From: Aphanocapsa sp. GSE-SYN-MK-11-07L
GTDB taxonomy: Bacteria; Cyanobacteriota; Cyanobacteriia; Thermosynechococcales; Thermosynechococcaceae
Reading direction: 5' to 3'
Assembly: GCA_019359715.1 (NCBI GenBank)
Contig: JAHHGS010000104.1
Coordinates: forward strand, 1 to 42,722
DNA: 42,722 bases
Shown piece after piece: positions 1 to 42,722 of the stretch. Each line of letters opens with the position of its first letter. The first letter of the stretch is position 1. The notes beneath the pieces are model-generated. The model was not told where the DNA came from and did no database searches. It saw only the letters and a program-made list of their open reading frames with translations. A program made the translations under genes and the position numbers.

Positions 1-79
1 TTAGTTCATCCGAGAGCGCCTGGATTTAACCCCCCATTTCCTGTCGATTTTCTCCCCTGCCAGGGGTTGCTTTTAAGAG

Positions 80-115
80 GGTGCCGAAGTTCTGACTCAA
101 GGTGCCGAAGTTCTG
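80..115. repeat. Short tandem direct repeat at the 3' end of the first gene
   Basis: The 15-base word GGTGCCGAAGTTCTG occurs twice, at about 80-94 and 101-115, six bases apart. On the minus strand the first copy met encodes the last residues and the second follows the stop codon of the large membrane protein, so the duplication straddles the gene end. It could be a slippage duplication or the footprint of an element lying to the left of the window. Bases 1-79 show no gene I can support. Confidence 0.6.
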
Positions 116-2802
116 TCTTTCAGCACGAAGACGCTTTGAATTGCCGCCTGCACCTGCTGCTGCACTTGGTGAGCTTGTTCCAGGACTGAATCTCTAGTTG
201 ACTCAATTTGGGCCACAATCCGATTCGCTTCTGCCTCGCTGATGTCTTCCCGTTGAGCCAGAAGAGCAACCAAAGTGGAACGGTCAAAATGGCTGAGCCG
301 ATCGCGCAGGTTGCCAATTCCCAAGCGCGGGTCTTTGAGCAAAAGCTGCAAGTCGCGCTTGATCCCGTCTGGATTCAGCTCGGCTTTGTCGGTATTGCGC
401 AGATAGTCTGCCAAACTGGTGCCAAAGTCCTGGACTTGGGTTTGAACGCGGCTGGCTAACCGACGCGGTGCTTTGGCCAAGCGACGCATCGCTTCCTCGA
501 CTTGATCAACCGTCCGATTCACTTGCGCCTCGCTTAGATCCTCGCGCTGGCTGAGCAGCTTAACCAGAGTTTCGCGGTCAAAGTGGGACAAGCGATCGCG
601 CAGGGCCAAGGCACCGGCTTTAGGCTCAGTTAGCAGCCTGTGCAAATCCTGCTGAATTCCCTCTGGGTCTAGCTCTTCAAGATTGGTGCTGCGAAGATAC
701 TGAGCAATATCTTGGGCGGTTTTTTCATACTGCTGCTTGGCTTTGTCAGTCAGTTGGGCTGGCGCTTGCAGGATTTGGTTCCGAACAGATTCCAGTTGAT
801 CTAGCACCTGATTTACTTCCGCTTCGCTCAAGTCTTGGCGCTGGCTGAGAAGTTTCACCAAAGTATCGCGGTCAAATTGCCCTAGCCGATCCTGGAAGCG
901 GCTAAAGCCAGCTTCTGGGTCTTCCAGCAATGCTTTGAAGTCGCGCTTGATTCCCTCTGGGTTGAGTTCTGCTTTGCCAGTATCTCGTAGATAAGCTGCC
1001 ACTTTTTCACTGAGAGTCACAGTTTGAAGCTGGAGTTGATGCTGCCGCTCTTTCGACTGGGCTAACATCTGTTGACGCACAAATTCAAGCTGATGAATCA
1101 CTTCATTTAACCGCTCGTCGCTCAAGCTTTGCCGCTGCTGCAATCGTTGGGCGATCACCTCAAAATTTAGCCGAGCCAGCCGCTGCTGGAGTATTTGATC
1201 GCTGACTTCCCGATCGTCGAGCAACGCTTCAAAATCACGCTGCAGCGTTTCAGGATCCAGCAAGCCTAGATTTGCTGTTTGCAGATAGGATTCGATTTGC
1301 TGCGACAATTCCTGCGATCGCGCTTCTGATTCAGCCGTTTGAACTGTACTCAGAACTTCAACTCGAATGGCCTCGGCCTGTTGGGCAATTGTTCGGATCA
1401 AATCGGGCTGGAGGTCGCCTCGCTGAACTAACTTTTGGGCAAAGTAGCCTTCGTTCAAGCCTTCTAAATTTTGCCGAACTCTGACTGGATCGGCCTCGAC
1501 ATCGTGGAGAATTTTCGTTAGCTCTTGGCGAATCGTCTCTCGGTTAAAATGCCACGGATAAGCCTGGAGGAGATAGTTATCCAGATCAGCGCGGCTGGGG
1601 TTGAAAGTCTGCGCTGTGAGCTGCCCAACTGAGTTACCGGCGCTAGAAGTTAGTTTTTGCAGTTCTTGGACAATCCGTTCAACATCAAGATCTGATAAAT
1701 CAACTCGGCTCAAAATGACGGGAATTAGTGTTTTTGTCCCTAAATCTAAGGCCTGACTCAGGAGATTGCGGTCAGCGTTTGAATCATTCTCCTGATAGAC
1801 AGCCAGCGCTTGCTTGAGGCGATCGCTCAATTTGCCAGATCTCAGGTCTTCTCTGGGGGCAGACTTAAAAAATTCCACCAAGGCAGTTTGAGGATTGCCC
1901 TTGGCTCGCTTGGCAACCGTTTGCTGCCAAACTTGCTCCAGTTGATCGACAATTTGATTTGTTTCTTGCTTAGAAAGATGGGTATTTTTACCAATCAAAT
2001 CAACAAAGGTTTGGCGATCAACATTCCGTAAATCATCAACTTCGGCAATTGCGTTTAAGTCTGCTTTACTCAAGATTGCTTCCAGTTGCTGACGAATTTG
2101 AGCCAGATCAACCTTCGGAAGCTGGAGGGTATTCAGACTATCTTTTAACTTGGCTCCAATCATTGCCGGTTCAATGCCACCCGTTAGCTCTTTGCGCACA
2201 GAGGCGACAATATCTTCGACTGTCGAAACGGCTTGCTTTTTAGCGATATTTCCCCCGATCGCTGCTTTGGCGGCTCCCATCACGCCCTGAAAGCCTGACA
2301 TCGCCGTCTTCGCGATCGAACCAATCAAAGCACCGACTGCGGTTGAACTAACCCAAACTAAAGATAAAAAGAAAATAGCCCAGATCACAATCCCAATCAT
2401 CATCCCGACAAAGCCAGTGCTAACTCCGCTCAGCTTGACGGCTAAGAAGCAAGCAATAAATAAAGCAATGCTAACCGTTAGCAGCGCCCACAGCCCAACC
2501 TTGGTTTCAATACTGCGAACCGTATGACCAAAGCTTTCGGAATCATCTCGATCGGATGAGTCGTCGCCAAGAATCGAAATACCGAGGGCAACGGAGAGGT
2601 TGGTAAACAAAACCTGTAAGGCAAAAGCAATCACAAGCCCGACGGCTAAAGACACCAAAAACTGAGGGACGGGAAAATAATTTCTGCTTAGATCTGAAGT
2701 AATGGGGTCTGGATTTAGCGGTATTGATGTTTGCGCCATTTCAATTCCTGACAAAAACAACCGATTCATTGTGGTTGTCGCGACATGTGTTGCTTGAAAC
2801 AT
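97..2802 (-). CDS. Large membrane-anchored protein with about seven helical repeats, function unknown
   Basis: I recognise this as a cyanobacterial conserved type but not its function. The first ~190 residues hold three or four hydrophobic segments (about 44-66, 103-125, 130-160) ending in a glycine-rich stretch. The rest is soluble and charged. Units of 70-100 residues recur; four clear ones near the C-terminus carry YLR.T...EL.PEGI..D...LL, then (D/Q)RL..FDR.TLV.LL.QR.DLSEA, then an E/R-rich helix. Three more degenerate units precede them. No catalytic motif is visible, so a scaffold or tether is more likely than an enzyme or transporter. Start: the ATG at 2802 has GAAGG close upstream; an internal ATG at 2739 (MAQTSIPL) has AGGA at good spacing and may be the true start, since the first 21 residues look non-conserved. 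It is monocistronic. Confidence 0.75.
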   Translation of the reverse strand: MFQATHVATTTMNRLFLSGIEMAQTSIPLNPDPITSDLSRNYFPVPQFLVSLAVGLVIAFALQVLFTNLSVALGISILGDDSSDRDDSESFGHTVRSIETKVGLWALLTVSIALFIACFLAVKLSGVSTGFVGMMIGIVIWAIFFLSLVWVSSTAVGALIGSIAKTAMSGFQGVMGAAKAAIGGNIAKKQAVSTVEDIVASVRKELTGGIEPAMIGAKLKDSLNTLQLPKVDLAQIRQQLEAILSKADLNAIAEVDDLRNVDRQTFVDLIGKNTHLSKQETNQIVDQLEQVWQQTVAKRAKGNPQTALVEFFKSAPREDLRSGKLSDRLKQALAVYQENDSNADRNLLSQALDLGTKTLIPVILSRVDLSDLDVERIVQELQKLTSSAGNSVGQLTAQTFNPSRADLDNYLLQAYPWHFNRETIRQELTKILHDVEADPVRVRQNLEGLNEGYFAQKLVQRGDLQPDLIRTIAQQAEAIRVEVLSTVQTAESEARSQELSQQIESYLQTANLGLLDPETLQRDFEALLDDREVSDQILQQRLARLNFEVIAQRLQQRQSLSDERLNEVIHQLEFVRQQMLAQSKERQHQLQLQTVTLSEKVAAYLRDTGKAELNPEGIKRDFKALLEDPEAGFSRFQDRLGQFDRDTLVKLLSQRQDLSEAEVNQVLDQLESVRNQILQAPAQLTDKAKQQYEKTAQDIAQYLRSTNLEELDPEGIQQDLHRLLTEPKAGALALRDRLSHFDRETLVKLLSQREDLSEAQVNRTVDQVEEAMRRLAKAPRRLASRVQTQVQDFGTSLADYLRNTDKAELNPDGIKRDLQLLLKDPRLGIGNLRDRLSHFDRSTLVALLAQREDISEAEANRIVAQIESTRDSVLEQAHQVQQQVQAAIQSVFVLKDRTSAP

Positions 2803-2992
2803 TTCACCTTCCCTCGTCAGCCTAATATTCGATTTAGAAAAAGTAAAGCTAGCTCATACTTTCACTCCCCTTAGCATAGAAGCCAACCTATCTCAGGCAT
2901 TTCAGGCTTTAGAGGTGACTTTTGCTCTGTCATTAGGCGTAAATGGAGCCAAGAAATCTCATCCTAAAGATGAATGAGCCGCTCATATTGGG

Positions 2993-3181
2993 TCATGTTT
3001 CAGTCATCACATCGTAAAAGTGAAAATGTAAATCCGTCCGATTTGCTGCGAGACGCCAATCCGACCATGACTTCTGCCGGTCAGACTGTCCGCTGCAAAG
3101 CGTATGGTTAGAACTAGGATAAATGTCTTGTAAGCGGTTTGCTAAGGCTGGAGAGAGATTGTGGTCAAAGAGTAGCTTCAC
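2993..3181 (-). pseudogene. Decayed DUF5615 (PIN-like) toxin
   Basis: A GTG at 3181 opens VKLLFDHNLSPALANRL, the diagnostic N-terminus of DUF5615/Mut7-C-like PIN toxins, whose family proteins are usually about 110-120 residues. After about 30 residues the family match is lost: the expected acidic segment around DDREVW and the TKDxDF motif are replaced by an unrelated tail with a few family-like residues, and the frame stops after about 62 codons. The GTG overlaps the stop of the DUF433 remnant (GTGA), the usual order of this toxin-antitoxin pair. I infer frameshifts and loss of function. A longer in-frame ORF from 3232 exists, but its first 17 codons are the antitoxin 3' end read in another frame. 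Confidence 0.6.
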
Positions 3182-3412
3182 GCTTCTACAACCATCAACA
3201 GTTTTTCTCGATCGGCAGCGTAGCTGAGGCAAGCAAGAATGTCGGCTTCGGTCAAGTAGGGAAAGTCGTCGAGAATTTGTTGATGAGACATGCCTGCCGC
3301 AAGGGACTCTAGGACATCGTAGACTGTGATTCTCATGCCTCGAATGCAGGGTTTGCCGCCTCGCTTACCTGGTTCGAAGTTTTAGGTTTCGACGATCAGT
3401 GATAAACTTCAT
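3178..3412 (-). pseudogene. Decayed DUF433 antitoxin
   Basis: Read on the minus strand from 3378, the sequence gives FEPGKRGGKPCIRGMRI, then YDVLESLAAGM and a LTEADILACL segment, ending in a TGA at 3178. This is the DUF433 antitoxin family, the usual partner of DUF5615 toxins. An in-frame TAA (3382-3384) lies just before the conserved core, and the only sensible upstream ATG (3410-3412) is in another frame, so the N-terminus has been broken by a frameshift. The remainder is intact for about 65 codons, so decay is recent. Together with the truncated toxin downstream it is a dead module. An internal start (GGC ATG AGA) would make only a very short protein. Confidence 0.6.
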
Positions 3413-3436
3413 TCTACTTGAAGCTGAAGGCAAGCA

Positions 3437-3535
3437 GCGATCGCACTTTTAATCTTCTCCAGAGCTTCGGTTTTTATCTGCCCTTTACAGCAAAAGCTTC
3501 ATCCCATCTACGTTTGTGCGCGATCGCATCTAAGA
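3437..3535. repeat. 99-bp direct repeat, copy A
   Basis: This block begins and ends in HIP1-containing sequence (GCGATCGCAC... and ...GCGCGATCGCATCTAAGA). It matches 4309-4407 at 93 of 99 positions with no gaps. The two copies are in the same orientation and bracket the parDE-like module. The minus strand of this copy reads AIAHKRRWDEAFA before a stop, which resembles a fragment of a small antitoxin gene, so the repeat may derive from an older toxin-antitoxin locus. The remaining bases of 3536-3681 hold no intact gene. Confidence 0.8.
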
Positions 3536-3681
3536 TTCGTACCTCTGAGCACCACCTTAAGCTAATTCTTCTTGTAAAGCCGTTGGCGAATCACCATAGG
3601 TTTGACTTCGTTGCAACTTGATCCATTGCGATGCACTTGTTGTGCTGCTTTGCCTGTCCAAGTCTTGCAGGCGAGGAGGTC

Positions 3682-3981
3682 TTAATTGGACTCCTCGAAG
3701 AGAGATGGAAAATTACGGCGACCACTCACAACTCTCAGAATTTCGATACCATCATCCAATAGTCGATAAAAAATGACGTAACCTTCAAATGACAGCCCTC
3801 GGAGTCCAGGGTGGATTGTTTTATAGCTTTTGCCACTGTTAGGAAAAGCAACAAGTTGTTGGCACTTGCGGTTGAAATCATGAAAGAAACGCTCACCAGC
3901 TTCAACGCTATTTTCGGCAAAGTAGTCAGCGATTTCGTTCAGGTCTTGACTGGCAAGAACGTTAATAACGTAGCGACTCAT
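3682..3981 (-). CDS. parE: RelE/ParE-family toxin
   Basis: The 99-residue protein has the RelE/ParE fold signature. The N-terminus is YVINVLASQDLNEIADYFAE, followed by a helix with FFHDFNRKCQQLV, the FPNSGK...HPGLRGLSFEGY segment, and the C-terminal strand pair YVIFYRLLDDGIEILRVVSG. Length and layout fit ParE-type toxins, which poison DNA gyrase, or RelE ribosome-dependent nucleases; the sequence does not separate the two, although the ParD-like partner favours ParE. Its ATG overlaps the antitoxin stop by four bases (ATGA), so the pair is translationally coupled, antitoxin first. The module is flanked by the 99-bp repeats. Confidence 0.85.
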   Translation of the reverse strand: MSRYVINVLASQDLNEIADYFAENSVEAGERFFHDFNRKCQQLVAFPNSGKSYKTIHPGLRGLSFEGYVIFYRLLDDGIEILRVVSGRRNFPSLFEESN

Positions 3982-4238
3982 GCCTGATTTGTTTGTTTTA
4001 GTCGCGTTAAGATGCCGTTTACGAATGTTTCGCCATCAATTGAAGGGGTATGATGGGAGGCTTCAATTGCTGCATCAATTTTTACTCGAACCTCCTCGAC
4101 CCATTCGGATTCGGAGCGATCGTACTCATCCAACAGCCGCAAAGCCGTCTCAATCACTTCTTCTATAGAGCGGTACTTGCCAGATTGGAGTTTGGTCTGA
4201 ATCAGGCGTTCTTGGTCGGGATTGAGACGAATGCTCAT
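3978..4238 (-). CDS. parD: ParD-like (CopG/RHH) antitoxin
   Basis: The 86-residue protein begins MSIRLNPDQERLIQTKLQSG, then YRSIEEVIETALRLLDEYD. This is the ribbon-helix-helix arrangement of ParD/CopG antitoxins: a short beta strand, a first helix carrying the SGKYRS turn, and a second helix. The C-terminal half (about 45-86) is the acidic, probably flexible arm that would bind the toxin. It lies directly upstream of the ParE-like gene with a four-base overlap. By family rule the RHH dimer should repress its own promoter, somewhere in 4239-4310; I see no clear operator there. Confidence 0.85.
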   Translation of the reverse strand: MSIRLNPDQERLIQTKLQSGKYRSIEEVIETALRLLDEYDRSESEWVEEVRVKIDAAIEASHHTPSIDGETFVNGILTRLKQTNQA

Positions 4239-4308
4239 AGAAAGCCACTGTTTAATCTATTTGCTATTCTAAGCCTCAACTTCCTTCGATCGCTCCTATT
4301 GCTAACTT

Positions 4309-4407
4309 GCGATCGCACTTTTAATCTTTTCCAGCGCTTCTGCTTTTATCTGCCCTTTGCAGCAAAAGCTACATCCCATCTACGTTTGTGCGCGATCGCA
4401 TCTAAGA
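4309..4407. repeat. 99-bp direct repeat, copy B
   Basis: Second copy of the repeat at 3437-3535, same orientation, six substitutions. It sits between the parD start (4238) and the hicA stop (4457). The distance between equivalent bases of the copies is 872 bp, exactly bracketing the parDE-like module. Confidence 0.8.
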
Positions 4408-4456
4408 ATAACAGCTCTAATCATTTGGAAATCGGGTGCAAGCGGCTTGTTACGCC

Positions 4457-4681
4457 TCATCGCGACTCTAACAGTTCTTCAACAGTTAATTCGATGTCGC
4501 TTGCAATTTGCCGTAGAAGTCTGGGAGAAATATCACGTCCTTTATGAAACGGAACAGTTGTCGCTCGCCCATCTTCATGCCGAAACTGCTTGTGTGAACC
4601 TTTTTGACGAACCTCTGCAAAACCTAGATTTTCCAGAATACGTACAACCTCTTGCGGCTTCAGGACGGGAATGTTACTCAT
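4457..4681 (-). CDS. hicA: HicA mRNA interferase toxin
   Basis: The 74-residue protein is a typical HicA: VLKPQEVVRILENLGF, then RQKGSHKQFRHEDGR with the catalytic histidine in the G-S-H-x-x-(F/Y) motif, then TTVPFHKGRDISPRLLRQI and a C-terminal helix. The family has a double-stranded-RNA-binding-like fold and cleaves mRNA when not bound by HicB. The gene lies three bases after the hicB stop on the same strand. This antitoxin-then-toxin order is the reverse of the classical hicA-hicB order and of the second module at 19566-20134. The length is normal and all motifs are present, so it should be active. Confidence 0.92.
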   Translation of the reverse strand: MSNIPVLKPQEVVRILENLGFAEVRQKGSHKQFRHEDGRATTVPFHKGRDISPRLLRQIASDIELTVEELLESR

Positions 4682-4684
4682 TGT

Positions 4685-4894
4685 TTACTGAACCACAATC
4701 TGCTGTGTACCAACAAACTCCGTCTTGAACACTACTTCCTCATCCTCCAAGAGCATCTCAATAACTTCACGAAGATTCTCGTGCAACTCGTCCAAAGTTT
4801 CTCCTTGGGAGTGCGCTCCAGAAAATCCAGGAATATAACCAACGTAGAGGTTAGTGTCAGAATCTCGCTCGACGATTGCAGTAAAGGTTCTCAT
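4685..4894 (-). CDS. hicB: HicB-family antitoxin, short form without DNA-binding tail
   Basis: The 69-residue protein has the partial RNase H-like fold of HicB: an N-terminal strand with FTAIVERDSDTNLYVGYIPG, the family signature SGAHSQGETLDELHENLREV, and a final helix and strand. There is no C-terminal ribbon-helix-helix or helix-turn-helix domain, unlike the 105-residue HicB at 19817. It should neutralise HicA but may not bind DNA itself. It starts 35 bases after the Argonaute stop on the same strand, so the two toxin-antitoxin genes could be read through from the Argonaute promoter. Confidence 0.9.
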   Translation of the reverse strand: MRTFTAIVERDSDTNLYVGYIPGFSGAHSQGETLDELHENLREVIEMLLEDEEVVFKTEFVGTQQIVVQ

Positions 4895-4929
4895 AAGCTA
4901 CTTATTTTACTAGTCAACATTTCAGGTAT

Positions 4930-7122
4930 TTAGACAGCAATTAGCTTTTCTCGATTGAGATTTTGGAGAATACTAATTTGACCAATTCGCTGAAATTCTT
5001 TACTACTTCTGTCAGCTAAATGCAGTATCCAAGGTAATCGGCAAGAGCGAAAGGCGCTAGCGGGATGTAATTGAGTTAGATGATAAGTTTGCAAAGCTAA
5101 TACCTCCAAAGAGGTGTCACCATACTCATGCATAACTCGCAGAGGCCTTACGCTACCAATACTTTGATTGATTGGTTGGCTTGTCACGAGAAGAAAAGAG
5201 TTCTCTTTGGGCATAAATACTACGCTACCAATTTCGGCATCCCGATATATTTTTCCTTGATCTTGAGAAATTTCACGCCCCATCCTTCCTGTTCCACTTT
5301 TGCGGACACCAACTAAGTCAACAGCGATATTTTTATCTATTAGTGCATTTATAGTTTGTTGGAATTCTCCTTCTTGAATTAATCCGTCTCGCATCAATAG
5401 TAGCTGTCTCGGATAGCGATTGCAGATTTTGTGAAATCTGAGAATTAGCTTAGAGACTGTTTGCCAAACTGCCTCACCCGATAAACGTTCGCCTCGCTGC
5501 ACATCAGGAAGTTCCCATCCTAAACTCTGTCCATCTGCAAGCACCGCAAAAGCCGAAGTTCCATAGTAAAGCTCACGGTTCGTCCCAGTATCAAAACCAA
5601 TAATCAAATCTGCGGCTTTAGGATGATCTAGTGGCTCCAATCGAACAGTTTGCCATCCTGCTTTACAAAGTAAGCCTAAAACCACATTCATCGCCTTGTA
5701 GGCATCAGCCTTTGGCAAGGGCAATATAAATTGGGTGGCAATTCCAGCTTGTAGTGCTTCAACTCTAATTTGTTTTTTACGCGCATTCGGTAACCAAGGG
5801 GCAACTACCAAAATTGTCTGTATGTTAGTCTGTGCCCACTCTTGCCAAAACATCTGCCGATCTAGCTCTCCTTGAGGCAGTTGCTCTAATATCCTGTAGG
5901 AGTCATATTCAATTTCAGCACCGCTATTCTTCGCCACCTCTTTTAAACACTTCTCAACCTCTTCGGGATATTTGAGTTGAGTGTTATGTAGATTGAGGCA
6001 ACCAAACTTCACTTCTCCAACTTTAACGCAGCCCTTATAGCGAACCTTGCCAGTTTTATCCACTTCTCCATTTTTAGCGAAGAGTTTTCCTCTGGGTAGG
6101 ATAAACCCAGCTACAACAGATGGTTGAGCAGGCATAGATACCTTATAAATATTCTCAATAATTTGATGTGCGGTTTTCTCTGATTTTTTTAGGCGAACAT
6201 CTAAAGACTTTCTAATGAAGTCAAACACTCCTTGTACATTTTTCTTCTCTTTAGGATCAGATTTTTCTGCTACATTAGCTAACATCTCCATAGTTAAGCA
6301 AGGAGAAAGCCTCTGAGATAGATGAGTGGTTAACTGAGCGTTCCAATTGTTAGCTTTTTTTACGTAGACAGTGCAGGAATTTTGGATTTCTTCCTCGGTA
6401 GCTCCAATTTGCCGATGATAATCAGCAAGTGTTATTCCCAAGCCTTCTATTAATACTTGATCTGGTGCTTGATCGCAAACATCATCATATTGCCAAGTGA
6501 TGTAGTTATTATTTTTATCTTTATATGTGTTGCGAACGTAAGTGATTGGAATATCCGAGTATTCGTCTTGCCATTGTTGCAGTGTCCAAGGAGTATAAAA
6601 ACGATGGTGTAGATCGATTTCTAGGTAGAGTGTACTATCTGTATCAATACTGACATCTATTCTTCTTCCTCTATGTACTTCCCATCCCGCCCCAAACATT
6701 TCTTTACCTTCTTCTCCTGTAATCCACCAAATTAACCCACCTTCAGAAGCCTTCTCAATCGCAGTCTTGTCCCATTTTTTTAAGCTCTGTTCTAATATTT
6801 TTCTTTCTAGTTGCTCAATTCCTTGACGTTCTGTAGGGTTAGTACAATCTAGTATTTTTTTGCAAGTAAATTTTACTTCCCAACCATCACCCTGCAATCG
6901 ATCTGGATTTACTGCCTCTTTAGCAATGATTCTATTCCCTAGTCTAATGGCAGGCACTCCAAGTTTATAGCAAATACTGGCGATCGCTTTCTGTTCCTGT
7001 CCATGATCAGGATTTTGTGTAAAGCTACAACTATATTCAGGAAATGTCCGATCAGCTACGGACAAGTTCTTTACTACAAAACGATTTAATACGATTGAAG
7101 TTTTTTCAAATTGAAATGCCAT
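4930..7122 (-). CDS. ago: Long prokaryotic Argonaute, predicted catalytically active
   Basis: The 730-residue length fits long-A Argonautes (N, PAZ, MID, PIWI). The PIWI domain (about 500-730) has D511 in IIGFDTGTN, E545 in VQRGERLSGE, D579 in LLLMRDGLI and D704 in WILHLADRSS. The 34/34-residue spacing of the first three equals that of the DEDX tetrad in Thermus Argonaute, so the nuclease site looks complete. The MID domain (about 430-500) has K449, R453, Q464 and K487 at the spacing of the guide 5'-phosphate pocket; R453 replaces the usual lysine. The region around 170-290 should be PAZ. Family knowledge: related cyanobacterial Argonautes (Synechococcus elongatus, Limnothrix rosea) are DNA-guided DNA nucleases that act against plasmids and phages. 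No helicase, nuclease or Sir2/TIR partner is adjacent; the nearest co-directional genes are hicBA. The gene is AT-richer than its surroundings, with one HIP1 site (6980-6987), suggesting transfer. Confidence 0.93.
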   Translation of the reverse strand: MAFQFEKTSIVLNRFVVKNLSVADRTFPEYSCSFTQNPDHGQEQKAIASICYKLGVPAIRLGNRIIAKEAVNPDRLQGDGWEVKFTCKKILDCTNPTERQGIEQLERKILEQSLKKWDKTAIEKASEGGLIWWITGEEGKEMFGAGWEVHRGRRIDVSIDTDSTLYLEIDLHHRFYTPWTLQQWQDEYSDIPITYVRNTYKDKNNNYITWQYDDVCDQAPDQVLIEGLGITLADYHRQIGATEEEIQNSCTVYVKKANNWNAQLTTHLSQRLSPCLTMEMLANVAEKSDPKEKKNVQGVFDFIRKSLDVRLKKSEKTAHQIIENIYKVSMPAQPSVVAGFILPRGKLFAKNGEVDKTGKVRYKGCVKVGEVKFGCLNLHNTQLKYPEEVEKCLKEVAKNSGAEIEYDSYRILEQLPQGELDRQMFWQEWAQTNIQTILVVAPWLPNARKKQIRVEALQAGIATQFILPLPKADAYKAMNVVLGLLCKAGWQTVRLEPLDHPKAADLIIGFDTGTNRELYYGTSAFAVLADGQSLGWELPDVQRGERLSGEAVWQTVSKLILRFHKICNRYPRQLLLMRDGLIQEGEFQQTINALIDKNIAVDLVGVRKSGTGRMGREISQDQGKIYRDAEIGSVVFMPKENSFLLVTSQPINQSIGSVRPLRVMHEYGDTSLEVLALQTYHLTQLHPASAFRSCRLPWILHLADRSSKEFQRIGQISILQNLNREKLIAV

Positions 7123-7250
7123 AGAAAATTAAACCTTTTCGGATAATTTATTAGGAGCTACTAACAATTAGACAACGCCAACTATTTTTCTTGCCTTTCA
7201 TTCGATCCTTGAAGACAACCTGCCTTGTGCTGGCGAAATAACTACTAATT

Positions 7251-7416
7251 AGGGCTTACTGAAAAAGTCGGATTCTTTGCTCTATCCTTATTTCAGCCGA
7301 CGAACTCCCAGAAAAGTTCAAGGGTTTTCAATGAGACTTCAATTCAGCGATTTTGCCTTGCATTAAATCAACTGTAATCCTTGTATAGAAAGGTTTTTGA
7401 CTTTTTTGGTAGCCCT
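7251..7416. mobile_element. MITE-like element, 166 bp, no coding sequence
   Basis: The left end AGGGCTTACTGAAAAAGTC (7251-7269) and the right end, read on the other strand as AGGGCTACCAAAAAAGTC (7416-7399), form terminal inverted repeats differing by one indel and two or three substitutions. Ends of this GGGCTTACTGAAAAAGTC kind are typical of cyanobacterial insertion sequences. The interior has stops in all frames and no transposase, so this is a non-autonomous derivative or a solo remnant. Flanks are AT-rich (TAATT / TAAAT), compatible with a short target duplication that I cannot define. It separates the Argonaute start from the nrdJ genes; bases 7123-7250 hold only the Argonaute 5' region. 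Confidence 0.55.
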
Positions 7417-7431
7417 TAAATAACAAACTTC

Positions 7432-8277
7432 CTAACTACAACTGCTGTAGCCACAGACATTGCAGGCTCCGCCGGAACAGCCGTTCATTTGGTGGAGTTC
7501 AGAGCCGCACTCTGGGCAAAGGGAAGCTGAGTGGCGGCTATCGGTGGGCAGGCTAGCCCAATCGGATGCTGGCTGCTCATGCATAATTGAATGCGGTTTT
7601 GCTGAGGTCAGAGAGGTAACAGCAGTCTTTTCTGTGATGACGTGGTCGTAGATATCCACCGGGAGCAGAGGGGCAGCAGCAGATGGTTCTCTGCCGATGG
7701 TAGGCAGGGGGATCGCCCCTACCTCTGGTGCTTCTTGCAGGACTTTGCCAATTAAATCTGCCAAGCCCAAAACTCGATGGGGGCCAAATCCCTCGGCATC
7801 ACCACCGCGAATGCCGCGCAGTTCTTTGACCAACGTGGGAATAGGCGCACCGCTGGCTAAGAGTAAATTGACCAAACGGGCGATCGCTTCACAGAGCGAT
7901 TGAACTTCCGTGCCGGACTTACCAACGGTGAGCCAAATTCGCTCTAGACCTGTGCTGCCATAGGTTAGTTCACAGTCAATTTGTCCCCAGGCAAAGGTAG
8001 AAATCTGCCGATGCAGGGCTTGGCGATAGCCAATTGGCAGGGCGGTTGCTGCGGGTTGGGCAACGGTCGCCGCGATCGATTCAGCCACTGGTTCAGCCTG
8101 AGTGGGCGCTTCTGCGCTGGGGGCTTCCGGGTCAGCAAATGCCTCTGGAAATTCGGTCATCAGGGCCATCAGGGCTTGGTTTTTACTGGGTGGCGGACTA
8201 GCGATCGCCTGTTCGGGGTCAGCAAAGGCGGCCGGGAATTCTTGAATCAGATTTAAAAGGTCTTTAGTTTGGGGCAT
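7432..8277 (-). CDS. Stand-alone TSCPD and cysteine-tail subunit of class II ribonucleotide reductase
   Basis: In fused NrdJ proteins a TSCPD domain and a cysteine-rich tail follow the catalytic barrel; here they form a separate 281-residue protein. Residues 5-22 and 36-52 are two copies of a L..L..EFP.AFADPE motif. A proline/alanine-rich linker follows (about 53-80). The TSCPD-type domain spans about 84-185 (CELTYGSTGLERIWLTVGKS, then LLASGAPIPTLVKELRGIRG). A linker leads to eight C-terminal cysteines (about 250-281: CPECG, GCSGGACNVCGYSSC). The tail probably re-reduces the active-site disulphide by thiol exchange, as in class II enzymes. The ATG overlaps the catalytic-subunit stop by one base (TAATG), indicating coupled translation and assembly. 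A comparable NrdJa/NrdJb split is known in Pseudomonas. The tandem N-terminal motif is unfamiliar and may dock onto the large protein. Confidence 0.8.
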   Translation of the reverse strand: MPQTKDLLNLIQEFPAAFADPEQAIASPPPSKNQALMALMTEFPEAFADPEAPSAEAPTQAEPVAESIAATVAQPAATALPIGYRQALHRQISTFAWGQIDCELTYGSTGLERIWLTVGKSGTEVQSLCEAIARLVNLLLASGAPIPTLVKELRGIRGGDAEGFGPHRVLGLADLIGKVLQEAPEVGAIPLPTIGREPSAAAPLLPVDIYDHVITEKTAVTSLTSAKPHSIMHEQPASDWASLPTDSRHSASLCPECGSELHQMNGCSGGACNVCGYSSCS

Positions 8278-10223
8278 TAGGCTTTCTCCTCACTGCCAAC
8301 TTTGATCGGTTCAGACTCTAGGGTGCCAGAGCGGTAGACGGTGACGCCCTTCAGACCCGCTTTTTGAGCGAGGCGATAAATTTGCTTGATTTCCGCCACC
8401 GTGGCATGGCCGGGCAAATTGATTGTCTTGGAAATTGAGCTATCAATCCAGTCTTGCCATTTTGACTGCACCAGAATGTGCCAACCGGGCGGCACTTCGC
8501 GGGCAATCTTGAAACTGCGGGCAATATCGGGGTTGGCTTCAGCAAAGTCTGTGCCCTGCAAAGAGCCTGTTCGTTTGACAATTTCGCTGTCTGGTTCTGA
8601 AAGGCCGAGGTCTTCTAGGTAAGGATTGAGAATTTGAATCCAGTTTTGCTCATTCTTAGAGGCATCGACATAGACTTGCTTCCAGACCGTCAGCCCAAAG
8701 TCGGGTTCAAAGGCCCAAGAGCAGGCTGCCAGTTGAGCAATGCTGCCCGTGGGGGCGATCGACAGGACGGTGGAATTGCGGCGGGGAACTTGGGTTAAAT
8801 CCTGGCGACGGGAACTCAGTGCCTCTCGACCGTTGTAGCGGTTGCCTTCACTGTCTACCCAGCGCTCAAACAGATTGCCAGTGCGGACATCGCTAATCTT
8901 GCTCCAAATTCCGCAGGCCCCTTTTTCTTCCGCGATCGCCTCGGAAGCGCGGTAGGCGTGTTCGGCAATCCAATTGCCCCAGCGATCGATTTCATCCAAG
9001 TGTTCAATCCCATCGTAGGGAATGTGGGCCAGCTTCAGGTAATCTGCCCAGCCCATAATGCCCAAGCCCAACTGCCGAAACACATGCCGGACATTCTGCT
9101 TTTGGTCAGGGGTGGCAAACTCGGAAACATTCAAGACGTTATCGAGGAATCGAGTGGCGATCGCCACAGTTTCCGCCAAATCCTGCCAGTCAATCTCAAC
9201 GCTGCCATCGGCTTTCCGGCTGACAAATTTGGTCAATACCAAAGAACCCAGGTTACAGGCACTATTTGGCGGTAGAAAAATTTCACCACAAGGATTCGTG
9301 CAGGTGACAAAATCGCGGATTGGGCTGCGGCGTTTGGCGTTGTCAATCAGTAAGAGGCCAGGGTCAGCCGTGTCGTGGGCAAAGTTGGCAATCTGATCCC
9401 AGAGGGTGGTAGCTCGCTCGTCGGCTTGATCTAATTTCTCGAAAAACTCATCGTCAAGTTGAACCGAGATATTGGCGTTGTGCCAACGCCGATCGCGCTT
9501 GCCTTCTGGATTCAAATGCGTTTCCACCCAGGCCGTTGCCAGTTGGCGATTTAATTCCTGTAATTTTTGCCGTTTCTGTTCAGTGCTGTCAGTGCTCAGC
9601 ACCAAGGCCGCCATTTGTTCCGCGATCGCCTTTATTACCTTGGCATCCATTGTTGATTGGGTTTTGGCCTGGATAAATTCCCAAATATCCGGGTGTCGCC
9701 AGTCCATCGAGAACAAAAAAGCGCCTCGACGAGCTTTGTTGCCAGTGGTAATTTTCTTTGAGTTCTCCGACACCATATCTAGGACGGCGCAGGGGCCGAG
9801 GGCCTTGCCATCTTGAAACGGTGAACCTTTAGGGCGAATGTAGCCTTTTTGCCCCTCGGAGCCAATGTTAATCCCGACCCCGCCTCTAAATTTTGTCGTC
9901 AAGACGGCATCTGAAACCAGCTTGGTAATGCCATGAATATCGTCTTCAGTCGAGAGGACAAAGCAGTTGAGCAAGCCGCGCGTGCCGTAATCGCAGTTGG
10001 CCAGAATTGAGCCGCCAGGAATCAGCTTCATTGGCAGCAGAATCGAGAGAAATTTTTCTTGCCAAAACTTTTGTGCTTCTGGCGTCGCTTCTGCGCTGGC
10101 CACGTAGCGAGCAACCCGCCGGGCCACTTCTTCCCAAGTCGTCTCACCATTGATCAGATATTTCTGGAGCACCGCTCTTTGGGATTCGCTCAGTTCAAGG
10201 GTGGGGGACTGAGAAAGCACCAT
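8277..10223 (-). CDS. nrdJ: Class II adenosylcobalamin-dependent ribonucleotide reductase, catalytic subunit
   Basis: The 648-residue protein reduces ribonucleotides to deoxyribonucleotides with adenosylcobalamin, needing no oxygen or second radical subunit. Visible motifs: KLIPGGSILANC and LLNCFVLST (first redox cysteine) near the N-terminus, FRGGVGINIGSEG, the active-site segment CTNPCGEIFLPPNSACNLGS with the catalytic Asn-x-Cys-x-Glu set, NSTVLSIAPTGSIAQLA, and the terminal GLKGVTVYRSGTLES. The protein stops just where fused NrdJ proteins continue into the TSCPD and cysteine tail, which are supplied by the next gene (TAATG junction). The start ATG has AGAGG about 10 bases upstream. Candidate operator repeats lie at 10241-10311. 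I see no cobalamin riboswitch. Confidence 0.93.
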   Translation of the reverse strand: MVLSQSPTLELSESQRAVLQKYLINGETTWEEVARRVARYVASAEATPEAQKFWQEKFLSILLPMKLIPGGSILANCDYGTRGLLNCFVLSTEDDIHGITKLVSDAVLTTKFRGGVGINIGSEGQKGYIRPKGSPFQDGKALGPCAVLDMVSENSKKITTGNKARRGAFLFSMDWRHPDIWEFIQAKTQSTMDAKVIKAIAEQMAALVLSTDSTEQKRQKLQELNRQLATAWVETHLNPEGKRDRRWHNANISVQLDDEFFEKLDQADERATTLWDQIANFAHDTADPGLLLIDNAKRRSPIRDFVTCTNPCGEIFLPPNSACNLGSLVLTKFVSRKADGSVEIDWQDLAETVAIATRFLDNVLNVSEFATPDQKQNVRHVFRQLGLGIMGWADYLKLAHIPYDGIEHLDEIDRWGNWIAEHAYRASEAIAEEKGACGIWSKISDVRTGNLFERWVDSEGNRYNGREALSSRRQDLTQVPRRNSTVLSIAPTGSIAQLAACSWAFEPDFGLTVWKQVYVDASKNEQNWIQILNPYLEDLGLSEPDSEIVKRTGSLQGTDFAEANPDIARSFKIAREVPPGWHILVQSKWQDWIDSSISKTINLPGHATVAEIKQIYRLAQKAGLKGVTVYRSGTLESEPIKVGSEEKA

Positions 10224-10240
10224 GCCAACTTACCTCTAAA

Positions 10241-10311
10241 ACTAGATTTAGCGTTAAATCAAGATTTCAACCTCGATACCCCCCAAATCTAGTACAACCC
10301 CCAAAATGAGT
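10241..10311 (-). promoter_or_regulatory. Candidate operator repeats upstream of nrdJ
   Basis: On the minus strand, ACTCATTTTGGGGG (10311-10298) and ACTAGATTTGGGGG (10293-10280) form a direct repeat with an 18-base period. A third partial copy in inverse orientation, ACTAGATTT on the plus strand (10241-10249), lies 18-60 bases before the start codon. The arrangement could be a repressor site such as NrdR, but the words do not match the NrdR consensus I know, so the factor is unassigned. The rest of 10312-10460 shows nothing definite. Confidence 0.3.
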
Positions 10312-10460
10312 CAAGGCATTTTAAACTTATGTTTGCCCTGAAATGCACCAGACCTCAGAATTGCATAGGTGGGCGATCGCCCTCAGTAATTATTATTTTT
10401 TATTGGATTCTTCAGGAAGGGTAGACAGGTGATGATTTGGAGCACCTAACCGTCATTGGT

Positions 10461-11510
10461 TCAAGGAGCTTGCTCTTGAAACCAGTTCAAAATCCGATGC
10501 CAGGCCCACCAAGGATCGGGGTCGCCTGCCTGCTGTTGACTCTGCGGACTGCTGAAATGCGAGACGTGGCCACCGTGGGGAGTCAAAATTAACTCCAAGC
10601 AGGGATTTTCAGCACAAATTGCCTTTAGCTCATCCGCTAGGGTTGGGATAAACATTGGGTCATCGGCGGCGTACAGAATCAACGTCGGGCGGTTGAGGTG
10701 GGGCAAAATGTAGAGGGGACTTGTCGCCTGGTAGTAGGCTTCCACATCTGGAAAGCCGAGTCGTCCAATCACCAATTCGTGGTCAAACTCAATGATGTGG
10801 TTGGCCCGCTCGATCGCCTCTGGATCTAAGCTGCCAGGGTGATAGGCATTTATTTGCCAAGCCAATTTTTTCAGTTCTTTGGCGATCGCCCGTTCTAGAT
10901 AGCGCCCCAGTGGATGCCTGAGCAGGTAAGTCAGCGATCGCTGCGATTCTAAATTAGGGCAAATCACCGCCGCCCCTCCAATCTCTGAGGCAGATAAATT
11001 AAGAGATGCAGAGTCTAGTTCTGCGGCGGCTTTGACGCCCCAGAGAGCCAGTTGCCCTCCCAGCGAATAGCCCGTAAACCACAACGGAGCCGGACAGCCC
11101 ATCTGTTTGGCTTGAGCGGCAATCTGGATAAAATCAGTACCTTCGTACAAGCCATCTGAGGTCAGAGTGGGCGAGAGGGCGGCGGTTTGTCCGTGCCCCC
11201 GCCAGTCGAACAGGACAACCGCAAACCCGGCTGCAAAGGCTTGACGACCCAAAATTTGCAGAAACCACTGGTTGTCTAGGCTACCCGTAATTCCGTAGGT
11301 GCCAATGATCGTGGCATGGGCCAGTTCAGGTTTAGCGATCCAGCCATAAATGGGCACACCGTCTGCCCCTGTGAACACATGAGACTGATAGGGCGGCTGC
11401 GGTTCAGCGATCGTGGTTTGCCAACGCCGACTTTGCCAAAGGGCAGTATAGAGCGTCAGCGCCAAACCATTGCGTAACCACCAGGGCGGACTGTAAGCAG
11501 GGATGAGCAT
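10461..11510 (-). CDS. Alpha/beta hydrolase, YheT-like
   Basis: About 349 residues from the ATG at 11510 (a TTG five codons upstream is possible but lacks a better ribosome site). Elements of the fold: DGVPIYGWI near the start, GTYGITGSLDNQW as the oxyanion-hole loop, VVLFDWRGHGQT, the nucleophile elbow GYSLGGQLAL (catalytic serine), YAADDPMF with the acid residue, and TPHGGHVSHF with the catalytic histidine. The closest family I know is the YheT/UPF0017 group of hydrolases of unknown substrate. There is no signal peptide. The N-terminus is hydrophobic but not a clean membrane segment. It stands alone, divergent from the next gene. Confidence 0.75.
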   Translation of the reverse strand: MLIPAYSPPWWLRNGLALTLYTALWQSRRWQTTIAEPQPPYQSHVFTGADGVPIYGWIAKPELAHATIIGTYGITGSLDNQWFLQILGRQAFAAGFAVVLFDWRGHGQTAALSPTLTSDGLYEGTDFIQIAAQAKQMGCPAPLWFTGYSLGGQLALWGVKAAAELDSASLNLSASEIGGAAVICPNLESQRSLTYLLRHPLGRYLERAIAKELKKLAWQINAYHPGSLDPEAIERANHIIEFDHELVIGRLGFPDVEAYYQATSPLYILPHLNRPTLILYAADDPMFIPTLADELKAICAENPCLELILTPHGGHVSHFSSPQSQQQAGDPDPWWAWHRILNWFQEQAP

Positions 11511-11711
11511 AGGCAGGGTAAGCAATGGTAAGCACTGAATGATTTAAATCTTACCAATCAGAATTTAATCCATTCCAGGCTCAATATAGAACTTTCGATC
11601 TGCCTGGGCTGGAGCAGGGCAAAATCTTAGTCGCCTGTTTTCTAGCTCGCTTCCAGTAACCGAGTTTAGTTGTATCTTGCGATACGATGGGTGGACAGCA
11701 CTGGCTACTCT

Positions 11712-12068
11712 ATGGAACTCACATCGCTGCCGACTGAGATTTATCTGACCCATCCCCAGCGATCGCTGGGCAAGGTTCATCTCGATTGGCTGCCCCAGCC
11801 CGGAGCTTATCTCGAACACGAAGACAAAACCTATACGGTTCTGGAGCGTCGCCATCGCTATCAGCTCAAGGGCGGCCGCTATCAGTTGCATCAGATTGCC
11901 CTTTATGTCCAGGCCTCTACCTGGGTGGGCGAACGAACCCTCTGGCAAGGGCGCTGGGTGATTGGCGATGCTAGTTGCCGCTTAAATGCTCATTCCGAAC
12001 TGATTCGGTGCGCCGTCAATCCAGACGGCCCCTGCCAAGACTGCCGGTTTTACGAACCGGCTGATTAA
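11712..12068 (+). CDS. DUF6464 family protein
   Basis: A 118-residue cyanobacterial protein of unknown function. The ATG at 11712 ([15 protein letters not shown]) is preferred; the longer frame would need a TTG at 11670 and adds 14 residues unlike the family start. It contains a beta-rich core ([31 protein letters not shown]) and a C-terminal cysteine cluster, [18 protein letters not shown], which could bind metal. The family is, as far as I know, restricted to cyanobacteria. Its stop overlaps that of fmt in convergent orientation by four bases. Confidence 0.75.
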
Positions 12069-13057
12069 GGCAATAATTTCTCGCCGACTTGTAGACGCAT
12101 TCCATTCGCAAAGTCTGAGCCTGACTGAAGGCGTTTTCCCATTGGCTGCACTTGGCGCAATAGTAAATATCCTTCGCCCGTCTGCACAATTGGGCCGACA
12201 TTTTTGGCAATGCCAACAATCGTACCGGGGTCAGCGCTGCCTGGTTCCGACCATTCTGCGGCCAGGGTTTGCAGGTCAAGTGGGAGGTTTGCCCAGGCAG
12301 CACTTGCCAAGGGCGCAGTGGCCATAATTTTGAGCGGAGAGCCGCGAAACTGGGTCAAACAGTCAGGATAGAAGCCGCGAATCTGATTGTGGAGGGCGAT
12401 CGCTGATTTCGACCAATCCAGTTCATAGTCTGCTTTTTTGATCAGTGGCGCATAGGTGGCTTGAGTTGAATCTTGGGGTACAGGTTCAATTTGCCCTGCC
12501 TGCAAGCCTCGCAGCGTTTGTATGATTAACTCAGCTCCAATTTCTGCCAGTTTGTCCCCAACTTCGGCTGCATTTTCTAGCAGGCCAATCTCTAGGCTGG
12601 CCTTGAGCAGCATGGCTCCGGTGTCCATGCCTGCGTCCATCAGCATCGTCGTGATGCCGGTCGTGGTTTGGCCGTGGTGAATCGCCCATTGAATTGGGGC
12701 AGCACCGCGATACTTGGGCAGTAAAGAGCCGTGATTGTTAATGCAGCCCCAGCGGGGCATGGCCAAAATTTCTGGCGATAAAATTTGCCCGTAGGCAACC
12801 ACCACGAAAAAGTCGGCTGCTAGGGCTTTTAATTCGGCCAAGGTTGGCTGGTCTTGCTTAATCCGCTGCGGCTGCAAAACAGGGAGCCGATGCGCTAGGG
12901 CTACTTGCTTGACCGGAGAAGGAATCAGTTGGCTGCCTCGACCCCGCCGCTTGTCTGGTTGCGTGGCGATCGCCAGCACTTCAACCTCTGGCTCCACCAG
13001 TAGCCGCTTCAAGCTGGGCACAGCAAAATCTGGTGTGCCAAAAAAGACAATTTTCAT
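12065..13057 (-). CDS. fmt: Methionyl-tRNA formyltransferase
   Basis: Transfers a formyl group from 10-formyltetrahydrofolate to initiator Met-tRNA. The 330-residue protein starts [19 protein letters not shown], has the folate-binding and catalytic segment [20 protein letters not shown] (catalytic Asn and His; INxHxSLLP of the family) and [12 protein letters not shown] with the catalytic aspartate, followed by the C-terminal OB-like tRNA-binding domain (about 205-330). Length is normal. The gene follows sigF on the same strand after a hairpin-bearing gap of about 100 bases, and ends against the DUF6464 gene. Confidence 0.96.
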
Positions 13058-13081
13058 AGGTGGAGATTCTAAATTTGCCAG

Positions 13082-13114
13082 GAAAGCGGCCTGAGTTTTG
13101 CCCAGACCGCTTTC
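13082..13114. terminator. Hairpin between sigF and fmt
   Basis: GAAAGCGGCCTG (13082-13093) pairs with CAGACCGCTTTC (13103-13114), one G-T wobble, nine-base loop. It lies between the sigF stop and fmt start. No long U run follows on the minus strand, so it may attenuate rather than end transcription. Confidence 0.4.
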
Positions 13115-13161
13115 ATTATTTGTATACCACTAGGGCATGGGATGCCAGACTCAAGCCCAGG

Positions 13162-13929
13162 CTATTCATCGGTTCCCTGCATCAATTGGCGGAGGGAAAT
13201 CAAACCTTTTTTGACCTGCCGTGAGACGGTAACAGCACTTAAGCCCAGCAGTTCGGCGGTTTCTCTTTGGGTTAAATCGTGGAGAAAAACAAACTCCAAA
13301 ATTTCACAGGTGCGCTTTTCTAAACTTTGCAGGGCAACACTGAGGCGAATCTGGTCTTCTTGAGCCAGTTGAAAGCTGCGGTAATGATGATCTGGAACCA
13401 TATCGCCTAAAGACGAGGAGCCATCATCGTCGCTGACGGGCGCATCTAGGCTGAGCGGCGATCGATTAGAGCAGGCCAGCTTGACTTGCTGCCAATCTTT
13501 AACACACACCGCTAAGGCATCTGCCACTTCTTGATCGGTCGGAGAGCGCCGGAGTTGATCTCGCAATTCTTGGCTGACCAACAAACCTTGCTTGTGTAAA
13601 ACTTGCCAGCGGCGGGGAATTCGCAACTGTGGACTCTTATCGCGCAGGTAATGCTGAATTTCACCCCGAATGTAGGGCAGAGCAAAAGAGCTAAAGGCAT
13701 GACCTTTAGAAATATCAAACCGCTCGATCGCCCGAATCAGACCCATGCTGCCCACTTGCACCAAGTCATCATAGGTTTCAGTTGAATAATTCAACCAGCG
13801 GTGAGCCTCTTTTCTGACCAATCCCAAGTTCATGTTAACTAGGCGATTGCGAACTTCTGTGGAAGGAGTTTGACGATACTTGTGCAGCAACTCTAAGGTT
13901 GTACTTTTAACTTCTTCTACTTTTGGCAT
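13162..13929 (-). CDS. sigF: Group 3 sigma factor, SigF type
   Basis: About 255 residues from the ATG at 13929 (MPKVEEVKSTTLELL), which has a GGGGGG tract just upstream; longer starts to 14004 are possible but do not resemble the family. Region 2 is RNRLVNMNLGLVRKEAHRWL, then YDDLVQVGSMGLIRAIERFD and FSSFALPYIRGEIQHYLRDK; region 3 has RIPRRWQVLHKQGL; region 4 has LEKRTCEILEFVF and LTQRETAELLGLSAVTVSRQ as helix-turn-helix. This is the SigF-type sporulation/flagellar-like group, which in Synechocystis directs pilus and motility genes. No anti-sigma or partner-switch gene is adjacent. Confidence 0.88.
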   Translation of the reverse strand: MPKVEEVKSTTLELLHKYRQTPSTEVRNRLVNMNLGLVRKEAHRWLNYSTETYDDLVQVGSMGLIRAIERFDISKGHAFSSFALPYIRGEIQHYLRDKSPQLRIPRRWQVLHKQGLLVSQELRDQLRRSPTDQEVADALAVCVKDWQQVKLACSNRSPLSLDAPVSDDDGSSSLGDMVPDHHYRSFQLAQEDQIRLSVALQSLEKRTCEILEFVFLHDLTQRETAELLGLSAVTVSRQVKKGLISLRQLMQGTDE

Positions 13930-14240
13930 ACACCCCCCAGGCATACTCAATTCTCTAAAATAAAATTGAAACTTAATCATTATCCTGACAACGAGTGATG
14001 TCAAAATCTTTGATTAGCAACAAAAGTTCTAGCTTGGTTAATAATTCTCCTAAAAACCTCAAATACTAAGCGGGAATTCAGGGAACACTGTATTAAAGAT
14101 AAAAAGTTTTACTTGATGAGCCAACAGTAATTTTACGGAAGTTCTAGTAGTTGATGCGCGATCGCCAGCCAGCCCAGAGCCAATTGCTGCTCTGTTGCAG
14201 GCTAACCGAACCCGCGATCGTGGCTGATTATCCAAACCGG
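13930..14240. other. Gap between sigF and rnc, no gene seen
   Basis: This 311-base stretch contains the AT-rich sigF leader and HIP1-rich sequence after 14155. A 10-base inverted repeat, CTAACCGAAC (14202-14211) and GTTCGGTTAG (14249-14258), brackets the rnc stop codon and may fold at the 3' end of that transcript. No ORF or RNA gene is supported. Confidence 0.5.
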
Positions 14241-14966
14241 TCAGGGGAGTTCGGTTAGGGATAAATAGGCGGTCTGAGCAGCAGCTTTTTCAGCTTCTTT
14301 CTTCGACTTGCCCAGTCCCTGCCCCAGCAGTTGGCCCTGAAACCAAACTTCTGATTTAAACCGAGCTGGACTAGCAAATTCAGTATGGTCAGATTCAGTG
14401 ATGCTCTCGGTTCGATATTCAGGTAGAGCCTGATGGTGGGCTTGAGTCCAGGCTTGTAAGGCAGCTTTGTAATTGTGATAAGCCGGATCGGTGCAAACTT
14501 CTTCCGCTAGGGGTTGCCAATTGCTGTCTAGCCAGCAGCGAATGAGACTAAAGTCGCCGGTACTTAAGTAAAGAGCCGCCAATAAAGCCTCAAAACAGTC
14601 GGCCAAGCGCGAAGTTCGGCCTGACGGATCGCCAGCCGCGCTGTTACCGAGCCGTAAATACTGATCCAGACCATAGCTATCAGCAAGTTTAGCCAAAGTG
14701 CGATCGCTGACCAAGACAGACCGAATGGCTGACCATTCGCCAACCGAGCGGCTAGCATGGTGCTCCCGTAAAAACTCAGCCACCACCAGCCGGACAACGG
14801 CGTCTCCCAGAAACTCTAGGCGATCGTAGTTGGCCTCGGCATGAACAGTTGGGTGGGTTAGCGCCAAATCCAGCAACTGCCACTGCACTGGTGATGAGGC
14901 GGGTAGACCCAAGCGGGCAATCAGCTTTTCTAGCTGCTTCGGGCGGCGAGGATCATTGAATGGCAT
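14241..14966 (-). CDS. rnc: Ribonuclease III
   Basis: Cleaves double-stranded RNA in rRNA and mRNA processing. The 241-residue protein has an endonuclease domain (about 10-150) with the signature YDRLEFLGDAVVRLVVAEFL and the second metal-binding segment ADCFEALLAALYLSTG. The C-terminal double-stranded-RNA-binding domain (about 160-241) is YHNYKAALQAWTQA, ending GLGKSKKEAEKAAAQTAYLS. The ATG at 14966 (MPFNDPRRPKQ) is preferred over a TTG at 14987. Cyanobacteria usually carry several RNase III genes; this is a full-length one. It lies immediately 3' of rnpB on the same strand, two RNA-processing genes side by side. Confidence 0.93.
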   Translation of the reverse strand: MPFNDPRRPKQLEKLIARLGLPASSPVQWQLLDLALTHPTVHAEANYDRLEFLGDAVVRLVVAEFLREHHASRSVGEWSAIRSVLVSDRTLAKLADSYGLDQYLRLGNSAAGDPSGRTSRLADCFEALLAALYLSTGDFSLIRCWLDSNWQPLAEEVCTDPAYHNYKAALQAWTQAHHQALPEYRTESITESDHTEFASPARFKSEVWFQGQLLGQGLGKSKKEAEKAAAQTAYLSLTELP

Positions 14967-15008
14967 CAAATATGACTGCGATGGCAATTGAAGTCAGAGC
15001 TAGAACAA

Positions 15009-15047
15009 TTTTTTTTGAAGACCTCGCGCAGCGAAGCTTTCAAAAAA
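15009..15047. repeat. Inverted repeat between rnpB and rnc
   Basis: TTTTTTTGAAGACCTCGC pairs imperfectly with GCGAAGCTTTCAAAAAA across a GCA loop. The A/T arms lie inside the stem, so there is no free U run on either strand and it is not a textbook terminator. It may still stabilise or limit the rnpB 3' end about 45 bases away. Confidence 0.45.
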
Positions 15048-15091
15048 TCATCCTAATTGATCAAAGCGGCAGACGCCATAAGGTTAGAAAA

Positions 15092-15550
15092 ATTAGGAAA
15101 GAGCGGGCTAGTAAGCCGGGTTCTGTTCCCCTAAGCCTGACGGCATCAGGAGGGCGGTTATCTATCTGGGACACCTGTTGCCAGATGCCTCTAGCGGTAT
15201 CTCGAACGCGGAGCGGGGAAAAGACCAACCCTTGCCCCTCCAACCTTGCTCCCAACCGGGGTTTACCGAGCCAGTACCTCACGATACTGCTGGTGCGCTC
15301 TTACCGCACCTTTGCACCCTTACCTCCAGAGAGGGCAGAAGGGGTAAGGCAGAGGGCAGAAGTTTTTCCCTTCTGCCTCCTGCCCTCTGCCTCCTGCCTT
15401 CCAAAGGCGGTATGTTTCTGTGGCACTATCCTCACGATCGCTCGCACTGGGCGTTACCCAGCAAGTCTGGTCTTTCGGGAGTCCGGACTTTCCTCAGAGA
15501 AATGAGCTGTCGCTATCCCTCCGCAACCACCAACACCTGCTCCTTCCTGA
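15092..15550 (-). ncRNA. rnpB: RNase P RNA
   Basis: The minus strand carries the conserved bacterial RNase P RNA blocks in order: GAGGAAAGTCCGGACTCCC (P4 5' region), GGGTAACGCCCAG (P8/P9), CCACAGAAACATACCGCC, GGTAAGGGTGCAAAGGTG, CGGTAAGAGCGCACCAG and, near the 3' end, ACAGAACCCGGCTTAC (P4 3' region). The ends were set from helix P1: AGGAAGGAGC (15548-15539) pairs with GCTCTTTCCT (15104-15095). The RNA is the catalytic subunit that removes the 5' leader of pre-tRNA. It carries a repeat-rich insertion at the position of helix P12 (separate entry). End positions are good to a few bases. Confidence 0.93.
15331..15402 (-). repeat. Heptamer tandem repeat (STRR) hairpin inserted in rnpB P12
   Basis: On the plus strand, four consecutive heptamers CTGCCTC, CTGCCCT, CTGCCTC, CTGCCTT run from 15373 to 15400. 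The facing arm (15331-15362) has complementary GGCAGA-type units, so the block folds as a long hairpin with a short T-rich loop (about 15363-15368). It replaces the small P12 helix between CATACCGCC and GGTAAGGGTG. Similar short tandemly repeated sequences in rnpB are known from heterocyst-forming cyanobacteria. Related GGCAGA units occur at 28679-28820. Confidence 0.8.
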
Positions 15551-15625
15551 CCCTAGTTTAGACTAGGACTTGTCCCACGGAAATTGGGAGTTGGGACTGG
15601 TCTACTCGCGGCGATCGCTATTTTT

Positions 15626-15820
15626 CTACTCATCTGCCTTGATGGCGGGCTTGGGGCTGGTTGGCAACAATTGCCGAGTATTTGATGCGATCGCCAAAAC
15701 TGCACCGGCCAGTAGCAGCACTGGCACCGGCAGTACCAAATGGGCAATCCACTGGTAAGCTCCCTGCCAGGCTTCCACCGCCAGCAGCAACACAACCAGA
15801 CTAACCAGCCAAACTTTCAT
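15626..15820 (-). CDS. Small two-segment membrane protein, cyanobacterial
   Basis: A 64-residue protein with two hydrophobic helices (about 2-17 and 29-46) joined by WQGAYQWIAHLVLPVP and a short polar tail. I know similar small proteins of this layout in cyanobacteria but no function. The ATG at 15820 is five bases after the stop of the 645-residue gene, so the two are almost certainly one operon. The function may relate to that protein, for example as its membrane anchor; this is inference only. Confidence 0.7.
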   Translation of the reverse strand: MKVWLVSLVVLLLAVEAWQGAYQWIAHLVLPVPVLLLAGAVLAIASNTRQLLPTSPKPAIKADE

Positions 15821-15825
15821 TCGGT

Positions 15826-17763
15826 TTACTCGCTCAGCAATGAACGAACAATCGTCAGCGGGGGGCTTTCTTGCTGAGAGGTCATATCGACAGCGATCGC
15901 CTTAAACGCTATTTCTTGGCTGCTGCTGGGCAGACTCAACTGGGTTGAAGTTTCTAAAATTTCTTGGCGGGGATTATAGCTAAAGTCCACCAGCCAGCGA
16001 GGCGGCACAATAGTGGCTTCAGTTTCTTGGTCAATCACCCAAAGCTTGATACACAGTTGAGCTTCTGTGTCTGGAAGCCGCACCTCAACCACGAGGGGTA
16101 AACCGGCTCGCAGGTCTCGTTCCGGTAAAATCAAGGTTGGAATCGGCAGGGGGGCTGCCCGGTCAAACGTCGGTAACTCGACCCCGCTCAACAGGTCAGG
16201 TGCAGCAGCTTCTAGCGATCCAGAGGGGACTAAGTCAACTTGGTGGGCTAGCGTACTTAGGGTTGACCAAAACCGCTTGCCCAAATCTAAGGCTTCATAG
16301 CCAGCTTCGGTAGGTTTTGCACTGCCAGTTCTGACTAGCTCTCGCTCAGCCGGCTGGCGCTGCAAAAATTGGGGCAATGCAGGCGATCGCACTGGCTTTT
16401 TCGGGGTCTGGCGGGGATAAAGCCGAGGGGGAAGATTCGGCCCAGAAGCAGGCTGCAAGGCAACTAAACCCGCAGTGGCATCAATGATTGGGAGTTCTAA
16501 CATCGGCTCAGATTTGGGTTTCTGAGGCTCCAGCGGTAAGGGCGCTGGCTCCAGAATTGGCTCTGCGACTAAGTTGTCTAGTTCAATTGGTTCAATAACT
16601 TCAACGTCTTTAACAACAAGATTGCTGGCAACGGTCGCCGCGATCACAGTGATCATAAACGCCTGGGTGCTGCGAATTTCGTGAGCCTGATCTGCTGTCA
16701 CCAGCTTGGCTTCACCGACTAACACCCGATGCTCGGTCGGCACTGTCAGCAGATGGCTAAAACTGCTGGGAATATTTGGCTGCGGCAGGATGTAAATTTG
16801 CTCAGACAGTTGCACTTGGGTGAGCGGATCTCGAAGCCGAATCACTAGTTCGCCTTCAGCAAAGACCCGACCGGCAATTTCGATTGTCTCGCCTGCGATC
16901 GCTGTGTAAGCACTCTGATCCAAAATCACTAAACAGGAGAGCTGAGTCGGGGAATCAAAGAGCGTCGGCGATAGTTCCAGGGAGTCAAAGATTGGCTCTT
17001 GTAGACTTGGGTTGGTTGAACTGTTGTCTAGATCTAAATCTAAATCTAAAATCTCTAGATCATCGCGATCACTCTCAAGATCGCTTGGCTCTGGGGATAA
17101 AACTGCGTCATTTAAGTGCTGAAACAAGAACTCCAACATGTCTTGGGAAAAAGGCACCTCAGACCCAATATCACCCATTGCTTCATACAGGTCGGTAAAG
17201 TCTAAGCTGGGAGTGAACTGTTCAAAAACAGGCTCTGAGCTAAAATTGCGTAAAGCATTTTCTAAACTAGCAATCACCGCCGCCTGATCTGTTTGCTGTT
17301 CAACTAGTTCAACTGCGTCCTCTATATTGGGGAGATTTTGTTCTTCTTGTCGGGTCTGAGATTGCTCGGCCGACTGATCCTGCTGGGGAGGATCGATATC
17401 CCAGTCAGCACACAGTTCAACTTGGGGCAAGACTTGTAGTTGCAGCAGCGGCAGTTCAGTATGCAGGTTGCTGCCCGGCGGTAAACGGCAGGCTAAAGTC
17501 CATAGCCCTGGCTCCAGGTAGGCGAAGGGCATGACCTCGATCGCGCCGGTTGGGCTAGACTGCTGCGATCGCTGATGACATCGCTGTTGGGAAACCCCAT
17601 TTTCAACAAAGGTATGGCAAATTTGAATTTTGATCATCGATGAGGGCAAACAGGAGTAAGCCATCACCTGATAGCATCCTTCCAGTATTTCTACAGTTGG
17701 AGATTCAAGTGTCAGCCACTCTGCATCGCCTTCCTTTTGAATCAAAAATTCCCAGTTTTTCAT
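15826..17763 (-). CDS. Conserved hypothetical protein with acidic linker and beta-sandwich segments
   Basis: I do not recognise a named family. The 645-residue protein has four parts. An N-terminal ~110-residue beta-rich domain starts MKNWEFLIQKEGDAEWLTLE. A long acidic, low-complexity linker (about 130-260) includes a tandem-DL stretch written by a six-base DNA repeat. A beta-sandwich-like segment follows (about 280-375; SAYTAIAGETIEIAGRVFAE), then a proline-rich linker. A second beta domain lies near the C-terminus (about 545-640; LRAGLPLVVEVRLPDTEAQL). There is no signal peptide and no enzyme motif. The layout suggests a structural or binding protein. It is translationally close to the small membrane protein downstream. 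Confidence 0.7.
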   Translation of the reverse strand: MKNWEFLIQKEGDAEWLTLESPTVEILEGCYQVMAYSCLPSSMIKIQICHTFVENGVSQQRCHQRSQQSSPTGAIEVMPFAYLEPGLWTLACRLPPGSNLHTELPLLQLQVLPQVELCADWDIDPPQQDQSAEQSQTRQEEQNLPNIEDAVELVEQQTDQAAVIASLENALRNFSSEPVFEQFTPSLDFTDLYEAMGDIGSEVPFSQDMLEFLFQHLNDAVLSPEPSDLESDRDDLEILDLDLDLDNSSTNPSLQEPIFDSLELSPTLFDSPTQLSCLVILDQSAYTAIAGETIEIAGRVFAEGELVIRLRDPLTQVQLSEQIYILPQPNIPSSFSHLLTVPTEHRVLVGEAKLVTADQAHEIRSTQAFMITVIAATVASNLVVKDVEVIEPIELDNLVAEPILEPAPLPLEPQKPKSEPMLELPIIDATAGLVALQPASGPNLPPRLYPRQTPKKPVRSPALPQFLQRQPAERELVRTGSAKPTEAGYEALDLGKRFWSTLSTLAHQVDLVPSGSLEAAAPDLLSGVELPTFDRAAPLPIPTLILPERDLRAGLPLVVEVRLPDTEAQLCIKLWVIDQETEATIVPPRWLVDFSYNPRQEILETSTQLSLPSSSQEIAFKAIAVDMTSQQESPPLTIVRSLLSE

Positions 17764-18070
17764 GCCGTTACCGTATGCCTGCCGTCTTTAGCCCACTAGA
17801 TCCAACGACCCTTGTTTATTGACGATAGTTTAGCCGCTTTTATGTACTAATGGGCGGTATCTTCGACCTTTTTGGGCTAAGTTCCTGTAGGACTGACTGA
17901 GCGGGACTAAAAGCTAGCTCAAATCACGCCTCAGCACTGCTAGGGAAGGACATTGCTATCGTGCTTCGCGCTTAAACGACCAACGCTATCTGCTGAAAGC
18001 CTTACAGAGAAGATCCTTCAGCAAATAGTTTGTTCTGACCTCTGTATTAATTCTGAACTAATAACGAATA
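17764..18070. other. Gap, nothing identified
   Basis: The 307 bases between the hypothetical gene start and the hemL stop contain no ORF over 60 codons with coding character, no tRNA-like fold and no strong hairpin that I can see. They must hold the promoter of the 645-residue gene near 17764-17850. Confidence 0.5.
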
Positions 18071-19369
18071 CTACAGACTAGATAAAACAGCCTTAGCAGC
18101 TTCCAAAGTTTTATCGATTTCTAGATCGGTATGGGCAAGGGAGGTAAAGCCAGCCTCAAACTGAGACGGGGCGAGGTAGACACCGTGCTCCAACATACCG
18201 CGATGGAAGGCGGCAAATTTTTTCACGTCAGCGGCTTTAGCATCTTCAAAGTTATGGACAGGCCCGGCTGTGAAAAAGAACCCAAACATGCCGCTGATAT
18301 GGCTACCGCAAACTTGATGTCCAGCCGCTCTGGCAATTTGCAATAGCCCATTAATGAGCTTGCCAGTGACGCGATCCAGGTGTTTGTAACTGCCGGGTTG
18401 CCGCAGCAACTCCAAGGTTTTAATCCCGGCAGTCATCGCCAGCGGGTTGCCTGACAACGTACCCGCCTGATACATCGGCCCAGCGGGTGCCACCATTTCC
18501 ATGATTTCTCGCCGCCCGCCGTAGGCACCGACCGGCAAACCACCGCCAATAATTTTGCCCAAGGTTGTCACATCTGGGGTGATGCCGAATTTCTCCTGGG
18601 CGCCGCCGTAGGCAATCCGAAACCCAGTCATCACTTCATCGAAGACTAGCAAAGCGCCGTTTTCTTGGGTGAGTTCTCGCAAACCCGCCAAAAATCCACC
18701 ATCCGGGGGAATAAAGCCCGCATTGCCAACCACAGGTTCTAAAATAACGCCAGCAATCTGATCCGGGTTAGCAGCAAACAAGGCTTGAACCGCCTCCAGG
18801 TCATTGTAGGGAGCGGTTAAGGTGCTGGCTGTGACGGATTTTGGCACGCCTGGCGAGTCGGGCAAGCCGAGGGTAGCGACACCAGAGCCAGCTTTGACCA
18901 AAAACATATCGGCATGACCGTGGTAGCAGCCTTCAAATTTGATAATTTTTTCTCGCCCTGTATAGGCCCGAATCAGCCGCAGCATTCCCATACAGGCTTC
19001 GGTGCCAGAGTTGACGAAGCGCACCATCTCAATGCTGGGTACGGCATCAATCACCATTTCAGCCAAAACATTTTCGAGCGCGCAAGGAGCACCAAAGCTC
19101 GTCCCTTTTTCCAGGGCATCTCTTAAAGCTGAAATCACCTGTGGATGAGCATGGCCACAGATGGCTGGCCCCCACGTTCCCACATAGTCGATGTATTTGT
19201 TGTCGTCTACATCCCAAATGTAGGCCCCATTGACGCGATCGAAGACGATCGGCTGTCCCCCCACCGACTTAAACGCCCGCACTGGCGAGCTGACACCCCC
19301 CGGCATCAGTTTTTGGGCAGCAGTAAAAATTTCTTCTGATTTAGCCGTATTAAAGGTACTGGTGAGCAA
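18071..19369 (-). CDS. hemL: Glutamate-1-semialdehyde 2,1-aminomutase
   Basis: Converts glutamate-1-semialdehyde to 5-aminolevulinate, the first committed tetrapyrrole precursor, upstream of both haem and the ChlD step encoded at 25365. The 432-residue PLP enzyme shows [13 protein letters not shown] at the N-terminus, [20 protein letters not shown], the [10 protein letters not shown] motif, [13 protein letters not shown], and the PLP-binding lysine K272 in [18 protein letters not shown]. The start is a TTG at 19369: it has a strong AGGAG five to six bases upstream and yields the family N-terminus [15 protein letters not shown]; no ATG fits. Length and motifs are complete. Confidence 0.96.
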
Positions 19370-19375
19370 GGTTGT

Positions 19376-19380
19376 CTCCT
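19376..19380 (-). promoter_or_regulatory. Ribosome-binding site supporting the hemL TTG start
   Basis: AGGAG on the minus strand, six bases before TTG (AGGAGACAACC-TTG). It decides the start because no in-frame ATG lies nearby. Confidence 0.7.
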
Positions 19381-19565
19381 TAGATCAGCTGGTCAATAGT
19401 GTCTAGGCGGCTGGAGTCGCCGGCCTTTAGAATTTCTATTGTACCGACTTGGCCAATGTTCACTCTCAGATCTTTACATTGGGCAAGGGAGTTTAAGCAT
19501 TACAAATTTTAAGCCAAGATCAAGCATGATACTATTTAGTGATACTATTAAACTATAAAAATATA

Positions 19566-19820
19566 ATGAACAATAAAAACCGTAAAACCTATGATGCTAT
19601 TTTTGCTAAGCCGATTAGTTGCACTATTCTCTGGACTGAGGTGGTGACTTTAGTGCTTGCCTTAGGTGGTGATGTGATTCAAGGAGATGGCTCCAAAGTG
19701 CGTTTCGATCTAAATGGAGTTTCACTTAACCTTCACTCTCCCCATCCTCAGAAAGAGCTAAAACGCTATCAAGTCAAGGCTGTTAGGGATTTTCTAAATA
19801 ATGCAGGTGTGGAACCATGA
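19566..19820 (+). CDS. hicA: HicA-like toxin
   Basis: An 84-residue protein from ATG 19566 (a GTG at 19539 is possible but adds only AT-rich leader). The pattern is HicA-like: ILWTEVVTLVLALGGDVIQG as first helix, DGSKVRFDLNGVSLNLHSPH, where the GSKVRF stretch takes the place of the family's GSHxxF, and KRYQVKAVRDFLNNAGVEP as last helix. The catalytic histidine of GSH is replaced by lysine here, and HSPHP supplies histidines one strand later. This variant is common in the HicA group that pairs with long HicB. Activity is therefore less certain than for the module at 4457. The ATG of hicB overlaps the stop (ATGA). The region is AT-rich. Confidence 0.8.
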   Translation: MNNKNRKTYDAIFAKPISCTILWTEVVTLVLALGGDVIQGDGSKVRFDLNGVSLNLHSPHPQKELKRYQVKAVRDFLNNAGVEP

Positions 19821-20134
19821 ACTATAAAGGCTACGAGGCGATCGTCGAATTTGACGAATTAGATCGCTTATTCTTTGGTCGCGTGATTGACACTCGCGAT
19901 GTCATTGCTTTTGATGGCGCGTCAGTGGATGAACTTGAGCAGTCTTTCCACGCAGCAGTTGATGAATATTTAGCCGATTGCCAAACAATCGGAAAGACGC
20001 CTGATAAGCCATTTTCAGGCCGATTCAATCTGCGAATTTCTTCGGAGCTACATCGACAGGCTGCTACTAAAGCTGAAAAAGAGGGAATTAGCTTAAATAC
20101 ACTTGTTGAAAAAGCACTTCAGCAGGTGATTTAG
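19817..20134 (+). CDS. hicB: HicB antitoxin with ribbon-helix-helix tail
   Basis: The 105-residue protein has an N-terminal HicB fold (YKGYEAIVEFDELDRLFFGR, then FDGASVDELEQSFHAAVDEY) and a C-terminal DNA-binding tail, FSGRFNLRISSELHRQAATK followed by LNTLVEKALQQ, of the ribbon-helix-helix/Arc type. It should bind HicA and repress the hicAB promoter. It is translationally coupled to hicA by a four-base overlap. The pair is convergent with yebC, whose stop is 31 bases away. Confidence 0.9.
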   Translation: MNYKGYEAIVEFDELDRLFFGRVIDTRDVIAFDGASVDELEQSFHAAVDEYLADCQTIGKTPDKPFSGRFNLRISSELHRQAATKAEKEGISLNTLVEKALQQVI

Positions 20135-20165
20135 TAATTGACAAATCGGAGTCTCAGGCAAATGC

Positions 20166-20930
20166 TTATATCATTTCAGCCAGAAGGCGATCGCCCATTT
20201 CAAAATTGGCGGTCACACTTTGGACGTCGTCTAGGTCTTCGAGGGCATCCATTAGTTTTAGAATCCGTCGGGCTTGATCGGGGTCGGTAATTTCTAAGCT
20301 GTTGGTTGGAACCCAGCGCAGTTCTGCCTCTTGAACAGAGTAGTCCTGCTGTTTGAGCACTTGACTCAAGGCTTCCAGTTGGCTCACCCCAGTTGTGACT
20401 TCCGCCAGAGTTGCCTCTTCTAACTCAACAATTTCATAGGAGTCAGCGCCAGCTTCTAGCAATACTTCCAAAAAGGCTTCTTCATCAGGTGGGGCAATCA
20501 CAGTTACAATTCCGGTCTGCTTGAACATCCAGCCGACGCAACCCGTTTCGCCCAGGTTGCCCTCTTGTTTGCTAAAGGCGGCTCGCAAATCAGCAGCAGT
20601 CCGGTTGCGATTATCGGTCAGCGCTTCAATCAACACTGCTACACCGCCGGGGCCATAGCCTTCGTAGCGAATTTCTGCTAGCTCATTGCCGTCTGTGCCC
20701 AGCTTACCGGCCCCTTTGGCGATCGCCCGCTCAATGTTGTCATTCGGAATTCCGACCGCCCTAGCTTTTTCGATCGCGGTTCGGAGCTGAAAATTGGCTT
20801 CTGGGTCAGGCACTCCCTGCCGAGCTGCCACAATAATTGCCCGTGAAATGCGGGCAAACACTTTCCCTTTTTGGGCATCAACCCTCGCTTTTTGGCGTTT
20901 AATGTTCGCCCACTTACTATGTCCTGCCAT
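20166..20930 (-). CDS. yebC: YebC/PmpR (TACO1) family protein
   Basis: The 254-residue protein starts with the invariant MAGHSKWANIKRQKARVDAQ and continues GKVFARISRAIIVAARQGVP, ARAVGIPNDNIERAIAKGAG, the central YEGYGPGGVAVLIEALTDNR block and a C-terminal domain ending in the DALEDLDDVQSVTANFE strand. The family includes transcriptional regulators (PmpR) and, per recent work, translation factors that help ribosomes through proline runs. Which applies here cannot be read from sequence. Length is normal. It lies 90 bases after the histidine kinase on the same strand, across a perfect inverted repeat. Confidence 0.95.
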   Translation of the reverse strand: MAGHSKWANIKRQKARVDAQKGKVFARISRAIIVAARQGVPDPEANFQLRTAIEKARAVGIPNDNIERAIAKGAGKLGTDGNELAEIRYEGYGPGGVAVLIEALTDNRNRTAADLRAAFSKQEGNLGETGCVGWMFKQTGIVTVIAPPDEEAFLEVLLEAGADSYEIVELEEATLAEVTTGVSQLEALSQVLKQQDYSVQEAELRWVPTNSLEITDPDQARRILKLMDALEDLDDVQSVTANFEMGDRLLAEMI

Positions 20931-20958
20931 TGGTCTAAACCGATGTTGTGGAATACAG

Positions 20959-21003
20959 GTGATGATTTTGAGCAGCAGCGACGCTGCTGCTCAAAATCAT
21001 CAC
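20959..21003. repeat. Perfect 22-bp inverted repeat
   Basis: The arms 20959-20980 (GTGATGATTTTGAGCAGCAG and two more bases) and 20982-21003 are exact reverse complements around one A. It lies 17 bases after the kinase stop and upstream of yebC. The strength suggests a transcript end or a palindromic mobile repeat; there is no U run on either side. The word ACAGGTGATGATTTxGAGCA also appears once at about 10427-10446 without the other arm. Confidence 0.75.
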
Positions 21004-21020
21004 AAATTTAAGACTGCCAA

Positions 21021-23318
21021 CTAGGGGCTGACCGCTGAAGATGACTCACTCAGGGGTAGCGTAAACCAAAAAGTTGCGCCTGCGCCAGGTTGACTGTTCA
21101 CACCAATCTGACCGCCGTGAGCTTGAATGACTTGGCGGCAGAGATACAGCCCCAGACCAATGCCCGTCAGATGACGCGTATTGGCACCCTGAAAATAGAG
21201 GTCAAACAAATGTTCAGCCTGGCTTTGACTAATCCCAATCCCATCATCTTGGACAATGCAGACTAATTCATTGCTTTCCAGGCTGGCATTCAGGGTCAAC
21301 TGTAGCCCTGGTGGATTGTGCTTGAGGGCATTAGTAATCAAGTTTTCGTAAACTCGGCGGAGCTGGTGGGGGTCAATATCTACCAGCGGCAAGTTGGCAG
21401 GCATCATAGAGCTGAGGGTTGCCTGGTTTTTCGCCAAAAGAGGATCAAGGTCAGTAATGGTTTGAGCCACAACCTGAGCGATCGCCGTTGGTTCCCGATG
21501 CAAAACCATCCCGCCGGCATCACTGATATGGGCATCCAGCAAGGAATCAATCAGGTTGAGTTGGCGATTGCTGCTCTCGATCATCCGTTCTAATATTTTG
21601 CGCGGCACGGCGATCGAGGAGTCTTGGGCGGAGGGATGGCATTGTCCGGCGGGATGCAGCAGATTATTTAAGACCAGCAGCGTCCCCATGACTGGGGTGC
21701 GTAAGTCGTGCGAAACGGCATGGGAAAATGCTTCCTTCAGTGTGTTGATTTCCTGCAACTCCTGCATGTTTTGTTGCAGTTGAGCGGTTCGCTCTTCTAC
21801 CTGATGCTCTAGGTTGGCATTCAGCGCCGTCAGCTTTTGGTAAAGTTCTGCTTGCCGAATGGCGATCGCCACTTGGGTCGCCAATTTTTCGAGCAGTTCA
21901 ATTTCAGACGGCTGCCATTGGCGGGGATGAGAACACTGATCGGCAATCAGGACACCGAAAGACTGACAAGACTCGCAATCTGCACCGGAAACCGAAGATT
22001 CACGCTCGTTGATCAAGGCGATCGGGACTTCTAAACAGGCTTGTACTTGGCAATGGCTTAAGTACTGTCGCTCAAGCTCTGAGGCGACTTCAGCCACGTT
22101 ATTGATTACTTTAACCTTGCCTTGATGACAGTGATCAACAATCGTAAGCAGGTAGCTGGGATGATTGAACACCAGCGCTGAATCAACTGGCCAGTCAGGC
22201 GAATTCGATTCTGCCATCACTTGAGCTTGGGGAAACTGATTCACGACGTTAATAAAGCCAATCAGCACTTGGTCGGCTTGCAATAACTGCCGCACTTCCG
22301 ACACAGTTGTATCAAGAATTTCTTGCAGGTTCAGCGATCGCCGAATTCGCTGAGCAATTTCTCCTAGCAGGCGCTCTCGCTGTAGGGAAAGCTTAAGTTC
22401 TGCTTCAGCCTGCTTGCGTTCGGTAATGTCTCGAACTCCAACTACCCGGAGTGGCCGACCTTGATAAATAATCGTTTTGCCAGAAAGTTCAGCCATGAAT
22501 GTGCTGCCATCCTTGCGAACTCCTTTTGCTTCATAGGGCTGATCGTCCGCCTGCTGCATTCGCTGCCGAATCATCAACCGACTTTCGGGGGCAGCCAGTT
22601 CAGTTGCCAACATGCCAATTAGTTCGGTTGTCGTATAGCCAAACAGGGTTTCAGCCGCCACATTCGCATCAATAATTCGACCCTGATCGTGAATGACAAC
22701 GGTTTCAAACGTAGCCATAAAAAAGCTCTGCAAGCGGTCTTGGCTGGCTTGGAGAGCTTCTCTCGCCTGTTGGCGATCGCGAGCTTCCATCGCTAGCGAA
22801 AGCAAATCAGAAATTGAAGCCGCAAATTGCTGCTCTTCTAGCGTCCATTCGCGGGGGCTACCGATGTGCTCGTTGCACAGCACCCCCACCATTTGCCCAC
22901 CCAGCCAAATTGGGGCATCTAGCATCGAAGTAATTCCCAACGGCGTTAAGTAAGACCGCAAAAATTCTTTAGTGCGGCTATCTTGGAGCGCATTGTGAGC
23001 GGCAATTGTCCGGGCTTGCTCTAAAGTTTTGAAGTAGCCTGGGTAGAGGCTAGACCACAGCTCTAAACCCTGAGAATGACGGTCTGGGCTGCGCTCATAA
23101 AGGTCAAGGCAATCGATTCGACTGCGATCGGCGCTGTAGAGCCAAACGCTTGCCCGCTCTACTTCTAGGGTACGAGCTGTGGCAGCCAGAATATCCTCCA
23201 AGGCAGTCGTAAAGTTACCCTGATGCAGAGACTTGTGTCTAGCCAATTCAACCAATACTTGGTCTTGCCGCTGCAAGCGGCTAGCACTCATCTGTTGGGG
23301 TTGAAGTTCCAAGGTCAT
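21021..23318 (-). CDS. GAF-PAS-GAF sensor histidine kinase
   Basis: A 765-residue soluble kinase with no membrane segment. GAF 1 is at about 20-180 (ERASVWLYSADRSRIDCLDL, GGQMVGVLCNEHIGSPREWT). PAS is at about 190-300 (DQGRIIDANVAAETLFGYTT, ending VRDITERKQAEAE). GAF 2 is at about 315-490 (VLIGFINVVNQFPQ, GVLIADQCSHPRQW). It lacks the LRGCH-type bilin cysteine in the first GAF; cysteines CQVQAC and CESC lie in the second, but no phytochrome motif is clear. A coiled coil spans about 492-525, HisKA has H537 in FSHAVSHDLRTP, and the HATPase domain has NLITNALKH, DDGIGIS and GIGLGLYLCRQVI. No response regulator is adjacent, so it is an orphan kinase. Confidence 0.92.
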   Translation of the reverse strand: MTLELQPQQMSASRLQRQDQVLVELARHKSLHQGNFTTALEDILAATARTLEVERASVWLYSADRSRIDCLDLYERSPDRHSQGLELWSSLYPGYFKTLEQARTIAAHNALQDSRTKEFLRSYLTPLGITSMLDAPIWLGGQMVGVLCNEHIGSPREWTLEEQQFAASISDLLSLAMEARDRQQAREALQASQDRLQSFFMATFETVVIHDQGRIIDANVAAETLFGYTTTELIGMLATELAAPESRLMIRQRMQQADDQPYEAKGVRKDGSTFMAELSGKTIIYQGRPLRVVGVRDITERKQAEAELKLSLQRERLLGEIAQRIRRSLNLQEILDTTVSEVRQLLQADQVLIGFINVVNQFPQAQVMAESNSPDWPVDSALVFNHPSYLLTIVDHCHQGKVKVINNVAEVASELERQYLSHCQVQACLEVPIALINERESSVSGADCESCQSFGVLIADQCSHPRQWQPSEIELLEKLATQVAIAIRQAELYQKLTALNANLEHQVEERTAQLQQNMQELQEINTLKEAFSHAVSHDLRTPVMGTLLVLNNLLHPAGQCHPSAQDSSIAVPRKILERMIESSNRQLNLIDSLLDAHISDAGGMVLHREPTAIAQVVAQTITDLDPLLAKNQATLSSMMPANLPLVDIDPHQLRRVYENLITNALKHNPPGLQLTLNASLESNELVCIVQDDGIGISQSQAEHLFDLYFQGANTRHLTGIGLGLYLCRQVIQAHGGQIGVNSQPGAGATFWFTLPLSESSSAVSP

Positions 23319-23865
23319 GCGCTTAGTCCAAAAATAAATGAAGCGATTTGAGTGACCAAATTAATCGGGGAACGGGATCTCAAAAAACAGACTGAAACAC
23401 GATCAGAGATCGATACCAATCAGGGGCACAGTGACTACGTTGTTAGAGCCTGTCCAAGCCGTTTAGGCAGAATGTTAGAAGTACAAAATCGCAATTGCAC
23501 CAACAGCCTCTAGGATAAATTTGGCAGATCTGATTTAGCACTGGTTTGAAACATCCTACCCGAAGCGTCCCCAGGCTGTTCTCACCCAGTCAGGCGAGAT
23601 TGTGGCGATCCAAGCCAACTCCATGCTTGGACTTCTGCTCACAGGTCGCCCAACTTGCGGGGCAAAATCGGCTAGATGTTACAGTCTGTTGCAATTAGCT
23701 GCCAGTCCTTTGCTATGCGTAGTCGCTTCGGGTACGATTTTATGTGAATTCATAACGACTACATTTAAGCCCATCCCGGCTCAGTTTAGGCTCGATTGGC
23801 TGATTTTGTAGAACAGACATCGCAGCAGCTCACTGTACTGCCCAGTCACCCCAACTTTCACCCGC
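23319..23865. other. Divergent intergenic region, no gene identified
   Basis: About 550 bases separate the kinase start from the catalase. I see no ORF with coding character, no tRNA and no strong hairpin. A short stretch around 23450 (TTAGAGCCTGTCC) recalls insertion-sequence ends but has no partner. An open frame from TTG 23796 leads into the catalase and is judged leader. Confidence 0.45.
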
Positions 23866-23873
23866 AAGGAGAT
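23866..23873 (+). promoter_or_regulatory. Ribosome-binding site that fixes the catalase start
   Basis: AAGGAGAT lies nine bases before ATG 23883. It argues against the in-frame TTG at 23796 as start. Confidence 0.85.
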
Positions 23874-23882
23874 CCAACTTTT

Positions 23883-25364
23883 ATGGCTGAACATAACCCG
23901 TTGACGACTGCGAATGGAACGCCGATCGCCGACAATCAGAATTCTTTGACGGCAGGTGAGCGCGGGCCTGTCCTAATGCAGGATTTTCACTTAATCGAGA
24001 AGCTCGCTCACTTCAACCGCGAACGCATTCCGGAGCGGGTTGTCCACGCCAAAGGAGCGGCTGCCTTTGGCACCTTTAGGGTCACCCACGACATTACTCG
24101 CTACAGCAGAGCCAAGCTGTTCTCAGCCGTGGGTCAGCAAACCCCGGTACTGCTCCGCTTCTCAACCGTTGGCGGTGAAAAAGGTTCAGCCGATGCAGAG
24201 CGCGATCCGAGAGGGTTTGCCGTCAAGTTTTACACGCAAGAAGGCAACTGGGATGTCGTCGGTAACAATACGCCCGTCTTCTTCATCCGTGACCCGCTTA
24301 AATTCCCTGATTTTGTCCACACTCAAAAGCGGAATCCGCAGACGAACTGCAAAGATGCCAATGCCATGTGGGACTATTGGTCTCTCAGTCCAGAAGCACT
24401 GCATCAAATTACAATTTTGTTCTCAGATCGCGGCACACCCAAAAACTATCGACAAATGGACGGGTTTGGTAGCCACACCTTTAGCCTCGTTAATGCTCAA
24501 TCAGAGCGAGTTTGGTGCAAGTTTCACTTCAAGAGTATGCAGGGAATTGCCACCTTCACGGCGGCAGAAGCGGTGCGGGTCAAAGGCGAAGACCCAGACC
24601 ATGCCACTCGTGACCTGTTTGCCAAGATTGAGCAAGGGGACTACCCCCGCTGGCGCGTCTGCCTTCAGGTGATGACCGAGGCCCAAGCCGCTGGTTACAG
24701 AGATAACCCCTTTGACCTGACCAAAATTTGGCAGCACTCAGAATATCCGTTGATTGATGTTGGGATGCTAGAACTGAACCGCAATCCGCAAAACTATTTT
24801 GCTGAAGTTGAACAATCAGCCTTTTCTCCCTCGAATATTGTGCCGGGGATTGGCTTCTCACCAGATAAGGTGCTGCAAGCCCGGATTGTCTCCTATCCTG
24901 ATGCGCAACGCTATCGGCTCGGTGCCAACTACCAGCAGTTGGCAGTCAACCAACCCCAATGTCCGGTCATGCATTACCAGCGGGATGGGGCAATGGCCTT
25001 AGGCAACAATGGGGGCAACAATGGCGGGAATATACCTAACTATGAACCGAATTCGCATCCGGGTACACCCCAGCAAAACTCTGCCTACGCTGAACCGGCC
25101 TTAGACTTAGGCAGCGTCAAAGCCGATCGCTTTGATCATCGTCAGAGGAATGATGATTACACGCAAGCTGGCGACCTGTATCGATTGCTGAAGCCTGATG
25201 CTCAGGAACGTCTGACTCAAAACATTGTCGGCAGCCTTAGCGGAGCCGGACGGGAGATTCAGATGCGCCAACTCTGCCACTTCTTCCGGGCAGATGTGAA
25301 GTACGGTTTGCGAATCGCTGAAGGGTTGGGAATTGAAATTGATCCAGCCATGATGCAGAGTTGA
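23883..25364 (+). CDS. katE: Monofunctional haem catalase
   Basis: Breaks hydrogen peroxide into water and oxygen. The 493-residue small-subunit type begins [20 protein letters not shown]. The catalytic histidine is in [19 protein letters not shown], the [20 protein letters not shown] segment follows, the catalytic asparagine is in [20 protein letters not shown], and the proximal haem tyrosine is in [20 protein letters not shown] glycine/asparagine-rich insert (about 380-400, NNGGNNGGN) sits after MHYQRDG. No signal peptide. It is of the clade 3 kind by length. The symbol is tentative (katA is also used). Its TGA abuts the chlD stop on the other strand (TGATCA), so the genes are convergent with zero gap. 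Many cyanobacteria rely on KatG instead. Confidence 0.95.
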
Positions 25365-27374
25365 TCAGAAAAGCGCGTTTTGGGTGACAGCGGCGATCGC
25401 CTGATCGGTTGCTTTGGGCAGGTGATGATACTTGCCGCCGGCTTGCTCCGCTAGTTCTTTAGCAAAGCCAGTCGAAATAAACTTATTTTCAGTGTCAATC
25501 ACCAGCAGCTTTAAGCCGAGGGCGCGGATTTTACTGCCAATATCCAGCAGCTCACCTTTGATATCGGGCTTTTCCCCTTCTTCCAACAGTTCACCTAAAG
25601 AACGAGCTAAGGAGATGTTGCCTCGCCCATCCGTAATGGCGACAATCATTACCTGCCCAATGTCGCCGGACTGGCGGGCGTTGAGACCGACTCGCACCGC
25701 TTGGGTTAGTCCGTGGGCGAGTGGAGAGCCGCCCCCGCAGGGCAATGAGTCTAATCGCCGTCGGGCAGCTTCGATCGATCGGGTTGGCGGTAGAAGCACA
25801 TCTGCCTGCTCACCCCGGAACGGAATCAGGGCCACCATGTCTCGGTTTTGGTAGGCTTGGGTTAACAGCCGCAGCACCGCCCCTTTGGCTGACTGCATCC
25901 GGTTCAGCGCCATCGAGCCAGAAGCATCCACGACAAATATCACCAGCGCCCCGGCTTTGCGGGCCAGGCGCTTCACCCGCAGATCAGTCTGTTCGACCAC
26001 GACTCGCCGACCGGGCTGACGCTGGCGACGGGCTTTTTGGTAGGGGGCAGCGGCCCGCAGGGTGGCATCAACGGCAATCCGACGGGCTGGCCCCTTCGGC
26101 AGCATCGGCTTGATGTAGCGTCCCCGATCCTGCGAGTAGACAATGCTGCGGCTGCCTGACTTGCCCTGACGCTGAGCGACTTGAGCAAAATAAAGCACGC
26201 TGGGGTCAAGGATCACTCCTTCCGTGTCAAACACAAACTCTTCCGGCAGGCTGGGGGGTTCTGGCTGTTCCTCTTTTTCCTCCTCTTCATCTTCGTCCTG
26301 ATCCTGATCGTCTTGCTCTTGCTGCGACCGATCGGGTGGCGGTGGTGGGGGTGGCGGTGGTTCCGGCGGCATCTCAACTAGGGTAGAACGAGGGACGATC
26401 GCCAGTTCGACTGCCCGCCGCAAATCTTCCGCGATCACTTCTGCCCGCCCATTCAATGCCGCATGGGCTTTGGCAATCCGCACCGCATACAGTTCGGCCC
26501 GGTGCCCCTGCACCCCACCCCGAATCGCTTCTGTCACCAGGTAATTAATTTGCTCTGGCTGGATTTTGACATCTTTCAGCCACTCGCGGGCCAAGATGAT
26601 TTGCGTCTTCAGGTCGTCGATGTCTTCGCTGTACTGGGCTAAAAAGGCCTGCGGAGAGTTGGCATAGGCGATCGCCTGTTCAACCGCCTGGACTCGTTCA
26701 TCCAGCCCCAGCACCGCATCGGCCGAAAGGCAAATTGCAATCCGATCCAGCAAATGCTCTCTGAGCGTTCCTTCTTCTGGGTTGTAAGTGGCAATCAGCA
26801 AGGGGCGACAGGGATGCTGAAAGCTGATGCCCTCGCGCTCAATTTGATTCCGCCCTTCGGTCAATACCGTTAGTAATAGATTGGAAATTTGGTCATCCAG
26901 CAGATTCAGTTCATCGACGTAGAGCACTCCCCGATGGCACTCCGCCAGCAGCCCTGGCTGAAAAACAGATTCTCCCCGCTTGACCGATTGCCCAACGTCA
27001 ACGGAGCCGAGCAGCCGATCTTCGGTTACACCCAAGGGAATTTGAATAAACGGAGCCGGGATGATTTCGGTTTCCGGTTGCCCGTCCACAACTGGGATTG
27101 TCCCCGCTAACCGTTGTTCGAGCAGTCCATCGTCCCACTGGTCGGGCTGGCTGGGATCGCAGTGGCAAAAAGAGTCCTTGACAACTTCAATTGGCGGCAA
27201 TAGCGCATGCATGGCCCTGGCCATGACAGATTTAGCTGTGCCGCGACGCCCCGCGATCGCTACTCCTCCCAATTCGGGGTCAACGGCGGCCAGCAGCAGG
27301 GCTAGTTTAATCGCCTCTTGCCCAACCACGGCTGCGAGCGGAAAAGCGGTAGGACTGGCAGTAGCAGAAGGCAT
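25365..27374 (-). CDS. chlD: Magnesium chelatase subunit D
   Basis: Works with ChlI and ChlH to insert magnesium into protoporphyrin IX for chlorophyll. The 669-residue protein has an N-terminal AAA+ domain similar to ChlI (about 10-330; [20 protein letters not shown] as P-loop region, [40 protein letters not shown]). A proline run and an acidic linker follow (about 340-375). The C-terminal integrin-I/VWA domain (about 470-669) has the MIDAS motif [11 protein letters not shown], then [19 protein letters not shown] and [20 protein letters not shown]. All parts expected of ChlD are present. It is read toward the catalase. Confidence 0.95.
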
Positions 27375-27480
27375 AGGTCAAAAATTGTGGGCGATCAAGG
27401 AAAAAAGAATTTTAAGTAAATAGACCACTTTTTTTAACGTGAGCTTGCCCAAATTTTTCGCTTCGCTGTTGGGTGCTTCA

Positions 27481-27516
27481 GCCTCCTAAATCCCCCAATT
27501 CTGGGGGACTTAGGGG
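27481..27516. repeat. Palindromic intergenic repeat
   Basis: CCTCCTAAATCCCCCAATTC followed by TGGGGGACTTAGGGGGC folds as a hairpin with two mismatches. The word CCCCCAATTCTGGGGG is familiar from intergenic repeats in many cyanobacteria. Bases 27517-27545 add a small AACTCG/CGAGTT hairpin. The element lies between chlD and the phosphoribulokinase gene and could end the latter's transcript. Confidence 0.6.
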
Positions 27517-27626
27517 GCAACTCGAAGTTGCTACCGAAGCGAGTTACTTCCGTCGAACTCAGGTACTTTTATAATCATCATGATCGCAACTAAAGCTGTT
27601 CTCCGGCAACCTGGACTGTTAACTCC

Positions 27627-28577
27627 TCAAGACTGAACTCGTAGCTGATTGGCTGCTTTCAAGATGTGGTAGGTAATCAGCAGTTGCGTAATCGCCAGCG
27701 GATAGCTGCGTAAAGTTTCGCCGGTTGTTCCAATCACAGTGCCGATCGTAGAATCACCTTTTAAATTACAGTAGTTGCCGAGGTGGGGCACTTCATTGCA
27801 CATCATGTGTTCTAATTCGAGCACCTGTTCAGCAGTGGCGTGACCATCAATTTCTAACAAATCAACTGGTTTGCCCATATCGCGGTCTAGACCTAAGCGA
27901 ACCGCTGACCCCAAATCTTCACCTTCCACGTTGAGCACCAGCGTACTCAAATCAGGATGGGGAATCGTCGGGCGCAGCACTAGGCGGACATCTAACAGCA
28001 AATCGCTCTGGCGAGTGGCATCGCCGGGGTAAAAGCTGACCACCACATCTGCCCATTGCCGCTGCGGGTTAATAAAAGCTTCTGAGTCATACTCCCGCTT
28101 GCGCATTTGCTCAATCACTTCAGCCTCGGTATAGCCCCGTTTGCGGGTGTCGCGCTTAATTTTCCAGGTCTTCCGCAGGTCTTCGGTGGGAGCCAGGTAG
28201 ACTTTGATGTCGTAGCAGTCTCTCATCACGCGGGTGGAATAGCCGAGTAGCCCCTCCACAATCACAAATTGATTGGGCTTGATGTATTCGGGCGGGTCAA
28301 ACTCACCGGAGTGATGATTATAGATTGGTTTGAGAATGGGTTGCCCGGTGCGAAGCAGGGTCAGGTGCTGCTGAATAATATCTAGGTAGTTGCAATCTGG
28401 GTGGAGAGCAGAGATCCCCATTTCAGCCCGCTGATGGCGATCGTAGCGGTGGTAGTCGTCGGTGCAAATGATGGTAACGTTTTCTTCTCCCAAAACTTGG
28501 GCGATCCCGCGGGTTAGGGTGGTTTTACCGGCTGCACTATCACCAACAATACCGAGGATAATGGGGCGGTGGGTCAT
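27627..28577 (-). CDS. Phosphoribulokinase-family kinase, non-Calvin-cycle type
   Basis: The 316-residue protein is a P-loop kinase of the PRK/uridine kinase family. It starts ILGIVGDSAAGKTTLTRGI, then ICTDDYHRYDRHQRAEMGIS, LKPIYNHHSGEFDPPEYIKP, VIVEGLLGYSTRVMRD, WKIKRDTRKRGYTEAEVIEQ. The redox-regulatory cysteine in the P-loop of the Calvin-cycle enzyme (SGCGKST) is alanine here (DSAAGKTT), while the second cysteine position (ICxDDYH) keeps a cysteine. It therefore cannot be switched by thioredoxin or CP12 in the usual way. I know it as a second PRK-like gene present in many cyanobacteria; the true substrate is uncertain. It is divergent from hisS. Confidence 0.85.
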   Translation of the reverse strand: MTHRPIILGIVGDSAAGKTTLTRGIAQVLGEENVTIICTDDYHRYDRHQRAEMGISALHPDCNYLDIIQQHLTLLRTGQPILKPIYNHHSGEFDPPEYIKPNQFVIVEGLLGYSTRVMRDCYDIKVYLAPTEDLRKTWKIKRDTRKRGYTEAEVIEQMRKREYDSEAFINPQRQWADVVVSFYPGDATRQSDLLLDVRLVLRPTIPHPDLSTLVLNVEGEDLGSAVRLGLDRDMGKPVDLLEIDGHATAEQVLELEHMMCNEVPHLGNYCNLKGDSTIGTVIGTTGETLRSYPLAITQLLITYHILKAANQLRVQS

Positions 28578-28678
28578 GGCGTTCCAAGTTGGGGAGAAAA
28601 GGGGTTAAGCCCCCATTATTAGCGTCAACCTGACCCAAAGCAAGGGGTTTTCTCATTTAAGCAATCTTCCGCAATAAA

Positions 28679-28820
28679 GAGGCAAAAGGCAGAAGTTGAA
28701 AGGCAGAGGGCAGAAGGCCCAAATCGAGTCCGCTATTTTCACTGCTCCCTCGTTAGAAAATCACTCTGTTTTCATGTTAGGAGTGAGCACAGATCATTAA
28801 CTTTTGCCTTCTGCCTTTTA
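28679..28820. repeat. GGCAGA-type short repeats upstream of hisS
   Basis: A run of GGCAAAA, GGCAGAA, GGCAGAG and GGCAGAA units occupies 28679-28718, and the complementary CCTTCTGCCTTTT occurs at 28807-28819. The words match those in the rnpB P12 insertion and could pair with each other across about 90 bases. The 311-base gap 28578-28888 otherwise holds the two divergent promoters, which I cannot place. Confidence 0.6.
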
Positions 28821-28888
28821 AACAATCTGTTGTTCAATGAAGAAAGCACCGAGCTAAAAAATGTTTCAATACAGCAGGGTTTGAGCGC

Positions 28889-30166
28889 ATGGGTTTGATC
28901 CAGGCATCGCGGGGCACACGAGATATTTTGCCGGACGAAGTGGTTTACTGGCAGCAGGTGGAAACCGCCGCCCGCCAGATTCTTGGCCGAGCCGCCTATC
29001 GCGAGATTCGTACCCCGATTTTTGAGCAAACCTCTCTGTTTGAGCGTGGAATTGGTGAGGCGACAGATATTGTCGGCAAAGAAATGTACACCTTTGTCGA
29101 TCGGGGAGAGCGATCGCTGACCCTGCGTCCAGAAGGAACGGCTGGAGCAGTGCGGGCGTTTATTGAACACAAGCTGCACACCCAAGGCGGTGTCCAGCGG
29201 CTGTGGTACACCGGGGCAATGTTTCGCTACGAGCGCCCGCAAGCCGGACGGCAACGCCAGTTTCATCAATTAGGCGTAGAGGTGTTGGGCAGCGCTGACC
29301 CCAGAGCAGATGCTGAGGTGATTGCGATCGCCACTGATTTGCTGCAAACCCTGGGGCTGAAAGACTGCACTTTGTCGTTGAATTCAGTCGGCAATCCGAG
29401 CGATCGCCAGCACTATCGAGAAGCTCTGGTCGCCTACTTTCAGCCCTATCAGACTCAACTTGATTCAGATTCTCAAGAGCGCCTGTACCGCAACCCGCTG
29501 CGAATTCTCGATAGCAAAGACCCGCGCACCCAGGAGATTTGCCAAACTGCCCCCAGCATTTTGGACTATTTGGGGCCGGAGTCGCAGTCGCACTTTCAGC
29601 GTGTGCAGCAGTATTTGACGGATTTGGGGATTGCCTATCAGCTCAACCCGTGCCTGGTGCGAGGGCTAGACTACTACACCCATACCGCCTTTGAGTTTCA
29701 AACCGAAAACCTGGGAGCGCAGGCAACGGTCTGTGGCGGCGGTCGCTACGACGGACTAGTGCAAGAATTAGGCGGGCCAGAAACGCCAGCGGTGGGCTGG
29801 GCGATCGGGCTAGAACGACTGATTTTACTGCTCCAGCAGCAAGCCCAGGTGTTCTCAACTCAGTTAGATTTTTACGTTGTCGCTAGAGGTGAGGTAGCAG
29901 AAGCCCAAGCCCTTTGCTTAGCCCAAAAGCTTCGCCAGCAAGGTTTTGCGATTGAGCTTGATCTAAGCGGTAGTGCGTTTGGCAAGCAACTCAAGCGCGC
30001 TGATCGCAGTGGTGCCCCGGCTTGCCTAATTATTGGTGATGCTGAAGCTGAAGCTAAAACGGTTCAACTCAAATGGCTCAAGTCCGGTCAGCAGCAGGTA
30101 ATCTCGCAAGCAGACTTGCTGACCCAAACCGAAGCACTGCGACAACAACTAATCACTGTCTCATAA
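28889..30166 (+). CDS. hisS: Histidyl-tRNA synthetase
   Basis: Charges tRNA-His. The 425-residue class II enzyme has ASRGTRDILPDEVVYWQQVE at the N-terminus, motif 1 in YREIRTPIFEQTSLFERGIG, TLRPEGTAGAVRAFIEH, motif 2 in MFRYERPQAGRQRQFHQLGV, histidine-binding segments LVRGLDYYTHTAFEF and VCGGGRYDGLV, motif 3 in VGWAIGLERLILLLQQ, and the anticodon-binding domain (about 325-420). Complete. It converges with the NACHT gene across a hairpin. Confidence 0.97.
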   Translation: MGLIQASRGTRDILPDEVVYWQQVETAARQILGRAAYREIRTPIFEQTSLFERGIGEATDIVGKEMYTFVDRGERSLTLRPEGTAGAVRAFIEHKLHTQGGVQRLWYTGAMFRYERPQAGRQRQFHQLGVEVLGSADPRADAEVIAIATDLLQTLGLKDCTLSLNSVGNPSDRQHYREALVAYFQPYQTQLDSDSQERLYRNPLRILDSKDPRTQEICQTAPSILDYLGPESQSHFQRVQQYLTDLGIAYQLNPCLVRGLDYYTHTAFEFQTENLGAQATVCGGGRYDGLVQELGGPETPAVGWAIGLERLILLLQQQAQVFSTQLDFYVVARGEVAEAQALCLAQKLRQQGFAIELDLSGSAFGKQLKRADRSGAPACLIIGDAEAEAKTVQLKWLKSGQQQVISQADLLTQTEALRQQLITVS

Positions 30167-30180
30167 CTCCAAAGCAAATA

Positions 30181-30214
30181 GGCTTAAAGGTGATCCTCTT
30201 CTACCTTTTTAGCC
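30181..30214. terminator. Bidirectional hairpin between hisS and the NACHT gene
   Basis: GGCTTAAAGGT (30181-30191) pairs with ACCTTTTTAGCC (30203-30214) with a small internal loop. It fills the gap between two convergent stop codons and would serve both transcripts. The T run lies within the distal arm. Confidence 0.45.
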
Positions 30215-32068
30215 CTACTCCATTGCGGCAAAGTGGTCTTGCAAATACTTGTGCACAAAGCTGTAGCGACCTCCAACCTGCTGAACAAACCTAAGCTCGT
30301 TACAGTAATTGAAAAAGCGCACATAATCCAAAGGAAATAGTTCAGCTCTATGCAAGAGCAAACGAAGAAGAAAGTGTTGGATACAGGCCAATCCTCCAAA
30401 CACCAACCCAACAATCAACCCCACTCCGCTCATCAGTAGCTTCCCCAACAATAGTTCACTCAGCAGCCCGGCAATCACAGAAATTAGAGCAGATCGTTTA
30501 ATTCCTTGATTTGGATGCCTTTTTACAGGAACTGATTTCGGACTTAGCCCAAGCATCAAACCGCCGAACAGCACAGCAAACAATCCAAGTGTCAATCCAG
30601 CAGTTGCTCCAAGTATCAATCCAGTAATCAGCCCATATTTCAGTCCAACTATTAATCCAGCAGTCAATCCGCCAGTTAAGGCAATAACTAACCCACCAAT
30701 CACCACACGTTTCAAGACTTTCGACCAAGACCATTTCAAAGCTTCTATTGGATTAATGCGAAGCGATGCATAACCTATTCTGTAAAAGATCAATCCAAAT
30801 CCCACTCCAGCCATCAATCCACACTCAAGCCCAAATCTCGCTCCAAATGCTAAACCGACGACCAACATAATACCCTGTCCAAATATCAACCCAGCAGTCA
30901 GCCCAAATATCAGCCCAATACTCTGCTGGTAGCGGAGCTGTACTTCGTTAGGCAACATTGATGGCTGAAGGTCTTCAATCAGAAACGTAGTTTGCGACTG
31001 CTGCTTCATCTGCCGTGCCAACCAACCTAACCATTTCTTCGTTTGTTTTGGTGTTGGAGCCTTTCGTCTCCCGTAGGTGCGGCTTTCAACCACACGCTTC
31101 ACCATCTGCTCGATATAGTTACGAAGTATGTGGTTTAGGTGTTCTCTAGTGGTTTGAAATCGCTGCCATTTCTGTTCAGAGCCTGGAGGGTAGGCTAGGG
31201 TAATAATACTTAAGAAAAAAGGTTTTCGTAGCAAGACTAGCAGTTTTGGATAAGCAGAAATGGACGAATATAGCTCTGATCGCCCCACATCTAAATAAGT
31301 GATGATTTGCTCGTTGCTCAAATCCTTGAGACGAATCGCTCCATTCAGTTCCAGAGCTTTCTGACAGAACTTGTATACCTTCCAGCGACAGCATACAGCG
31401 AGGTAGAAAGGAGCATTTGCACCCCCCAGGTATTCGTTGATTCGGGCCACACAGCCCGCCTGTCGTTCCGCTGGAAGTTCATCTAGTCCGTCCAATAACG
31501 GTAGAATCCGGCGCTCTTTTACCCACTGCTGCCTCAATGGAAGACTTTCCTGGTAAGTGGACAGTGAATCAATTAACCAGGCTTGTATCGACTGGCGATC
31601 GTCCTTCCAAGTAGATAAATCAAATATCACAGGGATCGGATAATTACTTTGGGCTTTGGCTCGTTTTAGGAGAGCTTGGGCTAAATTCATCAATTCAGTA
31701 GTTTTGCCAGAACCGGGATGTCCTAGAATTAACAACTTGCCCGTAATTTCGGGCAAATCAAAGACCTGTAAAGCTGTCGTGTTTTTTTCTAGAAGTGTTG
31801 CTGGTTTATGAACAGGCTTGATCCCACGCTCCTTTCGTTCCAGCAGTAACTCTCTATCTGGATTTAAGGAAATACCATGATGGAAATTCTGTGCCAACCA
31901 AGATGTGACGCCATTCTCAACTTGTGACCGTAAATCTTTTAATAACCGTAAGTCTTGTTCGTTAGGAGAACAGTCTAATTTCTGATTCTCAATAAAAACA
32001 TTACCCTCAACGGTTCCGATGTTGTAAAGATCGCGATTGGCATGTTGATCTTGCTGAGCCATTTTCAT
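30215..32068 (-). CDS. NACHT NTPase with glycine-rich membrane segments, NLR-like sensor
   Basis: A 617-residue STAND protein. Residues 11-23 carry the motif NRDLYNIGTVEGN, also found at the end of the upstream gene product. The NACHT domain (about 105-330) has Walker A GHPGSGKTT (116-124), Walker B ILPLLDGLDELPA (188-200) and a winged-helix-like segment to about 375. From about 383 to 575 the protein is strongly hydrophobic with G-L-x-x-G-L periodicity (for example LTGGLTAGLIVGLKYGL), giving perhaps six to eight membrane segments split by a charged loop (510-525). The C-terminus RYSFVHKYLQDHFAAM is typical of cyanobacterial NACHT proteins. There are no WD, TPR or LRR repeats; the membrane region may be sensor or pore. 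Its ATG overlaps the preceding stop (ATGA). Likely role: abortive-infection-like defence, by inference. Confidence 0.85.
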   Translation of the reverse strand: MKMAQQDQHANRDLYNIGTVEGNVFIENQKLDCSPNEQDLRLLKDLRSQVENGVTSWLAQNFHHGISLNPDRELLLERKERGIKPVHKPATLLEKNTTALQVFDLPEITGKLLILGHPGSGKTTELMNLAQALLKRAKAQSNYPIPVIFDLSTWKDDRQSIQAWLIDSLSTYQESLPLRQQWVKERRILPLLDGLDELPAERQAGCVARINEYLGGANAPFYLAVCCRWKVYKFCQKALELNGAIRLKDLSNEQIITYLDVGRSELYSSISAYPKLLVLLRKPFFLSIITLAYPPGSEQKWQRFQTTREHLNHILRNYIEQMVKRVVESRTYGRRKAPTPKQTKKWLGWLARQMKQQSQTTFLIEDLQPSMLPNEVQLRYQQSIGLIFGLTAGLIFGQGIMLVVGLAFGARFGLECGLMAGVGFGLIFYRIGYASLRINPIEALKWSWSKVLKRVVIGGLVIALTGGLTAGLIVGLKYGLITGLILGATAGLTLGLFAVLFGGLMLGLSPKSVPVKRHPNQGIKRSALISVIAGLLSELLLGKLLMSGVGLIVGLVFGGLACIQHFLLRLLLHRAELFPLDYVRFFNYCNELRFVQQVGGRYSFVHKYLQDHFAAME

Positions 32069-32439
32069 CCCCCACCAAATCGGTTGGAATTACCTTCAAT
32101 TTTTCCAATATTATAGATATCTCGTCCGGCTGTCTGACTGATAATCTGCTGAGCCATATGTCTAACTTCAGTATCAAATTCTGGATCATTTTCCATTTCT
32201 AGACGCAGGTACTTGCCTACATCAGCAATGGCTGCTGGTGTCCTTTCATGTTCAGCTTGGGCTAAAGCCGCTTCCGCTTCAGCATTGCCTGTGAACTTGG
32301 CACGAATTTTATCCCGCAGGGCTTTTGCCAGTTCAACTGCACCGCTGACCGTTTTTTTGGCCAACTCCCCAGCTCCGGCCTTGGCCAATTCATCTAAAGC
32401 AATTTTGGCGATTTCCTTAGCAGCAATAGTTTCAAGCAT
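32065..32439 (-). CDS. Small helical protein with C-terminal signalling motif, candidate effector of the NACHT protein
   Basis: The 124-residue protein has an alanine/lysine-rich amphipathic N-terminal half (MLETIAAKEIAKIALDELAK, KKTVSGAVELAKALRDKI), a second helical part (about 52-103), and a flexible end holding RDIYNIGKIEGN (106-117) followed by a glycine tail. The same motif opens the next protein. Small helical domains plus a C-terminal amyloid-type motif are the known layout of Bell-type bacterial effectors that pair with NLR genes; the Bell assignment is a guess from size, position and helicity. The genes overlap by four bases, so they are coupled. A promoter-like sequence lies about 40 bases upstream. 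A non-effector regulator or adaptor is the alternative. Confidence 0.8.
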   Translation of the reverse strand: MLETIAAKEIAKIALDELAKAGAGELAKKTVSGAVELAKALRDKIRAKFTGNAEAEAALAQAEHERTPAAIADVGKYLRLEMENDPEFDTEVRHMAQQIISQTAGRDIYNIGKIEGNSNRFGGG

Positions 32440-32477
32440 GGCAGTTTTTAATTAAAGCTTAATTTATGAATGCCAAA

Positions 32478-32507
32478 ATCATAGTTGACACTAACTCAAA
32501 ATTTCAA
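32478..32507 (-). promoter_or_regulatory. Predicted promoter of the effector/NACHT operon
   Basis: On the minus strand TTGAAA (32507-32502) and TATGAT (32483-32478) are spaced by 18 bases, about 40 bases before the ATG at 32439. This is a good housekeeping-sigma type match. No other regulatory repeat is evident. Confidence 0.4.
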
Positions 32508-32679
32508 GCAAATTTTTTGACACCCTATTAAAAGAGCAGTGCGGCAATTGGGGAAGATAAAACTTAAATTAGGATTTGCTGACAAAAGGTTGGCTTAAGA
32601 TCATCCAAGGTGAAAGGGAGCTTTGAAGTGTGACTAGCAAGCGTGATTTAACCAGACCTTAGGAATAGCGAGGACTCCG

Positions 32680-35214
32680 ATGCTAAGCTCAGCCAACCCA
32701 GCGCTCAGTAATATCCAAATCGAAGACGATCGCACCAGCCTGGCCCTCGAAGCCTTAATTCAGGCGATCGCCGACAATTTATTCTATATCCAGGGAAAAT
32801 TTGCAGCGATTGCCACCGCCCACGACTACTACATGGCCGTCGCTTATACCGTCCGCGATCGGCTGTTGCAGCGCTGGCTAAATACCCATGAAACTTACCT
32901 CAAAGAAGATGTGCGGGTGGTGGGCTACCTGTCTGCCGAATTTTTGCTCGGCCCCCACTTGGGGAAAAACCTGATTAACCTGGGCATCTCCGAGCTGATG
33001 CAGCAGGCTGTAGAGTCCTTCGGCTTGAATTTTGAATCCCTGCTGGCAGCCGAAGAAGAACCGGGGTTGGGCAATGGCGGCCTGGGGCGACTGGCGGCTT
33101 GCTATATGGACTCCCTCTCGACCTTAGAAATTCCGGCGATCGGCTATGGGATTCGCTACGAATTTGGCATTTTTGACCAGGACATTCGGGATGGCTGGCA
33201 GGTTGAGCTAACTGATCAATGGCTGCGGCTTGGCAACCCGTGGGAAATTGCCCGTCCAGAAGCGGCAGAACTCGTTTTCTTTGGCGGTCACACGGAAGCC
33301 TACACCGATACCCAAGGGCGCTACCGAGTCCGCTGGGTGCCTGAACAGGTGGTGCGGGGTGTGCCCTACGACACACCGATTTTGGGCTATCAGACCAACA
33401 CGGCTAACACGCTGCGGCTCTGGAAGGCTGAGGCCGTCGAGTCCTTTGACTTTGGCGACTTCAACATGGGCGACTACTTTGGAGCCGTGCATGAAAAAAT
33501 TGCCTCTGAAACGATTACCAAGGTCCTTTATCCCAACGACGCTAGTACGCAGGGCAAAACTCTCCGCCTCCAGCAGCAGTTTTTCTTTGTCTCTTGCTCA
33601 CTGCAAGACATGATTCGGATTCACCTGCGGCGGGGGCAGAGCATTGAAACCTTGGATCAGAAGTGCGCCCTCCAACTCAACGATACTCACCCGGCGATCG
33701 CGATCGCAGAACTGATGCGGCTGCTGATGGATGAGCATGGTCTGGAGTGGGACGTAGCTTGGCAAATTACCCAGAATATTTTTGGCTACACTAATCACAC
33801 TCTGTTGCCAGAAGCGCTAGAGCGCTGGGCGCTAAGCTTGTTTGCCGATCTGCTGCCCCGCCATTTAGCAATTATTTACGAAATTAACCAGCGGTTTTTA
33901 ACCGAAGTGCGATCGCGCTATCCCGGTGACGAAGAGCGAGTGCGGCGGATGTCGCTGATTGACGAAAGCGGTGAGCACTACGTCCGCATGGCCAACCTAG
34001 CCAGCGTGGGTAGTCATGCGATTAATGGGGTGGCGGCCCTGCACAGCCAGCTCCTCAAACAGGACGTGCTGCGCGATTTTGCTGAGATGATGCCGGAAAA
34101 ATTCAGCAATAAAACCAATGGGGTGACGCCGCGCCGGTTCATGGTTTTGAGTAATCCTCGTTTGACCAACCTGATTACCAGCAAAATTGGCGATGGTTGG
34201 ATCAAACACTTAGACCAGCTCAGGCAACTGGAGCAATTTGTCGATGACCCTGGTTTCCGGCAAGCGTGGACTCAGATTAAGCTGGCGATTAAGCAAGATT
34301 TGGCCGCTTATATTCAAACCCACAATGGCATTGTCGTTGATCCAACCTCCCTGTTTGATATTCAAGCCAAGCGAATTCATGAATATAAGCGGCAGCATCT
34401 GAACGTGCTGTATATCATTACTCTCTACCAGCGGTTGAAGCGGAATCCAGATTTACAGATTACGCCGCGCACTTTCTTGTTTGGCGGTAAGGCAGCCCCC
34501 GGCTATTTCATGGCCAAGCTGATCATCAAGCTGATCAACTCCGTGGCAGAGGTGATCAACACTGATCCTGATGTTGGCGATCGCCTGAAAGTAGTTTTCC
34601 TCAAAGACTACAACGTCAAATTTGCGCAACGAGTTTACCCAGCCGCTGACCTGTCGGAGCAGATTTCTTTAGCAGGGAAGGAAGCGTCTGGCACGGGTAA
34701 CATGAAGTTTGCCATGAATGGGGCGCTGACAATTGGCACCTTGGACGGGGCTAACATCGAAATTCGTGAGGAAGTCGGAGCCGAAAACTTCTTTCTATTC
34801 GGTCTGAAAGCCGAAGAAGTCTCTGCTCTCAAAGCCAGTGGCTACGATCCCTGGGAGTATTACCACAACAACTCAGACCTGCGGGCCGTGATTGACAGCC
34901 TTGCGGCGGGTGATTTTTCCAAGGGCGATCCAGGCTTATTTAAGCCGCTGATTGAATCGCTGCTGGGGCGAGATGAATATTTGCTGCTGGCCGACTATCA
35001 GTTTTACGTTGATGCTCAAGACCATGTCAGCCAAGTTTATGAAAATCCAGAAGCATGGACGCGGATGTCGATTTTGAATGTGGCTCGGATCGGTAAGTTT
35101 TCATCTGACCGGGCGATCGCAGAGTATTGCCAAGAGATCTGGCACACCCAACCGGTTCCGGTCAAAATGGCAGAACATATCCAAGCCCGCTGCGATGGCT
35201 TCTGCCCGCTCTAG
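32680..35214 (+). CDS. glgP: Glycogen/alpha-glucan phosphorylase
   Basis: Releases glucose-1-phosphate from glycogen. The 844-residue protein has [100 protein letters not shown] and the PLP-binding site [20 protein letters not shown] with K676 as the Schiff-base lysine. Length is normal. GAGGA lies six to seven bases before the ATG. It stands alone, convergent with the sigC-like gene, whose terminator lies between them. Confidence 0.97.
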
Positions 35215-35355
35215 CGCAATAGATTGCCTAACAGATTTTGATTATAAAATTCCGTTAGGCAACTGCGCCTAGTTCAACTTCAGCTATACGACTTACGCCT
35301 ACAACGGGTAGCGATCGCCAACAAGACTTGCAGGTTATTGACGAAGCTTTCCTTG

Positions 35356-35393
35356 ATAAAAAATAGAGCGTTCTCAATCCAAGTGAGAAACGC
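35356..35393 (-). terminator. Rho-independent terminator of the sigC-like gene
   Basis: On the minus strand GCGTTTCTCA pairs with TGAGAACGC (one bulged T) across a short loop (35393-35368), followed by TCTATTTTTTAT (to 35356). It lies 43 bases after the sigma-factor stop. The T run is only on this strand. Confidence 0.75.
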
Positions 35394-35435
35394 CCCAAGG
35401 TAGAGGTTTGAATTGATGCGGCCAGAGTGACATCG

Positions 35436-36749
35436 CTAAGCCAGGCACTCCAGATAATCGCGGACTCGGTTGCGGCGCTTGGGTTGGCGCAGTTTTTGCA
35501 GCGCCTTTGCTTCAATTTGTCGCACTCGCTCCCTAGACAAATCGAGGGCGCGACCAATTTCAGCCAGCGAATAAGCGTTGCCATCGTCCAAGCCAAACCG
35601 CATACTGATCACATCGCGTTCGCGGCTGGTCAAGTCAGCTAAAAGCTGCTGCAACTCACCCATTAACGATTCCCGCATCATCGTTTCTTCTGGAGAAATA
35701 TCGTCGGTTTCGAGCAGGTCGCCTAACTCGGTGTCTTTATCTTTACCAACTTTGGTTTCGAGCGAAACCGAGCGGGGCACTCTCACCAGCAGATCTCGCA
35801 CCTGGGGCACTGTCATTTCCAGCTCCACGGCAATGTCTTCAATTGAGGGGGTATATCCCTTCTCTTGAGAAATTTTGCGCTGGGCCTTTTTGATTTTGTT
35901 CAGCTTTTCTGTGATGTGGACAGGGAGGCGAATTGTCCGGCTCTGAGTGGCGATCGCCCGCGTGATCCCCTGGCGAATCCACCAGTAGGAGTAGGTGCTG
36001 AACCGATAGCCCTTGGTCGGATCAAATTTTTCAACCGCCCGTTCTAGACCCAGTGTGCCTTCCTGAATCAAATCCAGCAGTTCCAGACCGCGATTTTGGT
36101 ACTTTTTAGCGACTGAAACCACCAGCCGCAGGTTGGCTTGGATCATGTGCTCTTTGGCCCGGCAGCCTTCTTTTTGAACTTGATCCAGCTCCGCCACGGA
36201 TAAATCAACCGCCTCAGCCCAAGTGCGTTTGCCTTGAGCCAAAACCGCTTTGAGGTCAGCCACGCTCAGGTTAGCTTCTTTGGCCCAGCGCTCCAAGGCA
36301 GGCCGATGCCCCAAATTGGAATTCAGGCGATCGTGGATTTCCAGTAGATTAATATACTGGGCCAGCACGCTGTCAGCTTCTTTGGCGACCAAATCTCGCT
36401 TTTCGACCAAGCGCATATATCGCTGGACTCGCTGGGCTTCTGATACTTCTTCATCGCGCCCCAGCAAGCGAACTCGGCCAATCTCCTGTAAATACAAGCG
36501 CACCAAGTCAGTTGTTCGCCGCCCGCCATTGCCAGCGATCGGAGCCACCTCGTCATCTGCCAGTACCTCTAGGTCAGCTTCTAGCCAACCGTTGAATCCA
36601 TCAGCGTCTTCGCTGGCTAAGCCTAGCTCTACTTCTGGAAAATCTGCCATTGGCTCTGACAAATCCACCGCATGGGCGGGATTAAAGACATCGTGATCTG
36701 GGAGGTCTTCGATCTGTTCAATCGCGGTTTTTAAGGGAATGGCTGACAT
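35436..36749 (-). CDS. sigC: Group 2 sigma-70 factor, SigC-like
   Basis: The 437-residue protein has an acidic N-terminal ~75 residues, region 1.2 (DLVRLYLQEIGRVRLLGRDE), an extended 1.2-2 spacer, region 2 (NLRLVVSVAKKYQNRGLELL, DLIQEGTLGLERAVEKFDPT, YRFSTYSYWWIRQGITRAIA), region 3 (VHITEKLNKIKKAQRKISQE) and region 4.2 (YSLAEIGRALDLSRERVRQI). The GRVRLLGRDEEVSEAQRVQR stretch is what I associate with SigC, a group 2 factor linked to stationary-phase, carbon and nitrogen responses; assignment within group 2 is by memory, not alignment. Monocistronic with its own terminator. Confidence 0.85.
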   Translation of the reverse strand: MSAIPLKTAIEQIEDLPDHDVFNPAHAVDLSEPMADFPEVELGLASEDADGFNGWLEADLEVLADDEVAPIAGNGGRRTTDLVRLYLQEIGRVRLLGRDEEVSEAQRVQRYMRLVEKRDLVAKEADSVLAQYINLLEIHDRLNSNLGHRPALERWAKEANLSVADLKAVLAQGKRTWAEAVDLSVAELDQVQKEGCRAKEHMIQANLRLVVSVAKKYQNRGLELLDLIQEGTLGLERAVEKFDPTKGYRFSTYSYWWIRQGITRAIATQSRTIRLPVHITEKLNKIKKAQRKISQEKGYTPSIEDIAVELEMTVPQVRDLLVRVPRSVSLETKVGKDKDTELGDLLETDDISPEETMMRESLMGELQQLLADLTSRERDVISMRFGLDDGNAYSLAEIGRALDLSRERVRQIEAKALQKLRQPKRRNRVRDYLECLA

Positions 36750-37115
36750 GATCGCTACCTCTAGAGTTTGGGGTCGATAATTCTATTCTTCCCAGGATTG
36801 AGGACTAAAAATACTTAGGAGTGTTCCTTGAGCAAATTTAGTCTAATGGGAGCAGGTTAAGCGCAAACTAAAGTCTCAGCGGAGAGCCAGCGATCGACAC
36901 TTGGGTATTGAGTATCTTGAACAAAATTCGTTCAAGGGATTGTTACAAGTGCAACCGATTTAGACTTTGTGCTGTACTGAGGTTTACTTTAAGATGGCCA
37001 AACAATCCAAGCAGTGACCTTAGTCGAAGGGATTTGTACCCTCGATCACTGCACAGAGTTGCGCTTGATCACAACTCAAACTTACGCTCAGCCCGTTCAA
37101 TCTAAGAGTTATACG
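36750..37115. other. Divergent promoter region of sigC and the CCB1-like gene
   Basis: No gene is seen in these 366 bases. A perfect seven-base inverted repeat CTTGAAC/GTTCAAG (36916-36922 and 36930-36936) with a seven-base spacer could be an operator. Bases 37014-37115 are an open frame from GTG leading into the next gene, judged leader because the family N-terminus starts at 37116. Confidence 0.4.
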
Positions 37116-37670
37116 ATGGACAGCCCCACTTTGGTTTTACCTTCTACCCTGCTGTTGACCCTATTAATGGTAATTGGGCTATTTTTCTTTGTTAAAGCCT
37201 CGGTTAAACCTCGAATTGAAAAAGCTCAGTTCATCTCCGAGCAGTCAGAGGAGTCTACAGTTACGCTTCTGAAGCAATACCTCAGCCAACGAGCTTACCG
37301 TCCAACCACTCTTGATCCGGATCAAAATCAGGTCACGTTTGAAGGCATGGTCAGCCCTAGCCTGTTCTTGGCGGTATTTTTAACCCTACTGGTGGTGGCT
37401 GGACTTTTTTGCTTGGGTTTAGTGCTGTCACTACTGTTGCCTCAAGTTGGCCTCAAGTTTCTAGGATTGGTGATCCTCGCTCCCTTAACCACAGCCTTTT
37501 ACTGGCGAAAATCTCGGCGGATAGAAACCGTCAAACTCAAAGTTGAAGAGCTAGACTCCCCAAATGCGCCAGCTTCCCAGCCCCAGGGCAAAAGTCTTGT
37601 AACTGTGATTGGTCATAGGGATGAGTTAGCAACCCTGCAAGCTACGCTCAAATTGGCTAAAGCTGAGTAG
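37116..37670 (+). CDS. Probable cofactor assembly of complex C subunit B (CCB1-like)
   Basis: A 184-residue membrane protein from ATG 37116 (MDSPTLVLPSTLLLTLLMVI). Membrane segments lie at about 8-24, 84-105 and 110-128; between the first and second is a soluble stretch with LLKQYLSQRAYRPTTLDPDQ and NQVTFEGMVSPSLFLAVFLT. The tail is soluble. The N-terminal VIGLFFFVKASVKPR and the QNQVTFEG block recall PF12046, the chloroplast CCB1 family that helps attach haem c(i) to cytochrome b6 of the b6f complex. This is recognition by memory, so a different three-segment protein remains possible. Monocistronic. Confidence 0.6.
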   Translation: MDSPTLVLPSTLLLTLLMVIGLFFFVKASVKPRIEKAQFISEQSEESTVTLLKQYLSQRAYRPTTLDPDQNQVTFEGMVSPSLFLAVFLTLLVVAGLFCLGLVLSLLLPQVGLKFLGLVILAPLTTAFYWRKSRRIETVKLKVEELDSPNAPASQPQGKSLVTVIGHRDELATLQATLKLAKAE

Positions 37671-37853
37671 TGCTCTGTTAAGGCAGTTTTGAGCGATTAG
37701 GATTTTTTTGAAATTCGCACAGGCTTCAAAACAATAGAACTCTTGCATAAATCCTGGAAAGTCCCCTGAACCCCAAGTTATCAGGGCTAATTTAAGGTCT
37801 GAAAAGGAAATCTGTAACCATGCTTTTTGACTCCAATTAGGGATAATTGGCAT

Positions 37854-39287
37854 CTATTCACACAGCACCCAGGTATCTTTACTGCCGCCACCCTGGGAAG
37901 AATTGACCACGAGTGACCCCTTTTTCATCGCCACGCGGGTCAGTCCGCCCGGATGAACGTAAATTTCTTTGCCATAGAGAATATAGGGACGTAAATCAAC
38001 ATGACAGCCTTCAAATTGTTCGCCCAAAATCGTCGGCACCCGCGAGAGGCAAAGCGTCGGTTGGGCAATGTAGTTGCGGGGGTTGGCTTGAATACGTTGG
38101 GCAAACTCCGCCCGTTGCTCGGTTGTTGATTGGGTGCCAATTAGCATTCCGTAGCCGCCAGATTCGTTAGCGGCTTTGACCACCAGTTTGTCTAAGTTAG
38201 CCAGCACGTACTCAAGCTGCTGCTGCTCCCAGCACAAGTAGGTGGGCACGTTGGGCAGCAGGATCTCTTCGCCCAGGTAGTAGCGCACCATTTGCGGAAC
38301 GTAGGCATAAATCACCTTATCGTCAGCCACTCCCGTCCCCAAAGCATTGGCGATCGCCACTCGCCCCGATCGATACACTTCCATTAACCCCGGCACTCCC
38401 AGCAGCGAATTAGCTCGAAACACGGTGGGGTCAATAAACGCATCGTCAATTCGGCGGTAGATCACATCGACCCGCTTCAGCCCTTTCGTGGTGCGCATTT
38501 GCAGGTAGCCATCCGCCACTGCTAAATCGCGCCCTTCCACCAGTTCAATCCCCATTTGCTGGGCCAAAAAAGAATGCTCAAAGTAGGCAGAATTATACAT
38601 ACCGGGCGTCAGCACAACCACGGTTGGATCGGGCAAACCAGCCGGAGCCAAATTGAGCAACGTTTCCAGCAAATGGCTGGGGTACTCGTCTACGGGTTGA
38701 ATCTGCATTTTTTTGAACACCTGCGGGAAGGTGCTTTTCATCACCCGCCGATTTTCTAGCACATAGGAAATGCCAGAAGGACAGCGCAGATTGTCTTCTA
38801 GCACGTACCACTGCCCATCGCGATCGCGCACCAAGTCAGTGCCAGTAATGTGGCACCAAATTCCACTAGGTGGCTTTAGTCCAATGCAAGGCGGCAGAAA
38901 CCCGGTGGCTGAATCAATTAAGTCTTTCGGAATAATCCCGTCTTTGACAATTTTCTGCTCCCCGTAAACATCGGCAATAAACAGGTTAAGGGCTTGAATC
39001 CGCTGCTTTAAGCCTTGCTCTAACCGTCGCCATTCCTGCTCTGCGACAATCCGGGGAATAATGTCAAACGGCATAATTCGCTCTGTGCCCTCAGCGTCGC
39101 CATAGACATTGAACGTGGCCCCCAACTTGAGCAAAGCTTGACTAGCGGCCTGTCGGCGCTGCTGAAGTTCCCCAGTCGGTAAAGAATTTACCCGATCAAT
39201 CAGGGGTTGAGCTTCTGGGCGAGGTTGTCCAGGCGCAACAAACAATTCATCGTAAAAGTCTTCCGGTTGATAGGTGTCAAATCTCAC
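37854..39287 (-). CDS. Circularly permuted type 2 ATP-grasp protein
   Basis: The 477-residue protein belongs to the DUF404/DUF407 family: MRFDTYQPEDFYDELFVAPG, FNVYGDAEGTERIMPFDIIP, GIWCHITGTDLVRDRDGQWY, LEDNLRCPSGISYVLENRRV, ANALGTGVADDKVIYAYVPQ, VVKAANESGGYGMLIGTQST. The family has an ATP-grasp fold with permuted order and probably forms a peptide or amide bond; the substrate is unknown. It is often followed by an alpha-E domain gene and a transglutaminase-like gene, which are absent here. The start is GTG at 39287 with AGGA about 10 bases upstream. Complete length. Confidence 0.88.
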   Translation of the reverse strand: MRFDTYQPEDFYDELFVAPGQPRPEAQPLIDRVNSLPTGELQQRRQAASQALLKLGATFNVYGDAEGTERIMPFDIIPRIVAEQEWRRLEQGLKQRIQALNLFIADVYGEQKIVKDGIIPKDLIDSATGFLPPCIGLKPPSGIWCHITGTDLVRDRDGQWYVLEDNLRCPSGISYVLENRRVMKSTFPQVFKKMQIQPVDEYPSHLLETLLNLAPAGLPDPTVVVLTPGMYNSAYFEHSFLAQQMGIELVEGRDLAVADGYLQMRTTKGLKRVDVIYRRIDDAFIDPTVFRANSLLGVPGLMEVYRSGRVAIANALGTGVADDKVIYAYVPQMVRYYLGEEILLPNVPTYLCWEQQQLEYVLANLDKLVVKAANESGGYGMLIGTQSTTEQRAEFAQRIQANPRNYIAQPTLCLSRVPTILGEQFEGCHVDLRPYILYGKEIYVHPGGLTRVAMKKGSLVVNSSQGGGSKDTWVLCE

Positions 39288-39399
39288 GGTGGCTGATCCT
39301 AGGCTTGCAACATCGGTCTATCAGATAAATTTAACGGTACTGACAGCAGATTTGCGTTAGGCTATACCGGAATTTACAGAATTGTTTCTAGGCTTGCCG

Positions 39400-39780
39400 A
39401 TGCCAATTCTCAATCTCTTCGTCGAATTTTCTCACCGCTACTGCGTGGAAATTTGCGCTGTGTTAGTGCCAGCCAACCTGCTAGCCACTGGTCGAACGCT
39501 AGTTTTGGTCGGTTGGCACCCGTCAAGCCAAAAGGTGCGATCGGCAGTAGTGCTGGCGACTACTGTCGCTTTGGTGATGGCTCTGCATGTTTTTAGCTGG
39601 CTGCTGGTTGGGATTGTGATGCCGCCGACGTTTATTTTGCTAGCCCTAAGCTGTGTTTGCCTGAGCATCAATGCCTGGGGCATCTTCCATCCAAATAGCC
39701 TCCGCTCCTTGCTGTCAAAAGTAGTAACTACGCTCCAAGCGATCATACGCGGCTATCGCTCAACCCTCAAAATGCAATGA
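39400..39780 (+). CDS. Small membrane protein, cyanobacterial, function unknown
   Basis: A 126-residue protein from ATG 39400 (MPILNLFVEFSHRYCVEICA); a TTG at 39382 is a poorer start. Three hydrophobic segments lie at about 14-34, 48-71 and 74-95, then an amphipathic basic tail (SLLSKVVTTLQAIIRGYRS). I recognise the general type from other cyanobacteria but no name. It is divergent from the ATP-grasp gene by about 110 bases and ends in a hairpin that begins at its stop codon. Confidence 0.65.
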   Translation: MPILNLFVEFSHRYCVEICAVLVPANLLATGRTLVLVGWHPSSQKVRSAVVLATTVALVMALHVFSWLLVGIVMPPTFILLALSCVCLSINAWGIFHPNSLRSLLSKVVTTLQAIIRGYRSTLKMQ

Positions 39781-39805
39781 GCCTGGTATTTTAACCAGGC
39801 TCATT
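39776..39805. terminator. Perfect 12-bp hairpin at the stop codon
   Basis: AATGAGCCTGGT (39776-39787) pairs with ACCAGGCTCATT (39794-39805) around ATTTTA. It includes the TGA of the membrane protein gene. The T run after it is short, so it is an intermediate-strength terminator, possibly for both strands. Confidence 0.65.
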
Positions 39806-40039
39806 TGGGGAATTGAATTTTAGCAATTAACAAATTCAGAAAGTCACTTAACTAAGGTGGACTCGATCTCCCTGTGACTGAAATATAGCTCGCCTCAGTG
39901 GCACAAAACCCAACCCGCTTCAACGATCTCCTCCTTATCAAATTTCAGAAGATTAAAGCACTTAGACACCTTGAGATTAGGGGTTGGTGACACAGACTGC
40001 ACGCGCAAAAAACTAAACATTAGTAAGACAAATTAACTT

Positions 40040-40200
40040 TGTGCTAGCTGTGTTAATTTACTCAGTCCGGGACAAGCCAGTGGCAGAGTAAATTGTGCGT
40101 AAGACCGGGCAATCACAGGTGGTTGAGGGAAGGAGACACAGCCCCGCGCAACCATTAATTTGAAAGGGATTGAGGATGTACTTGAGCTCAATCCTTTGTG
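40040..40200. ncRNA. Candidate structured RNA, unassigned
   Basis: Three hairpins occur in a row within an otherwise gene-free 609-base gap (39781-40389). AATTTACTC (40055-40063) pairs with GAGTAAATT (40086-40094). TGGTTG..GGG (40120-40129) pairs with CCC..CAACCA (40143-40154). AAGGGATTGAG (40164-40174) pairs with CTCAATCCTTT (40187-40197), the last with terminator-like placement. Also GCTGTGT (about 40048-40054) can pair with ACACAGC (40136-40142), enclosing the first stem. There is no ORF. It could be a small RNA such as 6S RNA or a lineage-specific sRNA; I cannot match it to one. Bases 39806-40039 and 40201-40389 show nothing more. Confidence 0.3.
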
Positions 40201-40389
40201 TCTATGGCTACATTAGCAGCGAAATCCGAACAGCAAAAGAGGGTGTGATGAAAGTTGTTGCGTAGATCAAGAACTACACATTCAAGTTACAGAATTAAAT
40301 ATTTCTAACAGAGAAAAGCAGTATTCTGATTTTCCGAACGAATAACCTCTGATCGGGGGGCTTCTGAAGAATAGCTTTCATCTAATAAA

Positions 40390-41613
40390 TTACATCTCAC
40401 CAACAGTCGCGATCGCTGCTTCCAGGGCGATCGCGACATGAGTCCAGTGGGTGCCGCCCTGACAAAAAACAATGTAAGGCTCGCGCAGCGGCCCATCGGC
40501 GGAAAATTCAGAGGTGCTGCCATCAATAAACGTGCCGCCTGCCATCACCAACTGACTGGCGTAGCCCGGCATCGCGGCGGGCACTGGCTCCAGGTAAGCT
40601 CCGATCGGTGAATGCTGCTGAATCGCGCGGCAAAAGGCAATGAGTTTTCCCGGTGAACCAAGCTGAATCGCTTGGATCAGATCGCGGCGAGGCGCATCGG
40701 GCAGTGGATTGACCGGATAGCCCAATTTTTGAAAGACATAGCCGGTCAGGTGATTGCCTTTTTTGGCCTCTCCGACCATCTGGGGGGCTAAAAATAAGCC
40801 CTGAAACAAGAGCCGATTCTGATCAAAAGTGGCCCCACCCTCAGAGCCAATCCCAGGCGCGCTGAGGCGACAGGTGGCTGCTTCGACCAAATCAGCCCGG
40901 CCCGCCACATAGCCGCCCGCCGTCACAATGGTTCCACCCGGATTTTTGATCAGCGAACCCGCAATCAGGTCTGCTCCGACATGGGTGGGTTCTTGGGTTT
41001 CAATGAACTCGCCATAGCAATTATCGACAAAACAGACAGTGTTGGGGTTTTGCTGCTTGACTAAGTGAACAATTTTGCCAATTTCCGCTAGGCTGAGGCT
41101 GGAACGCCAGGCATAGCCGCAGGAGCGCTGAATATGCACCAGCTTGGTTTCGGGTTTAACAGCACTGGCGATCGCTGCCCAATCTAACTCTCCCGTTGGC
41201 GTCAGCTCTAACTGCCGATAGTGAACGCCAAATTCTGCTAGAGAGCCTTGCCCTTGCCCCCGCAGCCCAATCACTTCTTCTAGGGTGTCGTAGGGGGCAC
41301 CTGCCACCGCCAGCATTTCATCGCCAGGGCGGAGCACCCCAAACAGGGCACAGGCGATCGCGTGAGTGCCGGACATAAACTGCACTCGCACAGCAGCCGC
41401 CTCCGCCCCCACGATTTGAGCAAACACGCGATCGAGCACCTGTCGCCCCAAATCGCCGTGCCCGTAGCCAGACACACTGGCAAAATGGTGTGCCCCGACC
41501 CGCTGCTCTCGAAAGGCTTCCAAGACGCGGGCAAGATTTTCCTTGACTTGGGTGTCAATCTTAGAAAAGATCGGGAGAAGTGCTTGTTCGGCTGTCTGGA
41601 GCCAGCGATTCAT
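40390..41613 (-). CDS. PLP enzyme of the methionine gamma-lyase/aluminium-resistance family
   Basis: The 407-residue protein matches the PF06838 group, annotated as aluminium-resistance protein or methionine gamma-lyase family. Motifs: FASVSGYGHGDLGRQVLDRV, VQFMSGTHAIACALFGVLRP, VHIQRSCGYAWRSSLSLAEI, VCFVDNCYGEFIETQEPTHV with the PLP-pairing aspartate D197, and LIAGSLIKNPGGTIVTAGGY with the Schiff-base lysine K223. The family resembles cystathionine lyases; its substrate in cyanobacteria is unknown. Complete length; ATG at 41613 has no strong ribosome site. Divergent from desC by about 150 bases. Confidence 0.9.
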   Translation of the reverse strand: MNRWLQTAEQALLPIFSKIDTQVKENLARVLEAFREQRVGAHHFASVSGYGHGDLGRQVLDRVFAQIVGAEAAAVRVQFMSGTHAIACALFGVLRPGDEMLAVAGAPYDTLEEVIGLRGQGQGSLAEFGVHYRQLELTPTGELDWAAIASAVKPETKLVHIQRSCGYAWRSSLSLAEIGKIVHLVKQQNPNTVCFVDNCYGEFIETQEPTHVGADLIAGSLIKNPGGTIVTAGGYVAGRADLVEAATCRLSAPGIGSEGGATFDQNRLLFQGLFLAPQMVGEAKKGNHLTGYVFQKLGYPVNPLPDAPRRDLIQAIQLGSPGKLIAFCRAIQQHSPIGAYLEPVPAAMPGYASQLVMAGGTFIDGSTSEFSADGPLREPYIVFCQGGTHWTHVAIALEAAIATVGEM

Positions 41614-41764
41614 AAATCGTACCTATGTATGTTTAAATCTCGTGCTCTTTTATGCTTTGGTGTATTTGATACCTCAGACAATTAGTCCGACGCCTCTCAG
41701 TCAATCTCGCTCAAATTTAGACCATAATCCCTGTGTTTAATCCAACTCACCCAAAATTTTCTGC

Positions 41765-42589
41765 ATGACGACTACTGCCACACCTCCTGCGACCCAACTT
41801 CGGTTTAACTGGCCTGTGATTTTGTTCATGGTGGCCGTTCACGTTGGGGCACTGTTTGCTTTTTTACCTGCTAATTTTAGTTGGGCGGCGATCGGCTTAA
41901 CACTTCTGCTGCACTGGGTTTCTGGGGGACTGGGCATCACCCTCGGCTGGCACCGAATGTTGAGCCATCGTAGTTTTCAAGCCCCCAAATGGCTAGAGTA
42001 TTGCTTGGCTTTCTGCGGCACTTTGGCTTGCGAAGGCGGCTTGACTGAATGGGTGGGTTTGCACCGTCATCACCACGTGCACTCTGATCAAGAGATTGAC
42101 CATCACAATTCAAACCGGGGGTTCTGGTGGAGCCACATGGGCTGGATGCTTTACGAAGTGCCTGCCAAAGCAGAAATTGAGCGGTTGACCAAAGACATCA
42201 ACACCGATCCGGTTTATGTTTTCTTGAGCAAGTATTTTCTACCGATTCAGATTGTCTTGGCTGGGCTGCTCTATCTACTGGGAGGCTGGTCATTTGTGGT
42301 CTGGGGCGTCTTCATGCGGCTGGTGTTGGTCTACCACTGCACTTGGTTTGTCAACAGCGCCACCCACAAGTTTGGCTACCAGACCTATGAGTCGGGCGAT
42401 CGCTCAACCAACTGCTGGTGGGTGGCCCTGCTCACCTACGGCGAAGGCTGGCACAACAATCATCATGCCTATCCCCACTCGGCCCGCCACGGCATGAAGT
42501 GGTGGGAAATTGATACCACCTGGATGATTATTAGTGGTTTGCAGCGGCTAGGACTGGCTAGTAGAGTCCGTCTAGTAGATGGCAATTAG
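41765..42589 (+). CDS. desC: Delta-9 acyl-lipid desaturase
   Basis: Introduces the first double bond at carbon 9 of membrane lipid acyl chains. The 274-residue membrane protein has the three histidine boxes that hold the di-iron centre: HRMLSH (about 64-69), HRHHH (about 101-105) and HNNHH (about 230-234). Hydrophobic segments flank them (about 16-60, 78-95, 155-195). It contains GITLGWHRMLSHRSFQ and LTYGEGWHNNHHAYPHSARH, typical of the cyanobacterial DesC and stearoyl-CoA desaturase superfamily. In cyanobacteria the substrate is lipid-bound rather than CoA-bound. Complete; an IS605-like end begins a few bases after its stop. Confidence 0.93.
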   Translation: MTTTATPPATQLRFNWPVILFMVAVHVGALFAFLPANFSWAAIGLTLLLHWVSGGLGITLGWHRMLSHRSFQAPKWLEYCLAFCGTLACEGGLTEWVGLHRHHHVHSDQEIDHHNSNRGFWWSHMGWMLYEVPAKAEIERLTKDINTDPVYVFLSKYFLPIQIVLAGLLYLLGGWSFVVWGVFMRLVLVYHCTWFVNSATHKFGYQTYESGDRSTNCWWVALLTYGEGWHNNHHAYPHSARHGMKWWEIDTTWMIISGLQRLGLASRVRLVDGN

Positions 42590-42600
42590 AAGCTGGTGAA

Positions 42601-42722
42601 TTACCCGACGCTCATGCTTTGCATAGAGCGCGGGCTTCCAATTTCAACGGGAGGAACCTCTGAGTTAGTGGATTTTTTGCGTCCAGAACCCTTTGGATTT
42701 ACACTCCCTCGATTGGCAGTAG
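42601..42722 (-). CDS. tnpB: 3' end of a TnpB-like (IS200/IS605) gene, cut by the window edge
   Basis: On the minus strand the last 40 codons read TANRGSVNPKGSGRKKSTNS, then EVPPVEIGSPRSMQSMSVG and a TAA at 42601. The pattern resembles the basic, proline-containing C-terminal tails of cyanobacterial TnpB/OrfB. Bases 42604-42634 fold as a hairpin (CCCGACGCTC.../...GAGCGCGGG), the kind of structure found at IS200/IS605 right ends, where it forms part of the guide (omega) RNA. The stop codon and hairpin overlap as in those elements. Only the tail is visible, so intactness of the nuclease cannot be judged. The element end lies immediately after desC. Confidence 0.6.
   Translation of the reverse strand, partial: TANRGSVNPKGSGRKKSTNSEVPPVEIGSPRSMQSMSVG

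What the first reader, a model, noticed from the sequence alone, without database searches (positions are those of the whole stretch)
4930..7122. Long-A Argonaute with complete DEDD tetrad in a mesophilic cyanobacterial toxin-antitoxin island
D511, E545, D579 and D704 are present with the 34/34 spacing of active Argonautes. The MID pocket has arginine (R453) where lysine is usual. The gene is co-directional with hicBA 35 bases downstream, so nuclease and toxin could share a transcript; an Argonaute-toxin coupling would be a new link.
Basis: partly seen in the sequence, partly recalled or inferred. Interest (0 to 1): 0.68.

Follow-up and report, generated by a model that had tools for sequence, protein, structure and literature searches.

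The report
Argonaute nuclease beside unrelated toxin genes
This is a cyanobacterial member of a known family of guide-directed DNA-cutting Argonaute nucleases; the toxin-antitoxin pair next to it does not accompany the same Argonaute in any relative examined, so the gene is real but the proposed Argonaute-toxin partnership looks like chance neighbourhood.

Summary
The sequence reading is correct. The ORF at 7122-4930 (-) encodes a 730-aa full-length Argonaute. Its D511/E545/D579/D704 align with TtAgo D478/E512/D546/D660, and the predicted fold matches TtAgo over its whole length (Z 46). The MID pocket reads K449-R453-Q464-K487, the 'KR' subtype of long-A Argonautes published in 2018; R453 is shared by nearly all relatives. 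A small hicBA module starts 35 bp downstream on the same strand, with no terminator found between.

The proposed Argonaute-toxin link fails its own test. In 33 other loci of this ago clade, plus 9 more distant agos, none has HicA beside ago. DNA similarity to relatives stops at the ago stop codon. Downstream genes differ among lineages. hicBA modules recur elsewhere in the same genome without ago. The ago is low in GC (40% against 50%) and its tree position conflicts with its host family, so it was probably acquired laterally, landing next to TA modules, two intact and one decayed.

Verdict: a new member of a known kind (TtAgo/SeAgo-like DNA-guided nuclease) beside an autonomous TA module. Co-transcription remains possible but unremarkable.

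The parts
4930..7122 (-). ago: long-A-type Argonaute, 730 aa (N, PAZ 183-274, MID, PIWI). Tetrad codons D511 at 5592-5590, E545 at 5490-5488, D579 at 5388-5386, D704 at 5013-5011. MID motif K449-R453-Q464-K487.
   Evidence: GC 40.1% against 50.1% for the window
7123..7188 (-). 5' leader of ago, conserved with the closest relative (Chlorogloea sp. CCALA 695); may carry ago's own promoter (inferred)
   Evidence: blastn similarity to L027 runs 4919-7188; alignment
4685..4894 (-). hicB, small antitoxin of 69 aa without a DNA-binding domain
   Evidence: Pfam HicB_lk_antitox 1.6e-06 and UPF0150
4457..4681 (-). hicA toxin, 74 aa (a hicBA module of 'Class 2' type)
   Evidence: Pfam HicA 2.6e-20; class definition in PMC10865869
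4309..4423 (.). 115-nt direct repeat, copy on the hicBA side of parDE
   Evidence: 89% identical to 3437-3551; only these two long copies in the genome
3978..4238 (-). parD-like antitoxin
   Evidence: Pfam ParD 2.7e-06
3682..3981 (-). parE-like toxin
   Evidence: Pfam ParE 1.3e-15
3437..3551 (.). 115-nt direct repeat, second copy
3178..3336 (-). remnant DUF433 antitoxin: 52 aa, 5' part lost
   Evidence: Pfam DUF433 from profile position 17 only; the intact relative in L032 matches positions 1-56
2993..3232 (-). remnant DUF5615 (PIN-like) toxin, truncated
   Evidence: 31 of 110 profile positions match, below cut-off; the intact relative in L032 matches 1-108

Best explanation
The gene encodes a catalytically competent long-A-type Argonaute of the TtAgo/SeAgo kind. 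By homology it binds short 5'-phosphorylated DNA guides (KR-type MID pocket, PAZ for the 3' end) and cuts complementary DNA with its DEDD PIWI site. Its likely roles are limiting plasmids and transforming DNA and possibly helping to finish replication, as reported for SeAgo and TtAgo. It moves between cyanobacteria as a single gene with a short leader. In this genome it landed next to toxin-antitoxin modules: hicBA and parDE intact, DUF433/DUF5615 decayed. hicBA is an autonomous TA module that happens to lie 35 bp downstream. Read-through transcription is possible but is not evidence of a joint mechanism. Shown here: tetrad, pocket residues, fold, domain set, gene order, lack of recurrent linkage, end of homology at the ago stop codon. 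Inferred: DNA-guided DNA cleavage, defence role, lateral transfer as a single gene, independence of hicBA.
For: Full-length match to TtAgo, E 1e-63; PADLOC pAgo 5e-286; PAZ_3 1.3e-21. Tetrad and pocket aligned to TtAgo and conserved in the family. AlphaFold2 model with pLDDT 85.8; TtAgo is the best structural match, Z 46.4 over 672 residues. No HicA beside any of 33 other same-clade ago loci or 9 more distant agos. DNA similarity ends at 4917-4934 in the relatives whose match reaches the 3' end. Downstream genes differ: Phd/ParE in L029, DUF433/DUF5615 in L030-L032, RHH+HicB in L038, ccmK-like genes in L054-L057, recO in L059. The own genome has 8 HicA and 9 HicB-like places, and only one of these modules adjoins ago. 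GC is 40% against 50%. In the tree the gene groups with Chlorogloea (Entophysalidaceae) rather than with its family's Thermosynechococcus agos.
Against: The 35-bp same-strand gap and the absence of a terminator between ago and hicB fit a shared transcript. The small HicB lacks a DNA-binding domain, so hicBA may depend on outside transcription. One relative (L038) also has a HicB-family gene about 280 bp downstream of ago, though without hicA. Four of roughly ten lineages nearest the window gene have some TA gene within 0.5 kb downstream; I did not test whether that exceeds the TA density of these genomes. SeAgo and LrAgo sequences were not in hand, so placement next to SeAgo rests on literature.
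Confidence: 0.87

Rival explanations
1. ago, hicB and hicA form a functional operon. The TA module acts as an abortive-infection or addiction arm: if an invader blocks expression of the Argonaute transcript, the labile HicB is lost and HicA halts the cell.
For: 35-bp gap, same strand, no terminator found; HicB without a DNA-binding domain, so autoregulation is doubtful (for the class); a HicB gene also follows ago in L038.
Against: No hicBA beside ago in 33 other same-clade loci; closest relative L027 (81% identity) has unrelated genes downstream; homology ends at the ago stop codon; hicBA modules recur elsewhere in the genome without ago.
Confidence: 0.06
2. TA modules of any type are selected next to this mobile ago because they stabilise the acquired island. 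The TA type is interchangeable, and there is no mechanistic link to the Argonaute. (A refinement of the best explanation rather than its opposite.)
For: Four independent lineages carry four different TA or antitoxin genes just downstream (window, L029, L030-L032, L038). pAgo neighbourhoods were found enriched for TA in 2009 (PMC2743648).
Against: These genomes are rich in TA modules (up to 12 HicA and 25 ParE places in one genome), so some neighbours are expected by chance. Most loci, including the closest relative, lack a TA gene there. Enrichment was not tested here.
Confidence: 0.25
3. The gene is a decaying, non-functional Argonaute kept by hitch-hiking in a TA cluster.
For: ago is dispensable and often broken in relatives: IS insertion in L043, split reading frames in L046 and L049, internal loss in L050. 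A neighbouring TA module is decayed.
Against: The window copy is full length, without stops, with every catalytic and pocket residue conserved.
Confidence: 0.04

Closest known systems
TtAgo (Thermus thermophilus Argonaute)
   Same: Full-length domain order, DEDD tetrad, MID pocket at the same four positions, fold (Z 46). TtAgo is the closest solved structure.
   Different: 29% identity. The first two pocket residues are K-R instead of R-K.
SeAgo (Synechococcus elongatus), predicted-active cyanobacterial long-A pAgos
   Same: Literature places the predicted-active cyanobacterial long-A pAgos, including Thermosynechococcus, in one cluster with TtAgo (PMC10653904). The window protein is 57-68% identical to Thermosynechococcus-like agos.
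   Different: SeAgo itself was not compared; the window gene's closest relatives are in Chlorogloea, Nostoc and Pseudanabaena.
Long-A pAgos with a KR-type MID motif (Ryazansky et al. 2018, PMC6299218)
   Same: K and R at the first two pocket positions, Q and K at the others.
   Different: No difference noted; guide preference of this subtype was not found in the text read.
Class 2 hicBA modules (PMC10865869)
   Same: hicB before hicA, HicA 74 aa, HicB 69 aa, no DNA-binding domain, 3-bp gap.
   Different: Lies downstream of an ago; the paper does not mention Argonaute.
pAgo-associated effector systems (SPARTA/SPARSA, long-B pAgo with effectors, long-A with PLD; PMC10620215, PMC11442185)
   Same: A pAgo gene next to a potentially toxic protein.
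   Different: Judging from their abstracts, those pair a pAgo with a recurrent partner, often because the pAgo is inactive. Here the pAgo has its tetrad and the partner does not recur.

Membership tests
Long-A prokaryotic Argonaute | Full-length architecture with N, PAZ, MID and PIWI | tested here: met
   PAZ_3 at 183-274; residues 6-728 align to TtAgo; model matches TtAgo over 3-730
Long-A prokaryotic Argonaute | DEDX catalytic tetrad in PIWI | tested here: met
   D511, E545, D579, D704 on TtAgo D478, E512, D546, D660
Long-A prokaryotic Argonaute | 5'-phosphate guide-binding motif in MID (YK, KR, RK, HK or YY, then Q and K) | tested here: met
   K449-R453-Q464-K487, KR subtype
Long-A prokaryotic Argonaute | Groups in the long-A clade of the MID-PIWI tree | tested here: inconclusive
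   The tree held only TtAgo as an outside member, no long-B or short pAgo. Best solved match is TtAgo.
Long-A prokaryotic Argonaute | Guide-directed cleavage of nucleic acid | not testable with these tools
   Needs the purified protein
Class 2 hicBA toxin-antitoxin module | hicB-hicA order, HicA 60-85 aa, HicB 60-90 aa without DNA-binding domain, closely linked | tested here: met
   HicB 69 aa, HicA 74 aa, 3-bp gap; Pfam finds only the HicB core
pAgo-toxin effector system | The partner gene recurs beside the pAgo across lineages | tested here: not met
   No HicA beside ago in 33 same-clade loci or 9 more distant agos
pAgo-toxin effector system | pAgo and partner are co-expressed and act together | not testable with these tools
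   No expression data or assay available

The most novel reading that the evidence does not exclude
The hicBA module lacks its own DNA-binding regulator and is expressed from the ago transcript. HicA toxicity would then be tied to Argonaute expression, giving a one-off lineage-specific fail-safe for an active pAgo.
Probability: 0.05. Interest if true: 0.5.

Novelty: new member of a known kind. Interest (0 to 1): 0.2.

Why it matters
It adds a well-conserved candidate to the small set of predicted-active cyanobacterial Argonautes with a KR-type guide pocket. It also shows that an attractive ago-toxin gene order can be a lineage-specific accident, which argues for a recurrence test before proposing such couplings.

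Tried and rejected
Viral contigs: none of 49 pattern matches encodes a relative. Plasmids: the full-length relatives are Thermus agos at 26-28% identity, so no cyanobacterial plasmid copy turned up. Pfam's Piwi model PF02171 does not ring in this genome, although the protein is clearly a pAgo; that model is too narrow for this clade. Empty-site test: the genes flanking the island (901-aa protein and TSCPD protein) are never close together in 58 relatives, so no empty site could be found. A HicA hit in the Nostoc genome seemed to lie 4 kb from ago; its contig is 86,696 bases, not the ago contig of 101,602, and the place encodes no HicA in L028. Promoter and terminator scans gave about as many sites as shuffles, or fewer.

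Full report
WHAT IS THERE. The ORF at 7122-4930 on the - strand starts with ATG and encodes 730 aa without internal stops. phmmer against solved structures finds TtAgo first, aligned over residues 6-728 at E 1.2e-63; CpAgo, CbAgo and KmAgo follow, matching the MID-PIWI half. PADLOC calls it pAgo at 5e-286, and Pfam finds the Argonaute PAZ domain at 183-274. When TtAgo is added to the family alignments, D511, E545, D579 and D704 fall on TtAgo D478, E512, D546 and D660. In relatives the first three are invariant; the fourth is D, or H in three Thermosynechococcus-type paralogues.

GUIDE POCKET. TtAgo R418, K422, Q433 and K457 correspond to K449, R453, Q464 and K487. R453 is found in nearly all relatives, with Q or E in three or four distant ones. 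Ryazansky et al. 2018 list KR among the variants of long-A pAgos and consider that most such variants bind 5'-phosphorylated guides (PMC6299218). The arginine is a subtype mark of the clade, not a peculiarity of this protein.

FOLD. AlphaFold2 with 18 family sequences gave pLDDT 85.8 and pTM 0.81. Foldseek and VIA-align 2 both put TtAgo complexes first (E 3e-58; Z 46.4, 672 residues aligned, rmsd 4.5).

NEIGHBOURS. hicB starts 35 bp after the ago stop and hicA 3 bp after hicB, on the same strand. With HicA of 74 aa and HicB of 69 aa lacking a DNA-binding domain, the pair fits the 'Class 2' hicBA modules of PMC10865869. Further downstream lie parDE, apparently intact, flanked by two 115-nt direct repeats (89% identical, two long copies in the genome). 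Next come a 5'-truncated DUF433 and a truncated DUF5615, a decayed TA pair compared with the intact relative in L032. The rest of the contig is mostly housekeeping genes.

IS AGO LINKED TO HICBA? A HicA profile built from 20 HicA proteins finds HicA only in the window. Pfam HicA searched over the whole genomes finds no HicA next to ago where contigs can be compared, nor in nine genomes with more distant agos. A HicB-family gene follows ago in one relative (L038), without hicA. blastn similarity between the window and the relatives that reach the 3' end stops at 4917-4934, the ago stop codon, and the alignment shows unrelated DNA right after it. Upstream, the closest relative keeps about 65 bp of leader. 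The unit shared between genomes is thus the single gene. hicBA modules occur at several other places in the own genome (8 HicA, 9 HicB-like places).

WHERE THE AGO CAME FROM. GC is 40.1% for ago, 50.1% for the window and 53.6% for the neighbouring ribonucleotide reductase genes. The closest relative is in Chlorogloea sp. CCALA 695 (81%), then Nostoc (76%) and Pseudanabaena (75%). The agos of the window's own family, mostly in Thermosynechococcus-like genomes, are 44-68% identical and fall elsewhere in the tree (support for the WINDOW+L027 pair is 89/94, below the starred level). Lateral transfer is the simplest reading and is the published view for pAgos.

LITERATURE. Makarova et al. 2009 found pAgo neighbourhoods significantly enriched in defence genes, with TA genes adding to the significance (PMC2743648). 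Ryazansky et al. 2018 found no fixed operon composition for long-A pAgos apart from the MID-OH group. The mBio 2023 paper on SeAgo reports reduced natural transformation and plasmid maintenance. A TA module beside a long-A pAgo is therefore expected, and no hicBA link was found in the texts read.

HOW IT MOST LIKELY WORKS. As a DNA-guided DNA nuclease of the TtAgo/SeAgo kind, which limits incoming plasmid or transforming DNA and perhaps helps replication. This is inferred from homology; only the residues, domains and fold are shown. hicBA most likely works as an independent TA pair. A shared transcript is possible from the 35-bp gap and the lack of a terminator, but it would not by itself mean a joint mechanism.

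LIMITS. SeAgo, LrAgo and CbAgo sequences were not aligned directly in a family alignment. The tree lacks long-B and short pAgos. Enrichment of TA genes of any kind beside ago was not measured against a background; these genomes are rich in TA. The host's growth temperature is unknown.

Noticed in passing
L053 (reverse strand, about 5143-5943) and L059:8227-9030: The DEDH-type second ago of Thermosynechococcus-like genomes lies about 50 bp upstream of recO (RecO domains confirmed in L059), a recombination-repair gene, on the same strand in two genomes.
   Followed up: partly
L043:8757-10000: In Gloeomargaritales cyanobacterium VI4D9 the ago is interrupted by an insertion sequence: DDE transposase, terminal inverted repeats GGGCACCTCTATT, probable 4-bp ATTA target duplication.
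   Followed up: yes
L046, L049, L050: ago genes with split reading frames (L046, L049) or large internal loss (L050): the gene is often broken in this clade.
   Followed up: partly
L034 and L035 (Thermosynechococcus sp. M98_K2018_005): Two agos giving the same identity and E-value, about 14 kb apart on one contig, suggesting a recent duplication or an assembly repeat.
   Followed up: no
window 3437-3551 and 4309-4423: 115-nt direct repeats flank parDE; there are only two long copies in the genome. They may mark how the parDE module was inserted or duplicated.
   Followed up: partly
window 30215-32439 (-): NACHT-domain NTPase (617 aa) with a 124-aa protein just upstream that weakly resembles a PD-DExK nuclease; possibly a small defence locus.
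   Followed up: no
window 19539-20134 (+): A second hicAB module, with the larger HicB family (PF05534), on the same contig.
   Followed up: no
L038:12186-12667: Just downstream of ago: an RHH-like antitoxin gene and a HicB gene, with no toxin gene detected between them and gyrA; orphan antitoxins.
   Followed up: partly
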